Of a stretch of DNA of 64,000 nt, positions 1 through 64,000 are shown one piece after another. A program made the position numbers and the translations under genes. The notes under the pieces are model-generated. The model ran no database searches. It was not told where the DNA came from and was given only the letters and a program-made list of their open reading frames with translations. Numbering within the stretch: position 1 is the first letter of the stretch; every line of letters starts with the position of its first letter. The stretch comes from Chiridota heheva (Eukaryota > Echinodermata > Holothuroidea > Apodida > Chiridotidae), in contig JAIGNY010001857.1 of assembly GCA_020152595.1 (NCBI GenBank), forward strand, positions 1,232,001 to 1,296,000. Reading direction: 5' to 3'.

Positions 1-1038
1 ACTGCATCAATTACAACTAAAGTTAGTCATGCATGCTCACTCCAGACCAATAACGTAGCTCTAAATGCTTTAAACAGTCAATTATTGTTGCTCTAGGCTT
101 TCTGCTTCACCATGCACCTAAACTGATAAGGCAAGCAAATACACTGTGCTTGCTGGTTAACAATTAATCATTTCATTGAGTCAGTGGAGCGGAAAGTTCA
201 GACAGGACTATAGTATCACAGAAATGGTTGTGGTTTTTGATGGGCAGCAAGATTAGGCTTTCTGAAATCCGCCGTATTTTGATAAATTGTAGTAACGGTA
301 GTTCACAGCATGTGTTGATTTTAAGCCATTTTGGGGCATCAAAAACAAGACATCTTCAGACCAAGGATTCTCCCATGAACACCTGCACAATTTTGCTCTA
401 TAGGTCAGTCTCAATTATCAGAAGAAATTTCTCTTCTGCCTGTTTAGAAGTGATAACCTATAGATATTAAGATGAGAATGAATTTGAAATTATCTTCTTT
501 GATCTTAAGCCATTCTGATGGAACAAAAACAAGAAATTTTCAGAGCTGTATTTCACAAAAAAACACAAAAATAAAGGTATAAACATTATTTTCCTACAAT
601 TTTGTTTCAATACTAGCCCACTTTTTTGGCCAGCAAAAATTGGAATTGCCGGACAATTTTTTTTTTGTTCTTTTGGGATGGTGTTGCACCCCCCACACCC
701 CTTCTTACATTACGCCCCTAATCATCTTGGATATCTCATGTGCTTGAAAAGGAATTTGGTGGTTGTATTTAGTAAGAGTACCTCTATAATATGTACTTCA
801 GCTGGGTGCTCCTTTAATCAAGCCACCAGCTGGCAACAAGTCTGCAGAGAGTCCCTTGTTCCTCATACTGGATATGTCATACAAAAAAAAAAAGCTGTAA
901 AAAAACTCTAATAAAAGCTGAAAATAAATCCATTTTTAATTAAGCTTTTTTAATTATCATTTCTAATGTAAAATTCTTTTGTTGAAGATTTTCATCACCA
1001 ACAACAACGATGAAAATGATTTGCAATAACCTTTGCCA
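1..1038. other. AT-rich stretch, no gene seen
   Basis: Open frames here are short (up to 80 codons) and show no recognisable domain. A T-run at about 657-668 followed by a C-rich patch near 686-705 is the only compositional feature. Confidence 0.6.
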
Positions 1039-1293
1039 ACATTTAACATCACCCCTTGCAACGAACCCCAAACTGCAGATATATGTAAAGCCTTACTGTA
1101 TATGTTGAAAACGAAAATAATGTATGTGTTGAGAAAGAAAAACAAATATTCACTGAGCACATTTAACATCACCCCCTTGCAACGAACCCCAAACTGCAGA
1201 ATATGTAAAGCCTTACTGTATGTGATACTAGATATATGTTGAAAACGAAATTAATGGATGTGTTGAGAAAGAAAAACAAATATTCACTGAGCA
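1039..1293. repeat. 120-bp tandem duplication (2 copies)
   Basis: The block beginning ACATTTAACATCACC at 1039 recurs at 1159, and both copies end in ATATTCACTGAGC. The second copy carries a short insertion with TGATACTAGATA. Opposing short ORFs across it are by-products of the duplication. Confidence 0.93.
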
Positions 1294-1928
1294 GAGAGCC
1301 AAGTATGGAACCTCTGAAAACATGTAGCATATGTCTTATTTGTATGTACTGTGGCTGGCCATGTAATTCTTTTTGGGAACAGCTGTTTATTGGAATACGG
1401 TTTTTTATCCTATTCAATAATTTAGACTTGTTTTATATTTGCTAGATGCTAAAGTAAAATGAAATATAAAATTCATAAAAATCCCACAAAAGTGCCATCC
1501 GTTTTTAATTACGAAAGTTTTTCACTCCTAATTATGCAGATGTCAATGTCCTTAGCTGTCATTTTCTTTAATACACAAATCCTGACATATTCCATTACTT
1601 ACAGAGCTCTTGACTGGTTTTGATATAGTAGTATAACATTTTATTGTTATGACTGGGGTTGGGGAAATGCAGACATACAGAATATGGGCTCCTGAAGGGG
1701 AGGGCTAAAACATGCTTATGACCACAATTTGGCAATGTATGAACAGGACAACAGGGTAAATATTTATGAAATTCTTGATATTTCTTTCCTTAATTTGAAT
1801 GGTCTAAAACATGCCAAAAGGTACCTACAAAATCAATGTCATGTAAGAATCGTGCCCTACGTCAGCAATGTTCTGGTTTTTCCACATGTTAGAAAATCGA
1901 ACATCAAGACCACCAAAATTTTAACTTA
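1294..1928. other. unique AT-rich sequence, nothing identified
   Basis: A 66-codon frame at 1729-1929 has no recognisable motif. I see no splice-bounded coding segment or RNA-like fold. Confidence 0.5.
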
Positions 1929-2111
1929 AAAACATTAAAATTTTTAACATTAAAAACATTAAACATTAAACATTATACATTGACATTATACATTAAACTT
2001 AAGAACTAAATTATTTATTTATTTGGATTAGTTCAATAATACATTTATATTTAACACATACCCACATACATTAAACTTAAAAACTAAATTATTTGTTTAT
2101 TTGGATTAGCT
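1929..2111. repeat. ACATTAA short repeats plus 80-bp direct duplication
   Basis: Several ACATTAAA/ACATTATAC copies lie at 1929-1995. The block starting ACATTAAACTTAAGAAC near 1989 recurs near 2069 with the same ATTTGGATTAG ending. Confidence 0.85.
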
Positions 2112-2460
2112 GAAGAAATATTGCGTGTGACAATTAACATCCGGAGGCAGATTAGCATTCTGGCAATCTGTAGTACTCCATATGCCATTGTTATTTCATT
2201 CAGACCATTCTTTGTGATTATTGAAAGCACTACAAGTGACACAGCAATTAAAAACAAAGGCTCTACATAAGGAAATGAAGGAATTTTCCCCATGGATGTC
2301 ACAAATAATTTGCATAAATAGACCTAATTCTTTTTAAATGCACAGTAAAATGGTCAATTTTCAACCAATTTTATGGATTTGTTTGCTGTTTTACATTATA
2401 TTTAAAACTAATTTAGCCCATGTTGCCTCTAGATGTCCATGGTCCTATAGAGCACAGGAT
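2112..2460. other. unique spacer, nothing identified
   Basis: A 72-codon minus-strand frame (2084-2302) has hydrophobic stretches but no start context, splice sites or recognised family. Confidence 0.45.
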
Positions 2461-3018
2461 CTAAAGAGGCATATACAGTATATGCCTCACAAAGGCATAT
2501 ACAGTATGCCTCACAAAGGCATATACAGTATGCCTCACAAAGGCATGTACAGTATGCCTCACAAAGGCATGTACAGTATGCCTCACAAAGGCATGTATAG
2601 TATATGCCTCACAACAGCATGTACAGTATATGCCTCACAAAGGCATGTACAGTATATGCCTCACAAAGGCATGCACAGTATATGCCTCACGACTGCATGT
2701 ACAGTATATGCCTAACATAGACATGTATAGTATATGCCTCACAAAAGCATGTATAGTATATGTCTCACAACAGCATGTGCAGTATATGCCTCACAAAGGC
2801 ATGTACAGTATATGCCTCACAAAGGCATGTACAGTATATGCCTCACAAAAGCATGCACAGTATATGCCTTACAAAGGCATGCACAGTATATGCCTTACAG
2901 AGGCATGTACAGTATGCCTCATAAAGGTATGTGCAGTATATGCCTCACAAAGGCATGTATAGTATATGCCTCACAACAGCATGTACAGTATATGCCTCAC
3001 AACAGCATGTACAGTATA
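2461..3018. repeat. Minisatellite with palindromic 23-29 bp unit (left part)
   Basis: About 20 copies. The first units contain an almost perfect dyad, GAGGCATATAC-A-GTATATGCCTC. Later units drift to GGCATGTACAGT and a second small stem, TGCCT-cacaa-AGGCA. The array is open in several frames only because the unit lacks stops. The same array resumes at 3695 beyond an inserted LINE. Confidence 0.95.
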
Positions 3019-3694
3019 TCAATTCAATTCGTAAATATCTTGATCAAAAGTCGACTAAGACACTTATTCACGCATTTGTATCATCCAGACTTGGTTGTTG
3101 CAACAGTATCTTATTTGGACTTCCTTCTCAACAAATCTCAAAGCTTCAGCGCATTCAAAACACTGCTGCCAGATTAGTTACTCTCACAAGTAAGAAATCT
3201 CACATTAAACCCATCCTCCATCAACTTCATTGGCTTCCTATATGTGAAAGAATAAAGTACAAGCTTCTCACCCTCACATACAAAGCCATCCATGGTCTTG
3301 CTCCAAATTATATTTCCAACTTAATCACGATACAATTACCAACTCGCTCACTCAGATCTTACAGTGCTATTCTCCTAAAGCCGCCAAAAATTAACACCAA
3401 GACTTATGGTGAACGTTCTTTTCAATCTGCAGCCCCCAAACTCTGGAACATTCTCCCAATCTACATCAGAAATGCCCCTACTTTAGATATTTTTAAGAGT
3501 GTATTGAAAACACACCTTTTCATGAGTTCCTCTCATTGGACCTTGTAACTTTATCCTGCTTGTATCTTTTTAGGTATGGTTTATTGCTCTCTTACTGTTT
3601 GTATCTTAAGGTTTTCTCATGTTATATTTATTTATGTAAAGCGCATTGAGACCGTTTGGTATAATGCGCTATATAAAAATGTATCATTATTATT
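3016..3694 (+). mobile_element. 5'-truncated L2/CR1-type LINE inserted in a minisatellite
   Basis: The fragment holds the C-terminal end of a LINE reverse transcriptase ORF and a typical 3' tail. The tail reads TAAAGCGCATTGAGACC, then AATGCGCTATATAAA, and ends in an ATT-type repeat (about 3682-3694), which is characteristic of L2/CR1 retroposons. Both flanks are the same minisatellite, so the LINE landed in an existing array, or the array grew from one side and was copied to the other. No convincing target-site duplication can be read because the flanks are repetitive. Confidence 0.88.
3019..3548 (+). pseudogene. LINE reverse transcriptase, C-terminal fragment
   Basis: The frame is open to a stop at 3546-3548 and encodes about 175 residues of the region downstream of the catalytic motifs of L2/CR1-type ORF2. 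Recognisable pieces in order are LIHAFVSSRLGCCNSILFGL, KLQRIQNTAARLV, LHWLPICERIKYKLL, YKAIHGLAPNYIS, and near the end GERSFQSAAPKLWNILP with FKSVLKTHLF. In intact elements this follows fingers, palm (FADD-type motif) and thumb, all missing here, so the fragment cannot be enzymatically active. The upstream start of the ORF lies in the minisatellite and is not a real start. The family is confident; the exact clade would need a phylogeny. Confidence 0.9.
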
Positions 3695-3832
3695 ATGCCT
3701 CACAAAAGCATATACAGTAAATGCTTCACAAAGGCATGCACAGTATATGCCTCACAAAGGCATGTATATTATATGCCTCACAACAGCATGTATAGTATAT
3801 GTCTCACAAAGGCATGTACAGTATATGCCTGC
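3695..3832. repeat. Minisatellite (right part, after LINE)
   Basis: Five units of the same GCCTCACAAAGGCATGTACAGTA type as at 2461-3018 follow directly on the ATT tail of the LINE. This shows that the two blocks are one interrupted array. Confidence 0.93.
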
Positions 3833-4578
3833 TTTTTGTTCTTGTTCAACTTCTTGTTTTTTGAGATTCTCCTCATGCAAAGAATAAAAATTTTTGCCAT
3901 GATCTGCCATCAAGCGTCTGGTGACATACAATAAATAAGCATATTGCTAGATACTCACTTTACAACATATCACCATCAAGTGCCACCTCTATGATGTGGA
4001 AGCCAGAGTAGACCCTCCAAGTAATGTAACATGAAACAGACTCTGAAAAACTCAAACATGCAATGGTAGCTCGACTGACATGTCTAGTATGAAACAAGTG
4101 AAGGCTAAAATTTACCGTACATGAAATTTTACTAGAACACGTAATGTATTGAACAAGTAATCAATTTTTAGACATTTGTCATTTTTTCTTGAAAGTAAAA
4201 GCAATGAGGTCATGATTCTTTTTATATTTAACTCAGACAAAAATAAAGTTTGGATTTGATAAAGGTTTTAAAGGTTTGAATTAAGAACCATTGGAGAGTT
4301 GTAAAAAAACACTAAAAATTAAATTGGAAGGACCCTATATAGTTTTGTGATAAAGGTTAGTATGTTATTTGGAATCAACTTCACCTACTCTCAGGCAAAC
4401 TGATAAATAAAAACCAACTTTTTCCTGTGTGATATTTCCTATTTCCATTCTAAGAAAGGCACCCCTCCTCCCATTTTAAAGTTGTTTTTTTTTTTTTATT
4501 TGACCAAATTTTTGCCATTGAGACTCTTCCTTGTCATCCCTCTCTGCTTAGATGCTCTCCCTCCTCTTCCATCTCTGC
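3833..4578. other. unique sequence, nothing identified
   Basis: It contains a T-run near 4486-4498 and a pyrimidine-rich stretch (4515-4580) just before the next array. No coding signature is seen. Confidence 0.5.
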
Positions 4579-4579
4579 T

Positions 4580-4936
4580 CAGTTTGACCGTGGACGGTCT
4601 TGACCGTGGACGGTCTTGACCGTGGACGGTCTTGACCGTGGACGGTCTTGACCGTGGACGGTTTGACCGTGGACGGTTTGACCGTGGACGGTCTGACCGT
4701 GGACGGTCTTAACCGTGGACGGTCTTAACCGTGGACGCTTTGATCGTGGACGCTTTGACCGTGGACGGTTTGACCGTGGACGGTTTGACCGTGGACGGTT
4801 TGACCGTGGACGGTTTGACCGTGGACGGTTTGACCGTGGACGGTTTGACCGTGGACGGTTTGACCGTGGATGGTTTGACCGTGGGACGGTTTGACCGTGG
4901 ACGGTTTGACCGTGGACGGTTTGACCGTGGATGATG
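4580..4936. repeat. 15-bp minisatellite with GACCGT/ACGGTC dyad
   Basis: About 23 copies of a 15-bp unit. The unit contains GACCGTGGACGGTC, an inverted repeat with 6-bp arms and a GG centre. The variants (TTTG, CTTG or CTTA linkers) are grouped: CTTG units first, TTTG units later. The 15-bp length keeps all frames open, giving spurious long ORFs on both strands. Confidence 0.96.
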
Positions 4937-5289
4937 CATGGTTTTTTGACCGTGGATGATGCATGGTTTTTGACCGTGGATGATGCATGGTTTTTTGGAT
5001 GACCATGTTTTTGATGGATGCATGGTTTTTGACCGTGGGATGATTTTTGACCATGGATGACGCATGGTTTTTTGACCGTGGATGAAGCATGATTTTTTGA
5101 CCATGGATGACGCATGGTTTTTTGACCATGGATGATGCATGGTTTTTTGACCGTGGATGACACATGGTTTTTTGACCATGAATGATGCATGATTTGACCA
5201 TGGATGGATGGTTTTGACCATGGATGGATGGTTTGACCATGGATGGTTTGACCATGAATGGATGATTTGACCATGGATGGTTTGCCCAT
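4937..5289. repeat. Longer (about 25-bp) derivative array
   Basis: Units built on TTTTTTGACCGTGGATGATG and GCATGG continue from the 15-bp array and decay into TGACCATGGATGG units at the right end. The shared TTTGACCGTGGA core shows that it evolved from the 15-bp array by enlargement and CG-to-CA/TG change. Confidence 0.92.
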
Positions 5290-5625
5290 GGCTATATCAA
5301 AATGTACTTTACCTATTCACAGTTATTCCTTAAATCAAGCATTTGTTTGAAATTGGCTGAGTAATTAAATTGCTTTGTAACATGAAATACATGTACGTGT
5401 GTCAGTTTGATCAATTGCCAACAATTTGGAATGTCACTCGTGAAATGAAAAGGTTAAGTTTTCAACATATCTCTGCATCTGAAGCACATTTCCGATTTGC
5501 TCTTCCTATTTAATATTGAGCTGTTTCTGTGACATTTACTGCCAGGCAGTCTTTCACTTCAATCTTGAATGTACATTGCAGCAGAATTGATTTGCCAGAA
5601 GTACTTTAAAGCACTTTGCATCACT
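5290..5625. other. unique spacer, nothing identified
   Basis: It separates two minisatellites. No coding, RNA or transposon-end signature was recognised. Confidence 0.45.
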
Positions 5626-6006
5626 GCCTAGCACTACACTAAGAGTGGTGGGTTTAACAACCAAGCATGTAAGTTTAGGAATATATGCCTAGGAATATAT
5701 GTCTAGTACCACACTGAGAGTAGTAGGTTTAACAACCAAGCATGTAAGTCTAAATATTATGCCTAGTACCACACTGAGAGTGGTGGGTTTAACAACCAAG
5801 CATGTAAGTCTTGGAATATATGCCTAGTACCACACTGAGAGTGGTGGGTTTAACAACCAAGCATGTAAGTCTTGGAATATATGCCTATATAGTACCACAC
5901 TGAGAGTGGTGGGTTTTACAACCAAGCATGTAAGTCTTGGAATATATGCCTAGTACCACACTGAGGGTGGTGGGTTTACAACCAAGCATGTAAGTCTAGG
6001 AATATA
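5626..6006. repeat. 61-bp tandem repeat (about 6 copies)
   Basis: The unit runs from CTAGTACCACACTGAGAGTG through GGTTTAACAACCAAGCATG to GGAATATATGC. It contains CACT-GAG-AGTG and GTTTAACAAC partial dyads. The first copy is divergent, the middle copies are nearly identical, and the last has GAGGGTGG. Confidence 0.95.
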
Positions 6007-6093
6007 TATCACACAAGTTTCAGAGTGTGACTGGTTTAGATGTCACCAACATTGAGTAGGCCTACTGTAGTTCAGGGGGTGGGGAGGAGGGGA

Positions 6094-6500
6094 CATAATC
6101 TCATTTTCAACATTTATTTTCAGTTTTCATTGAGTGATTGAAATTAGTTCCTGACTCCCTTGCTGGACCTAGCAAACTAACATATTGCAATGCTTGCCAT
6201 CAGACATGGTATATGCATCTGTAGTCAAACTTTTTAAAGCAAACACTTGTATTGTACTGTATTTTCTTTTAGTTTTAATTGAGTGATTGAAATTAGGTCC
6301 CTTGCTGGGCCAGGGAGGGGGGGAGGGGGGAAGGGGGGTGTGGGAGAATCATTTCATTTTCAACATTAGTTTACAGTGTTCATTGAGTGATTGAAATTAG
6401 GTCCCAACTCCTTTACTAAACCTCGTAAACTAACTTGCTTGCCATCAGACATTGTATATGCACCTAACACATTTAAACTGGTTTAAGCAAACACTCATAT
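6094..6500. repeat. About 252-bp direct duplication with G-rich insert
   Basis: CATTTTCAACATT, TTGAGTGATTGAAATTAG and CTTGCCATCAGACAT recur at about 252-bp spacing. An extra TTGAGTGATTGAAATTAG copy near 6280 is followed by a G-rich patch (6312-6345). Confidence 0.85.
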
Positions 6501-6983
6501 TATCATATTTTCTATTTTTACTCCTACTTTTGTATCACTCATTTTGCATCCATATGGATTTTTTGTTGACTTATTCTATTCAGATTGAAATGTAAAAATG
6601 ACTCTAGAAATCGTACTGGGCTGGATTAAACTTACATGGGCCGATTTTCTAGAACTACTTAATCTTAATTGTGACACTTCAGTCAGTAATAAAAAATCTC
6701 AAAGTCAAAACCACATACAGTATGTACACAATTCACATCGTCAGGTTTAAGCCTGTTGGTCATATACAAGTCTTCATTCTTTACAGTTTTATGTGTACCT
6801 GCATGTGCTAAAACACACAACAAAGCGAACGTTCAGTCCACACAGGCAAATCAAACTGTCAGTCACAGTACCAAGCTTGCATGCTTAATGAAGCGATTGG
6901 TATTATGCGTGCATGGTGATTTGATCCTTGGATATCTTTGAATAATTTTTCCTGAAAACTAAAAAAACTACAAAATAATCAAT
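6501..6983. other. unique sequence, nothing identified
   Basis: A 61-codon frame at 6756-6941 has no recognisable motif and no splice context. Confidence 0.45.
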
Positions 6984-7084
6984 CTTAACCAATTATGATG
7001 GTAGTTTTTTTAACCAATTATGATGGTAGTTTTCTTAACCAATTATGATGGTAGTTTTCTTAACCAATTATGATGGTAGTTTTG
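6984..7084. repeat. 25-bp tandem repeat, 4 copies
   Basis: Four near-identical units contain TTAACCAATTATGATGGTAG with T-rich linkers. Being nearly identical, the copies look recent. Confidence 0.95.
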
Positions 7085-7799
7085 TACATTTTCAGAAATT
7101 TTCAATAGATTTTAATCAATATTTTACATCTCATGTAAATTTCTCTCTGCAAATCACTACAGTGCTCTAATTAGTTGTATATGAAGTGTATATCAGATCC
7201 CGTAGTGCATGCTAAAATTGGTATTTCTTCAGAAAACTGTGTTTTTCATTAAATGCCATCAACTCTTCATTAAACAAAGTGGCGATCATGACAAGACAAA
7301 AGCCAAAAACCAATTCATGAATTTTGTTAACCCCTCTTTTTCTTTGTTTATTTCAATCCTGCCTTAATACTCAAAATTTGTTATATCATCCCCAAAAATG
7401 TCACACGTTTTCATTAATTGTTTATTTAATCTTTTCATTAATTAGTTTTCATTCATTCTTTGGAATATAAATGTGATTTTAAAGTGTTAAGATTTAAGTC
7501 TGTGCTGTTTATTGTGGAATGGATTTTGATTGCACATCTAATGCAATCAATATCTCATATACTTTGTCCTCCTTTATACAAGCAAGTTACACAACAGCAT
7601 CCCAATGGGAACAAGTAACAACCAACAGATCTGACAATATGGATTATGGTCAATAAGTCACTCTGGTGGTTGGTATATGGTGTTGCATATGTGCAACGTC
7701 GGCTTACCTTGCTTATATTTTCCCTTATCATATCTTTGTATTTCACCTCCTATATCTCTTACCTTACCCTTCCCCTCTTTCAAATTTTCATTCTACGCT
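7085..7799. other. unique AT-rich sequence before an RTE element
   Basis: No coding signature is seen. The 5' edge of the RTE element downstream is not sharply defined and may begin as early as about 7640. Confidence 0.45.
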
Positions 7800-8324
7800 C
7801 TCCCAGCTGTAGGTACAGAAAGCAATTTTGTCAGTCTAGCTGTCCATATTCGCCTCTATGCTCACAACTCAACCCCAACCTTCTTGTGGTATGAACTGTT
7901 GCACTCATGCCTTGCAGCTAGAGTAACTAACAAGGGCTCTGGGTATGGAAGGAAAACCAGATTAAACCCCAGGGAGATAGGTCTCATCAGTCTTGATAGA
8001 CAACCTCTCTCGGAGAAGGAAATCTCTTGTTTTAAACCCGGCATATGGAGCTCATTAGCACTGATACGCAGCTGTCTAGGGGAAGGGACCCCCAACAGAA
8101 AACCTGGTCCTCCAGAGAGGGGTTTAGGCAGTCGGCTGATAACTGCCTCCTGTAAACAAATTTGTTATCACAGAAACCAAAGACACTCAGGGTCCTGTTG
8201 AGGGACCACCAACAATCATTGGTGAATCTGCAGTGGCAGAACTGCTGGAAACAGAATGACAGTGTTGGGTGTAAACCAAATGGAAGCCCGATGCCCGATA
8301 GGAGCTGTAGTGAAGCCAAAACAA

Positions 8325-9123
8325 AACATTTACGTAGGAACGTCAAATGTAAGAACAATGCATACAGTGGGGGCAGCCTCATTAGTTGCAAGAGAAAGGG
8401 AGAGATATGGAATTTATGTTTTAGGTCTCAGTGAGGTAAGGTGGACACGTGCAGGGAAGGTGAGGCTAGCAACTGGTGAAACGTTTCTTTATGTTGGAAA
8501 AGATGAGGTCCATGCACAAGGAGTGGGTATAATGCTGAGTGAGCAGGCAGCAAACTCCCTCATGGAGTGGATACCAATTAGTAGTAGACTGATAACAGCA
8601 AGGTTCTATGGTAGTCACAAAAAGACGATCATCCAAGTCTATGCTCCAACAGAGGTTGCAATGGAAGAGGAAAAAGACAGGTTTTATGGGCAGCTACAGG
8701 ACACAGTTGATAAAGTTAACAGACACGACATGGTGTTTAATATGGGAGATTTCATGGATGAAATCATGGCCAAGGAAGGAGTCAGTGAAAGAGACGACAA
8801 TGGCTAGAGGTATAAGTGCGTTCGGCCAGGTGAATGGATATGTGATAACAAGAATAGTATTCAAGCACAGGGACATACACAAAACAAAGTAGGTAGTGCC
8901 AAATGGCAGAGTGAAGTACCAAATTGATCATGTACTAGTAACAAGGAATATGAAGATGTCAGTACTGGTTGCAAGGGTACAGAGAGGAGCAGATGCAAAC
9001 AGTGACCATTATCTGATACAAACCAAGGTCACACTGAGTAGATATGTGAATAGGTCAAAGGGGAAGCCAAAGTTAGATATCAAAAACTTCAAGGATATGC
9101 AAATGATAGAGATACAGTGTGGT
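8325..9123 (+). pseudogene. RTE endonuclease domain (exonuclease-endonuclease-phosphatase fold), broken
   Basis: The main open segment (8256-8807) encodes YVGTSNVRTMHTVGAASL, then LGLSEVRWTRAGK (the conserved metal-binding Glu), ATGETFLYVGKDEVHAQGVG, RLITARFYG and IIQVYAPTEVA. After RHDMVFNMGDF the usual GDxN substrate/metal motif region is shortened and joined directly to GVSERDDNG, suggesting an internal deletion. The reading then shifts frame to GQVNGYVITRIVFKHRDIHKTK (to 8892) and continues after a stop as YQIDHVLVTRNMK and GADANSDHYLI, which carries the conserved SDH. In an intact element this domain nicks the target DNA. Two frame changes and a deletion make it nonfunctional. Confidence 0.88.
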
Positions 9124-9129
9124 AGTTAG

Positions 9130-9660
9130 GAACAGATATGATGCCCTGCAAGTAGAGACACTAGCAGACTGGTGTGAGGGATTGAGAAACCATGTGGAAG
9201 CAGCTGAGAAGACGGTAGCATACACAAAGAGAACAAGAAAAATTTGGGTAACTGCTGAGACATGGAAAAAAGCAGATAAACTGAGAGAGATCAAAAAGAA
9301 GATTGATAGCACAAAGTGAGAAAGAGTAAAAGAGAGGTGGGAAGACCAGTACAGAATGAAGGACAGAGAGGGGAAAAGATGCTCAAGAAGTGACAAAAGA
9401 AAATGGGTTGACAAGAATGGCACATGATGCTCAGAAACCAGCAGAAAATGGACGAATGAAAGATGTTTATGTAATAACATTGAAGGTTAAAGGAAAATGA
9501 AAAAGTAACTCAGCTGTTGTAAAGGACACAAATGGGGATATTATAAACAACAAACAGGGAAGACAGCAAAGGTGGAAAGATCATCTTCAGATTAGTCTTA
9601 AGCAGAGACGAACCAACAAACTGGGTGCATGAGACAAATGAGAGGATTAAAGAAGTTGAA
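9130..9660 (+). other. RTE linker region, decayed
   Basis: This is the connector between endonuclease and RT. Fragments such as LADWCEGLRNHVEAAEKT and TAETWKKADKLREIKKK (9119-9319) match the charged linker expected in this family, interrupted by stops after 9319. Confidence 0.7.
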
Positions 9661-10210
9661 GTTGAGGTAGGAGAGATTACCAGGCATGAAGTGCAGGATG
9701 CATTAAGACAAACCAATAATGGGAAGACCCCAGGCACAGACCAAGTGACTTCACAAAAACTCAAGGCGGATGCATGGATGCTATGTTAGGAAGAATGACA
9801 AACCTCTTCAACGCAATATGGACAGAAGAGGTTACACCGAGAAGATGGAACAATGGGTGAATCATAAAGATTCCAAAGAAGGGTTACCTTACGAACTTTA
9901 GTAAACTGTAGAGGAGTAACACTGCTACCAGTGATGAGTAAAGTATTTGGTCATGTACTGATTAATAGACTGAAGAAGGGAGAGCACAAGGTTTTGAGAC
10001 ATGAGCAAGCAGGCTTTCGCCCAGAGGAGTACCATAAAACAGATTTTCATTCTGAGGAACATTCTAGAGCAGTCAAACCGACTCAAACAAGTGGAACACA
10101 TCTCTATATGTACATTTTATTGACATTGAGAAAGCGTTCGATTCTCTACACCATGACAGTTTATTGAGCATCATGAGAGAGCACTGGATACCTGACAAGA
10201 CAATTAGGGA
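9661..10210 (+). pseudogene. RTE reverse transcriptase, N-terminal part only
   Basis: The translation reads EVGEITRHEVQDALRQ and TNNGKTPGTDQV, then after a frame change RMTNLFNAIWTEEVTPRRW, a stop, IIKIPKKG, CRGVTLLPVMSKVFGHVLIN and HEQAGFRP. A further shift gives LYVHFIDIEKAFDSLHHDSL, which is RT motif A with its catalytic Asp. IMREHWIPDKTIR follows, and then homology ends at a stop near 10215. Motifs B and C (YADD) are not present in the window, so this is a 3'-truncated relic. The order and spacing match RTE ORF2 proteins. Confidence 0.87.
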
Positions 10211-10261
10211 AACATAGCAGGTAAAGGACAAACTCATAAATCGTTCTTCAGATATCATGCT

Positions 10262-10320
10262 TACGAGCTTGCTGTCACAGACACACATACATACATACAT
10301 ATACACACACACACATACTT
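10262..10320. repeat. CA/CATA microsatellite
   Basis: ACACACATACATACATACAT followed by ACACACAC, immediately after the RTE truncation point. Confidence 0.9.
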
Positions 10321-10324
10321 GTTT

Positions 10325-10885
10325 TAAGTCCCAACCGAGGACATGCACTTTCAATCACCCAAAAGGGGACATCATACCTAGACATTCACTTCAGCCTGAT
10401 GGGATGTTAAATGATGCATAAATCACAATTTTGCATCCCATTGTTATTAACACTCAACGTTTACCTTTTTATGGCCTGTAATATAGTACCAAGTGGGGAC
10501 ACACATGCGTATGTCCTCTAACCAGGATCACCACATATGAGATACCAATCGGGGAAACAGGTGATGTACACATCACCTGTTTTCCACATCACTTAGAGTT
10601 CATTAGCCCAACTGGGGACAGTATGGAATCTGAATCACATAACCAGGGACATAGATGCTGTAATATCTTACTCCGACAATATACCTAAGACACAGGTTTT
10701 GAAACACAGCCTGCGCAGAACCAACTAAATGGGGACAGCAATGAAAATGTGTAATATTTCAGGTGGCATATTGTTTAACCCAAATCTGCAAGAAAACCAA
10801 ACAAGGATGTCCCCAATTGGTAGGTAAACCTGATTGGTAGGTGGTCCCCGATTGGAAGGTGTGTTATTATACAAATGTCCCTGAT
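10325..10885. repeat. Block of spaced GGGGACA motifs, inverted at its right end
   Basis: Motifs of the form CCAA-n-GGGGACA occur near 10330, 10365, 10495, 10550, 10613, 10653 and 10731. The reverse form (GTCCCCAATTGG, GTCCCCGATTGG, GTCCCTGATTGG) occurs near 10809, 10847 and 10878. Spacing is irregular (about 35-130 bp). The block is flanked on both sides by CATA/CA microsatellites. Confidence 0.7.
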
Positions 10886-10952
10886 TGGGACCTTACACAT
10901 ATGCATACACATACATACACACATACATACTGTACATACATACATTCACACG
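10886..10952. repeat. CACATA microsatellite
   Basis: ACATACATACACACATACAT-type repeats mirror those at 10262-10320 on the other side of the GGGGACA block. Confidence 0.88.
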
Positions 10953-11420
10953 CCAGCATGACTGCATAGGTTCCTGATGCTATTAGGATCGGAACCAAAA
11001 AGGGGAGTAGATGATATTTAGCCATGACAGGTAATAATGGGTATTTTCACAGGTTTTTAGTTCCCCCTTGTAAAGATTTTTTTACCAGACATATTTCAAA
11101 TTTGAAATATGTAACATTGCATAAGGAGGCATAAGTCTGACATGATCCTCATTTCATATAATAGAATTGAAAATAACAAATGTATTGACCAAGTTTCATA
11201 ACTCCCGAAGCAATCTAATACAGGTTTTGTAATTACTAAAAACTTTATTGCTACCACTTAAGAGTAGGAGCTGCCATTTTGATTTCAAAATATGCAGATT
11301 ATGATGTCATCAGCCCAGTAGGATGTTGGAATGCTTTATATTTCTTTATAATCTACCTAAAGTTTTCTAGATCATGAAAAATTGTTTTCCTTTTTTAAGG
11401 GTCAAGGAAATTTTTGTGTA
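10953..11420. other. unique sequence, nothing identified
   Basis: AT-rich spacer between the microsatellite and a MITE. I found no coding or RNA signature. Confidence 0.45.
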
Positions 11421-11422
11421 TA

Positions 11423-11770
11423 CCGTATTTTCTCTAATAAACGCCCCCCTCTACTAGCCCCCCCCCCCCTGTCATTTTTCATACTTTCAGGATGTAACAA
11501 CGTACGTTTAACTTACCGAATGTGACTTGAAAAGGCTGTAAGTCCAACTTAACCAAGTGGAAAATATGCAAAGAGTATATTCCATTAATAATCCATGCAC
11601 AATAATGCTAAAAACACAAAAATCACTTGAAGAAACTAATATCATAGGCCTAAAAGAAATTGCCGTTCTTTTGTAAGTTACATTTTTTTCTTCATACTTT
11701 ACCCTCGAATAAACGCCCCCCTGTTTTCCAAATGCAACGTTTATGGGGGCTTTTATTAGAGAAAATACGG
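11423..11770. mobile_element. 348-bp MITE with 26-bp terminal inverted repeats, TA-flanked
   Basis: The left end CCGTATTTTCTCTAATAAA followed by CGCCCCC is matched at the right end by its reverse complement (GGGGGCTTTTATTAGAGA then AAATACGG), with one mismatch in 26. TA lies directly outside both ends (11421-11422 and 11771-11772), fitting a TA target duplication as in Tc1/mariner-like families. A subterminal AATAAACGCCCCCC copy recurs at 11706-11722. There is no coding capacity. Confidence 0.9.
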
Positions 11771-11772
11771 TA

Positions 11773-13229
11773 CATGAAATTATACAAACATGCTGTTAAA
11801 ACTTTGTGTCACATCATTTTGGAATAAAAACTTAGTCACATTTATAAAGAAATATTTTAAAATCCTAATGTCCATGTTGGGGAGATTACGTCATTATGCA
11901 CAATATTTCAACACAGAATTGAACAAAATGGCAGCCTCCATGTGTCGATTTCAAACATGAATAACTTGAGATAGGAATATGATTTTGACTTGCTGTTTGT
12001 GGGGGTCGGTTAAGATTTGTATCCTTTATCACATGAGATAATGATTGTATCAGACTTTATGTCTTCTTTAACATTAGGATAGCAAGGGATCATGGGAAAT
12101 ATCACAAAATAGTGGCTTCCACGTAGCAAAATGTTCCTTTTTTTATGAACGTTTGTGTTCCTTTTAATTACCATGCTCCTTGATTGCCTACAATATTTCA
12201 ATTCTTCACCTGAAGCATTCTAGGTAAGAAGCAGCTCCTTCCTTCAATACATTTTGATGCAATTTCAAAGTTCTTCTTCAGGTTAATAAGACAACTGAAT
12301 CTCCTATGTTCTATAATAAGTATCAGCCCCCCACCCAACACCCCAAAGAACTTTCCCATGATATCTAAAAAGCTTGAATCTGATATCAAAGGTTTCTTTG
12401 AATTAAATCAGTTCTATGCTTCTTTTCCCAACACTTTCCTGTCATGTACATACTCCCATATGTGATGGAAGTGTGTATTGGGAAATTAACTCCATTGTCT
12501 GTAACACGGAATACATTCTCCAAACTCAAAATGTGTCATTACTGACACTTTACCTTCCTCGCAATCTTGGAAATTTAAAGGACTACAAAGAAGGATACAT
12601 TAAATCTATAACATATTTTGTAAATAACAAAAAGCAACTCCAGTCACAGTTGGCTGAAATTGTCCATTTTCAAACTTTCTGAATTTCAACTCTTTATAAG
12701 CAAATTCCTATGCAACTTTCTAATATACAGTCAGTCTGCAGATCCTCAGTTAATTAATCTGTTACATGACATTTCTTCCGATAGAGCTCTGCCCATTTAC
12801 CAAATTTAGAGTTCGCGGAATATGTCACACATGTCAACTAAACTTTATGAATAAATTAAACCCCTTCAAGACACTATTCAATTCAAGATGCAAGATTAAG
12901 TTAGAATTTCATGTTTCGTTTTCATAGGAAAATATTAACTTTCATCAATAATTGTGCAGTTTCCATATCCGAATGCACAAAAGTTAGAAGGGTAAATTTT
13001 TGGAATTCAATCAATTACAAAATCTACTCTGGACTGGACTGGATTAATGAACTTTAGAGTGAATTTTTATTTGAAATTGGAAGGTTAACGCTCTTCATTG
13101 ATATCAAATTCGTCGTACACCCTACGATAAGTTTATCATGCAATTTGCATGTGATGTGCTGCAAACATGCAGAATGATGTTATGCAGCATAATAGGAGTT
13201 GCGCAACAAATTGTTTGGAAAGATTCATG
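11773..13229. other. unique AT-rich sequence, nothing identified
   Basis: The longest frame (12416-12682, 88 codons) shows no recognised motif or splice context. A C-rich patch lies at 12326-12343. Confidence 0.45.
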
Positions 13230-13298
13230 CAGTGGCATAGATCTAATCTGAAAAGTGTGTGGTGGGAATAAAGGTTGAGGGCCCCTGGTGGAGTACAG
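13230..13298 (+). mobile_element. Left end of a hAT-like element
   Basis: CAGTGGCATAGATC at 13230 matches the CAGTGGCGTAGCC end of the hAT-like MITE at 33045. The GTGTGTGGT and GGGCCCCTGGTGGAGT segments that follow resemble the reverse complement of 33650-33715 in that MITE. The right end is not found, and the 25-bp array starts directly inside this remnant. Confidence 0.65.
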
Positions 13299-14251
13299 GG
13301 ACGAAGCCCTAGTTGGAGTCCAGGGACGAAGCCCTAGTTGGAGTCCAGGGACGAAGCCCTAGTTGGAGTCCAGGGCCGAAGCCGAAGTTGGAGTCCGGGG
13401 ACGAAGCCCTAGTTGGAGTCCAGGGACGAAGCCCTAATTGGAGTCCAGGAACGAAGCCCTAGTTGGAGTCCAGGGACGAAGCCCTAGTTGGAGTCCGGGG
13501 ACAAAGCCCTAGTTGGAGTCCGGGGACAAAACCCTAGTTGGAGTCCAGGGACGAAGCCCTAGTTGGAGTCCGGGGACGAAGCCGAAGTTGGAGTCCGGGG
13601 ACGAAGCCCTAGTTGGAGTCCAGGGACGAAGCCCTAATTGGAGTCCAGGAACGAAGCCCTAGTTGGAGTCCAGGGACGAAGCCGAAGTTGGAGTCCAGGG
13701 ACGAAGCCCTATTCGGAGTCCAGGGACAAAGCCCTAGTTGGAGTCCAGGGACAAAACCCTAGTTGGAGTCCAGGGACAAAGCCCTAGTTGGAGTCCAGGG
13801 ACAAAGCCCTAGTTGGAGTCCAGGGACAAAGCCCTAGTTGGAGTCCAGGGACGAAGCCCTAGTTGGAGTCCAGGGACGAAGCCCTTGTTGGAGTCCAGGG
13901 ATGAAGCCCTAGTTGGAGTCCAGGGACAAAGCCCTAGTTGGAGTCCAGGGACAAAGCCCTAGTTGGAGTCCAGGGACGAAGCCCTAGTTGGAGTCCAGGA
14001 ACGAAGCCCTTGTTGGAGTCCAGGGATGAAGCCCTAGTTGGAGTCCAGGGACGAAGCCCTAGTTGGAGTCCAGGGACAAAGCCCTAGTTGCAGTCCAGGG
14101 ACAAAGCCCTAGTTGGAGTCCAGGGACGAAGCCCTAGTTGGAGTCCAGGGACAAAGCCCTAGTTGGAGTCCAGGGACAAAGCCCTAGTTGGAGTCCAGGG
14201 ACAAAGCCCTAGTTGGAGTCCAGGGACGAAGCCCTAGTTGGAGTCCAGGGA
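13299..14251. repeat. 25-bp minisatellite, about 38 copies
   Basis: The unit contains GTTGGAGTCCAGGGACGAAG then CCCTA. Variants are ACAAAG for ACGAAG, CCGAAG for CCTAG, and GGGG for AGGG. Blocks of like variants (for example ACAAAG runs at 13720-13850) indicate local amplification of sub-blocks. GTCC-AG-GGAC and AGGG-acgaag-CCCT dyads sit inside the unit. The unit matches the GTCCAGGGGCGAAGCCCC core of the hAT-like MITE at 33045-33808 (minus strand there). Confidence 0.96.
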
Positions 14252-14689
14252 AACTCTGTGATTTTAGCTTTTTCAAAGGCTTTTCATTATGATATCTAAG
14301 CTGCAAATGATGTTTTTCGAAATCTTCAAGTGGCCCGTTTACATGATGAACATTCTCAGCTTATTCATTTCTGATTGTTTTCGCAGTGCTTATAACTAAG
14401 GCTAGTATCATTTCGTTTCCCAAGCTTAAGTTATTGATCAAATTATTAAATAAGATTACTTCTTAAGATTATTTCTTCTCTTGTTTTTGCCTAGAAAATC
14501 AGAAAATTAAACTAATGATTCGCAAAAGTCAGAAAATTCAGGATCATATTATTTAGAAAAAAAGGGACAAAAGTTAATCTACAAAGTATAACAACTTTTC
14601 TTTTCCTTTTCTGTCCAAATATCGGACCGACTTTTTATGATCTTCAACCATCATTTTTAATTATTGGAGGTATCTCCAGAGGTGGCAGA
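14252..14689. other. flank of the 25-bp array
   Basis: The first bases (AGGGAAACTCTGTGATTTTA) resemble the sequence next to the GTCCAGG core in the MITE at 33.6 kb, so part of this may be transposon remnant. The rest is unassigned, ending in a C-run near 14694. Confidence 0.45.
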
Positions 14690-14960
14690 ACTGTCCCCCC
14701 CCCCCCTCTCCCTACTGTCCTCCCCCCTCCCCACACACACACCTTTTTCAGAGAGGACAATTGCACACCATTTCTCAGAAAATTAACATGCCCTTTCAAA
14801 ATATTGAAAAACTTTCACTTTAGATAACGTATCTGAACATTTTAATGAAAAGTAACGCAAATATCGCACTAAAAGAGACAATAAATTTGCACAAGCAAAT
14901 TAATCTTTAAGCCAAACAGCCCTACAATCATTGCTGTGAATCAATCAATATATTCAATGA
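14690..14960. repeat. Dispersed repeat, copy 1
   Basis: It shares with 17925-18235, in the same orientation, a C-rich start, GAGGACA, CAGAGAA-type sequence, a TTGAAAACATTAAAAAACTTTC-like block and AAATATYGCACTAAAA, ending in AACCAAACAGCCCT. No ends with TIR or tRNA-like features could be defined. Confidence 0.75.
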
Positions 14961-15793
14961 TCACTTAATTTGTGACTTAGTGCAAAATGAACTCTTGCTG
15001 TACAATTTATTTTTAAAGAAACCCTAATACTTTTTATTTTTACCCCGTGTCATAGTTCAAATTTATGCCATAGAAAAGGATTCTCTAGATTTGTACAAGC
15101 ATTATAATCTGTATGGTAGCACAAACCAGTAAGGGACAATGGGCAGCTAGAGGCATTAAAATGGGCTTAAAATATGATATAAACTAATAAAACAGCAAAA
15201 AATTACATCAAAATTGGTTAGAAATGAACCAATTTACAGCATTTTAGGTTTTAAGCTGTTATTGTGCAATAGTATGTAACATCAATGGGGAGGATACTTC
15301 ATTACCTTTTATAAAACCTTTGTTATTCCTCTGTCAATGTTGTTTGAAATATAGCACTATTGGACTTCAGGCAAATGTTTTCAGAGCTTGGTCATGCCTC
15401 CAACCATCATGTATATAGAACAGACATTCTAAAATTCACAAATAGCTGAATTTGAAGAACAGAATTTAAAGAATTATAAAAGATTTTGAGATTTGTTTCC
15501 CATACTTTTATCACAAATTTCACACAAATTAAAAAATCTTGAAACTTTGTTTAGTCATAACTTGAAAATTAAATAAGCTTTTTACAAATTGTTAAGAGTG
15601 TTTTATCAGAATTCCATGCTCTTTCACATATCTTAAATCTGCTAGATGTCCATAGTCCTATAACACAAAAATTACATACATTTAAAAACTAATGTACCAT
15701 AACTCCTCAAGGAACTCTGAGGAAGTACTGGTATATCAGGGTTGGAAAAATGCAAAAAAAAAGTAACTCGCCAAACTTGGCAAGGAGGCTTAA
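14961..15793. other. unique AT-rich sequence, nothing identified
   Basis: No coding frame, transposon end or RNA-like structure was recognised. Confidence 0.45.
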
Positions 15794-15797
15794 TTAA

Positions 15798-16156
15798 AGG
15801 ACTAGTTCAGTGGCCAAGCATGTCCACCTTATATGAAAGAGGACTTCAAAAAAAAAAAAAAACAGTGAAGAAAGCATTCAAAAATCTTATTTCGTTAAGG
15901 AGATATTTAAGTTTAAAGTTTGGTATCATTTGTGTAGAAACGACTGAAAGCAGACTAGTTGTGATGTCATAGGAATCTGAGGCTATCACATCACAACTAG
16001 TCTGATTTCAATTGTTTCTACACAAATGATACCAAATTTTAAACTTCAATATTTCCTTAACAGAAAAAGATTTTTTGAATGCTTTCTTCACCATTTTGTT
16101 TCTTTTGAAGTCCTCTTTCATATAAGATGGACTTGCTTGACCACTGAACTAATCCT
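15798..16156. mobile_element. 359-bp foldback element, TTAA-flanked
   Basis: Almost the whole element is a hairpin: the left arm (15798-15972) and right arm (about 15984-16156) are reverse complements at roughly 90 percent, around a centre of about 11 bases (GAATCTGAGGC). The termini AGGACTAGTTCAGTGG and CCACTGAACTAATCCT are directly flanked by TTAA (15794-15797, 16157-16160). A TTAA target is typical of piggyBac and Kolobok transposons. There is no coding capacity; the 76-codon frame at 15742 is an arm artefact. Diverged relatives lie at 23692-24318 and 49279-49985. Confidence 0.9.
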
Positions 16157-16185
16157 TTAAGTATGTGAGTACCACAGTGTACTGT

Positions 16186-16492
16186 GGTGAGTAGCTTCAT
16201 CTACATTGCTGTACTCTTCAGAAAAGCAAGATTTCTTATATTCTTATTAGGTAGCATTGATCGTGTAGCTTAAACTATATTGTGGTATTCTTCAGAAGAG
16301 CAAGAATTATATCCATATTCAATTGCACAGAACTAATAAATTAGCGTTGATCGTATAGCTTCAACTACATTGTGGTATTCTTCAGAAGAGCAAGACTTCT
16401 TATACTCATATTCAGTAGCACAGAACTAATAAGGTAGCATTGATCGTGTAGCTTCATCTACATTGCGGTACTCTTAGAAGATCGAGACTGAG
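16186..16492. repeat. About 75-92 bp tandem repeat, 4 copies
   Basis: Starts at about 16191, 16265, 16355 and 16447 share GTAGCTTCATCTACATTG, GTATTCTTCAGAAGAGCAAG and GTAGCATTGATCGT. The last copy is truncated. Confidence 0.9.
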
Positions 16493-16696
16493 TAAACTAT
16501 TAGCATACAGCTTTCTCTGGTGCAATCTCTGGTTAGATTTAGCATTGGATATCCTGTATGAGCAGTATACTGTATATACACATTCTATTCATACCCACTT
16601 CTCAAATTTACTCCAAACTGAAAATTTTAAATTTGCAAATGTTTTCCTATTTACCACATGTGTTAGAAGTAGGGACAAGAAGGCAAAATGTGTGTA

Positions 16697-16719
16697 TTTT
16701 TTTTTTTTTTTTTTTTTTT
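16697..16719. repeat. Poly-T tract
   Basis: Twenty-three T residues run directly into a G-rich array. Confidence 0.95.
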
Positions 16720-16948
16720 GGGGGGAGGAGGGTGGGTAGGGGAGGGTGAGTAGGGGGGGAGGGTGGGTAGGGGAGGGTGGGTAGGGGGGGGTGGGTAGGG
16801 GAGGGTGGGTAGGGGAGGGTGGGTGGGTGGGGGGAGGGTGGGTAGGGGAGGGTGGGTAGGGGAGGGTGGGTAGGGGAGGGTGGGTAGGGGAGGGTGGGTA
16901 GGGGAGGGTAGTTAGGGGAGGGTAGTTAGGGGAGGGTGGGTAGGGGGC
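16720..16948 (+). repeat. G-rich 15-bp minisatellite (quadruplex-prone)
   Basis: Repeats of GGGAGGGTGGGTAGG with variants (GTGAGTAGG, TAGTTAGG). The plus strand has dozens of GGG tracts separated by 1-4 bases, the pattern expected to form G-quadruplexes. It follows a poly-T tract with no spacer. Confidence 0.95.
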
Positions 16949-17924
16949 TTAGCTTAAAAAATCCCAACAAAACCAGTTAAAAAAAACACTTTAATTATTG
17001 TCTCCATACTACTGTTTCGAAGATATTAACAAAATTGTACAAAGTTACATAAAGATTTTAGGTTTGCATATACATACATCACAGATGATCAGTCATAATT
17101 CAGCAGCTCCATTTCTACATACATGAGCAGGTAATAAAAAGTGAGGGACATGACAACCCAGGGGCATCATCAGATCAACATTAATTCAGACCTGCCAACC
17201 TTTAGGATCACCAAACTGTATTCTGGAACTACAAAAGTTGTATTTTTGATTAAAAAAACTGTACTCTTTAAACAAAATGTACAAAACAAAGGTTTACTGA
17301 TAGAACTAAAGTACTTAAACTTGATCGGAACTCTGTTGCAGGTAGGTTGCCTTATGCATAATTAACTTGTAGTCTACACTTTTTGGCGGCAGCCGCAAAT
17401 GGTTATGAATCGTATTCTGAATCTGAATCTGAATCGGTTAAGTCGACAAAAATCCTTCAAGAGGACATGACGCCAACCGAGCGTAAAAAGTATGAGTAAA
17501 AAAAAAAAGAAAAAAAACAACAACAAGAAAAACCGTATTCTGGTGCCAAAAAAACGTATAATCTATTCTCAACATTTTCCTGTATTAAATACGGCAAAAT
17601 CGTACTAGTTGGCAGGTCTGTTAATTGAATCATGCACTGACATATCGTGTACGGGATAGGTGCAAGAAGAGAAAACTCCCCACCTCCATGATGAAAGTAT
17701 CAGAAATTAGGAAAGTTAATTGATGCAATTTGGGCAAATTACTTGATGCAACTTTGAGCAAAAGGTACAGTGTGTTTAAAAGGTGTCACCATGTTATGTT
17801 GTTGCATTGCTCACAATTATTTAATGAAAAAAACTTGGTAAAAAAGGAAGGAACTATTAGAATTGGAATTCTCAAGCAAAGATAACAAAGGCTTTTTTTT
17901 CTTCAAAAAAATAATTTCATGTTT
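16949..17924. other. unique sequence with an A-rich patch
   Basis: GAATCTGAATCTGAATCGG small repeats lie near 17420 and an A-rich run at 17498-17532. The 74-codon frame at 17141 has no recognised motif. Confidence 0.45.
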
Positions 17925-18235
17925 GGGGTGTCTACGGAATGAAGGTTTCCCCCTCCCCCCCTCCCTCCCCATCCTTCTCTCCCCACTTTTCTCAAAAGTT
18001 AAAAAAAAAAACCTTTTCATGAGAGGACAGTGCCATTTTTCAGAGAAGGTGCCCTTGAAAACATTAAAAAACTTTCTTCTATAGATTATGTATCTGATCT
18101 TTTTAATGAAGAAATTAACACAAATATTGCACTAAAAAGACTAAAAAATTAATTTTAGGCACATTGCACACATATAATCTACTTCTAATTTTCCCTTTAA
18201 AGACATGAACCAAACAGCCCTTATACATTTAACTT
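17925..18235. repeat. Dispersed repeat, copy 2
   Basis: Homologous to 14690-14960 in the same orientation: C-rich start, GAGGACAGTGCCATTTTTCA, a CATTAAAAAACTTTCTTC block, AAATATTGCACTAAAAAG and AACCAAACAGCCCTTA. Overlapping short ORFs are not coding. Confidence 0.75.
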
Positions 18236-18432
18236 TCTTCTGCTGAAAAAGCAATCACATATGCTTACCTTTATTTTCCCTGCTTATATAAGTTGTGAAA
18301 ATACTTTTCAAGAAATAATGTTTGCAATGGGGCACAGGGCAAAACTCCTAATGTTGACCCAGGCCCTTGTCATAGACTGACTAGCCCTCCCCCACCTTCT
18401 ACACAAAGATAAAAAAAGTACCCCTTTACAGC

Positions 18433-18763
18433 AGGGCCCAGCCAGGATGTAAAATTTTGAGGGGGCTATTTTTTTATATCATAGCTCAAATTTTGATGTG
18501 CTAAAATACATGGAACTTTTACTTTACCCACCCCCACCCCACACCACACACACACACTTCTTCTATCGCTCTTAAAAGAAAATATGTAGAGTCATCTTTT
18601 CTTGAACAAAATTATGCATTGCAAGTGTTGCACGATCCCCTCCCCACTCCTTCCAAGTAAAATATGGTAGTGGGGTCCAGAAAGTATGTTTTAAGTTGTA
18701 GATTTTTGGGTGGATAAGTCCCCAGGGCACCCCTGTAGCTATACACTACTGTATTACTGAGAT
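18433..18763. mobile_element. Possible hAT-like MITE
   Basis: The left end CAGCAGGGCCCAGCCAGG and the reverse complement of the right end (CAGTAGTGTATAGCTACAGG) are similar in spacing to other hAT-like ends here. The flanking 8-mers match at only about 5 of 8 positions, so this call is weak. Confidence 0.35.
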
Positions 18764-19195
18764 CAAACCTGGGTGTTATAATTAAAGACCATGCATACCC
18801 CTTACTATAACTGATATTTTTACTGACAGATTAAAGAAAGTAACAAAATTAAACATTTGAAATTCAAAATACTATGCTTTGGGGATATTGCTACAGCAAA
18901 ATATGGGAGGCTTATTGTATATATCATCCCCCTTACAAAAAAGTGGATGTGCATAATTGATTGGTTTGATAATTCTAAAATTCCCTCCACTAATTCACTA
19001 TTCCTAATAAAAATCCAAGCTTTCTTCAGGTTAGAACAGCTATCCAAATTATGTTTTTGTTGGCGCAAGAGGTAGGGTGCACCACACAGACAGAATTGTA
19101 CTATATGTCAATCAAATAAACCAGAAAATTTTACCCATGCAAAACCTTTTGATAGGTTGAGGCAAGAAAGATAACAATTCATCCTCATGGGGCAA
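18764..19195. other. unique sequence, nothing identified
   Basis: Overlapping opposite-strand frames (18820-19075) have no recognised motif. Confidence 0.45.
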
Positions 19196-19662
19196 ATTCC
19201 CTCTACTGATACTCCTGTATCACCTCTACTAATACCCCTGTATCACCTCTACTGATACTCCTGTATCACCTCTACTAATACCCCTGTATCACCTCTACTG
19301 ATACTCCTGATCACCTCCTGATGTATCACCTCTACTGATACCCCTGTATCACCTCTACTGATACCCTGTATCACCTCTACTGATACCCCTGTATCACCTC
19401 TACTGATACTCCTGTATCACCTCTACTGATACCCCTGTATCACCTCTACTGATACCCCTGTATCACCTCTACTGACACCCCTGTATCACCTCTACTGATA
19501 TCCTTGTATCACCTCTATTGATACCCCTGTATCATCACTGATACCCCTCACTCTACTAATACCCCTGTATCACTGATACCCCTGTATCACCCCTGTATCA
19601 CCTCTACTGATATCCTTGTATCACCTCTATTAATACCCCTGTATCACCTCTACTGGTACATG
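19196..19662. repeat. 23-bp minisatellite with TGATAC/GTATCA dyad, about 20 copies
   Basis: The unit contains TGATACCCCTGTATCA (6-bp arms) followed by CCTCTAC. Variants ACTAATACCCC and ACTGATACTCC alternate at the left end. Several partial units (19305-19320, 19530-19590) show internal deletion. Confidence 0.96.
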
Positions 19663-20118
19663 CCCATGGAAACAATAAATACATTGCTATGAGTGAAACT
19701 GTGTGCAGCAAGCTTGTCAAATATTGCTATATAGTATATAATATTGAATATATAAAGGTGCTGACCTAAAGCCTGCTTCATATTTGCAACTTTTAAAATA
19801 TGATATTGTTTCCTGCAAGATTCATGGTAAAATACCAATGCTAATTAATGCAATAACTGTTTGCAGCAATGCAATTTGCATGTTGGTATAAAGAAGGTGT
19901 GAACTTTATCTTTCAAGTTACACAATATTGACAATAGCTTGCATTTTTATTGAATTGGATAACTGGAAACGTACGTTGTTTTAAAGAGGGAAAATCGTCA
20001 TACGGACACAATATTTAGAACTCGATTCAAGTTTTTTGATTGGTTGAATTTGCTGCACGATTTGGTGGCCGTTATTTCACGGTATATATTGAATTTTACA
20101 AAACGTGTTCTTAATGAT
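19663..20118. other. unique sequence, nothing identified
   Basis: A TA-rich patch (19728-19755) lies inside otherwise plain AT-rich sequence. Confidence 0.45.
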
Positions 20119-20155
20119 CGCTGTGGCCGAGTTCATTAAGGTGATTTTTTCAAAC
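20119..20155 (+). other. tRNA-like A-box fragment
   Basis: CGCTGTGGCCGAGTTCATTAAGG closely resembles the D-arm/A-box of a Ser or Leu tRNA, but no anticodon arm follows. Probably a tRNA-derived relic (SINE head or pseudo-tRNA). Confidence 0.4.
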
Positions 20156-20481
20156 CAATATTAGAAATGGCTTTGCTTGAAAAACCAGGAAAACTCCGAT
20201 CCTCCCTGAAGCGGTCTAAAAAAAGCGATCTATTTCTTTATTTCTCAAACCACAAAACTGTGATCTCTTCAAGACTCCATACAAGCTGTTCAATAAACCA
20301 TATGCTTGATTTCCACCCAACACAAAGAGTTTTATTAAAGGGAGCAGCATCTCCCAAAGGGCATGAAATGTCCTTTAAAGCAAAGTTAATCTTGTGAAAT
20401 GATGCGTGTAATTTGTAGTTTCAAAATTGCAGAACAAGTTTTTAAGTAGTGTCTGTTCTGTACTTACACTGTCAAATGAAC

Positions 20482-20512
20482 AGTTGTAGGTTCGAATCCC
20501 GCCAGAACCATT
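20482..20512 (+). other. tRNA-like B-box fragment
   Basis: GTTGTAGGTTCGAATCCCGCC contains a perfect B-box (GGTTCGAATCC). A potential 3' acceptor CAGAACC follows, with TGTTCTG upstream at 20454, but the enclosed length is too short for a complete tRNA. Confidence 0.4.
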
Positions 20513-21139
20513 TTTCTCAAATTTTTCTTTTCCTTTTTTCGCTTATTGTAATTTTCGTCATGTGACTATCTTATTAATCTTTCACTTTCACCTTTTTCTT
20601 TGTGATATTTGTCAAAAAAGGAAAGATATTTGTTAAAAAAAGAAGTTTCCCATATACATTATAGTAATAACATTATGCACGATTGAATCTAACACACACA
20701 CACAACGCTATAACATGATGATCTAGTCGCCACATTGAAAAGTTGTCCAAATTGGGGTATACCTGTCTAATGATGCATGCAACACCTCACCCCTACTAAT
20801 TGAAAAACCCAAAAAAAGTAATATCGATTTTCAAGCATAGCAAGATAATTTTCAGACATGATAACATGCCTAACAATCATTAAAGTTAGTTTAATCACTC
20901 ATGCGTGAATCACGATGCGGAGCTCTGAAACTGTTATCCTATAATTTAATGTGCTAGTAAGCAAGTAATGCAAATTGGAAGCGGAGGTACGTAATATGAT
21001 CACCCGACCAGTTTTCTGTTAATGATTGGGTGTTTAGGACACATTTGTAATGTGGCTCTAGGATCATAATGAATGGACATAAACAGATAAGTAATGATCA
21101 ATAAACATATAGTATTTTATGTAATTTATGCATATAGTA
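20513..21139. other. unique sequence, nothing identified
   Basis: A short ACAC run lies at 20692-20705; no other feature was recognised. Confidence 0.45.
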
Positions 21140-21505
21140 TAACATTAAACATTAGTACATATGCATACAGTATATGCATACAGTATATGCATATAGTATA
21201 TGCATATAGTATATGCATACAGTATATATACAATATATGCATACAGTATATGCATACAGTATATGCATACAGTATATGCATACAGTTTATACATACAGTA
21301 TATGTATATAGTATATGCAGACAGTATATGTATATAGTAAATGCATATATTATATGCAGACAGTATATGCAGACAGTATATGCATATAGTATATGTATAC
21401 AGTATATGCATACATATATGCATATAGGCATACAGTACATGCATATAATATATGCATATAGTATATGCATACAGTATATGCATATAGCATATGTACACAT
21501 AATAT
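21140..21505. repeat. 13-bp minisatellite ATATGCATACAGT
   Basis: About 27 copies. The unit carries the palindrome TATGCATA, with variants CATATAGTA and CAGACAGTA. The array is open in one plus and two minus frames, giving spurious Tyr/Cys/Ile-rich ORFs. Confidence 0.96.
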
Positions 21506-23080
21506 GCATAATAATTTGCTTTAAAACATACTAAAAAACATGTAAGTTACAACAATTCTTTCAAAATTGGTTAACATTGACCACTCTTCAGCCATTTGAA
21601 TTCCATATCACAATGTTTTGGGTATATATGTCACACCCCAACCAACCACAATATGTAGAAATTCAATTTTGACAAAATTGCAAAAAAAAATGTTTGAGTA
21701 TTCCTGTTCAAAATACATCACGTCAATACATCAAATTTCCTTCAAATTTGATCAAGGATATCTCCAAGGAATATGTCTAAGATTATTTCACTCCGGCCAG
21801 TAGGGAAATATGTGCATAAGTAGCGCAAACAGCTCCAAATCACTACCAATTTCTTTCCACTCTATCCCTATTGATGATGTTCATCCGGGTAAAGCAAAGA
21901 CTATCAATCTTTTTGTCAGAATCACCTCCTGAATCAATTCTGACAAAACATTAACAAACATTGGCTATATAAGAGAAAGTAGTTTGTCAATTCATATACT
22001 GACTTATCACAATTTTGTGAAGCTGTGAATAACAAATATTCCTATCAGTGTTTTTTAGTGGCTCAGGCTGCCCTTCCAGCATTGCTTACAGATAATCATT
22101 GGTGTTCTTAACATTGCAGTCATACCTCACCCAATCTTTATTGAGATATCAATAACAAAGATGTGATGTGCCATGAATTTTTTTTATTGATTTTATCAAA
22201 ATATAAAAAAGTTCGCTCTTTATGAGTGTACACATGTATAGAGAAATTACAGTGAGATTTCTGAGGAAATCTCCCAATTTTGTCAAAGTACTAATTTTCC
22301 ACAACCAAGTGCTGCAGGATCACATTGGGAACACAGCTGTACTGTGTGCAATGTGTTTAATTGGTCATTCTTTTACAACTAAGATAACAAATATACGTAT
22401 ACCTACTATTTTTATAATATCATTTAGGCAGGAATTGATATTTTGTCTTTTGTTGAATGAAATATACTAACACCAAGTCATAGATATATTACAGCAAGTC
22501 ATAAATATAATTACAGCAAGTCATAACTTCAGAGGAAAACAAAAGTGTATTATCTATCAAGTCATTCTAGACTATTTCATCTTCCCATCGATTAATCTAT
22601 TTTTTAGTTTCCTTGAAATATAACTTCATACACAATGAAATGGCCAGGATAATATGCGAATTAAGCTGTCTAATTGGTTCAACTAAAGGTTATTGCCAGG
22701 AACATGTGAGGATTGAGAAACTTGCAAGAAATTCAGGGTCATAGAATATTAATCTTGTATTCAAGGTCAGGAATACGCAGGTGAAATTACATTCATGCAT
22801 CTTCTGCGTTGATGTGCAGTGGGCTGATCTGCAATGAGTGATGATTGACTTCAATGTGCTTAATTGTGATGCGAAGGATACTAATAATACTTCTTAATTA
22901 ATGTCAAACAGCCACCATTTTAAAGGGCAGCAGCTACCATAGGTCCCAAGTCTTAAGCATGACTCGGCTGGGAAGAACCCAAAACCTTCCTTCAAGTGCT
23001 TATCTACAAATGATGTGGTTTGGATTATGGTGGGTAACGGCAGTGGCTGGTATAGTGCTGAGATCAATCAGATGCTGTTT
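21506..23080. other. unique AT-rich sequence, nothing identified
   Basis: Frames at 21618-21803 and 22222-22470 lack recognisable motifs. Three spaced ACAGCAAGTCATA copies occur near 22490-22530. Confidence 0.45.
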
Positions 23081-23691
23081 CTTAAAAGATGGTCAAAATC
23101 TCATTTGAAGTCAATGTCTTATTTTTGCTTTTCAGAAATTTAATAAAAGGGAGAAAGTTTTTCATATTATTCTGCCTGGCAAAATATTGGTCTTTATATA
23201 CTAAAACAACAAAATATGACAACTTTGGTGACAACTCCCCCTTCCCCCTCCACAATCCTGACAAACCACTCCCTTCCTCAATATTGATATCTTTGCAGCC
23301 AATGCCAAAAAAGGCACCTGAGGGGTGGAGGGGGGGGGGGTAGGGGGGAATCTTGCGCTTGTAAATTTAAGTGAATGCAACGCAAATTGAATAAGACGTG
23401 AATCTCAGAGCGTTTTGTGTCATTAATTTTGTTGGGGATTGTAGCTCATCCCGTCTAAAAATGTTTTTGCAGTTCCACGGGAGCCCTGATACAGGTTTGA
23501 AATTAGGGGTCAGGACCAATGGGGGCCATGCCCGCTCAGCCTGCCAATGCTGGGGCACTACTTCCAGTGTGATGTGTGTTATTTGCTATTACTGAAATAA
23601 TGCTAAAGAAACTCACTTCTTAAATCCTTGAAAAGCTGTTAAAAATACATTTAGAAATGACTGGAATAATTGTCATACCACAAGGTAAAGG
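23081..23691. other. unique sequence with C-rich and G-rich patches
   Basis: Pyrimidine-rich CCCCCTTCCCCCTCC near 23237 and a G-run at 23325-23350 resemble the G/C-rich subterminal regions of local MITEs, but no terminal repeats could be paired. Confidence 0.4.
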
Positions 23692-24318
23692 GATTAGTTC
23701 AAGGGTCAAGCAAGTCCATCTTATATGAAAGAAGACTTTAAAAGAAACAAAATGGTGAAGAACTTCCATTAAGAAGATAATCTATCTAAGTTTAACATTT
23801 TGTATCATTTGTGAAGAAACGACTGAAATCAGACTAGAGTTGTAATGTCACACATATCCTCAGATTCCTCAAAGCCATGGATGCATTCATCATATTTTGT
23901 CTGTGGTTTTGTAGCTTAAAACCATTGGATTATGTCAGGTGAAAGTTTATAATAATTTGAATTATGATAGACAAAGTTAAAAAATTTTCATTAAAATACA
24001 TTGAAAATTGTTAAGAATGTGAGGATGAGGGTGCCAACCTTCCATAGTAGACTTACTACCCTTACAGGAATTTTAGCTTGCAGCACGCTTGCAACACGCT
24101 TGCAGCACGCTTGCAACAAGTTGTCGCAAACATGCGCTGCAAGCTAATACTTTAGTATTGGGTACAAACCAGTTAATTCTACACAGATGAGACAGAGCTT
24201 TAAACCTGAATATCATCTCCTCAATGGAATAAGATTGAAGTAGTTTCTTCACCATTAGTTTCTTTTTAAATCCTCTTTCATATGAGATCAACTTACTTCA
24301 TTACTGAACAAGTCCAAC
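23692..24318. mobile_element. Diverged relative of the foldback element
   Basis: The left arm (23692-23870) matches the left arm of the element at 15798: GGGATTAGTTCA, CAAGCAAGTCCATCTTATAT, AACAAAATGGTGAAGAA and GACTGAAATCAGACTAG. The right arm (24213-24318) is the reverse complement of a similar arm (TTCACCATTAGTTTC, CCTCTTTCATATGAGAT). About 340 bp of unrelated sequence separates the arms, so it is either a longer form of the family or a nested insertion. Three tandem GCAGCACGCTTGCAACACGC-type units lie at about 24080-24120. Confidence 0.75.
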
Positions 24319-24949
24319 AATTAGTGAACAGTATTCAACAAAAGCTGTCTTATCAATCCCTTCTCCACTAAAAAAACAACAACTTAATTTGGATATTCCT
24401 TTAAAATTTGATTATTTCTGGTCTACTCTTTCAAATTTTCAAGGATAAAATCAATCATACGCTCTCTCTTGCGTTTCCATCAAAATGTGCACCTGCAGGC
24501 ATTTTGATCCTTCCAACTATATATCTCAGCTTAATTGAGTGATTTAGAAATTTCAAGATGTTGGGCAACAGTTTGTTTGGCAACAGACCACAAAAAGTAA
24601 GCAAGAATCAATATTGAAGATGCCCACATAATATAATTACGGAGAACGAGTGCTTGAATTCCATGGTAGCTTGTTGTTCATGCTGATAAGCTGCATGAAT
24701 AGTATTTAATGTACTATTCCCTTTCTCAATGTCAAATATCAAATTCTAAATGATTAAAAATGCACTTAAAATGAAAAAATATTGTGCACTCATTCAAGAT
24801 GTTTATCTTGAATCTTTTCTGCTCATTTACTTCTTGTAACAATTACTATGATGGTCGAATTGTTTGTTCAAAACACATTTTAATTAGTTTGCATTCTTCT
24901 GTGTATGGCATGCAACAAATCCATGATGATTTGAGAAGTAATGTCTACA
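24319..24949. other. unique sequence, nothing identified
   Basis: AT-rich spacer before a run of three minisatellites. No coding or transposon signature. Confidence 0.45.
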
Positions 24950-25282
24950 AAATTTATTGCATTTGGGCAAAGGGGATCGAGTGGACTATTCAATTTATTG
25001 CATTTGGGCAAAGCGAATTGAGTGGATTCAATTCATTGCATTTGGGCAAAGGGGATCGAGTAGACTATTCAATTCATTGCATTTGGGCAAAGGGGATCGA
25101 GTGGACTATTCAATCCATTGCATTTGGGCAAAGGGGATCGAGTGGACTATTCAATTTATTGCATTTGGGCAAAGAGGATCGAGTGGACTATTCAATTCAT
25201 TGCATTTGGGCAAAGGGGATCGAGTGGACTATTCAATTTATTGCATTTGGGCAAAGGGGATCAAGTGGACTATTAAATTTTC
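24950..25282. repeat. 41-bp minisatellite, 8 copies
   Basis: The unit includes TTGCATTTGGGCAAAGGGGA and TCGAGTGGACTATTCAAT. Copies begin at about 24957 with 38-41 bp spacing. The TTGC/GCAA dyad surrounds ATTTGG. Two plus frames stay open through the array without meaning. Confidence 0.95.
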
Positions 25283-25469
25283 ATTCCCAGAATTTAGCAC
25301 TGAACGGTCCTCGATGAAAGTTGTAAAATGAAATTAAAATGAGGGCAGCTTTTTATCTCAAATGATGCCCAACATTAATTAAGGTATGAAATCTGGTCAA
25401 GAAAGACAAATTATAAAGACAAAATCTATTGCTATAAACATGCATCATTGGCAGTGGCTCTTGATCCTC

Positions 25470-26034
25470 TAATGACAATGATCCACAACGCATTTTAAAT
25501 GACAATGATCCACAAATGCATTCTAAATGACAATGATCCACAAATGCCTTATAAATGACAATGATCCACTAACGCATTTTAAATGACAATGATCTACAGA
25601 TGCTTTCTAAATGACAATGATCCACAAATGCATTCTAAATGACAATGATCCACAAACGCATTATAAATGACAATGATCCACTAACGCATTTTAAATGACA
25701 ATGATCCACAAACACATTCTTAATGACAATGATCCACAAACGCATTATAAATGACAATGATCCACTTACGCATTTTAAATGACAATGATCCACAAACGCA
25801 TTTTAAATAGCAATGATCCACAAACACATTCTAAATGACAATGATCCACAAACGCATTATAAATGACAATGATCCACTTACGCATTTTAAATGAGAATGA
25901 TCCACAAACACATTAAAATGACAATGATTCACTAACGCCTTATAAATGACAATGATCCACTAATGCCTTATAAGTAACAATGATCCACAAACGCTTTCTA
26001 AATGACAATGATCTACAAACACATTCTAAATGAC
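25470..26034. repeat. 28-bp minisatellite, about 20 copies
   Basis: The unit is built on AATGACAATGATCCACAAAC with GCATT(C/T)TAA. CATTTTAAATG gives a near-palindromic junction. Higher-order alternation of ATTCTAA, ATTATAA and ATTTTAA units is visible. Confidence 0.95.
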
Positions 26035-26309
26035 AGATTCTGAAGCATCTGTGCATCGAGATTCCCACACACCTGAAAACAAACTATTGTATTTGATCAT
26101 AATCAGTGCTTACTAGAGAAGCTTCATGCAGCGTTTAAAGTCATTTATTTAAAATTGCAATTAATGCTCTTTTTTCTGTAAAACAATCAGAATTCTTGTG
26201 AGCATTCAAAAGAGTACACTACAGTAAAAACTACAATAGGGTACTTTGTTGTAAATGCCTTATTATGCAACTGAAAATCTTTTAAGTCAGAAATATTGAG
26301 GGGTAAGCA
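26035..26309. other. spacer between minisatellites
   Basis: Unique AT-rich sequence with no recognised feature. Confidence 0.45.
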
Positions 26310-27628
26310 AATCCCCCTCAACATGTTCACCATATCCCCAACATGTTCACCATATCTTCAACATGTTCACCATATCATCAACATGTTCACCATATCCTCA
26401 ACATGTTCTCCATATCCTCAACATGTTCACCATATCCTCAACATGTTCACCATATCATCAACATGTTCACCATATCCTCAACATGTTCACCATATCATAT
26501 CATCAACATGTTCATGTTCTCCATATATCCATGTTCAACATCTTCATATCTTATGTTCACCATATCATCAACATGTTTCACCATATCCTCAACATGTTCA
26601 TCAACATGTTCTCCATATCCTCAACATGTTCACCATATCATCATATCACCATATCCTCAACATGTTCATATCTTCAACATGTTCACCATATCATCAACAT
26701 GTTCACCATATCCTCAACATGTTCACCATATCTTCAACATGTTCACCATATCATCAACATGTTCATACAACATATCCTCAACATGTTCATATCCAATATC
26801 CTCAACATGTTCACCATATCTTCAACATGTTCAACATCAACATGTTCACCATATCCTCAACATGTTCACCATATCATCAACATGTTCACCATATTCAACA
26901 CCATATATCACCATATCCTCAACATGTTCTCCATATGTCAACATGTTCACAACATGTTCATATCTCAACATGTTCACCATATCCTCAACATGTTCACCAT
27001 ATCAACATGTTTACATGTTCTCCATATCATCAACATGTTCACCATATCAACATGTTCACCATATCTTCAACATGTTCACCATATCCTCAACATGTTGTTC
27101 ATACAACACCATATCATATCTCAACATGTTCACCATATTCAACATGTTCACCATATCCATATCCTCAACATGTTCACCATATCCCAACATGTTCACTCAT
27201 ATCTTCAACATGTTTATCATCAACATGTTCACCATATCCTCAACATGTTCACCATATCCTCAACATGTTCAATCAACATGTTCATCCTCAACATGTTCCT
27301 CATGTTCACCATGTTCACCATATCATGTTCACCATATCCTCAACATGTTCACCATATCCTCAACATGTTCACCATATCATCAACATGTTCACCATATCCT
27401 CAACATGTTCACCATATCATCAACATGTTCACCATATCCTCAACATGTCCACCATATCATCAGCATGTTCACCATATCCTCAACATGTTCACCATATCCT
27501 CAACATGTTCACCATATCCTCAACATGTTCACCATATCATCAACATGTTCACCATATCATCAACATGTTCACCATATCCTCAACATGTTCACTATATCCT
27601 CAACATGTTCACCATATCCTCTCACCAC
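26310..27628. repeat. 20-bp minisatellite, about 60 units, 1.3 kb
   Basis: The unit is CACCATATCCTCAACATGTT, with an AACATGTT palindrome and ATCATC/ATCTTC variants. Both ends are regular; the centre (26500-27320) is scrambled by many small deletions and partial units. Because no stop occurs in any frame of the unit, all three plus frames stay open for over 430 codons; they are not genes (no start context, no splice sites, low complexity). Confidence 0.97.
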
Positions 27629-28435
27629 GAGATTCCTCTAGCTTTGATAATATCCTTTCAGTGTTATCAATACATCCTTGAGATTTGTTTTTGTTTTGAA
27701 TTGACACCATCCACAGCTACAGGGCATAAGAAATTATCAGAGCACACTTTTAAATTCTAAAAAAAAACATGCGTTTTGATATATTTTGATCTGAGAGATT
27801 CATCTTTAACAAGGCATATATACTTTCAGCTTGATTTTATCTTAACACGCAAGTTTTCTCCAAAAACCAAGGACAATCTGTAAGAAACTTATTAAATGAA
27901 AATGGCTTTTTTGAAGAAAGACCTTATTTGAACAAAACAGAAGTCTTTTAGACACTACGGTAACTAAAAATAGACTCACATTGGTAATGAATTAATTTCA
28001 TATTACTCGCAGAGATGTATATTCAACACTTTGTATATGCCATTGAAAGTTACCGTAGACACTGTATTAACTTTCCTGGTTCCAGATTGGCTATTGTCAC
28101 ATTAAATTGTTGACGTGTTTGACAAACTGCGTATGATCACTTACGAAAACTTCTCCGAGAACTTGATGTGGATCGGTGACAAAATACTTTTTGGGGAGCA
28201 AATTCACTTTTACTGTAATTGTTTTTGTGTGGCTTAATAGGAAATAAATGTCTCCAGGCAGACACTCATGTGACAATAGAGGATTTCCAATGGGAGTATT
28301 CTGTTATGAAAAAATGCCTCAAATCTCTGGTCGATGTCAACCTGTGACTATGTACATTTTCAATTAAAATATTTTGTGAAAAGTTATATGCAGCTCTGAC
28401 TGTGTGTATAGGGCTTAATAGCAATTCTATCACCT
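27629..28435. other. unique sequence, nothing identified
   Basis: No coding or transposon signature. A short TTACCGTAGACACTGTATTA segment is unremarkable. Confidence 0.45.
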
Positions 28436-28545
28436 CTACTGCCCGGTTATTTTTTTTAGGTTACTGATTGGCTGACAAGGCTCATTTGCATATGCAAACG
28501 GCCCGGTTATTACTCAACGAAAGGGCTCATTGCATATGCAAATTG
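28436..28545. repeat. 65-bp duplicated block with octamer-like palindromes
   Basis: GCCCGGTTATT occurs at 28441 and 28501, each followed by GGCTCATT(T)GCATATGCAAA. TTTGCATATGCAAA (28485-28498) and TTGCATATGCAA (28530-28541) are perfect palindromes made of back-to-back ATTTGCAT-like half sites. Function unknown. Confidence 0.7.
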
Positions 28546-29596
28546 CAATTTTACAACACTACTGAATATTCAAACCTTTAATTTGCATAAGATTGCATCC
28601 TATAAACCTACAATTATATACCATGCAGGTATGGGGTAAAATGCTATTATCTTCTATCAAAGTGTAAGTTAATACACTGAGTGCATCTTTGTTTAACAGT
28701 CTGAGTCAAGTCAATATAACTGAACTAGAAAAATAAGAATTCAACAAATATTCTTCCACGTCCCAATTTGGTCAGTCTCCAGTCAGCCATTAGCAACACA
28801 CAGTGTACATAGGCCCACAGAGATCGAGATTGTATACTGTACGACACATACACTAACAGTAACACTGTGTAACAACAACTAAGCTTAGCGTTAAGAGTCT
28901 GTAACTGTAAAGCCTACACTTAAGTCTAAAGACAAACACCGCTGTACCAGTGTCAATGGGCAAGAAGGTTCTTACTTAGGTTTTTATTTTGACTACAAAC
29001 ATCTTCTTATCTGTAACTGCTATAACTTACGGTATTTTGGGTTAAATAAAATGGATCCTGAGACGGCCACGAAGTTCGAAGCTAAACTCTTCAGTAGTAC
29101 ATTGCGTTAACTGAGTTATGATAACCTTAGGCCCTCAATTCTGTTTTAAGAACTGTAAAAAAAGTTGGCGCTATTCTTGTATTTCACTGATATGCTATCA
29201 CTATTGCCATCTATAATGTAGCCCTGGAAATTTGTAAGTCCAAATGTTATTGTAGATAATCGCATACACATTGTTAAGTGAGTGAATAAAGGTTGACAGA
29301 AGCAAACTGATATCCTTCTTTCTTGGAAAAAATGTGTCATTCTTGGTCGTCGGTCAGAAACATCATCCTGCATGCAAGTGCATACATATACAGACAGAAA
29401 CCACAAGTAATTTGTGATTGGTTGAAACGATTGCTTATGAATAAACAAATTAGCTTCCCATATGCTGAATTTAAATGTCTACTTTCATCAAAAATAATAT
29501 TTCACTTTTGTCTAAGTTTTTGTCATTTTGTGCCGAATAATTGAAAAATATTTTTATTTTATGGTGATAGAATAAAAATAAACTCCTCTTGCTTGC
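28546..29596. other. unique sequence, nothing identified
   Basis: Opposing frames at 29146-29544 have no recognised motif. A GCTAAACTC-like segment around 29060 has coding-like composition but no supporting splice sites. Confidence 0.4.
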
Positions 29597-29601
29597 CTAA
29601 T

Positions 29602-29706
29602 GTTGGTAATAACCAGCTCGCCCAATTCTTAGAAAGAATAATGGGCTCGGCTTCGCCTCTGCCATTATTCTTCAAATTATTTGGGCTTGCCAGTTATTAC
29701 CCAACA
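29602..29706. repeat. 105-bp imperfect hairpin
   Basis: The left arm TGTTGGTAATAACCAGC, CGCCCAA and AGAATAATGG pairs with the right arm CCATTATTCTT, TTGGGCTTGCCAGT and TTATTACCCAACA. The centre is GCTCGGCTTCGCC. Probably the end or whole of a small foldback element. Confidence 0.75.
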
Positions 29707-30522
29707 ATAGGCTTGCAATTGCATTCTATTTCTTAAACAAATGCAAAATGTAAAAAAATGTAAAAATTAATTGAAAATGGATGCCCAACCCAGTCGGAGG
29801 ATCTATATGTACTGTAGATATTAGTGTGTGAGGGGGGAGGAGTGTGTGTGTATGTGTGTGTATGTGGGGGGGGGTGAGTTTTCATAGTACTATTATTCAA
29901 AGATTTAAAGGAGCTCTCAGTCTAAATGTTCACAAAAAGTATGTTTGAACATTCGTGAGATTCAAAAATACGCCCTCACTTTTCGGCCATCAGCTCTTTT
30001 AAATTTGTTCCTTTTACTAAAAACATACACGCTCTCATAGCTGCCTAATAATAATATTTAGCTTCTGCAAATATATGCAATGCATTTTAAAGTTTTTATT
30101 TAGAAGATTGATATGCACTGTGTAAAGTACATTGAGATCATTCATCTAATAAAGATGGGCTAGCAAAATAGAAACCATGGTCACTAAGGGTTGGAACCAG
30201 TTGTACAAGCAAATAACATAGTACCCCAAATGCCTTAACAAGCCCCTCAGCTTTCAAACAGAAATTTTGTAACCATTAATAAATGTATGGATTGTTGTCA
30301 TTTCCTTAAGAATAGCTCTTACTTGTTTTCAGTGCAGTACAAAATGTGTTTTATAGTTCCTAGATATTAGCAGGGAGTTCCCTGATTCTAACTAAATGAT
30401 TCTGAGTAGTGACCTTTCATCACAAGGTTATTTTGGGATGAAATCGATTATCTTAACTGTGAAGAGGTGCAAATTGTGTGTGAGTAGAGGGACCCAGATA
30501 ATATAGGAGGGTGCAGGCCTTC
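29707..30522. other. unique sequence with a GT/G-rich patch
   Basis: A GTGTGTGTGT and G-run patch lies at 29833-29875. GTAAAGTACATTGAGATCAT at about 30122 resembles an old L2/CR1 3' tail (compare 3636), too short to call. Confidence 0.4.
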
Positions 30523-30577
30523 AACAAAAAGGTTTATTAAGAGAAAGGGAATGCAAGATTTTGTGGCTAACGAATCA
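30523..30577 (+). repeat. Dispersed 52-bp segment, copy 1
   Basis: GGTTTATTAAGAGAAAGGGA followed by a TGCAAGATTTTGTGGCTAACG block recurs as its reverse complement at 32413-32466 with few differences. A T-run and G-run follow this copy. Confidence 0.75.
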
Positions 30578-30599
30578 TTTTTTTTTTTTTTTGGGGGGG

Positions 30600-31500
30600 G
30601 GACATCCAAAAAGTATACTCAAGGAGAGAGGAGGTCTATGCCTAAAATATAAAGGTTATGCATAGATAGAGGGGGAGTGTACATGAACAACATGGTGATT
30701 TTTTAATATCAGGCCTGCAAAGAAACTTAAAATAAGTAAAATAATGCAGAGCACAAAATCAACATCATGCGAAAATCAAAAAATAAATAGATAAACATTC
30801 TTTAGAATATAGAAGAACAAAATGATTGCACTTACTTTAAATCAAAGGGCTTCATGTTGATCACCATATGAAATGCTAAAAGATAAACAAATAATTCCAG
30901 ATGAAAAATAATCCAAAATGAAAATCCTGTGTTGACTGCTTTTTCCAGAAAATTTCCCCTAACAAAAACAATTGTCATTCATCCAAAATGTACGGACCAG
31001 ACATGCACTTCTCCTTCAGAAAGAAAAATAATAGTTATTTTTTTGCTTCTGGGTACATGTACTCCGCAAGAAAAACACTACTTCATAAAATCAACATGTT
31101 TGTTTCTCTTGAGCAACGTACACTTATGGTAGCAATCTGAAATTGATTTACTTTTAAGCGAAGCTGTGATCTTTGCGGTCAGCATGCACAGCAGATTTCA
31201 TTAGCCTTTTTGCGTGTGATTTCACAATCTAAACACTTTTCTTTCATGTACAATCTTCGGATAGATGAATTTGTTTAATTGCTATGACATTTACTGAAGA
31301 ATCTATTTAAAATCAATACAGATGCAAGCACTGTGAGGTAAACAAAGTGCCTAAGATAGCATATGCCAATGCTTGGAGCAATTATCAGAATAAGAAACGC
31401 TTGCAAGAGTCTTTTACATCAAGTGTTTTAAATGGATCCATTCCATTCAGTTACAATTTCACAAAATTAATCAGGTGAACAGTCATATGACTAAAAAGGT
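30600..31500. other. unique sequence, nothing identified
   Basis: AT-rich; the 67-codon frame at 30929-31132 has no recognised motif. Confidence 0.45.
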
Positions 31501-31575
31501 AACAACCTTTATTAGATTGGTTTATTTTTACATTGTCAACTAGCGCCAATCTACTTAATGAGATCAATCTTGCTT

Positions 31576-31629
31576 TCAGGTGAAGATCCGATACACGTTG
31601 CCATTCACAGTATCAACCACAGCAGGTTC
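31576..31629 (-). CDS. Possible terminal coding exon (isolated)
   Basis: On the minus strand a pyrimidine-rich acceptor (TTTGTTTCTCTTTTAATAG) precedes 54 bases at about 50 percent GC. They read, in frame and with no bases left over, EPAVVDTVNGNVYRIFT and then a TGA stop. Two AATAAA signals follow at 31521-31526 and 31508-31513, about 50-70 bases past the stop. This is the layout expected of a short last exon. No upstream exon was recognised at higher coordinates within the window, so the gene, if real, would lie across a long intron to the right. I do not recognise the protein. On the plus strand the same block also starts after TTTCAG, so the orientation is not certain. Confidence 0.35.
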   Translation of the reverse strand, partial: EPAVVDTVNGNVYRIFT

Positions 31630-31841
31630 CTATTAAAAGAGAAACAAAATATCAGATATTGACATGTCTGACACAAAACACTGAAATTAAGTACCGACAC
31701 CATCAGCACCAAATCACTTGCTGCACAGCTCTTCAAGTATGTAAATCAATCATGTGTGAATTATGGATTGATTTCTGATGTCGGAGAGAAAGAATTTTTT
31801 GCAGGGGAAAAGCCGATTGTGACAGAGCGTTCACGGATCTC

Positions 31842-32288
31842 TACTATGTACAGTACTGTACTATGTACAGTACCGTACAATGTACAGTACCGTACAATGT
31901 ACAGTACCGTACAATGTGCAGTACCGTACAATGTGCAGTACCGAACAATGTGCAGTACCGAACAATGTGCAGTACCGTACAATGTGCAGTACCGTACAAT
32001 GTGCAGTACCGTACAATGTGCAGTACCGTACAATGTGCAGTACCGTACAATGTGCAGTACCGTACAATGTGCAGTACCGTACAATGTGCAGTACCGTACA
32101 ATGTACAGTACCGTACAATGTACAGTACCGTACAATGTGCAGTACCGTACAATGTACAGTACCGTACAATGTACAGTACCGTACAATGTGCAGTACCGTA
32201 CAATGTGCAGTACCGTACTATGTACAGTACCGTACAATGTACAGTACCGTACTATGTGCAGTACCGTAATATGTACAGTACTATATGA
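31842..32288. repeat. 17-bp minisatellite with GTACCGTAC dyad, about 26 copies
   Basis: The unit is CAGTACCGTACAATGTG. GTAC-C-GTAC is palindromic and TGTACAGTAC overlaps it. Two unit classes (TGTACAGT and TGTGCAGT) form blocks: TGTAC at both ends, TGTGC in the middle. The array is open in six frames and non-coding. Confidence 0.97.
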
Positions 32289-32984
32289 ACAGTATCCCTA
32301 TCAACTTCTTCATCATTTTCAATGAGGGAAATTCAAGAAAGAAATATTAAAAGTTACATAAATATATTATCTTTTTCATACTTCGCAAATGTTGCCTAAA
32401 AATAAAATTTCACTACTAAACTGATTCGTTAGCCACAAAAACTTGCACTCCCTTTCTCTTAATAAACATTTTTAACTCAAAAACTACATGTGTCGTATAA
32501 TTACTTAGAATCTTCTTCTTCTCCTTCAATAAAATGCAGCTTCAAAAACTGAAGATAAACACACGGAGGCTGTGTAGGCGTGTAGAGCCAAGGAACAGCC
32601 AAAGGTAAACGTGCTAGTATATACACAAATAGTGTGAGTAAAAACAAGATGAAAAGAAGACTAAATGATGAAGCCCCTCAATACTCTCATGAACGCATCA
32701 ATGGGGGGTGCATCAGCTGGGTTTAAGGAGAGGTTATACCAGTATCTGCAGGTGCGGGGAAAGAAGGATGAAGCAAACATCTACTTGGTACAGGATGGGA
32801 CAAAGAGGTGGGAGCTATGTCCTTTAGTGCAGGATGAAATTTTGGTAACATAAGAGTGTCAATCCATGTCCATGAGGTTGAAGCATATCTGATACATCAT
32901 GGCATGACAACTATGAAGACATCTAATTTGAAGTGTCGGCCACTAAAGGTCATTCAGTATGGCAGTGACACTATTGGTGCGATC
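32289..32984. other. mostly unique sequence
   Basis: It includes the inverted 52-bp segment (32413-32466). A 62-codon frame at 32665-32853 is GC-richer (DEANIYLVQDGTKRWELCPL) and might be a decayed exon, but I see no family or splice support. Confidence 0.4.
32413..32466 (-). repeat. Dispersed 52-bp segment, copy 2 (inverted)
   Basis: Reverse complement of 30523-30577 (CGTTAGCCACAAAAACTTGC, CTCCCTTTCTCTTAATAAAC). Homology stops sharply on both sides. Confidence 0.75.
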
Positions 32985-34020
32985 ATAATTACCAGTAACG
33001 TATCGAGCACTTCTGCATTGAACCAGATCGTAATTACCAGTAACCAGTGGCGTAGCCAGAGCGGAGGGGAAGAGGGGGGGAGATTTCCCCTCAATATTTT
33101 AATCCGTCAGTTCAGATATTAATCCGTTGGTTCAGATTGGTGTTGTAAGTTCAACAAGTTTTGACATTTCAGGTGCCTATTATATTTTTAGATTTCAAAA
33201 GGGCACTTTCTCAGCAAAAGGTTCTTTGGTAATAATATATTGAACATTTGTGCAATTTTGTATCTAAATACATGAACTAAGAGAGAGGAGAGAGAGAGAA
33301 GGGTGGGTGTCGAAATGCACGTGATACAGAACAGGCTCATTTTAAAAGTTTGACAACATTTACACAAGCTTGTAGTAAATTATTGAAAACCTTTCTTTTA
33401 GACAACCCATATTTTTCAAAGAGTGACGATAAACCTAACCATGTACAAATGTAAACGATAAAACATTATATTTCCACATTATGCATTTTCATAATTTTGT
33501 GTTTTGTATATGGTGTATTATAGCTCTCTTTGACATGAATTTAGACTTGTATAATACACCTTCTTACTATGCGTTGTGACATATGCTTTTGCCCTTGAAA
33601 TGTTAATTTTGCGAGAGTTCCTGGGGGATTTTTCCTGCTGGACCCCTACTAGGGGCTTCGCCCCTGGACCACACCAAGAGCCCTTAAACGGACCCCTGGA
33701 CCACACACTGACAAGTCAAGCGCTTTGCGCATCACCTTAACTACACTACTAAATATTGTGTCGGTTTAATTCAATCCCCCCCACATGAAAATCCTGGCTA
33801 CACCACTGCCAGTGACGTATTGAGCACTTCTGCTTTGAACCAGATCGTAATTACTAGTAACGTATCGAGCACTTTTGGGTTGAACTAGATCATAATTATC
33901 AGTAACGTTCAAGCACTTCAGTGTTAAACCAGATCGTAAATACCAGTAACATATCAAGCACTTCTGCGTTGAACCAGATCGTAATTACCAGTAATGTATC
34001 GAGCACTTCTGGGTTGAACC
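32985..34020. repeat. 45-bp minisatellite interrupted by a hAT-like MITE
   Basis: About seven units contain TAATTACCAGTAACGTATCG, AGCACTTCTG and GTTGAACCAGATCG. Two units lie left of the MITE (32985-33044) and five to the right (33809-34020). Removing the MITE and one 8-bp duplicate restores a continuous array. Confidence 0.94.
33045..33808. mobile_element. 764-bp hAT-like MITE with 8-bp target duplication
   Basis: The termini are CAGTGGCGTAGCCAG and CTGGCTACACCACTG (reverse complements with one mismatch). CCAGTAAC (33037-33044) and CCAGTGAC (33809-33816) flank it: 8 bp with one mismatch, the size made by hAT transposases. A G-rich subterminal block lies at 33061-33083. Near the right end (33638-33700) the sequence reads, on the minus strand, GTCCAGGGGCGAAGCCCC, the presumed ancestor of the 25-bp array at 13.3 kb. 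There is no transposase coding. Confidence 0.92.
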
Positions 34021-35017
34021 ATTTTAATCTTGCTGATAGTAATCTTGCATTTAGTAATCTAGTTCTACTGAAAATTCTTAATATGGCTGCAGCTATTTGG
34101 AAGAAGATTTATAGAAAGCTATAAGTTTAGGTCATGAGAATTACACAGCTAGGTAAAATTGGTTAAAACTTTCTGAACATGACACTGTCACAATATTTGG
34201 TATTTACACAAGTAAAGAGTGACTTCATACTTCATATACCAACATAATCTTTAGTGAACTTAATTCCTCATAACTCCTTTGTTAATTCTGACTCTTCAGG
34301 TTTGTCACGTTTTAGACTAAAGATAACAACTGCTGCTATTTAAAAGAAAATCATGAATCATATTGAGAGGACAAAAATTTACCAGGAGAATGAATATCTT
34401 TCCAATTTGTCATTGTTGCTGTGTGGAAAAGCCAATATACCCTTATCCATAACAAACACCACCAGCATTGACTAAAGATATGCATCATATCTCCCTGCAC
34501 TACTGAGTACTTGTCCCCTGTATTTCTGAACTCCATGATACTTTTCCTCATCAACATAAAATGGCAATGGTTCTTTGGCAACTGGCTATGAACATCGATT
34601 TATTGTTTCCTTGTTAAGAAAGTCATGTTTCTCCATAATCGCAACTCATTCCTCCATCTTCAGAGAAATCCTTGATCACTGCAGCAGTGAAAGAGTAACT
34701 ATGCTTTTCAAACCTTAATTACCAGGCACATGGTGTGCTTGTCTTTCAAGATTCAAGGAGATGTTGAAATTATAATTCAATTAATCATGAGTATACATTT
34801 ATGGTTACCTTGGTAGATGCATCTGATGCATGTAACAAAGATATGTGATTCATCCTTTACAGGTACCAAGGTATTCACTAACAGGAAACTAGAAAATAAG
34901 TGAACTATGTTCAAGATGTTTCAAGGAGATAAATCCTCAGGAGATGGAGAATGGTAAAGATATCAGCTTAAGAATGGTCAAAACAGATGGAATTAGAGAA
35001 TAGTTTGAGATTGGTAA
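34021..35017. other. unique sequence, nothing identified
   Basis: The 76-codon minus frame at 34351-34581 has no recognised motif. Confidence 0.45.
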
Positions 35018-35152
35018 AAACAGTTTGCGAATGGTAAAAACAGTTTGCGAATGGTAAAAACAGTTTGCGAATGGTAAAAACAGTTTGCGAATGGTAAAAA
35101 CAGTTTGCGAATGGTAAAAACAGTTTGCGAATAGTAAAAACAGTTTGTGAAT
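35018..35152. repeat. 20-bp tandem repeat, about 6-7 copies
   Basis: GAATGGTAAAAACAGTTTGC repeated almost without change; AAAC-A-GTTT is a dyad. Looser AGAATGGT(C/A)AAA copies just upstream (34915-35015) and downstream (35185) look like the seed sequence. Confidence 0.95.
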
Positions 35153-35947
35153 GGTAATTGGATAAAGGAAAGATTGCAGTTAGAGAATGGTAAAGGTACA
35201 GTTTGAGAATTTCTGGAGAATTAGAAGACCATGAAATATCTTAACATTGTTGGTGTGATTTTGTTTGAACATATATTTGATTTGCCATTAGAGGAGGAGC
35301 CAAAAAGGGAAGTTCCTGGAAATGTTTTTGCCTCCAGCCCACTGTTTCAGGGAGTAAGCTAATTTTGCATTATAATGAACAGGCAGACAATATAAGTCTT
35401 TTTTTTTATGTAAATACTTTGTTTTTAATCATAAGTTGACAGTTACAATTCTATGAAAATGGTCAATTATAAAAAAAGAACTCTTAAACCATGACTATAC
35501 CCTTATCACAACGTAGCTGGGATGACTGTATTTCATATTACATTTAGGATCTTCATATCAATACACCAAAAACTTTTTCAATAACTATGAAAACAAAAAT
35601 GCAATTCTGTTTACACTTAAACTTTCAAACAAATTTTATCTACTGAAAAAAAACATTGAGCCTATAAGGTCAATTAAGTGGTATTTCTGTTCCTTTCAGC
35701 TGGCAGAATTATCACCATGACAAATTTTGTCAAGCAATCCACTAGTTGCCTCCAGCTCGTAATGAAGTCAATGCATTTGAATTGAGATCTGAGTACGTTT
35801 TACTGCAGCAAAATCACATCATTGTTAATATTCAAAACAAACCTTTTTCCAAGCATTGCAAGTTCATGAGTTAAAATTATATAAACAAAAGTTTAAATCA
35901 TATATACAAAATAGATTATTATATTACAACTTTAAATGCTTTTAACT
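35153..35947. other. unique sequence, nothing identified
   Basis: T-run at 35399-35407. No coding, RNA or transposon end recognised. Confidence 0.45.
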
Positions 35948-37538
35948 CCGTCATGTAACCCTGTAGTGGTTAAGTTCTTGAAGACTCTCTGTCATATAGC
36001 CCTTTAATGGTTAAGTTCTTGAAGACTCCCTGTCAAGTAGCCCTGTAGTGGTTACATTCTTGAAGACTTCCTGTCATGTAACCCTGTAGTGGTTAAGTTC
36101 TTAAAGACTCCCTGTCATGTAACCCTGTAGTGGTTAAATTCCTGAAGACTCCCTGTCATGTAACCCTGTAGTGGTTAAGTTCTTGAAGACTCCCTGTCAT
36201 GTAACCCTGTAGTGCTTAAGTTCTTGAAGACTCCCTGTCATGTAACCCTGTAGTGGTTAAGTTCTTGAAGACTCCCTGTCGTGTAACCATGTAGTGGTTA
36301 AGTTCTTGAAGACTCCCTGTCAAGTAACCATGTAGTGGTTAAGTTCTTGAAGACTCCCTGTCATGTAACCCTGTAGTGGTTAAGTTCTTGAAGACTCCCT
36401 GTCATGTAACCCTGTAGTGGTTAAGTTCTTGAAGACTCCCTGTCATGTAACCATGTAGTGCTTAAGTTCTTGAAGACTCCCTGTCATGTAGCACTGTAGT
36501 GGTTAAGTTCTTGAAGACTCCCTGTTATATAACCCTATAGTGGTTAAGCTCTTGAAGACTCCCTGTCATGTAACCCTGTAGTGCATAAGTTCTTAAAGAC
36601 TCCATCATGTAACCCTGTAGTGCTTAAGTTCTTGAAGACTCCCTGTCATGTAGCACTGTAGTGGTTAAGTTCTTGAAGACTCCCTGTTATATAACCCTGT
36701 AGTGGTTAAGTTCTTGAAGACTCCCTATCATGTAGCACTGTAGTGGTTAAGTTCTTGAAGACTCCTTGTCATATAGCCCTGTAGTGGTTAAGTTCTTGAA
36801 GACTCCCTGTAATGTAACCCTGTAGTGGTTACATTCTTGAAGACTTCCTGTCATGTAACCCTGTAGTGGTTAAGTTCTTGAAGACTCCCTGTCAAGTAAC
36901 CCTGTAGTGGTGAAGTTCTTGAAGACTCCCTGTCATGTAACCCTGTAGTGGTTAAGTTCTTGAAGACTCCCTGTCAAGTAACCCTGTAGTGGTGAAGTTC
37001 TTGAAGACTCCCTGTCATGTAGCCCTGTAGTGGTTAAGTTCTTGAAGACTCCCTGTCATGTAGCACTGTAGTGGTTAAGTTCTTGAAGACTCCCTGTCAT
37101 GTAACCCTGTAGTGGTGAAGTTCTTGAAGACTCCCTGTCATGTAGCACTGTAGTGGTTAAGTTCTTGAAGACTCCCTGTCATGTAGCACTGTAGTGGTTA
37201 AGTTCTTGAAGACTCCCTGTCATGTAGCACTGTAGTGGTTAAGTTCTTGAAGACTCCCTGTCATGTAACCCTGTAGTGGTTAAGTTCTTGAAGACTCCCT
37301 GTCATGTAACCCTGTAGTGTTTAAGTTCTTGAAGACTCCCTGTCATGTAGCACTGTAGTGGTTAAGTTCTTGAAGACTCCCTGTCATGTAACCCTGTAGT
37401 GGTTAAGTTCTTGAAGACTCCCTGTCATGTAACCCTGTAGTGTTTAAGTTCTTGAAGCCTCCCTGTCAAGTAACCATGTTGTGGTTAAGTTCTTGAAGAC
37501 TCCCTGTCATGTAAGTCTGTAGTGGTTAAGTTCTTGAA
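35948..37538. repeat. 41-bp minisatellite, about 39 copies, 1.6 kb
   Basis: The unit joins TGTCATGTAACCCTGTAGTG and GTTAAGTTCTTGAAGACTCCC. Diagnostic variants are GTAGCACTG for GTAACCCTG, AAGTAACC, GTGCTTAAG, and GTGGTGAAG. Runs of variants recur in the same order (for example AAGTAACC then GGTGAAG at 36890-36930 and 36970-37010), indicating multi-unit amplification. Confidence 0.97.
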
Positions 37539-37994
37539 CTTGAAACAATTATACCAGATATTTAAAAGGGTGCTGTAGAAGCATGATTTGAACATATTTT
37601 TAGTATTTACAGAAATAAAATGGCAACTCTCCTAACAGTGTCCTAGTCTTGCACAAAGTAGTCAAACTAAGTTTTCAAGCTTTAAGAACAAAGTTTCTAA
37701 TGCCAGATCATGCAGTTCTATCAATGTTGTGTTGTTGTAATAGCCGGGGAAGAAAGGGGGAGGAGAAAGGGAGGGGAGGGGGAAGGTGAATAGTGATTGA
37801 AAAATGGGCAAAACAATACTACATAAGAGAGATGTATGTAAGTTGTTGATGGTTCTTCAAGTTAATATTTAGCCATCCCATTAGATTTATGGGTATACCT
37901 ATCATAATGTTGATTGCTTTGATAATATACAATGATATTCTGTATTGAGATGAATACAGGAATACAACATAAGATGTTTCTAATATAAACTGAC
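37539..37994. other. spacer with a G/A-rich patch
   Basis: A purine-rich stretch (37745-37790) lies in otherwise unique sequence. No other feature. Confidence 0.45.
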
Positions 37995-38510
37995 GTAAGA
38001 CGTGATGTATTGATGACGTTGATGTATTGATGACGTTGATGTATTGATGACGTTGATGTATTGATGAGGATGATGTATTGATGAGGATGATGTATTGATG
38101 ATAACGATGTATTTACGATATTGATGTATTGATGATGATGATGTATTGATGTATTGGTGAGGATGATGTATTGATGATAACGATGTATTTACGATATTGA
38201 TGTATTGATGATGATGATGTATTGATGAGGATGATGTATTGATGTATTGGTGAGGATGATGTATTGATGAGAATGATGTATTTATGATGTTGATGTTTTG
38301 ATGATGATGATGTATTGATGATGTTGATGTATTGATGATGTTGATGTATTGATGATGTTGATGTATTGATGATGTTGATGTATTGATGATGATGTATTGG
38401 TGAGGATAATGTATTGATGATGATGCATTGATGATGTTGATGTATTGATGATGATGATGTATTGATGACGATGATTTATTGATGATGATCATGTATTGAT
38501 GTCAATGTAG
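37995..38510. repeat. GATGTATTGATGA-type minisatellite
   Basis: Units of 12-18 bp based on TGATGATGTTGATGTATT with ACG, AGG and ATG variants. A composite of about 70 bp (including GATAACGATGTATTTACGAT) is repeated at about 38097 and 38172. Confidence 0.95.
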
Positions 38511-39815
38511 AAAAAAGCAACTGATGATGATGATGTCTAAAACCCAACTTATTACGATGTCTATTATTCAATTCATTGATGTCTTAAGTCTAACCTTTTA
38601 TGATGTCTAATTCTAAATTGAACTCTTAATTAAAGATTTTAATTCTAAGGAGATGGATATTCTAATCCTGACCCCACCTACAATAAAATATAAACCAATA
38701 ACAACTAACCCTATCACCCATCACCAAACACCACTACTTTTGGCCAATCACAGAGCTAAACCACATTTTTTTAACCAATGCCCTCTATTTGGGTTGTAAA
38801 CAAGTCCTAAAACAGAGTATGAAACTGAAGTAAAATGACTGACACTCTAGGGATAATAAACAAAACCACTTCGTTAATTCAGAAATATCACCTTGTCCCA
38901 CAGTGAAACCACTGTTCCATAAAAGTACACAAAATATAATTCTAAGGAGATTTAAGCTATTTTTTTTGTAAGAAGTTTGCAGCTAAGGTTTAAGAATGCC
39001 CTGTGATGATACTACCGAAATAGAATGACATGTACCACACTTATTATGTGTATTATCCGCACTTCATATTTGCCAGTTTTTGGTTTATATGTCATTTGTT
39101 TCTTATTTGCCAATTTTTGTTATATTTATTTTTTGTGGAGGGGGTGAAGGGAGAGGGGGTGGCAGAATAGTATCAATTAAATAGAATATTTGTAGTTTGT
39201 CATATATGACTCTGTTAATATGAGTGTGATACAAATTCAAAGGTGTATGTGAGTTGGAGTGGGGAGGGGTAGAAATACTACATCGGATATATTTCGTTTC
39301 CAATATTTAACCATCGCGAAAGAAGTACAAAATTTCAATCATAAACAATGACACAATTACTTGGTGTTTTCAATGTCCAATTCTTCTTTAAACCACAAAC
39401 AATTTGAAGGTTATTGACGATGCACCACATATATAACGTGTATTCTCTGCACACATGACAGGTGATCCACGAATATTTTTAAAAGTTGATTGGTTTTTTT
39501 GTGGATAACCAACCATGAACTAGCTGAAACATATTTTTCAAAGACCATTGTTGTTCAGCTTTTTCATAATGTAAACATTTTATGTTGAAATTGATGCATT
39601 CTGAATTGTTTGCGATGACAGTATGATATTGAAAATTGTCATTTACACATAGATCCCTGGAATAATAAAGAAAAACCGTTAAAGATCTTCTGAAAGATAA
39701 TAAATACAAGCCTTTCTCAAGACCATGAATGTTTTCTTTTCATTTCATTTCATTTATTTGTTTTATTCAAATTGCGCTTTGGCGTATTTTCTACCATCCT
39801 GTTTTCATATAATGT
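38511..39815. other. unique sequence, nothing identified
   Basis: Short GA/TG-rich patch at 39135-39165. Frames at 39103-39303 and 39479-39709 have no recognised motif. Confidence 0.45.
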
Positions 39816-39900
39816 TCGAAGTCTCAAGACAATCTTGGACAAAATTAGTTGTCACGTTTTTAAGCCCCTTGTACCCCGCCTTAATGTTGGATTAAAGAGG
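39816..39900 (+). mobile_element. MITE family M1, left-end fragment
   Basis: GACAATCTTGGACAAAATTA followed by TTTTTAAGCCCC and AATGTTGGAT matches the left half of the elements at 40120 and 41474, then homology is lost. Confidence 0.65.
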
Positions 39901-40119
39901 ATCATGAGGATCATCCCAGATCATCCCAGGACACTTTCGTTTCAAGCAACATTGAAATGGGATATGAAGGAAAAAGTGCGACAACAATTTTGTACAAGAT
40001 TGCAGATCTTACTTTTTGTGTGAATATATTAGTTTTTACAGCATATAAGAAAATTGCATACATGACATATAAGGTATACTAATCATGCACAAGTCAAATT
40101 TACCCAATCAACAAAAGCT

Positions 40120-40550
40120 ACAATCTTGGACAAAACTGTTGGAACGCTTCAGCTTTTTAAGACCTACATATGTTATTGTGTTATGTTTCTTTAATATTTT
40201 TTCTGAGAATTGTAACCCCCTTCCCTTTCAATGTTGAATTTATTTATTTCTTAACTTCAATTCCAGGAAAAAAAGTAACAACTGCCAACATTGAATGGGA
40301 AGGGAGGAGGACAATAAATATAGGGAGGTAGGGGACGGGGACACTGGCGGCATCAATGAAATGATGAAAATGAGTCGTTCAAATTCTAAAATATTAATTA
40401 CAATTGGAAGAACAAAGATTGAAGAAGCAAGAGAAAAATGTACAGCATTTTTGACTTTAAACGTGGAATAATTTACAATAGAAAAGTAGCTTGATGAAAA
40501 TCATCACATATTTTCACCAAGTGTTTCAACGAGTTTTGTCCAAAATTGTC
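40120..40550. mobile_element. MITE family M1, full copy
   Basis: The left end CTACAATCTTGGACAAAAC and right end GTTTTGTCCAAAATTGT form TIRs of about 17 bp. An inner inverted pair, CCCTTTCAATGTTG and CAACATTGAATGGGA, lies around the centre. Shares over 400 bp with 41474-41930. No coding capacity. Confidence 0.85.
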
Positions 40551-41066
40551 TCAGAAAATCCCATGATATTCTTGAAGAAAATTGCCGCTTATTTTGTAAA
40601 AAGCAAAATACAAATCGGAAAGTCACACTCAAAATCTGTCAATTGGTCCATTTTGCGTCAAATTGGTCAGGCAGTGTTAATCAAAAACAGACGTGGTGGG
40701 AAGGAGGGGGGTGGAAAATACAATGTAGTAGGATAGGGGGATCATTTTTGTATATCATCTTAATATGAAAGAGCTCCACAGTCTACCCTAAAAGTCAAGG
40801 AAAATAGTATTGAAGATTCATATTTTAGAAAAACAACGGTAGACCATTTCAGCATGCATATTTTTACTAATATCGGTGTATTACGCAATCGGTAAAAAGG
40901 AATTGTGTGATAATATTGGAAGTTGAGAAAGAAATTAAGAGATAAATTCATTAAATGACTTTACTTGTGTTGATTTGTATAAAGATTTCACATAATTCGC
41001 AGCTCTACCATTCTTTCCCCTATTTCATTTCAAAAATGGATGGCATTTTTTCAATCCCATGTTGCA
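40551..41066. other. unique sequence, nothing identified
   Basis: G-rich patch at 40695-40740. The 81-codon frame at 40491 overlaps the MITE end and is not coding. Confidence 0.45.
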
Positions 41067-41145
41067 AGCGTCGCGGTGGGGTAGCGGACAATAGGATGGA
41101 TTTTAAATCATTGGAACATGAGTTCAAATTCTGTCAATTACATGA
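41067..41145 (+). other. tRNA-like sequence (pseudo-tRNA or SINE head)
   Basis: GTCGCGGTGGGGTAGCGGAC (A-box-like) is followed by GGATTTTAAATCA (anticodon-arm-like) and GAGTTCAAATTCTG (B-box-like) at roughly tRNA spacing. Stems are mismatched, so it is not a functional tRNA gene. Confidence 0.45.
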
Positions 41146-41473
41146 GGGTCGACATTCCCTTTTATTTCCTCAATTTCTATTTATTGAATAGCTTTAAAAC
41201 ATATGCTTAGATTAACCAGTCTTTTATCGTCATTTATTTTTCTTCATTCAATTCCCGAGAAGCACACGAATTCTCAGGTATCTGCAACATTTAAAAACAC
41301 ATAAAAATAGTTTCCATTGACCTATTTATTTATTCCAATCCCCAAGTCTATTCTTATTCATCATATTACTTATTGTCTTTGAAATTTATATTGCTAATTT
41401 TTCCCTAGACACTCGAAACACATCTGCTATCGAGAAATAATGCAAGCTATTTAAGCGAAAAATTGACATTCTT
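41146..41473. other. unique spacer, nothing identified
   Basis: AT-rich sequence between a tRNA-like relic and the next MITE copy. Confidence 0.4.
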
Positions 41474-41930
41474 TCCTCAGACAATCTTGGACAAAATTGT
41501 TGGCACACTGCAGCTTTTTGAGAACTACCTACTGTATTGTATAGTGTTGTTTCTTTAATATTTTTTCCGAAAATTGTAACCCCTAAACCCCTCCCCCTCC
41601 CCTTTCAATGTTGAATTTATTTATTTCTTAACGTCATTTCCAGAAAAAACAGTAACAATGGCCAACATTGAATGGGGGGGGGGGAGGGCAATTTGTATGG
41701 TGAGGTAGGGGAGGGGGACACTGGCAGCGTCAATGAAATGATAAAAGTGTCCTTAAAATTCTAAAATATTTAATACAATTGGAAGAGTAGAGATTGAAGA
41801 AGCAACAGAAAAATTTTACAGCATTTCTGACTTTTAAATGTGAAATAATTTAAAACAAAAAAGTAGCTTCATGAAAATATTACATATTTTCACCAAGTTT
41901 TTCAACGAGTTTTGTCCAAAATTGTAGTTC
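41474..41930. mobile_element. MITE family M1, full copy
   Basis: CAGACAATCTTGGACAAAAT starts and GTTTTGTCCAAAATTGTAG ends the copy. The interior is collinear with 40120-40550: TTTCAATGTTGAATTTATTT, CCAACATTGAATGGGG, GACACTGGCAGCGTCAATG and GTAGCTTCATGAAAAT. Confidence 0.85.
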
Positions 41931-42137
41931 ATTATTTTCAACACTTGAACCATTGAGCTTTTCTCTATGCTGTAAATCTAGAACTTTGTAGCATTAATGC
42001 TTCTAGTAATGTTTTTAACTCAAAACCATTTTTGAAATCCGTAAATTTGATTGGTATCCAAACTCATTATATTCTAATTCAAATTCAAAATTTTATAATA
42101 AAAAAGAAACACATCAATGGTTGTGTATAATCTTATA

Positions 42138-42420
42138 CAGATTGGTTGGTTCAACTGGTAGAGGGTCTGTTTTTGAGCCGGGAGGCCCGGGCTTGACCAT
42201 GGGTCGATCGGGTCATACTAGTGAGTTTGAAAATGGGACCTGCTGCTTCTTCGTCTGGCGCTCGGCATTAAGATGACAGAGCAGGGTAATATTATGATTA
42301 TGCCATGCCATTATTGGCTGCACCAGGGGTGATGCTCCATTTAGCATAGTGCCTGGGGACTTGAGAACGGTCCTGGTTTGTGGATGGTTAGCGCCTTGAG
42401 AAGGCACTGTAAGTACCTAT
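42138..42420 (+). mobile_element. tRNA-derived SINE
   Basis: The head TTGGTTCAACTGGTAGAG matches a tRNA A-box region, and CCCGGGCTTGACCATGGG sits where the B-box should be. The body contains CTTCGTCTGGCGCTCGGCAT and AGCGCCTTGAGAAGGCACTG, and the 3' end passes into ATC repeats. Such a tRNA-like head, unrelated body and short-repeat tail are the standard SINE layout; the tail usually mirrors a partner LINE. Direct flanking duplications cannot be read because the tail continues into a long array. Confidence 0.8.
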
Positions 42421-43362
42421 CATCATCATCATCAATCACATCATCATCATCAATCACATCAATCACACCATCATCATCAATCATATCATCATCATCACAC
42501 CATCATCATCAATCACATCATCATCATCAATCACATCATCATCATCACACCATCATCATCAATCATATCATCATCATCACACCATCATCATCAATCACAT
42601 CATCATCATCAATCATATCATCATCATCACACCATCATCATCAATCACATCATCATCATCAATCACATCATCATCATCATCAATCACATCATCATCATCA
42701 ATCATATCATCATCATCAATCACATCATATCATCATCAATCACATCATCATCATCAATCACATCATCATCATCAATCGCATCATCATCATCAATCATATC
42801 ATCATCATCAATCGCATTATCATCATCAATCACATCATCATTATCAATCGCATCATCATCATCAATCGCATTATCATCATTAATCACATTATCATCATCA
42901 ATCATATCATCATCAATCACATCATCATCATCAATCACATCATCATCATCAATCACATCATCATCATCAATCGCATCATCATCATCAATCGCATCATCAT
43001 CATCAACCATATCATCATCAATCACATCATCATCATCAATCACATCATCATCATCAATCGCATCATCATCATCAATCATATCATCATCAATCACATTATC
43101 ATCATCAATCACATCATCATCATCAATCACATCATCATCAATCATATCATCATCAATCACATCATCATCATCAATCACATCATCATCATCAATCACATCA
43201 TCATCATCAATCGCATCATCATCATCAATCGCATCATCAATCATATCATTATCAATCACATCATCATCATCAATCACATCAATCACATCATCATCATCAA
43301 TCATATCATCATCAATCACATCATCATCATCAATCACATCATCATCATCACACCATCACCAT
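42421..43362. repeat. ATC-rich array (15-bp ATCATCATCAATCAC type), 0.94 kb
   Basis: Units of 12-15 bp mix ATCATCATC with AATCAC, AATCAT and AATCGC. It begins exactly at the SINE tail. CAC-type units dominate the left third; CGC variants cluster near 42770-43075 and 43210-43230. It reads open on both strands as His/Ile/Asn or Asp repeats, non-coding. Confidence 0.97.
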
Positions 43363-43954
43363 AGAAAAAGGTTTCGAAGGAAAATTCTAATTTTGACTAT
43401 TTCGTTAGGAATAAACATAGTATGTGAAAAGAAATTGTAGAAAAATTAAATTAGAATACTTTGAAAATGATGTAGAAAATAGTTATGTTTCTTATTTTCA
43501 TCAGGCCTTACAAGATGGGAGGGAGAAGGAGAGGGGAGGGGGGAGGGCGACACTGATATTAGTCCGGCAGATATGTAAAATATCGAATGTACTATGTAAA
43601 TTATAGACATTTCTGAATCATATGCCCTATACTCGGCTATAAATATCAGAATCATTTCCCGACTCGGCATGATGCTGACATCATACTTGGGCCCAACCTC
43701 CATTGGACAGAGATGTAAAATGTCAGGTGCACTATTTAGATCACAGAATGATCAGGGGCAGAGACAGGATAAAATGTCAAGGAGGGTAGGGGGCACATGG
43801 CCGTATGGGTGCACATGGCCATATAGGTGCACATGGGTACGATACTTGGGAGGGGGGGGCGTTAACTTTTGCCCTACTCAAAAACCTATTACGAAGGGAA
43901 AATCGCAATGAATATTAATTTTAAGTAATGGTTTTACCAAAGCTTTAGCTTTTG
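43363..43954. other. unique sequence with G-rich patches
   Basis: G-rich at 43517-43550; GCACATGG(C/G) occurs three times at 43791-43830. No gene recognised. Confidence 0.45.
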
Positions 43955-44330
43955 GGGACCTGAGTGATGGGGAAGGGGGGGAGGGGAAATCCTCAATATT
44001 TGAGTGCTGTACTTAATTTCTGAGCAATTTTCTTTGATTTTCAGAAAATTTCTTAATTTCCAGCAATAATGGGAAATGTTCTTTATTTTCTGGCAGGTTT
44101 TTGTTATTTTTGCAAATTTTCTGAAAATTATCCTCAATATTCTGGAACTTTCCTTAATTTCCTAACAATTTCCTTCACTTTTTGTGCGGGTTTTTAGAAT
44201 TTGTGGAAATTTAGCCTATTTTTTGGAAGGTTTTTATTTAATTTTTGGGAACCTAAATTCATTTCCAGGCATCAGCAGTTTTTTAATTTGGGGGAAATTT
44301 CCTTTAATTATCGGGAAATATGGCCGAATC
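43955..44330 (-). repeat. Degenerate GGAAATTTTC-type repeats
   Basis: About 15 loose 15-25 bp units of TTTCTTAATTTCC and TTTTCAGAAAATTT type. In reverse orientation they resemble the arrays at 62390-62600 and 63176-63345. Confidence 0.65.
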
Positions 44331-46669
44331 ATGCATGATTCCAACAAAACACTGATTGAAAAAGTACATTTTGCTTCTCTGCCTGACTATATGATAGTTT
44401 TTTTATTATATATATATTGTCATCATCAATAGACTAAAAGTTAAAAAGGTAGGCGGTCGGCAAAATGAGATCAGAAAACGCACGAGACAAAGTTTGTTGC
44501 TTTCTCAATAGCAACAATATGAAAATAATTGTTTCTGGCAATGGGTTAGTAAATCAATAAATATACAAGTTTGGCCTCAAAAAATCTTATTATAACCTAA
44601 ATGGCCATATCTCTCATGATGCACTATCATCCTCACAAATATGCAGTTGTTTCCAAAAGGATAATAGTCTGAATTATTTGATAATGACATCAATAAGCGA
44701 GTTGGCATTCTCTTTAAACTTATTTCAATTTCTCGGAAGAGATGCCCCTAAACTGTCATACTTGATGCTCTTGAGTTTTCACTGTGCTTTGTGTTATAAC
44801 TCCCATGTTCTTATTATGAGAGTTGAGCCCTGTAGTCCGTATTGTATAGACCATGTGACATTCAAATAAAACATATTTCTGTGAATACAATATAACATAA
44901 CTAGAGTACTTTTTGAGTTCTGGTATTGATAAACATCTGGTTAATTTACAAATATACATGTATGTATTTTCCATATCCAAATTATTTTGTTATGATATTA
45001 TTATGAGTGGGAATAAACTTTTGTTTCAGCATCAAAATCAATCATTTAGTTTTCTTTACAAAAACTTACAAACGGCTATTAACTTGTACAAAGACTGTTT
45101 TAAACAATATAAATATAATCTCACTCCTTACCATACACTACTTTTAAAGAATTCATTATTAAATAATTCATTTCAAGAATTTGATGTTATGAAACATCCT
45201 AAAACAATCATAAATGTTCCTCAATCTTACTCACCTCTTCTATTCATTTCTCTTTCTCATGGAAATTTGATATTACCCAATTCTACTCAGCTTAATCTTT
45301 TCTTTGAAACCCACTAATACAACAAATTCCATTATCATTTCACTTTTTGACTGAAAATCTGAATATTTGCACCAAATGAAAATTAAAAACGATTTGCCTC
45401 AATTTATTTTACTTTGCATTCATGGTTTTACTTGATTATTTCATCAGAAAATTATTCACCATTGTTTATTTTTATACTTGTGCCCCGTTAAATGAACTAA
45501 GCGTAATAAATAATTAAAATATACTTTCAACTCCAAAGTCTTCTAATTTGTTTTTGTTTTAAATTTATTTACATAAAGATATTCAATTGCCTCCGAACTA
45601 TTATTATATTACAATCACTTAATTGAAAGTTCAAGAAAATCAAATCATTCCTGACCTTTGATGAGCAGAAAAAGTTCAGAGCACATCACCACCTGTGCTT
45701 TCAGGCCGGCGTGACAGGCAGGACAGAAGCTACGGACTGCCAAAAACAATCTGTAAGATGTAACCTTCTAAGTTATAGTCATGGTGAACAATCTATAACT
45801 TATATCAAAACACAATCCATGAAACTGGAGGTTTCAATGGCTGTGTAGTGACAAAGTAAAATCAGCATGACAGACACGACGAAAATTACACTCATTATTT
45901 TGAAAACAACTTTCCTTGGAAAAAGCTATCTGTTCCCCCATAAAATTGAATGTGTTCTCCCTGTCAAGTTAATCCTAGCTTTTATAAGAATAATCAGTAA
46001 ATATTAAACTTATTTATTCAAAACATGTAACTGAACCAGACCCATATATGTTGTGACAGAGGGGATGTGACAGACTGACGGGACATTTTTGCATGTCTAA
46101 TGATGTCATTTTTAAAACTACTGTTTAGTTACATGGTGAGGTCACCTTGATAGAAGATAAGAATTTATCTTTGAAGCAAAAATGTCTTTGCATGTAGAAA
46201 GTAAACAACATTTCAACAACATTTTCATTTTTTTTTTTTTTTTTGTGACAGACGGGACACGTACAGCACTGCGTTTGTTTGTTTGTATTTTTTCAAAGTA
46301 TTTCGTGTTTTGGGCTAAAATTCTTTAGTGGTGAATAGGGAAGGTCAACCAATAATGATTATCTTTGAAGCATAAGAACCAGAACACAGGTCAACTCAAA
46401 TTTCAATCACAAAATAGCCAAGTGGAAATGCTATTTCTGTTTCCTGAAACTTCAAGCCTTGGTAAAAAAATAAATCCAAGTGCAGTAGAAAAAATGCAAA
46501 AACACTTTCTGAAAGCTTGATTAGTGTACTATCCAAGAATAAATGATTTACAAATAGAAAATATACTTGGAAAATTCAGGCATGTGAAACCCTTATCGGG
46601 AATCAGCCAGTCCACATATCAAAAACATCATGGAACTAAGTACTCTGAGTAAAAAATGACATTCTGTGA
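44331..46669. other. AT-rich sequence, no gene assigned
   Basis: A 134-codon frame at 44913-45317 is AT-rich and not recognised. TGACAG-n-GGGACA-like motifs are scattered at about 45707, 45868, 46058-46083 and 46245-46260, with a T-run at 46227-46243. Confidence 0.4.
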
Positions 46670-46831
46670 GCAGTTGACAACAAACATGCTGTGTTTTTAG
46701 TTCTCCTTGATCTTTCTGCAGCCTTTGACACCATAGATTATGGAATTCTTCTAGCACAACTTCATTCTATTGGTGTGAAAGGTGCAGGATTGGATCTTAC
46801 ATAAGTGCATGACAGAATTCAACATAAATGG
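46670..46831 (+). pseudogene. LINE RT motif A segment
   Basis: The translation reads AVDNKHAVFLVLLDLSAAFD then TIDYGILLAQLHSIGVKG, matching RT motif A (LDLSAAFDTID) of L2/CR1 elements with its first catalytic Asp intact. A stop follows GAGLDLT, and a shifted frame gives INGTLSSKCYLPF, the lead-in to the GVPQG motif. Upstream parts (endonuclease, fingers) are absent. Confidence 0.88.
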
Positions 46832-47417
46832 CACACTATCATCTAAGTGTTATCTGCCATTCAGCGTCCCAAAAGGCCACGCTATTATCTAAGTGTTATC
46901 TGGCATTCGGCGTCCCAAAAGGCCACGCTATTATCTAAGTGTTATCTGCCATTCGGCGTCCCAAAAGGCCACGCTATTATCTAAGTGTTATCTCCCATTC
47001 AACTTCCCACAAAGCCCGCTATTATCTAGTGTTATCTCCCATTCGGCGTCCCACAAGGCCACACTATCATCTAGTGTTATCTTCCATTCGGCATCCCACA
47101 AGGCCACACTATCATCTAGTGTTATCTCCTATTCGGCGTCCCACAAGGCCACACTATCATCTAGTGTTATCTCCTATTCGGCGTCCCACAAGGCCACACT
47201 ATATCATCTAGTTTTATCTCCCATTCGGCGTCCCACAAGGCCACACTATCATCTAGTTTTATCTCCCATTCGGCGTCCCACAAGGCCACACTATCATCTA
47301 GTTTTATCTCCCATTCGGCGTCCCACAAGGCCACACTATCATTTAGAGTTATCTCCCATTCAGCGTCCCACAAGGCCACACTATCATCTAGTTTTATCTC
47401 CCATTCGGGGTCCCACA
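46832..47417. repeat. About 45-bp tandem repeat of the RT GVPQG-coding segment, about 13 copies
   Basis: Each unit includes ATCTCCCATTCGGCGTCCCA, CAAGGCCACACT and ATCATCTAGTGTT. In the LINE frame this reads PFGVPQGHTII then a stop; in another frame it reads SVISHSASHKATL and stays open. The first units have AAAAGGCC and TAAGTG, later units CAAGGCC and TAGTG or TAGTTTT. The last unit joins back to normal LINE sequence (GSISACPPFFTIYS) at about 47417. Confidence 0.93.
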
Positions 47418-47930
47418 GGCTCAATCAGTGCCTGCCCCCCTTTCTTCACCATCTATTCCAGACAAATCGCTGCTATCGCTACAAAACATGGGCCTAATGT
47501 ACATCTATATGCTGACAACACACAACTACATATATCAATCCTTTACATTGAAACTCTAAATGCTGAACTTTCAATCTACCAACGTATTAAACAATGTGTG
47601 TTAAATATCAAATTTTGGATGACTACAAACAAAATGAAGTTGAACGATGAAAAAAAAATGAACTTATTGTTGTCACTTCGAAATATAATCCTAATAAAAT
47701 ACAAACCCAACAGATGCAAATTGGTGAATGCACCATACGACCTTCCTCCGCTGCTCGCAATCTTGGTATAATCTTCGACAACACAATGTCCATGGAATCT
47801 CATGTAAATATGCTCCACCAATCTGCCTTCTTTCATATCAGAAACATCAACAGTATCTGGAGAATTTTATCTGATAAATCAGCTGCCACTATTGTCCATG
47901 CCCTTAATTTTAACATCCTGGCTGGATAAT
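47418..47930 (+). pseudogene. LINE RT motif C and thumb segment
   Basis: FFTIYSRQIAAIATKHGP is followed by VHLYADNTQLHISI, where the catalytic YADD has become YADN. Then come QCVLNIKFWMTTNKMKLNDEK and, after a frameshift (47714-47929), MQIGECTIRPSSAARNLGII, FDNTMSMESHVN and SAFFHIRNINSI, all standard for the downstream part of L2/CR1 RTs. The region after HAL is abnormal (NFNILAG) and ends in a stop. The mutated catalytic Asp and the frameshift make it inactive. Confidence 0.88.
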
Positions 47931-48158
47931 GGTAATTCCCTATTGTATGACATCTCTGACAAATTGATTGGAAAGATTCAGCGTGTGCAAAATGCAGCGG
48001 CCCATATTTGATCAAAATCCAGAAAATATGATCACATTACACCCATCTTAAAACAACTCGACTGGCTTCCAATCCGTCACCAAATCGAATTTCAAATGAT
48101 GTTACTCACATGGAAAGCCCTTTATGGCAAATCACCTTTAAGAACTCCTCACACCATA

Positions 48159-48372
48159 CTTACTCATCATGTTACAACATAAGGTCTGCAGATAAATGAC
48201 TTCTAGCTATTCCAACAACTTCCGCAGCTTCTGGTGATAAGGCCTTTGGTAAAGCTGCACTTAATCTTACTCATCATGTTACGACATAAGGTCTGCAGAT
48301 AAATGTCTTCTAGCTATTCCAAGAACTTCCACAGCTTCTGGTGATAAGCCCTTTGCTGTAGTTGCACTCAAT
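48159..48372. repeat. 107-bp tandem duplication inside the LINE
   Basis: CTTACTCATCATGTTACAAC at 48159 recurs at 48266; both copies continue through AAGGTCTGCAGATAAATG and CAGCTTCTGGTGATAAG. The unit is not a multiple of three. Confidence 0.93.
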
Positions 48373-48610
48373 CTATGGAACTCTATTCCATTCACTGTAG
48401 TACTTCTTTATATACCTTTAAGAACAATCTTAAACATACTTGTTCACCATTGCTTATGATTGACTTTGTCCTTTGTTCCTGGTGTTTGTCATATGTATAT
48501 TTATGTTGTTTTCTTTCATGTTCTGTGTAATTTCATTGCTATATTCCCTGTTTTAACACCTCGGATTATGTTCGCATAGATGGACAACGCTTTAAAAATG
48601 CATTATCATC

Positions 48611-49278
48611 TATTGTAATTACAAACACTGCACACAAATGTTGCATCTCAAAACAAAAAAATAAGAAAACCATGAAAATAAAGAAGATATAAAACACATT
48701 TCAAAATGCACCTGGCCTGTAACTTTACACTTATATAAAAATGTTATTGAATTCTCAGATAAATAATTGTGAGTTTCTCCATATCTAACACGGAATGACA
48801 TGAGTGATGATTACTTGGAGCATGCAATATTGAGCATTACTCATCCTTAGATGAATCCACCACAGTGGCTGCATACTCAGGCAAACTTTACTGAAAATGA
48901 AGTTGATAATTAACCATTACTCTACCAGTACATTTTTGAAAACACGATTGGGAGGCAGGGTCAAAAATGGGGCATACAAAATGGCAACACGCCACATGGT
49001 AGAGTAAGGGTTAAAGCACAGGCTAATTATTGAATGGTCCTCTGTCTTCCGAGCAGTGGAGTCAAGCTCGTTCCGCTTTACTGACCCAGTGGGCCGCCCA
49101 CCGGGACAGTGCTGCATATATTTTTGTCTGCACACTTGTCGCATTTTGATTAACCTTTACTCTACCAGCAATTATTTTAAAACGCGCTTGGAAGGTGGGG
49201 TCAAAGATAGGGCACCCAAAAGGGCGATAATATCAGCCCCCATAATATCAAGAGGGGGTGGCCATGTAGTGTAGGAGG
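48611..49278. other. unique sequence with a 250-bp spaced similarity
   Basis: TTAACCATTACTCTACCAG (48911) and TTAACCTTTACTCTACCAG (49151), each followed by TTTTAAAACRCGATTGGRAGG-like sequence and GGGTCAAA(G/A)AT(G/A)GGGC, indicate a duplicated segment of about 70 bp at 240-bp spacing. A similar CCCATACTCTACCAGTGTACC lies at 60667. Confidence 0.6.
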
Positions 49279-49985
49279 TATGAACTTGCTTGATCACTGA
49301 CTAATTTTGTAAGTCTTATTATGCCTTCTGTGGTTAATGCTTTTTTCACCATTCTGTGTCATTTGAAGTCCTCTTTCATATAAGTCCAGGGGAGGGGGAG
49401 GTGGGGGGGAGCACTTCATACTAAAAGTGGTAGGTGTGTGCAGCCCACCAACCGCAAAACATACACGCAGCGTATGACAAAATTTTTGTTAACTGCAGTA
49501 TGAAATTATACAATTTTGATACAAAATTAAAGAAGTCATTTTGATACCTGCAGTATGAGTATTCAATAAACATATTTAAAAATTGACCACCAGTATAAAA
49601 TTAAGACAGTAAAACCTCATTTTTTGGGACCTGCACTACAAAATTAATTAAAAAGACAATTTTTTTAAATAACAAAAAATATTTAAAAAATTTTTAGAAC
49701 AATTTTTTTAGTAAAAAAAAGACACCTGGGCTACAAAACTGGTGCAAAAAAAGGTACCTGCTCGGGCGGCACATATACATCACATATGGAAGTGCCCTTC
49801 TCAACCCCGGCATAAAAGATCAGATTTGCTTGACCACTGAAGTAGTCTTTTAAATTTTATTATGCCTCCTGAGGTTAATGCTTTGTTCACCATTTTGTTT
49901 GTTTCACCATTTTGTTTGTTTCACCATTTTGTTTCTTTTGAAGTCCTTATTTATATAAGATGTGACTTGCTTGACCCCTGAATTG
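49279..49985. mobile_element. Foldback-family fragments (two partial copies)
   Basis: 49279-49386 and 49805-49985 both contain CTTGCTTGAYCACTGA, TTATTATGCCTYCTGWGGTT and TTCACCATTTTGTTT(C), then TTTGAAGTCCT. These are right-arm sequences of the foldback family of 15798. In the second, TTGTTTCACCATTT is triplicated. A G-rich patch and low-complexity A/T sequence lie between. Confidence 0.7.
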
Positions 49986-50615
49986 ATTATATTAAATACA
50001 TATATTTCGCAGGAATGTGAGTTTGTGATTTCATGTGTGTTAATTAGACTTATAATGCCAGTCATTTTTTGCAGGATGTTAAAGCTTTCCACAGGGTAAA
50101 ATTTCTCTTTTAATTCTTTTAATGATAAGTGCCTATTATGCGCATAGAGCTTAACAACAATAGCATTGTCAACATGGTCCATGTCACTCATAATCTTCTC
50201 CTGCCATTAACTTCAAACAACTTTGTCAATATTTCTTTACAAACCTTCATTTTTTGATTGTGGAACATCTACTGCCACAGTATAAATAAATATATGATTG
50301 ACACTTTTCTTTATAATTGAATGATGTGGAATAATGATTCCACATCATTTATTAAGAAACCATGTGGAAAAAATTGATGTAATTTGGCTTGATGGCAACT
50401 TCATTCCTTTAATAGTTTGAGAGCTAGGTAACTTAATTAATGACACAATTGCCACACATAATAAGCTTTGTCAATTTGCACTGTCAAATTGATCAAACTT
50501 TAAAGGTCAATGTCAGTGGTTTTTGTTATTTATGTCAGAGAAGATTGGCATGAACAGAAAATCAATTTTGCTTTGAAGTTCAAGACTGGTCAGAAGGTTG
50601 GCAAATTTACTATCT
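49986..50615. other. unique sequence with a perfect hairpin
   Basis: Apart from the 30-bp hairpin at 50320-50349, no feature was recognised; the 95-codon minus frame 49904-50191 has no known motif. Confidence 0.45.
50320..50349. repeat. Perfect 13-bp hairpin
   Basis: AATGATGTGGAAT and its reverse complement ATTCCACATCATT flank the 4-base loop AATG. A transcript from either strand could fold; no terminator-like U-run follows. Confidence 0.9.
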
Positions 50616-51184
50616 ACAATCTTGGACAAAATACTTGAGACACTCACTAACTATTTTTAAAAATTGAAATATATCCAAATATACAATCAGTAAAATACCC
50701 CCTCCACCCCGCCCTCGCCAAAAATATCCAGCAACTTGTACTTTTACTTTCCACGTTCCAGTCTCAGACAATCTTGGACAAAATACTTGAGACACTCACT
50801 TACTTTAAAAAAATATTGAAATACATGAATATATACAATCAATAAAATACCCCTACCCCCTGCCCCCTTTCAATGTTGGACCAGAATTTTTCTGCATTAC
50901 CTTCTTTGGAATGAACAATAGTTTAAGTCAACAAAATATATGCCAACATTGATGGGAGGGGTGAGGAGGGGACGGGATGCTTGGCGGTGTGGAGGAGGGC
51001 AAAGAGGTGAAAATGAAATTAAAAATCATGCTCTTAACGTCATCTATAAATAAACATTCTTCATGGTCTACAATAACCCAATAGATATATTTTATACAAA
51101 AATAAAGAAGCAATTTTGACAACAGATTTAACAGAAAACACACTTGAATACTAAGTGTCTCAAGAAAATTTGTCCAAGATTGTA
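50616..51184. mobile_element. MITE family M1, variant with duplicated left end
   Basis: The left end CTACAATCTTGGACAAAATA (50616) is repeated at 50764 as GACAATCTTGGACAAAATA, each followed by CTTGAGACACTCACT. The right end is TTTGTCCAAGATTGTAG (51184). The internal pair CCCTTTCAATGTTGG and CCAACATTGATGGGAGG matches family M1. The first 148 bases are a partial copy of the left end, by tandem duplication or nested insertion. Confidence 0.85.
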
Positions 51185-51839
51185 GCTTCATTGCCAGTCA
51201 GGCATATGTGGCAAACTCGCACTTGGGTCCCTTGTGATGTCACAACAGTTGCAATATTCCCCCACTTATATGGCCCACAATATTTTGAGGTGAGTATAAC
51301 AACAAAAACATGGCTGCGAGTTTAGACAAAAAAAAAAAATTCCATTAACAGCTTTAGTTTTAACATAAAATCTGAAGAAAATGCAAAATTTATGGAGCTT
51401 GCAGAGGTTTGTTCCTGGACCTCCATGAGGCTTTTCTCCTAAAAATGAAGCCATGGTGGCTCAATTAGTATTACTCACCCACTCCTGCAGTGTCAATAAG
51501 CCAACATCCATCTCATCTTCAAAAAGGGTGTGCCACTTGTTTAAATCTACTGTTCAAATTCAAAACAACTTTGTATTTTACACAAAAGGTCTTAAATAGG
51601 ATGAATCTTTCTACTCCTCTTTTCCATACAAGAGCTATTAATTGGAACTTAGTATAGGTTGGAATTCAAAATCTTGGCATTTAAACATATCTTAGTATTT
51701 TACGCCTGTCTATTCCACTTACTGTCCATTATTTCCAAGTTTTGCAAATTTCAGGTTTAATTTGTTCATGCATTATATCCAATACAATTATAATATCAGC
51801 AACAAGTTGGTAAGTCTATTAAAAGTCAATGAGATAAAT
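51185..51839. other. unique sequence, nothing identified
   Basis: A-run at 51328-51339; the 62-codon minus frame at 51266-51454 has no recognised motif. Confidence 0.45.
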
Positions 51840-52510
51840 TAGTCGGGTTGCAAATCTCAAGAAAGTGACACCCACAAGCATTTTTGGGGAAAAGTTGACA
51901 GATCATCTATTACCTGATTACGTATAATTTTGGGGTGCTGAATCGAATTTTTGGTCTGTCACCTCTTAGATGGCTGCAACTCATTCAAAATGGCAGAGAA
52001 AAACAAAATGGCTGCCAAAATAAGAAAAATCACAAAAATTAATCTATAAATTTAAAAATGAAAGCATAACATCTCATATCTGCATGAAATTAATGTAAAT
52101 TAAGCATAGTTTATGTTGGATACTTAGGCATGGATAACAGTAAACCAAGAAGGCAGAAAAAAAAAATGGCTGCCAAAAGGAAGAAAAGTAATGAAAAAAC
52201 ATAAGAAAATCTTTTTGGATGCCATTTTCTCTGTTTTTTATTTAAATGTTCTATCAATAAATACATTTTGTAATTGCTTTTGATTGTTTTTATCCAAGAT
52301 GGCATCTAAAACAAAATGGCCACCACTGTCAGCTTTTCCATGTTGGAACTACATTTAATCAAGTTAAAAATTTTGCTTTTGGTGAAATCTGCATGTTTCC
52401 ATTTTATCCAGTAAACAATATTCTGGTTACAATCTTTTAATTAGTTATACATTGTCAGATGGTTAAAGGTCACTAAAAATGGCGAAAAAAAAATGGTGCC
52501 TGTATATACA
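51840..52510 (-). repeat. Dispersed element with about 160-bp internal periodicity (inverted copy)
   Basis: Read on the minus strand, it contains four cores of the form GGCAGCCATTTTGTTTT, then a CCATCTTG-type segment. The cores are near 52490, 52318, 52170 and 52010 (spacing 148-172). It is collinear with 58640-59330 on the plus strand over about 680 bp, ending in CAACTTTTCCCCAAAAATGC and GAGATTTGCAACC. Confidence 0.85.
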
Positions 52511-53340
52511 ATAACTTTTAAGAATCCTACAATGGAACTAAATTGTCTTCCGTTGGCAAATTTCCCATGAAATTACCCCTTGATTAATTAGCCAACAATA
52601 ATTTAAGGTTACTCTTGTTAAACAAAATGGTCATAATCCAGTTATCATATGACACTTTATGTCCTGTTTATATTTTTTGGTTTTATCTCAAACTTGGACA
52701 TTCTTTTATTCTCTATAATAACAAGTACTTGAAAGATTGCTAACAATGAATGAAATTAAAATAGTGGATAAATTACCTGATGAAATATTCTCAATATCCA
52801 AATAGAGACAGCTGGTAACCATCAATTATTGTCATATGATCCAATGCAATGAATTTAGTTTTCATGCTTATTGGTGTGTTGGTGAGTTAGCCACTTGTAA
52901 GGAAATCTTTGGAGCATTGTTTTGTCTGATATAGGCTTATGGTTCTTTTCTTTTAAACCTGAAAGATAATATTTGTAATAGTCTCCTCATAAAGGAAAGA
53001 TAGTGATCCAAAAGAGGAAAGATAGTGATCCAAAAGAGGAAAAAAGTTTGCAGATTTTCCATTTGATTGTCAAAAGGTTTACAAAACAGTTCAGTCACCA
53101 AAGGGATTTGAAATATACATCTTGAAAAGGTTTTTTCTTGATGCAAAAGATTTCAGCTTATTAAAATTGGTAGTTAGACATTGCGACAACTGTCATTAAT
53201 CTTACATTTGCAGACTGTTGTACATGTAAGATTTGATTTTCTGCACTTGCAGCGCTGATTTCAACATCCAGTTCCACAGTTACACGAAATGAGAGCTACA
53301 CATGATTTAGGGACTGGTGGTAAAGAGATTAGAATGGGCA
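52511..53340. other. unique sequence before a pseudogene
   Basis: A tandem pair of GAAAGATAGTGATCCAAAAGA occurs at 52996-53037. No coding resemblance to the adjacent pseudogene was seen here. Confidence 0.45.
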
Positions 53341-53880
53341 CTAGTCTCCCATCATGTTCTTTCCAACCCATTTCTTTGGCAGATGGAATTTGAGGATAGT
53401 TAAGATGAGTTTGTATGCATACAGCTGCTTAATAGTAGCTGTTCTTGAGGCGTAAGAAAAGGCATTTCTTGATGGTAAAAGTGATTCAGGAGAGCGAGAT
53501 CTCATAAACAATAATACTCGTGCTTTATCAACAAGGTCCATTTGTTGCATGTTGTAGAGCTTGCAAACAAATTTTTCTGCATCAGTCAGAATTTCGTTTG
53601 TAAAGTTGTTGCCTTTCCCCAGGTTTCCAAGTAGACGATGGTTCTGAGTGAATACCTTCCACGCACTTTTCTTTGAATGACCAGCAAAATAAGATGTTAC
53701 GTCACTTCCAGTAAATGCATGGAATGCTGGGAGTGTAACCATGAGAGAATTTTCAAAAGACATTTGTTCAACAATATTATGCACTGGGATGAATTTTCTG
53801 TTTTTAGCAGTTTCTGCTTTCAACCACAATTTCTTTGCTGGCATGCGATGGAATTGGGAGAGTAAAAGGACAACAACATC

Positions 53881-54281
53881 TGTGTCACGTGCCTGAACAA
53901 TGACAGCCTCGGAGCTGCTGTGAATGCAGTGAAATATCATCCTCGTATCAGCTTAACATCTGTGCCACGTGCCTGAAGAATGACAGCCTCGGAGCTGCTG
54001 TGAATGCAGTGTAATATCATCCTCGTATCAGCTTAACATCCATGCCACGTGCCTGAACAACGACAGCCTCGGAGCTGCTGTGAATGCAATGAAATATCAT
54101 CCTTGTATCAGCTTAACATCCGTGTCACGTGCCTGAACAACGACAGCCTCAGAGCTGCTGTGAATGCAGTGTAATATCATCCTCGTATCAGCTTAACATC
54201 CGTGTCACATGCCTGAACAACAACAGCCTCAGAGCTGCTGTGAATGCAGTGAAATATCATCCTCGTATCAGCTTCCTCTTG
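53881..54281. repeat. 80-bp tandem amplification of a pseudogene exon segment, 5 copies
   Basis: Copies start at 53881, 53961, 54041, 54121 and 54201 with an exact 80-bp period: CACGTGCCTGAACAAYGACA, GCCTCGGAGCTGCTG, TGAATGCAGTG and CCTCGTATCAGCTTAACATC. On the minus strand the unit codes ADTRMIFHCIHSSSEAV, VQARDTDV. The period is 80, not a multiple of three, so each repeat shifts frame and produces a stop. Copies differ at about 2-6 positions. Confidence 0.96.
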
Positions 54282-54652
54282 CCTTGAACTTGATTTGCTC
54301 GTATCTGTGGACTCAGTCTTTCTTCTTTCAGAAATCCACCACTGATAACAATTGTTTTTGTATGACTGCCTTCTTGCATCATTTCTTCTGACAGATATCT
54401 TGCAAGATCAGACCTGTTTTCTGGAAGAGCAAGAAAATTGCTCCAACTTGTCAGAAGTGGAACATCACTATTTGTATTGATCCTGCAAATTGGCCTTGTT
54501 CCTTTGCTTCTTTTTGTTCTGGTTTCTGTTTTGCTGGACATCTTACAGTATCTGTGAAAAATAAGGTCAATTAGCTAAAATGGTCTTGCAGCTACGAGAA
54601 AGGCTTTCCAGAAGCTTTTATATAAATCAGGAAAGGTGGATCCTTCTTCTGG

Positions 54653-54901
54653 TATCTACCTACTTGTTATGTTATCATACCTGTCTACAAACCACAGGCC
54701 CCGGTTCAATCCTGGGGTGGGTAGACACACCAGTGTACCACAACTGGTTATCAAGGCTGTGGACATTGACTTGGTTGTCGTTGTTATGTCTGTTGACCGG
54801 GTTGTATTAAGCGTTTCGTGATAGCATTTGTACTATCATAACCAAATACGCAGGCGACGACCCCATCATTGTAATTGTGTATTCAACTCTCTCTCTCTCT
54901 C
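54653..54901. mobile_element. SINE-like insertion with 12-bp target duplication
   Basis: TCCTTCTTCTGG occurs at 54641-54652 and again at 54902-54913, flanking about 249 bp. The insert has a B-box-like CCCCGGTTCAATCCTGGGG near its left end and a TC-repeat tail (54890-54901), the layout of a tRNA-derived SINE. Removing it rejoins the minus-strand pseudogene sequence (PEEGSTFPDLYKSFWKAF across the junction). Confidence 0.82.
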
Positions 54902-55821
54902 TCCTTCTTCTGGCAGGCCCAGAGGAACAACAAGAGCTTTGACCATCAATGAACTAAGTAGCATCATTGCCAAGTTCATCAGGCTTTAAAGTTGGTGGAC
55001 ATTGTATATCTGAAGTAAAAATGGAAGCAAAGGTTGCTTTAAAGCCAAATCTCAGAGTACCATTCATTTCCGCAAGAGTAAATGGGACTGGTAGCAGTTC
55101 GTGGTGGAAAATTTCTGACAGGTTCAAATCTCGCCCAGCCTGACTGGCTATAATGAGTCTTTGCAAAGTCGGTCCACTTTGTGAGTCTTGATTTTTTTTG
55201 TCATGTGTTTTATTTTCCATTTCATAAAGTGATAAAAATGTGAGTGTTTTGTTGTTTGGAATTGGATTTCGAAACCCACATTGCTGTTCTGATAATGAAA
55301 TCAAATGCTTTGTAACAAAAGAAGTTTATTTTTTACCCACACATCCAAGAGCCCAGTAAGCTGAATGTGTTTGCCAATCACCTTCAAGAAGTTCATTGCA
55401 GTATGAAGAACACCAAATCTAACAATAAACAAATCTTGGTATTCTTCCTTTGTCCACTTTAGATCCATCAGCTAACTGAACAAAGCTTCAACAAAAGTAT
55501 GTTGTAAAAACAACATATTTTTGCCCAAGACTGTGCTACTTTCCTACAGCGAAGTACCACTGTATTCAAGGTATCCACTTCATGTGCTGGCACTTGAACA
55601 ATGGCATGAAACCTATAGATGTCAAGTATAGGTTGACAAGAACTTCTTTGCTGATTAAAGTTGGTCCATCCTATTCTAGGTCCTTCTTTATCTCGCCGCT
55701 GTAAGAAGAATGCCACGTCCTTTGCTCTCGCATGTTTTGTTGATGGCTCATTTATTGCAGGTATAGCAAACCACTCTAACTTTGTCTTTTCAGTTGATGT
55801 AGGCTTTGACTTTCTTGAGCT

Positions 55822-56857
55822 GGTAAGGGTCTACGTCACAAAGGCTCTATGGGTCGGTCGTACGACGGAGGTCGACCCAACCAAACACCACAAACGTGAC
55901 GCACAACTTGTTATGTTTTCCAACACAACACAGACAAGTTCAAATGCCATACATTTCACGCACACTAAACTTCACTGTACATACACGTGAAATGATAGGC
56001 CTCAGTGATTAGATGTGTCAATGAACTTTTCATCATATCAAAGACCTTGAAAAGAAGTTCGTCCACTGCGGATTTGATTGATTTTTGTTTTCAAAGAAAC
56101 AAATACTATTCAATGTTTTCCTTTTAAACAATGGTCAGCATGGCCAGTGGATTCATGTATAAACTCTCTTCCAGCAATCTTGTACTAACTTAGTGCTATA
56201 CTTCATGCATGGTAAATCACTGTATGATACTGCAAGTACGTTTATCGCAAGAGAAATAAAGATTCACAAAATATAATGTATCTTACCTGTAAAAATACAC
56301 ATGCATTCGAAATTCAAAAGTGTTGTTATGAGTTTAAAATGAAAACTTTGTGTCGTATTTTACCTCCACTGTCCTTTGCATCTACGTTCTGTATAATCAC
56401 TCTTTGTGCCTACTTCGTCTCATACAGACAAGGAACAGATGTGGTGTTTACAATACTTTCATTCAGTTTACAACAGTTTGGTTTGCATTATAACTTATAA
56501 ACAAAATTATATCTTTTACCTAAAATCAAATGTACAGTATACCCGAGCCCTTGATATTTTGAGTTAATTCAACTAAACAGAAGCTGCCCTTGAAAATACA
56601 GGTTCCTTCAAACCCACGGTTCCACCCGTAGTGCTGAAAACATTTATTCCCAGGGTTCATATATCTTACGTCGTCGCGTGAACTTTTGCATTAAAGCAAT
56701 GTATTGCGAAAGAAGCAAGTGATATAAAATGTTTGTTCGTTTGTCAGTCTTATCTAAGTCAATGCTACTTACGTTTCTTTAATTAAAATAACTGAAATTG
56801 TAGTTGTTTCAAAATAATTCGCGGGGAATTTTAATTGATGTATGATCATCACTTTAC
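55822..56857. other. unique sequence upstream of the pseudogene
   Basis: On the minus strand ACCCTTACCAG at about 55822-55832 could be the acceptor of the first visible exon. No further upstream exon was recognised; the frames at 55661-55990 and 56276-56500 are not coding-like. Confidence 0.45.
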
Positions 56858-57030
56858 CTAGCGCGGCACTACGAGGGGGGGGGGGCATCCCCTTCCCCCA
56901 CGAGATCGCTTCCTCCCCATTTGCCCGCCAGAAAATTGTTTAAAGCTATCTTATATATACGTTTTTGCTCCCCCCATAAGACCAAATTGCTACTTTTGCT
57001 TCATATGACCAAATCCTAGCGCCGCCACTG
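56858..57030. mobile_element. Short (173-bp) hAT-like MITE
   Basis: CACTTTAC (56850-56857) and CACTTAAC (57031-57038) flank it, 7 of 8 matching. The right end CCTAGCGCCGCCACTG is the reverse complement of a CAGTGG-type hAT end, and the left end CTAGCGCGGCACTACGAG is a partial match. G- and C-rich subterminal blocks lie at 56875-56925. Confidence 0.6.
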
Positions 57031-57038
57031 CACTTAAC

Positions 57039-58639
57039 CCACCAAAAGTGTATGTTTGTGTGTGTGTGTGTGAGGAGAAGGGAGGGGGGGAGGAGGGTGT
57101 ATTGAAATTGAAATTGCACAAGATACAAAACATATACCACAATACAGAAGATGTAAATATGGAGAAAATAAGTTGAAACCTTTCCCCATAAATCCCGCCT
57201 ATGCGGCCCGTCACATTTACAACAAATATTGTTTTTGTAGTATCAATACAAATCGGAGGAGGGGCTTGCAGTTTATTTCATGAGTGGGTAGCACCCCCCT
57301 CCTCCTCACCCCCTTCTTCCCCCCTCAATTTACCAACTCATCATTTCAGATTGCGAGTAAATAAGTTGCAAACATTGTGAGAGAGAAATGCAACTTGAGG
57401 TTCTACAAGTTTTGTAAGACGTAAAAGTTATTATTTTGTGCTTGGTTTAGTCATACAAATGTAGCTTTGGGTTGTTAGACCCCTCACAAGAAGAAATCAA
57501 ATTAAAAATATGACAATCACGAAATCACCCCATAAATTACCCTTCAAATTGAGTATTTATCAGTCTTTATGAATCACTTTCTTCTATGCAAAATGTGCTC
57601 TTCGCTGTTTCCAATGATATGCATCAATGATGATAAATCAGTATTTACAATGTTTATACCTCTTTATTCTTTCTACATACACTTCTTTAACAGTTTAAGT
57701 CACAGTGGAACCAGGCCGAAGTAAAAGTAGATCGTCTTTTTTCTCTGAGCTGACTGGATAAATTAACATTTCAACGAAAAAAGGAAGTTTTGGGTGTAGT
57801 GTCATAAATCAAACACGTGCGAAGGACTCTTGCTCATTATGTTATACTACATCGTCATACATGAGCCTGAATTTTTAGACTAGGCATTTGAAGGAGCGAT
57901 TGTGAAATGATAAGGGTACGACTTGGGGTTTAAATAAAAACTGTAAATAGGTCAGTGAGAATATTGTAAACAATAAATTCCCCTGCAAAAAAATACTCTT
58001 ACAGGACCTTTTTATTATCTTCTACTGTTCTAGTTACTTGTACAGAATGACTCCCATTCAGCCATAAACAAACACGTTTTCTTCACACAAGAAATTTATT
58101 TCAAAGGAAATAAACCCCACCCATTTTCCTTCTCCAATAAGCAATTGAATTCGAAATCCTTCTGAAATATTGATAATTTTATGGAAACTTATCATTACTT
58201 ATGGAAAAAAATTCATTTTATAAATTCGTAATAGGCCTACAGTAAGTTTGACAAAATTTCACAACATCGAAATAACTCCTCACTAGTAAATTCGTACAAA
58301 ATTTGCAAATGTAATATGGGGAAAATGGAGGGGGGGGGAAGGGGGAAGGTGATCATTCCCTTGCCACCGAGATCTGCGCCTGTGAGAATTATGAGTGTTC
58401 AGGTCCTTTCTCTCACTGGTATTAAATACAGTGCATCTTGCAAAATTTGGGGAACATCAATTGTTGTTCTTTTAGAGGGCTCTAAACTACTTAATCCAGC
58501 TCCTTTTTTTTTTTTGGACCTCTTTGCCAGCAAGCTACCTAAGTTGAATGGAAGCTATCTTTACCATTTAAGCTACTGTCATTGATATCTATGTTGTCAC
58601 ATGTGAAATGAACTAACCATAACATGGACAAATTAAAGT
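57039..58639. other. unique sequence with short GT and C-rich patches
   Basis: GT repeat at 57056-57073 followed by a G-rich stretch; C-rich at 57293-57325; G-rich at 58328-58348. No coding support; the 89-codon frame 58316-58585 starts in the G-rich patch. Confidence 0.45.
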
Positions 58640-59330
58640 TAATGTTTTACATGTATGTTTTAGCAGCCATTTTGTTTCTCAGTCATCTTTTTATATTCTG
58701 AAAAGCACTGTTAAAAACAAACTTTGGATCATACCACACTGATAAAAATAACATAAAAAACATGTTCAATATTTTGATAGAGCAAATCAAATTTGAATTT
58801 ATTTGATTGAAATAGATTTATCATTTTGGCGGCCATTTTGCTTTTATCCGCCATCTTGGTTGGCTCCAAATCATTTAAAGTGTTATCGGAATTCATTATA
58901 TTGTATCACCAAATATCAAAAGCAATTTATGAGCTTCTTTTAATATTTGCTTTCATGAATACTTCTTTTCCTATTTGCCCCTTTTCGGTGGCCATTTTGT
59001 TTTTTCACCATCTTGATTTACTGCTATACACTCCTAAAGTCTCAGACATAAACTCTGATTAATTTACATTAATTTCATGTAGAAATAAGATGTTATTGCT
59101 TTAATTTTTAATTTTACAGATTATTTTTTTGTCATTTTTCTTATTTTGGCAGCCATTTTGTTTTTTCCACCATTTTGAATGAGTTACAGTCATCTGAAGG
59201 TAACAAACCAAAAATTCAAAATTAGCAACCCAAATTTTTACAAAATAGATGGTCTTTCAACTTTTCCCCCAAAATGCCTGAGGAAGCTTATAAGCCCTTT
59301 TTTGAGATTTGCAACCACACTAAATATATC
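58640..59330 (+). repeat. Dispersed element with about 160-bp internal periodicity (plus copy)
   Basis: Cores with GCAGCCATTTTGTTTCTCAG (58652), GGCGGCCATTTTGC plus CCGCCATCTTGG (58826), GGTGGCCATTTTG plus CACCATCTTGATT (58988) and GGCAGCCATTTTG plus CCACCATTTTGAATG (59147) are spaced 174, 162 and 159 bp. Collinear with the inverse of 51840-52510. Overlapping ORFs are not supported. Confidence 0.85.
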
Positions 59331-60596
59331 CCACTTTCACAGCACAAAATACTTGAATTTCCACATCTTTCCATACTGCCGTGCAGATAGCATATAAACA
59401 ATTGTGGCCTCTCCGACCAGACAGCATGGCATGAAAGGTACTGAAAGGTATGCTATAATTCCACAAGTGCACATTGTCTAGAAAATATCTCAAAATTTTC
59501 CGCATGTCCAAATTGCATCTTTCAGCAGAAAATCGCAACTGTAACTTGGTTGGTTTTTTACGTATTTGACGAGAGTACTAGTTAAATAAAAGTGAGGAGT
59601 AGATTCAACAGTTCAAAAATGTATACATATGCCCAAACAAGCCAGCTGTGTGTGCAGGCGAGGGGTGGGTGTTGGAAGCATCAACATGGTTAAGTCTAGC
59701 TATACTACAGTTGCTATGTAATTCACCTATTAAACATACTTTGATTAAAAGTGTATAGGCCTATAATGATAATATATAAAGGATGAAAGTACTTATTGTG
59801 TCAACTCCTTTCTGGGGCTCTTACAGTGGAAAGAGTTTCTATAGCTAGGGCATGGGTATTCTATTCACCTTTAAAAACTTTCTGCTGCCAGAATTGAGAC
59901 ATACCCGCTTAAAAAATACTTCAAATTAGTAGATCATATAATGGTATATTTCTACATGGGGGCGTTATAGTGGATCATTTTGACTGGGAGTGGGGAGGGG
60001 GCAAGTATAAGATTTATTGACTAATCTCAAATATTACCAACAAGTCTCGATATTTACTGGCATATTTGGGGGGTGCCACATCCCCCATTTGGGCTTATAT
60101 GCTAACTGTTGATAGTCATTAGTCCACTGTTTGTAGATAATAAAGTAAAGTAAAAGAGCCACCTCATGTTTAGAAACGGGCACTTTTGCAATGAAAATGC
60201 ATTCCCGCATGGGACTGACAAAGTCGCCAGTCTACTATTGAGTCAGTAGTTAAGGGGCATTTCATTTTTAAAGGGGCCTTATTGTAATATTCTTTTAATT
60301 TTCAAGTGTGTGAACATTCTAACAGTTCTACCCTGCACTTTCCATTTTCAAAGAGGCACTTTTGTCAATTTTTTCAGAAAAGTGTGGAGGTAATTCCTCC
60401 AGGCCTCTGGTTTATACACATGAGAGTTACTTGTTTTTCTTTTCATTTCATTAATATCTGCATCTATTCGAAATTGATTTTCAATAGTTCCATGACTTTT
60501 ATCATGATACCAACAGCTCATACAACAAAAACCTATGTTCCCAGTGCCAGGTGCGGGCATGTGATTTTGATTTTCAAAATTTATTTCTGTATGTAT
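59331..60596. other. unique sequence, nothing identified
   Basis: G-rich patch at 59985-60001. The 116-codon frame at 60306-60656 ends in a T-tract and has no recognised motif. Confidence 0.45.
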
Positions 60597-60978
60597 TCAT
60601 TTTTTTTTTTTTTTTTTGAGGGGGAAGTGGAGGAAAAACTACCCAGTTCATGTTAACAACAAAGTTAACCCATACTCTACCAGTGTACCAAAAAGTGTTT
60701 ATTTTGACAAAATTCTGATGATTGTGTTTTGGGGGGGGGGGGTTGAAAGACTTATGATTGGGGGTAAAAGAACTATAATTTTGATAATTGAGGGGGAAGT
60801 ATACACTGCATTGGTGGCACTTCCCCCTCACCATGACAGTAAAATCCAGGAGGACAGGAGGGACATGTCCCCACCCCCCTGCTTTTCAAAAATTTCAGAA
60901 AAATAAATATATTTGGGGGAAATTTGCCTCTTGTCCCCGCTCTCTGGATGAGAATTACAGCCCTGCGCCACACCACTG
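60597..60978. mobile_element. Possible hAT-like remnant (right end only)
   Basis: CCCTGCGCCACACCACTG at 60961-60978 is the reverse complement of a CAGTGG-type hAT end, and the interior has T-run and G-run patches like other MITEs here. No matching left end or target duplication was found. A hairpin, GAGGGGGAAGT (60790) with ACTTCCCCCTC (60829), lies inside. Confidence 0.4.
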
Positions 60979-61329
60979 CCAAGTACTGCATATAACGGAT
61001 TCTAATACACACAATAGCATGTAGTTAGAAAACATGTTATTGTTTGCGTGTAACTGGTAAACATTATTCGGAGATCATAACTTGCTAACACTCCTTGATC
61101 AAGCACTCCTCGTTTTCCAACATGCAGATGGATAGGCCTATGTGTGAATAAGAAAATTATGATTCCGCTTCAATCAATCCACGGAGTCATAGATTAGTTG
61201 AAATTTGTTTAAGTTCTAAACTAAAAACTGATTCTGTAAATTCGTCATCGTATTCCTTCCGTTTCATGTTCACAACCAAATAATCTACCCGCTCGACTCA
61301 CTGACTCACCATGCTCTCTATTTCATAAC
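60979..61329. other. unique spacer, nothing identified
   Basis: No coding, RNA or transposon-end signature was recognised. Confidence 0.4.
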
Positions 61330-61880
61330 ATTCAACCACAATTTTTCTTATTCAACCAATAATTTTTCCCGTTTGACCCACTATTTCATATTTATTCGAC
61401 CCACGATTTTCCTCATTCAATCCAATATTCTGTCTTTTTCGACCCATGATTCTGCCTATTAGACCAATGATTCTGCCTATTAGACCCATGATTCTGCCTA
61501 TTAGACCAATGATTCTGCCTATTAGACCCATGATTTAACATACATTCCACCCGTTCTACCCATGATTTTACAATCATTCAACCCACAATTTCCATTATTT
61601 TTGTTCGGCCCATAATTTGTAATCATTCGATTCTGCAGGCTTGACTCACAATTTTATATTAATTCGACCCAATATTTTCTTTATTCGACCCATGATTTTG
61701 CCAGTTCTACCCATGATTTTGTATTCATGATTTTAAGTTCGACCCATAAATCTGCATTCAAACTTATTGGCGCCCATGATTTTGGCCATTTGACGGGCAG
61801 ATGATTTTGTAATCATTTGACCCCCAGAAAAATTTTGCTTATTGGTTCGACCCAGTTGATTTTTTGTAATAAAGAATACA
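61330..61880. repeat. Degenerate CGACCCATGATTTT-type array with a recent 21-bp core
   Basis: Loose 20-30 bp units of TTCGACCCATGATTTT type span the region. At 61441-61540 four regular 21-bp units (CATGATTCTGCCTATTAGAC and a CAATGATT variant) alternate, showing a recent amplification inside an old array. Confidence 0.85.
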
Positions 61881-62059
61881 AACTGTTTTTTATATTAATT
61901 TAATTTAGATTTTATTACCCTTGACCCAGGACTTTGCCTGCATTATCTAGGAAGCAGTTTTGGCTCCTTAATAATTTTTTGTAATCATTCAACGTATATT
62001 CATTTTCCTTATTCAGCAGTACTTCAGGATTTAAATGTTGATATTCTGCTTATTGACCA

Positions 62060-62062
62060 ACT

Positions 62063-62094
<32 letters not shown>

Positions 62095-62095
62095 G
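62060..62095. repeat. Poly-T tract
   Basis: About 29 T residues just upstream of a hAT-like element. Confidence 0.93.
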
Positions 62096-62117
62096 AAAAT
62101 GTAGATCGGATTATAAG

Positions 62118-62792
62118 CAGTGACATATTTAGTTTTTAATACCAAGGGAATTATTGGAAAGGACTGTATCAAAAGGACTGTATCCAAAGGCGATAGAAGC
62201 TGGGGTATGATTTTCAAAATTTCCCTCTTCCAGGTGGGGTAAAATAAAATTAGGAAATGATTAATATGAAATTGAAAAAAATGAAGGCAGCTTGTGATAA
62301 AATTATTGGGAAATTATGTTAAATTATTAGAAATATTAAGAAAATTATTTCAAATTTGTGTAACTTTTTTTTCTTTTAAATTGATAGCAACATTTCCTGA
62401 AAATGAAAGATAATTCCCGAAGTGGATATACACATTTCCCGAAAATCAAATAAAATTCCATGAAAATGAAGGAAATTAAAGACAATTTCCCAAACATTGA
62501 AGAAAATTTCCTAAATAATTAAAAATTAGCAGAAATTAAAGATATTTAGCAATTTTTTTTAATAACTAAAAATTAAGAAATTTATCGAATATTAAAGAAA
62601 TTTCCCAAAACTGAATAATTTGTTTCTATACCAACAAAGCCACAACCAAATTTTGATGATATTTTTTTACCTTATTTAATCATTCTTTACAGTTTATTTT
62701 CTATATTGTATGCTGGTATATCCAGGCCACTATTTACATTTTTAAATTTTCCCAGAGAAGAAGTCAACTTTCCCCAAATGAATACACCACTG
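62118..62792. mobile_element. 675-bp hAT-like MITE with 8-bp target duplication
   Basis: ATTATAAG (62110-62117) and ATTATCAG (62793-62800) flank it, 7 of 8 matching. The left end CAGTGACATATTTAGTT and the reverse complement of the right end, CAGTGGTGTATTCATTT, are similar with conserved CAGTG tips. The interior (62390-62620) is a loose array of GAAAATGAAGGAAATTTCC-like units. No coding. Confidence 0.8.
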
Positions 62793-62800
62793 ATTATCAG

Positions 62801-63175
62801 CTAAATCTACAGATCGACACAAGATCAATCAGTCAATTAATTTGCAATGCCTATCCATAGCCTGTGTCATCATTTCTCCGCTAGCCGATGTCAGCTGATG
62901 ATTAAATATGACAGATCTGATACTAGTCATATTTATGAGCATCGCTTTCATCGTTCTGTCAGTTAATAAAGGGAATTTCCCGGAAACTTCAAATGCTAAA
63001 TCTCTAACCTCCGCATTTTTCTTCAACTAAAATTATTCCGATATTGGAATTGGGGTTCTAGTTTGTATTTTTTATCTCAACAAAACTACAAAAATGTACG
63101 AGTATCTTCTCATGGTCCCAAAACTGTTTTGATGGTTCGTAAATTATTGAAAGTTTTGGTATAATAGTTTGGCAA
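62801..63175. other. sequence related to the following array
   Basis: AATGCTAAATCTCTAACCTC then CGCATTTTTCTTCAA at 62990-63025 recurs in diverged form at 63353-63395, so this block and the next are parts of a duplicated element. Confidence 0.5.
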
Positions 63176-63345
63176 CATTTCCTTCAAATTGAAGAACATT
63201 TCCCTAAAATGAAGAAAATTTCCCGAAAATGAAGGAAATTTCCCGAAAATGAAGGAAATTTTCCGAAAATGAAGAAAATTTCCCGAAAATGAAGGAAATT
63301 TCCACAAAATGAAGGAAATTTCCAAAAATAAATGGAAAATCCAAA
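63176..63345. repeat. 20-bp minisatellite GAAAATGAAGGAAATTTCCC
   Basis: About eight units; GGAAATTTCC is a perfect palindrome. Related loose arrays occur at 62390-62620 (same strand) and 43955-44330 (opposite strand). Confidence 0.94.
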
Positions 63346-64000
63346 AAAATTAAGATGTTAAAGCTCTCAAACCTGCATTTTTTCTTCAAATTAAAATAGC
63401 AAAAAAAGATTAAAAAATATTAAATCTTTCTGTGAATAATAAACCTGGCTGTAAATGCAGATTAATTTGCATCATATAAGGCCTTCAAATTTAAAAATAG
63501 AGAATGAATATTTTACCGAATTGAATGAAAACAAATTTTGAGAAACAAACAAGTTGGTGACTCATTTTCCAGCAAAAAAATCACAGCACAACTTTCACGT
63601 GGTTGAATTTACATACATGTTTGTGTTATTCAGAAGGCAATGGTTTGATAATTCTGGTGATAAAACCATTATCAATAAATAAGGTTTTATTTTTATTTCT
63701 GAATAGGGAGTTGCTTCGATTAGATTTTAACTTTGATATGATCTCAGCAGGTATGTCAAAGGCAAAATCTTTCCCACGCGTATTACGTACATCAACCCAG
63801 TACAGTACGCGTATTATGTACAGTATTCCTGTCATTTGGCTCTGGTGGACATTGCGTAATGTGGTCAAAATGCACTATTTCATTGTATTCTTTGTAACTA
63901 AATGATAAAGTTAGAAACGGTTCTTCAGAACAAGCAGTAAACACAGATAGTTGCGTTAAACAAGGGATATACCATAGGTTAAACACCGTATAAATATATA
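63346..64000. other. unique sequence, nothing identified
   Basis: Opposing frames at 63603-63905 have no recognised motif. ACAGTACGCGTATTATGTACAG near 63803 contains a small TACGCGTA palindrome. Confidence 0.45.

Follow-up and report, generated by a model that had tools for sequence, protein, structure and literature searches.

A minisatellite made of a reverse-transcriptase motif B segment inside a decayed LINE copy of Chiridota heheva

The window analysed here is a stretch of 64,000 nucleotides of the Chiridota heheva assembly GCA_020152595.1 (contig JAIGNY010001857.1, positions 1,232,001 to 1,296,000, forward strand). It contains a LINE copy with a tandem array in its reverse-transcriptase (RT) region, and the features of this locus are as follows:

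46600..48621 (ends approximate), + strand: decayed, 5'-truncated LINE copy of the endonuclease-RT type, about 2 kb (blastn against seven other copies)
46680..46809, + strand: RT motif A region; a stop interrupts its frame ahead of the array (translation; RVT_1, E 0.026)
46832..47417, + strand: minisatellite with 12.9 copies of its 45-bp unit, which derives from the GVPQG segment (RT motif B; TRF and unit dissection)
46893..47771, + strand: fortuitous open frame of 292 codons, stop to stop, expected by chance; no Pfam match at E 0.1
47418..48158, + strand: downstream RT part, motif C decayed to YADN; identity 83-87% with 28 of 30 other copies (lower in L035 and L036, which end early)
48159..48372, + strand: second tandem duplication, 107 bp x 2 (TRF), with a single match in each of the other copies that have the stretch (28 of 30)

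In blastn comparisons with seven other copies, the LINE starts at 46608 in all seven and ends at 48606-48621. Its parts on either side of the array, 46608-46831 and 47425-48621, align in order to the other copies, which bears out the description of the array, in the preliminary account of this locus, as lying inside an otherwise collinear LINE. Other copies extend up to about 2.3 kb farther 5', and the 5' ends vary among copies. Both domains are encoded in the family: Exo_endo_phos marks the endonuclease in L051 (E 4.3e-10), and RVT_1 marks the RT in L048 (E 2.7e-15) and L041 (E 2.2e-8); the truncation of the window copy leaves no room for the endonuclease. ATT-repeat tails are present on most of the 10 other copies printed, and the tail of the window copy is nearly gone. 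A short-repeat ATT tail instead of poly(A) is typical of L2, and from the likeness of its tail we take the family to be L2-like.

Just upstream of the array, the LINE encodes VLLDLSAAFDTID, which we take to be RT motif A, and just downstream HLYADNTQLHI, presumably motif C with a D to N change (YADN), decayed. The preliminary description had placed motif A upstream and motif C downstream. Both are there, but motif C is decayed, and translation does not put motif A, the array units and motif C all in one frame. The piece with motif A matches RVT_1 weakly (E 0.026, 14.6 bits against a cut-off of 29.6). Pfam searches of six pieces of the window gave RVT_1 below the cut-off on one and nothing on four; an SH2_2 match on one piece (E 0.16) was taken as chance. 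Rfam and tRNA scans of the window found nothing. The two halves of the 107-bp duplication differ at 10 mismatches. Directly 5' of the LINE lie two dispersed-repeat blocks (window 45731-46600; query about 732-1121 and 1125-1601).

The array itself is a head-to-tail run of units of tens of bases, 586 bp in total. TRF reports a period of 45, 12.9 copies and 92% matches at exactly 46832-47417, in full agreement with the earlier claim of about 13 tandem repeats at about 45-bp spacing. A 30-nt piece of the unit, searched with up to 3 mismatches, had 7 matches in the window, all inside the array (0.00 expected from 100 shuffles). From 5' to 3', the unit lengths are 46, 46, 46, 45, 45, 45, 45, 47, 45, 45, 45, 45 and, for the last unit, 41. 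The unit variants are ordered along the array: units 1-4 carry AAGTGTTATC, and units 1-3 also CCAAAAGG; units 5-8 carry AGTGTTATC; units 9-11 and 13 carry AGTTTTATC; and unit 12 carries AGAGTTATC. PFGVPQG, which the preliminary description had as the repeated motif, is spelled exactly in 4 of the 13 units, but the others are variants of it. The first unit starts ATGG-CACACTATC, and 11 of the 12 inner junctions read GGC-CAC, that is, with one extra C. By TRF, the last unit stops at 41 of 45 bases, but the LINE resumes with GGC after one missing base, so a point loss would give the same picture as an incomplete unit.

The state of the same site elsewhere was examined in the window's own assembly (1.1 Gb in 3744 contigs), with searches that score the best candidates only and in which an array could be missed if it lay in a diverged copy or outside the copies read. 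As a query, the array found 26 places, namely itself and 25 others; each of the 25 matches is 37-46 bases long, which amounts to one unit, and 22 of them match the last unit. The LINE stretch just downstream of the array gave 42 entries, corresponding to at least 39 other places (among the best 40 of 63 candidates). All but one of the single-unit places (24 of 25) adjoin a match of this downstream stretch, and in the remaining one (C1926, L059), also a LINE copy, a single segment is flanked left and right by LINE sequence. A separate satellite without LINE flanks, which the preliminary description had named as an outcome that would tell against its reading, is thus rejected for the places found, since all 25 other matches are single segments in copies of this LINE.

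The site was read in L059 and, base by base, in 30 of the at least 39 places (20 with about 6 kb of sequence and 10 with 3-3.7 kb); nine lie outside this reading, among them C3164, which has a single-unit match. One segment is present at the site in 29 of the 31 other copies read; in L037 the segment is partly deleted, and in L055 the LINE begins at the site, being truncated there. An array of two or more 45-bp segments is absent from all 31. The preliminary description had proposed to look for a single GVPQG segment at this site in other copies, and the outcome favours an origin after insertion; because no other copy read carries the array, it is most likely private to the copy in the window. 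A tree built from the downstream stretch places the window copy with L034, L037 and L044 (support 0.999). Its terminal branch is 0.099; those of L034, L035, L036, L037 and L044 are 0.07-0.17 (the divergence of L035 and L036 is inflated, as their LINE ends inside the compared stretch), and those of the other 25 about 0.01-0.05. Among viral contigs, 5 stretches fitted a pattern, none of them a relative.

The array is a minisatellite derived from a transposable element: its units stand head to tail, the corresponding segment is single in other copies, and the flanks are those of the element, in order. On the comparison of sequences, it most likely arose in the LINE copy in which it now lies. The best explanation, to which we give a probability of about 0.88, is that a minisatellite was born inside a transposable element by local tandem duplication, followed by expansion. 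A 5'-truncated LINE copy would have inserted, decayed and lost one base in the tract GTGTTTATC; in the already frameshifted copy, the stretch ending with GVPQG would have been duplicated in tandem; and slippage during replication, unequal exchange or gene conversion would then have expanded the array to about 13 units, leaving the LINE flanks in order. The array has no evident function and is very probably a by-product of the frequent tandem duplication in this genome.

Two observations bear on the order of these events. Of the 30 copies with this site, 25 match the tract GTGTTTATC exactly and 4 have one substitution but no loss (in L037 a base is lost), whereas each of the 13 window units is without one base of the tract. 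As all 13 units lack it, the founder segment, most simply, lost the base before the expansion, and the LINE copy would therefore already have been frameshifted when the array grew. The mean divergence between units is 0.103; set against the terminal branch of 0.099, this is roughly half the divergence that two separate lineages would accumulate. The units would thus have part of the history of this copy in common, with the expansion coming after the insertion, or with the units homogenised. An origin by slippage or unequal exchange after insertion had been put forward in the preliminary description; the timing is favoured by the single-segment copies, but we only infer the route, slippage or exchange, and likewise the order of events. 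In the single-copy relatives, GGC (3 nt) occurs twice at a distance of 45 bp in 20 of 30 copies, which falls short of the direct repeats of 5-10 nt in the model of Haber and Louis. Just GGC is shared, and 11 of the 12 junctions have the extra C, so little or no direct repeat would have taken part in the first duplication; a direct-repeat start of this array is not supported (3 nt).

Could the array be older than the insertion? If the source element had already possessed it and retrotransposed with it, a state of this kind would resemble that of the 80-bp repeat at 53875-54274 of the window, which recurs as multi-unit matches at several loci; given that none of the 31 other copies has the array, including L034, L037 and L044, which group with the window copy, we regard such a history as quite unlikely. 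That the unit was an independent minisatellite into which the LINE inserted, or which the LINE captured, has a possible local precedent in another LINE fragment of the window, which the same 26-bp minisatellite flanks on its two sides (2467-3019 and 3694-3830). For the 45-bp unit, however, the 25 other matches are single segments in LINE copies, and the unit is the LINE's own RT sequence, properly placed between two RT parts, which makes this origin extremely unlikely. An error of the assembly, with the locus expanded or chimeric, would be in keeping with the result that no second haplotype was found (45000-45705 matched only itself among the best 40 of 272 candidates scored). The ordered differences among units, the continuous LINE flanks and the single segments in other copies of the same assembly nevertheless make it very unlikely, even if the exact copy number could still be wrong.

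Similar weighing applies to the idea that the array is a coding repeat protein built from an RT motif, an appearance to which the preliminary description had drawn attention, with one frame staying open through the array. A single frame is indeed open over 292 codons (46893-47771), but it begins in the second unit and mostly does not spell GVPQG: it reads mostly SHSASHKATLSSSVI, then LSPIRRPTRPHYHLV past the 47-bp unit, and downstream of the array it is the RT frame. The GVPQG frame, in contrast, runs into a stop in 10 of the 12 complete units, the exceptions being unit 4 and the 47-bp unit 8, and the phase is changed by the 46-bp and 47-bp units of this 45-bp array. When 2000 dinucleotide-shuffled 45-mers were repeated in tandem, at least one of the three forward frames was open in 99.95% of them, and because of this the open frame at 46893-47771 is uninformative on coding. 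With the stops in the GVPQG frame, the phase-shifting units, a chance-level open frame and no Pfam match at E 0.1, we reject the repeat protein as almost certainly wrong, and retain local duplication and expansion within the LINE as the preferred reading.

The same LINE family has a second array, with a period of 51 bp, between its endonuclease and RT parts, in L034 (262-865, 11.8 units) and L057 (2924-3386, 9.1 units; coordinates in LINE orientation, both loci being stored reversed). These arrays read TDEPNPDVIPLDMYTPA in one frame, save for one extra base in the first unit of L034, and their unit divergence is low (0.036 in L034 and 0.023 in L057). Of the 21 copies in which the two flanks align, 18 carry a single unit (L043 and L053, among these, with small losses), L034 and L057 carry the arrays, and L004 has a different stretch that is 22 bp longer. 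Searched against the genome, the L057 array found 25 places, with a multi-unit match in L034 and L057 only, and these two sit in different parts of the tree. One might suppose that this LINE family has served again and again as a nursery of tandem arrays, and that the 51-bp array is a protein linker of variable length, tolerated or even exploited by living elements; we consider this unlikely, if conceivable.

In the 17 single-copy relatives with readable spacing, the ends of the future unit have a direct repeat in common, at a distance of exactly 51 bp. Its length is 7 nt (TGATGAA) in 7 of the 17, 6 nt in 1, 5 nt in 5, 4 nt in 3 and 2 nt in 1; hence, 13 of 17 have 5-7 nt and fall in the Haber-Louis range, although the relatives share kinship and are not independent tests. 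At random places and spacings in L048, with a search window of the same size, a run of at least 7 has a frequency of 0.00096 and a run of at least 5 a frequency of 0.018. The 51-bp array thereby bears the Haber-Louis signature as told in PMC6947457 and PMC3389668, its period matching the distance between short direct repeats in the relatives that have a single copy. Taken together, the 45-bp and 51-bp arrays allow the importance of short direct repeats in the first duplication to be tested directly, a role that, in passages of PMC3389668, is left open for most arrays derived from transposable elements.

Tandem repeats that come from segments of transposable elements are well described, as far as passages of PMC3389668, PMC9659126 and PMC6947457 go. 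According to passages of Ahmed and Liang 2012 (PMC3389668), 7,276 of 31,472 minisatellites in the human genome are derived from transposable elements, and two established initiation models account for only 6% of those. In models presented in PMC3389668 and PMC6947457, minisatellites are born by slippage between short direct repeats of 5-10 nt (Haber and Louis 1998) or at noncontiguous repeats, with an incomplete terminal unit (Taylor and Breden 2000). Like the human minisatellites as portrayed in PMC3389668, the 45-bp array comes from an inner segment of a transposable element; unlike that set as portrayed there, it derives from the RT motif B segment of an endonuclease-RT LINE, for which the genome also holds relatives with a single copy that allow a comparison at the level of bases. 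With respect to the models as summarised in these sources, it is unlike that of Haber and Louis in being flanked by a direct repeat of 3 nt with an extra C at 11 of 12 junctions; its last unit (41 of 45 bases) may be an incomplete terminal unit as in that of Taylor and Breden, or may equally come from a point loss.

Satellites with LINE ORF2 sequence, namely chicken HinfI (from CR1) and Phodopus PROsat and Phoca Pvc 20 (from LINE-1), are likewise described in passages of PMC9659126. The array studied here shares with them, as described there, that tandem DNA holds part of a LINE coding region, and differs in being a single local array, 586 bp long and confined to one LINE copy among those read, and no satellite family. 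The literature searched, to which most subscription journals do not belong, yielded no minisatellite described as derived from an RT motif B segment. The array is a clear example of a known route of tandem-repeat birth, and an unusually well controlled one. It provides a before-and-after case of minisatellite birth, with the single-copy state kept in dozens of sister insertions of the same genome; because this state survives there, one can read off the founder sequence, where the units begin and end, and part of the order in which mutations arose.

Other tandem duplications occur in the family and in the window. L047, which was counted as having one segment, carries a 14-bp tandem duplication of its own at the same spot, bounded by TATC; L030 has a 36-bp duplication just downstream of the site, and L004 an 11-bp duplication. 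Arrays with a period of at least 7 occupy 19.7% of the window; in 20 further loci of about 6 kb each, which were picked for their LINE copies and are not a random sample, the share is 7.1%.

The 80-bp repeat at 53875-54274 lies on the minus strand and consists of five units of an unrelated, coding-like dispersed element, which read ADTRMIFHCIHSSSEA and have no Pfam match. By match coordinates, the 80-bp segment is single in some genome copies and forms multi-unit arrays in others; since both states occur, this array, unlike the 45-bp one, seems to have spread with its element or expanded repeatedly.

Minisatellites also adjoin LINE copies from the outside. The fragment between the two blocks of the 26-bp minisatellite (2467-3019 and 3694-3830) is a LINE 3' fragment, and the arrangement looks as if that LINE had inserted into the 26-bp array. 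Similar 12-bp GATCACCTGATT-like arrays directly flank the LINE copy of L037 (1203-1366 and 2482-2660, LINE orientation). In L048 (240-1410), L046 (277-1372) and L035 (667-929; all in LINE orientation), different minisatellites end near the LINE 5' end, and in L046 a similar minisatellite unit is found after the LINE 3' end as well.
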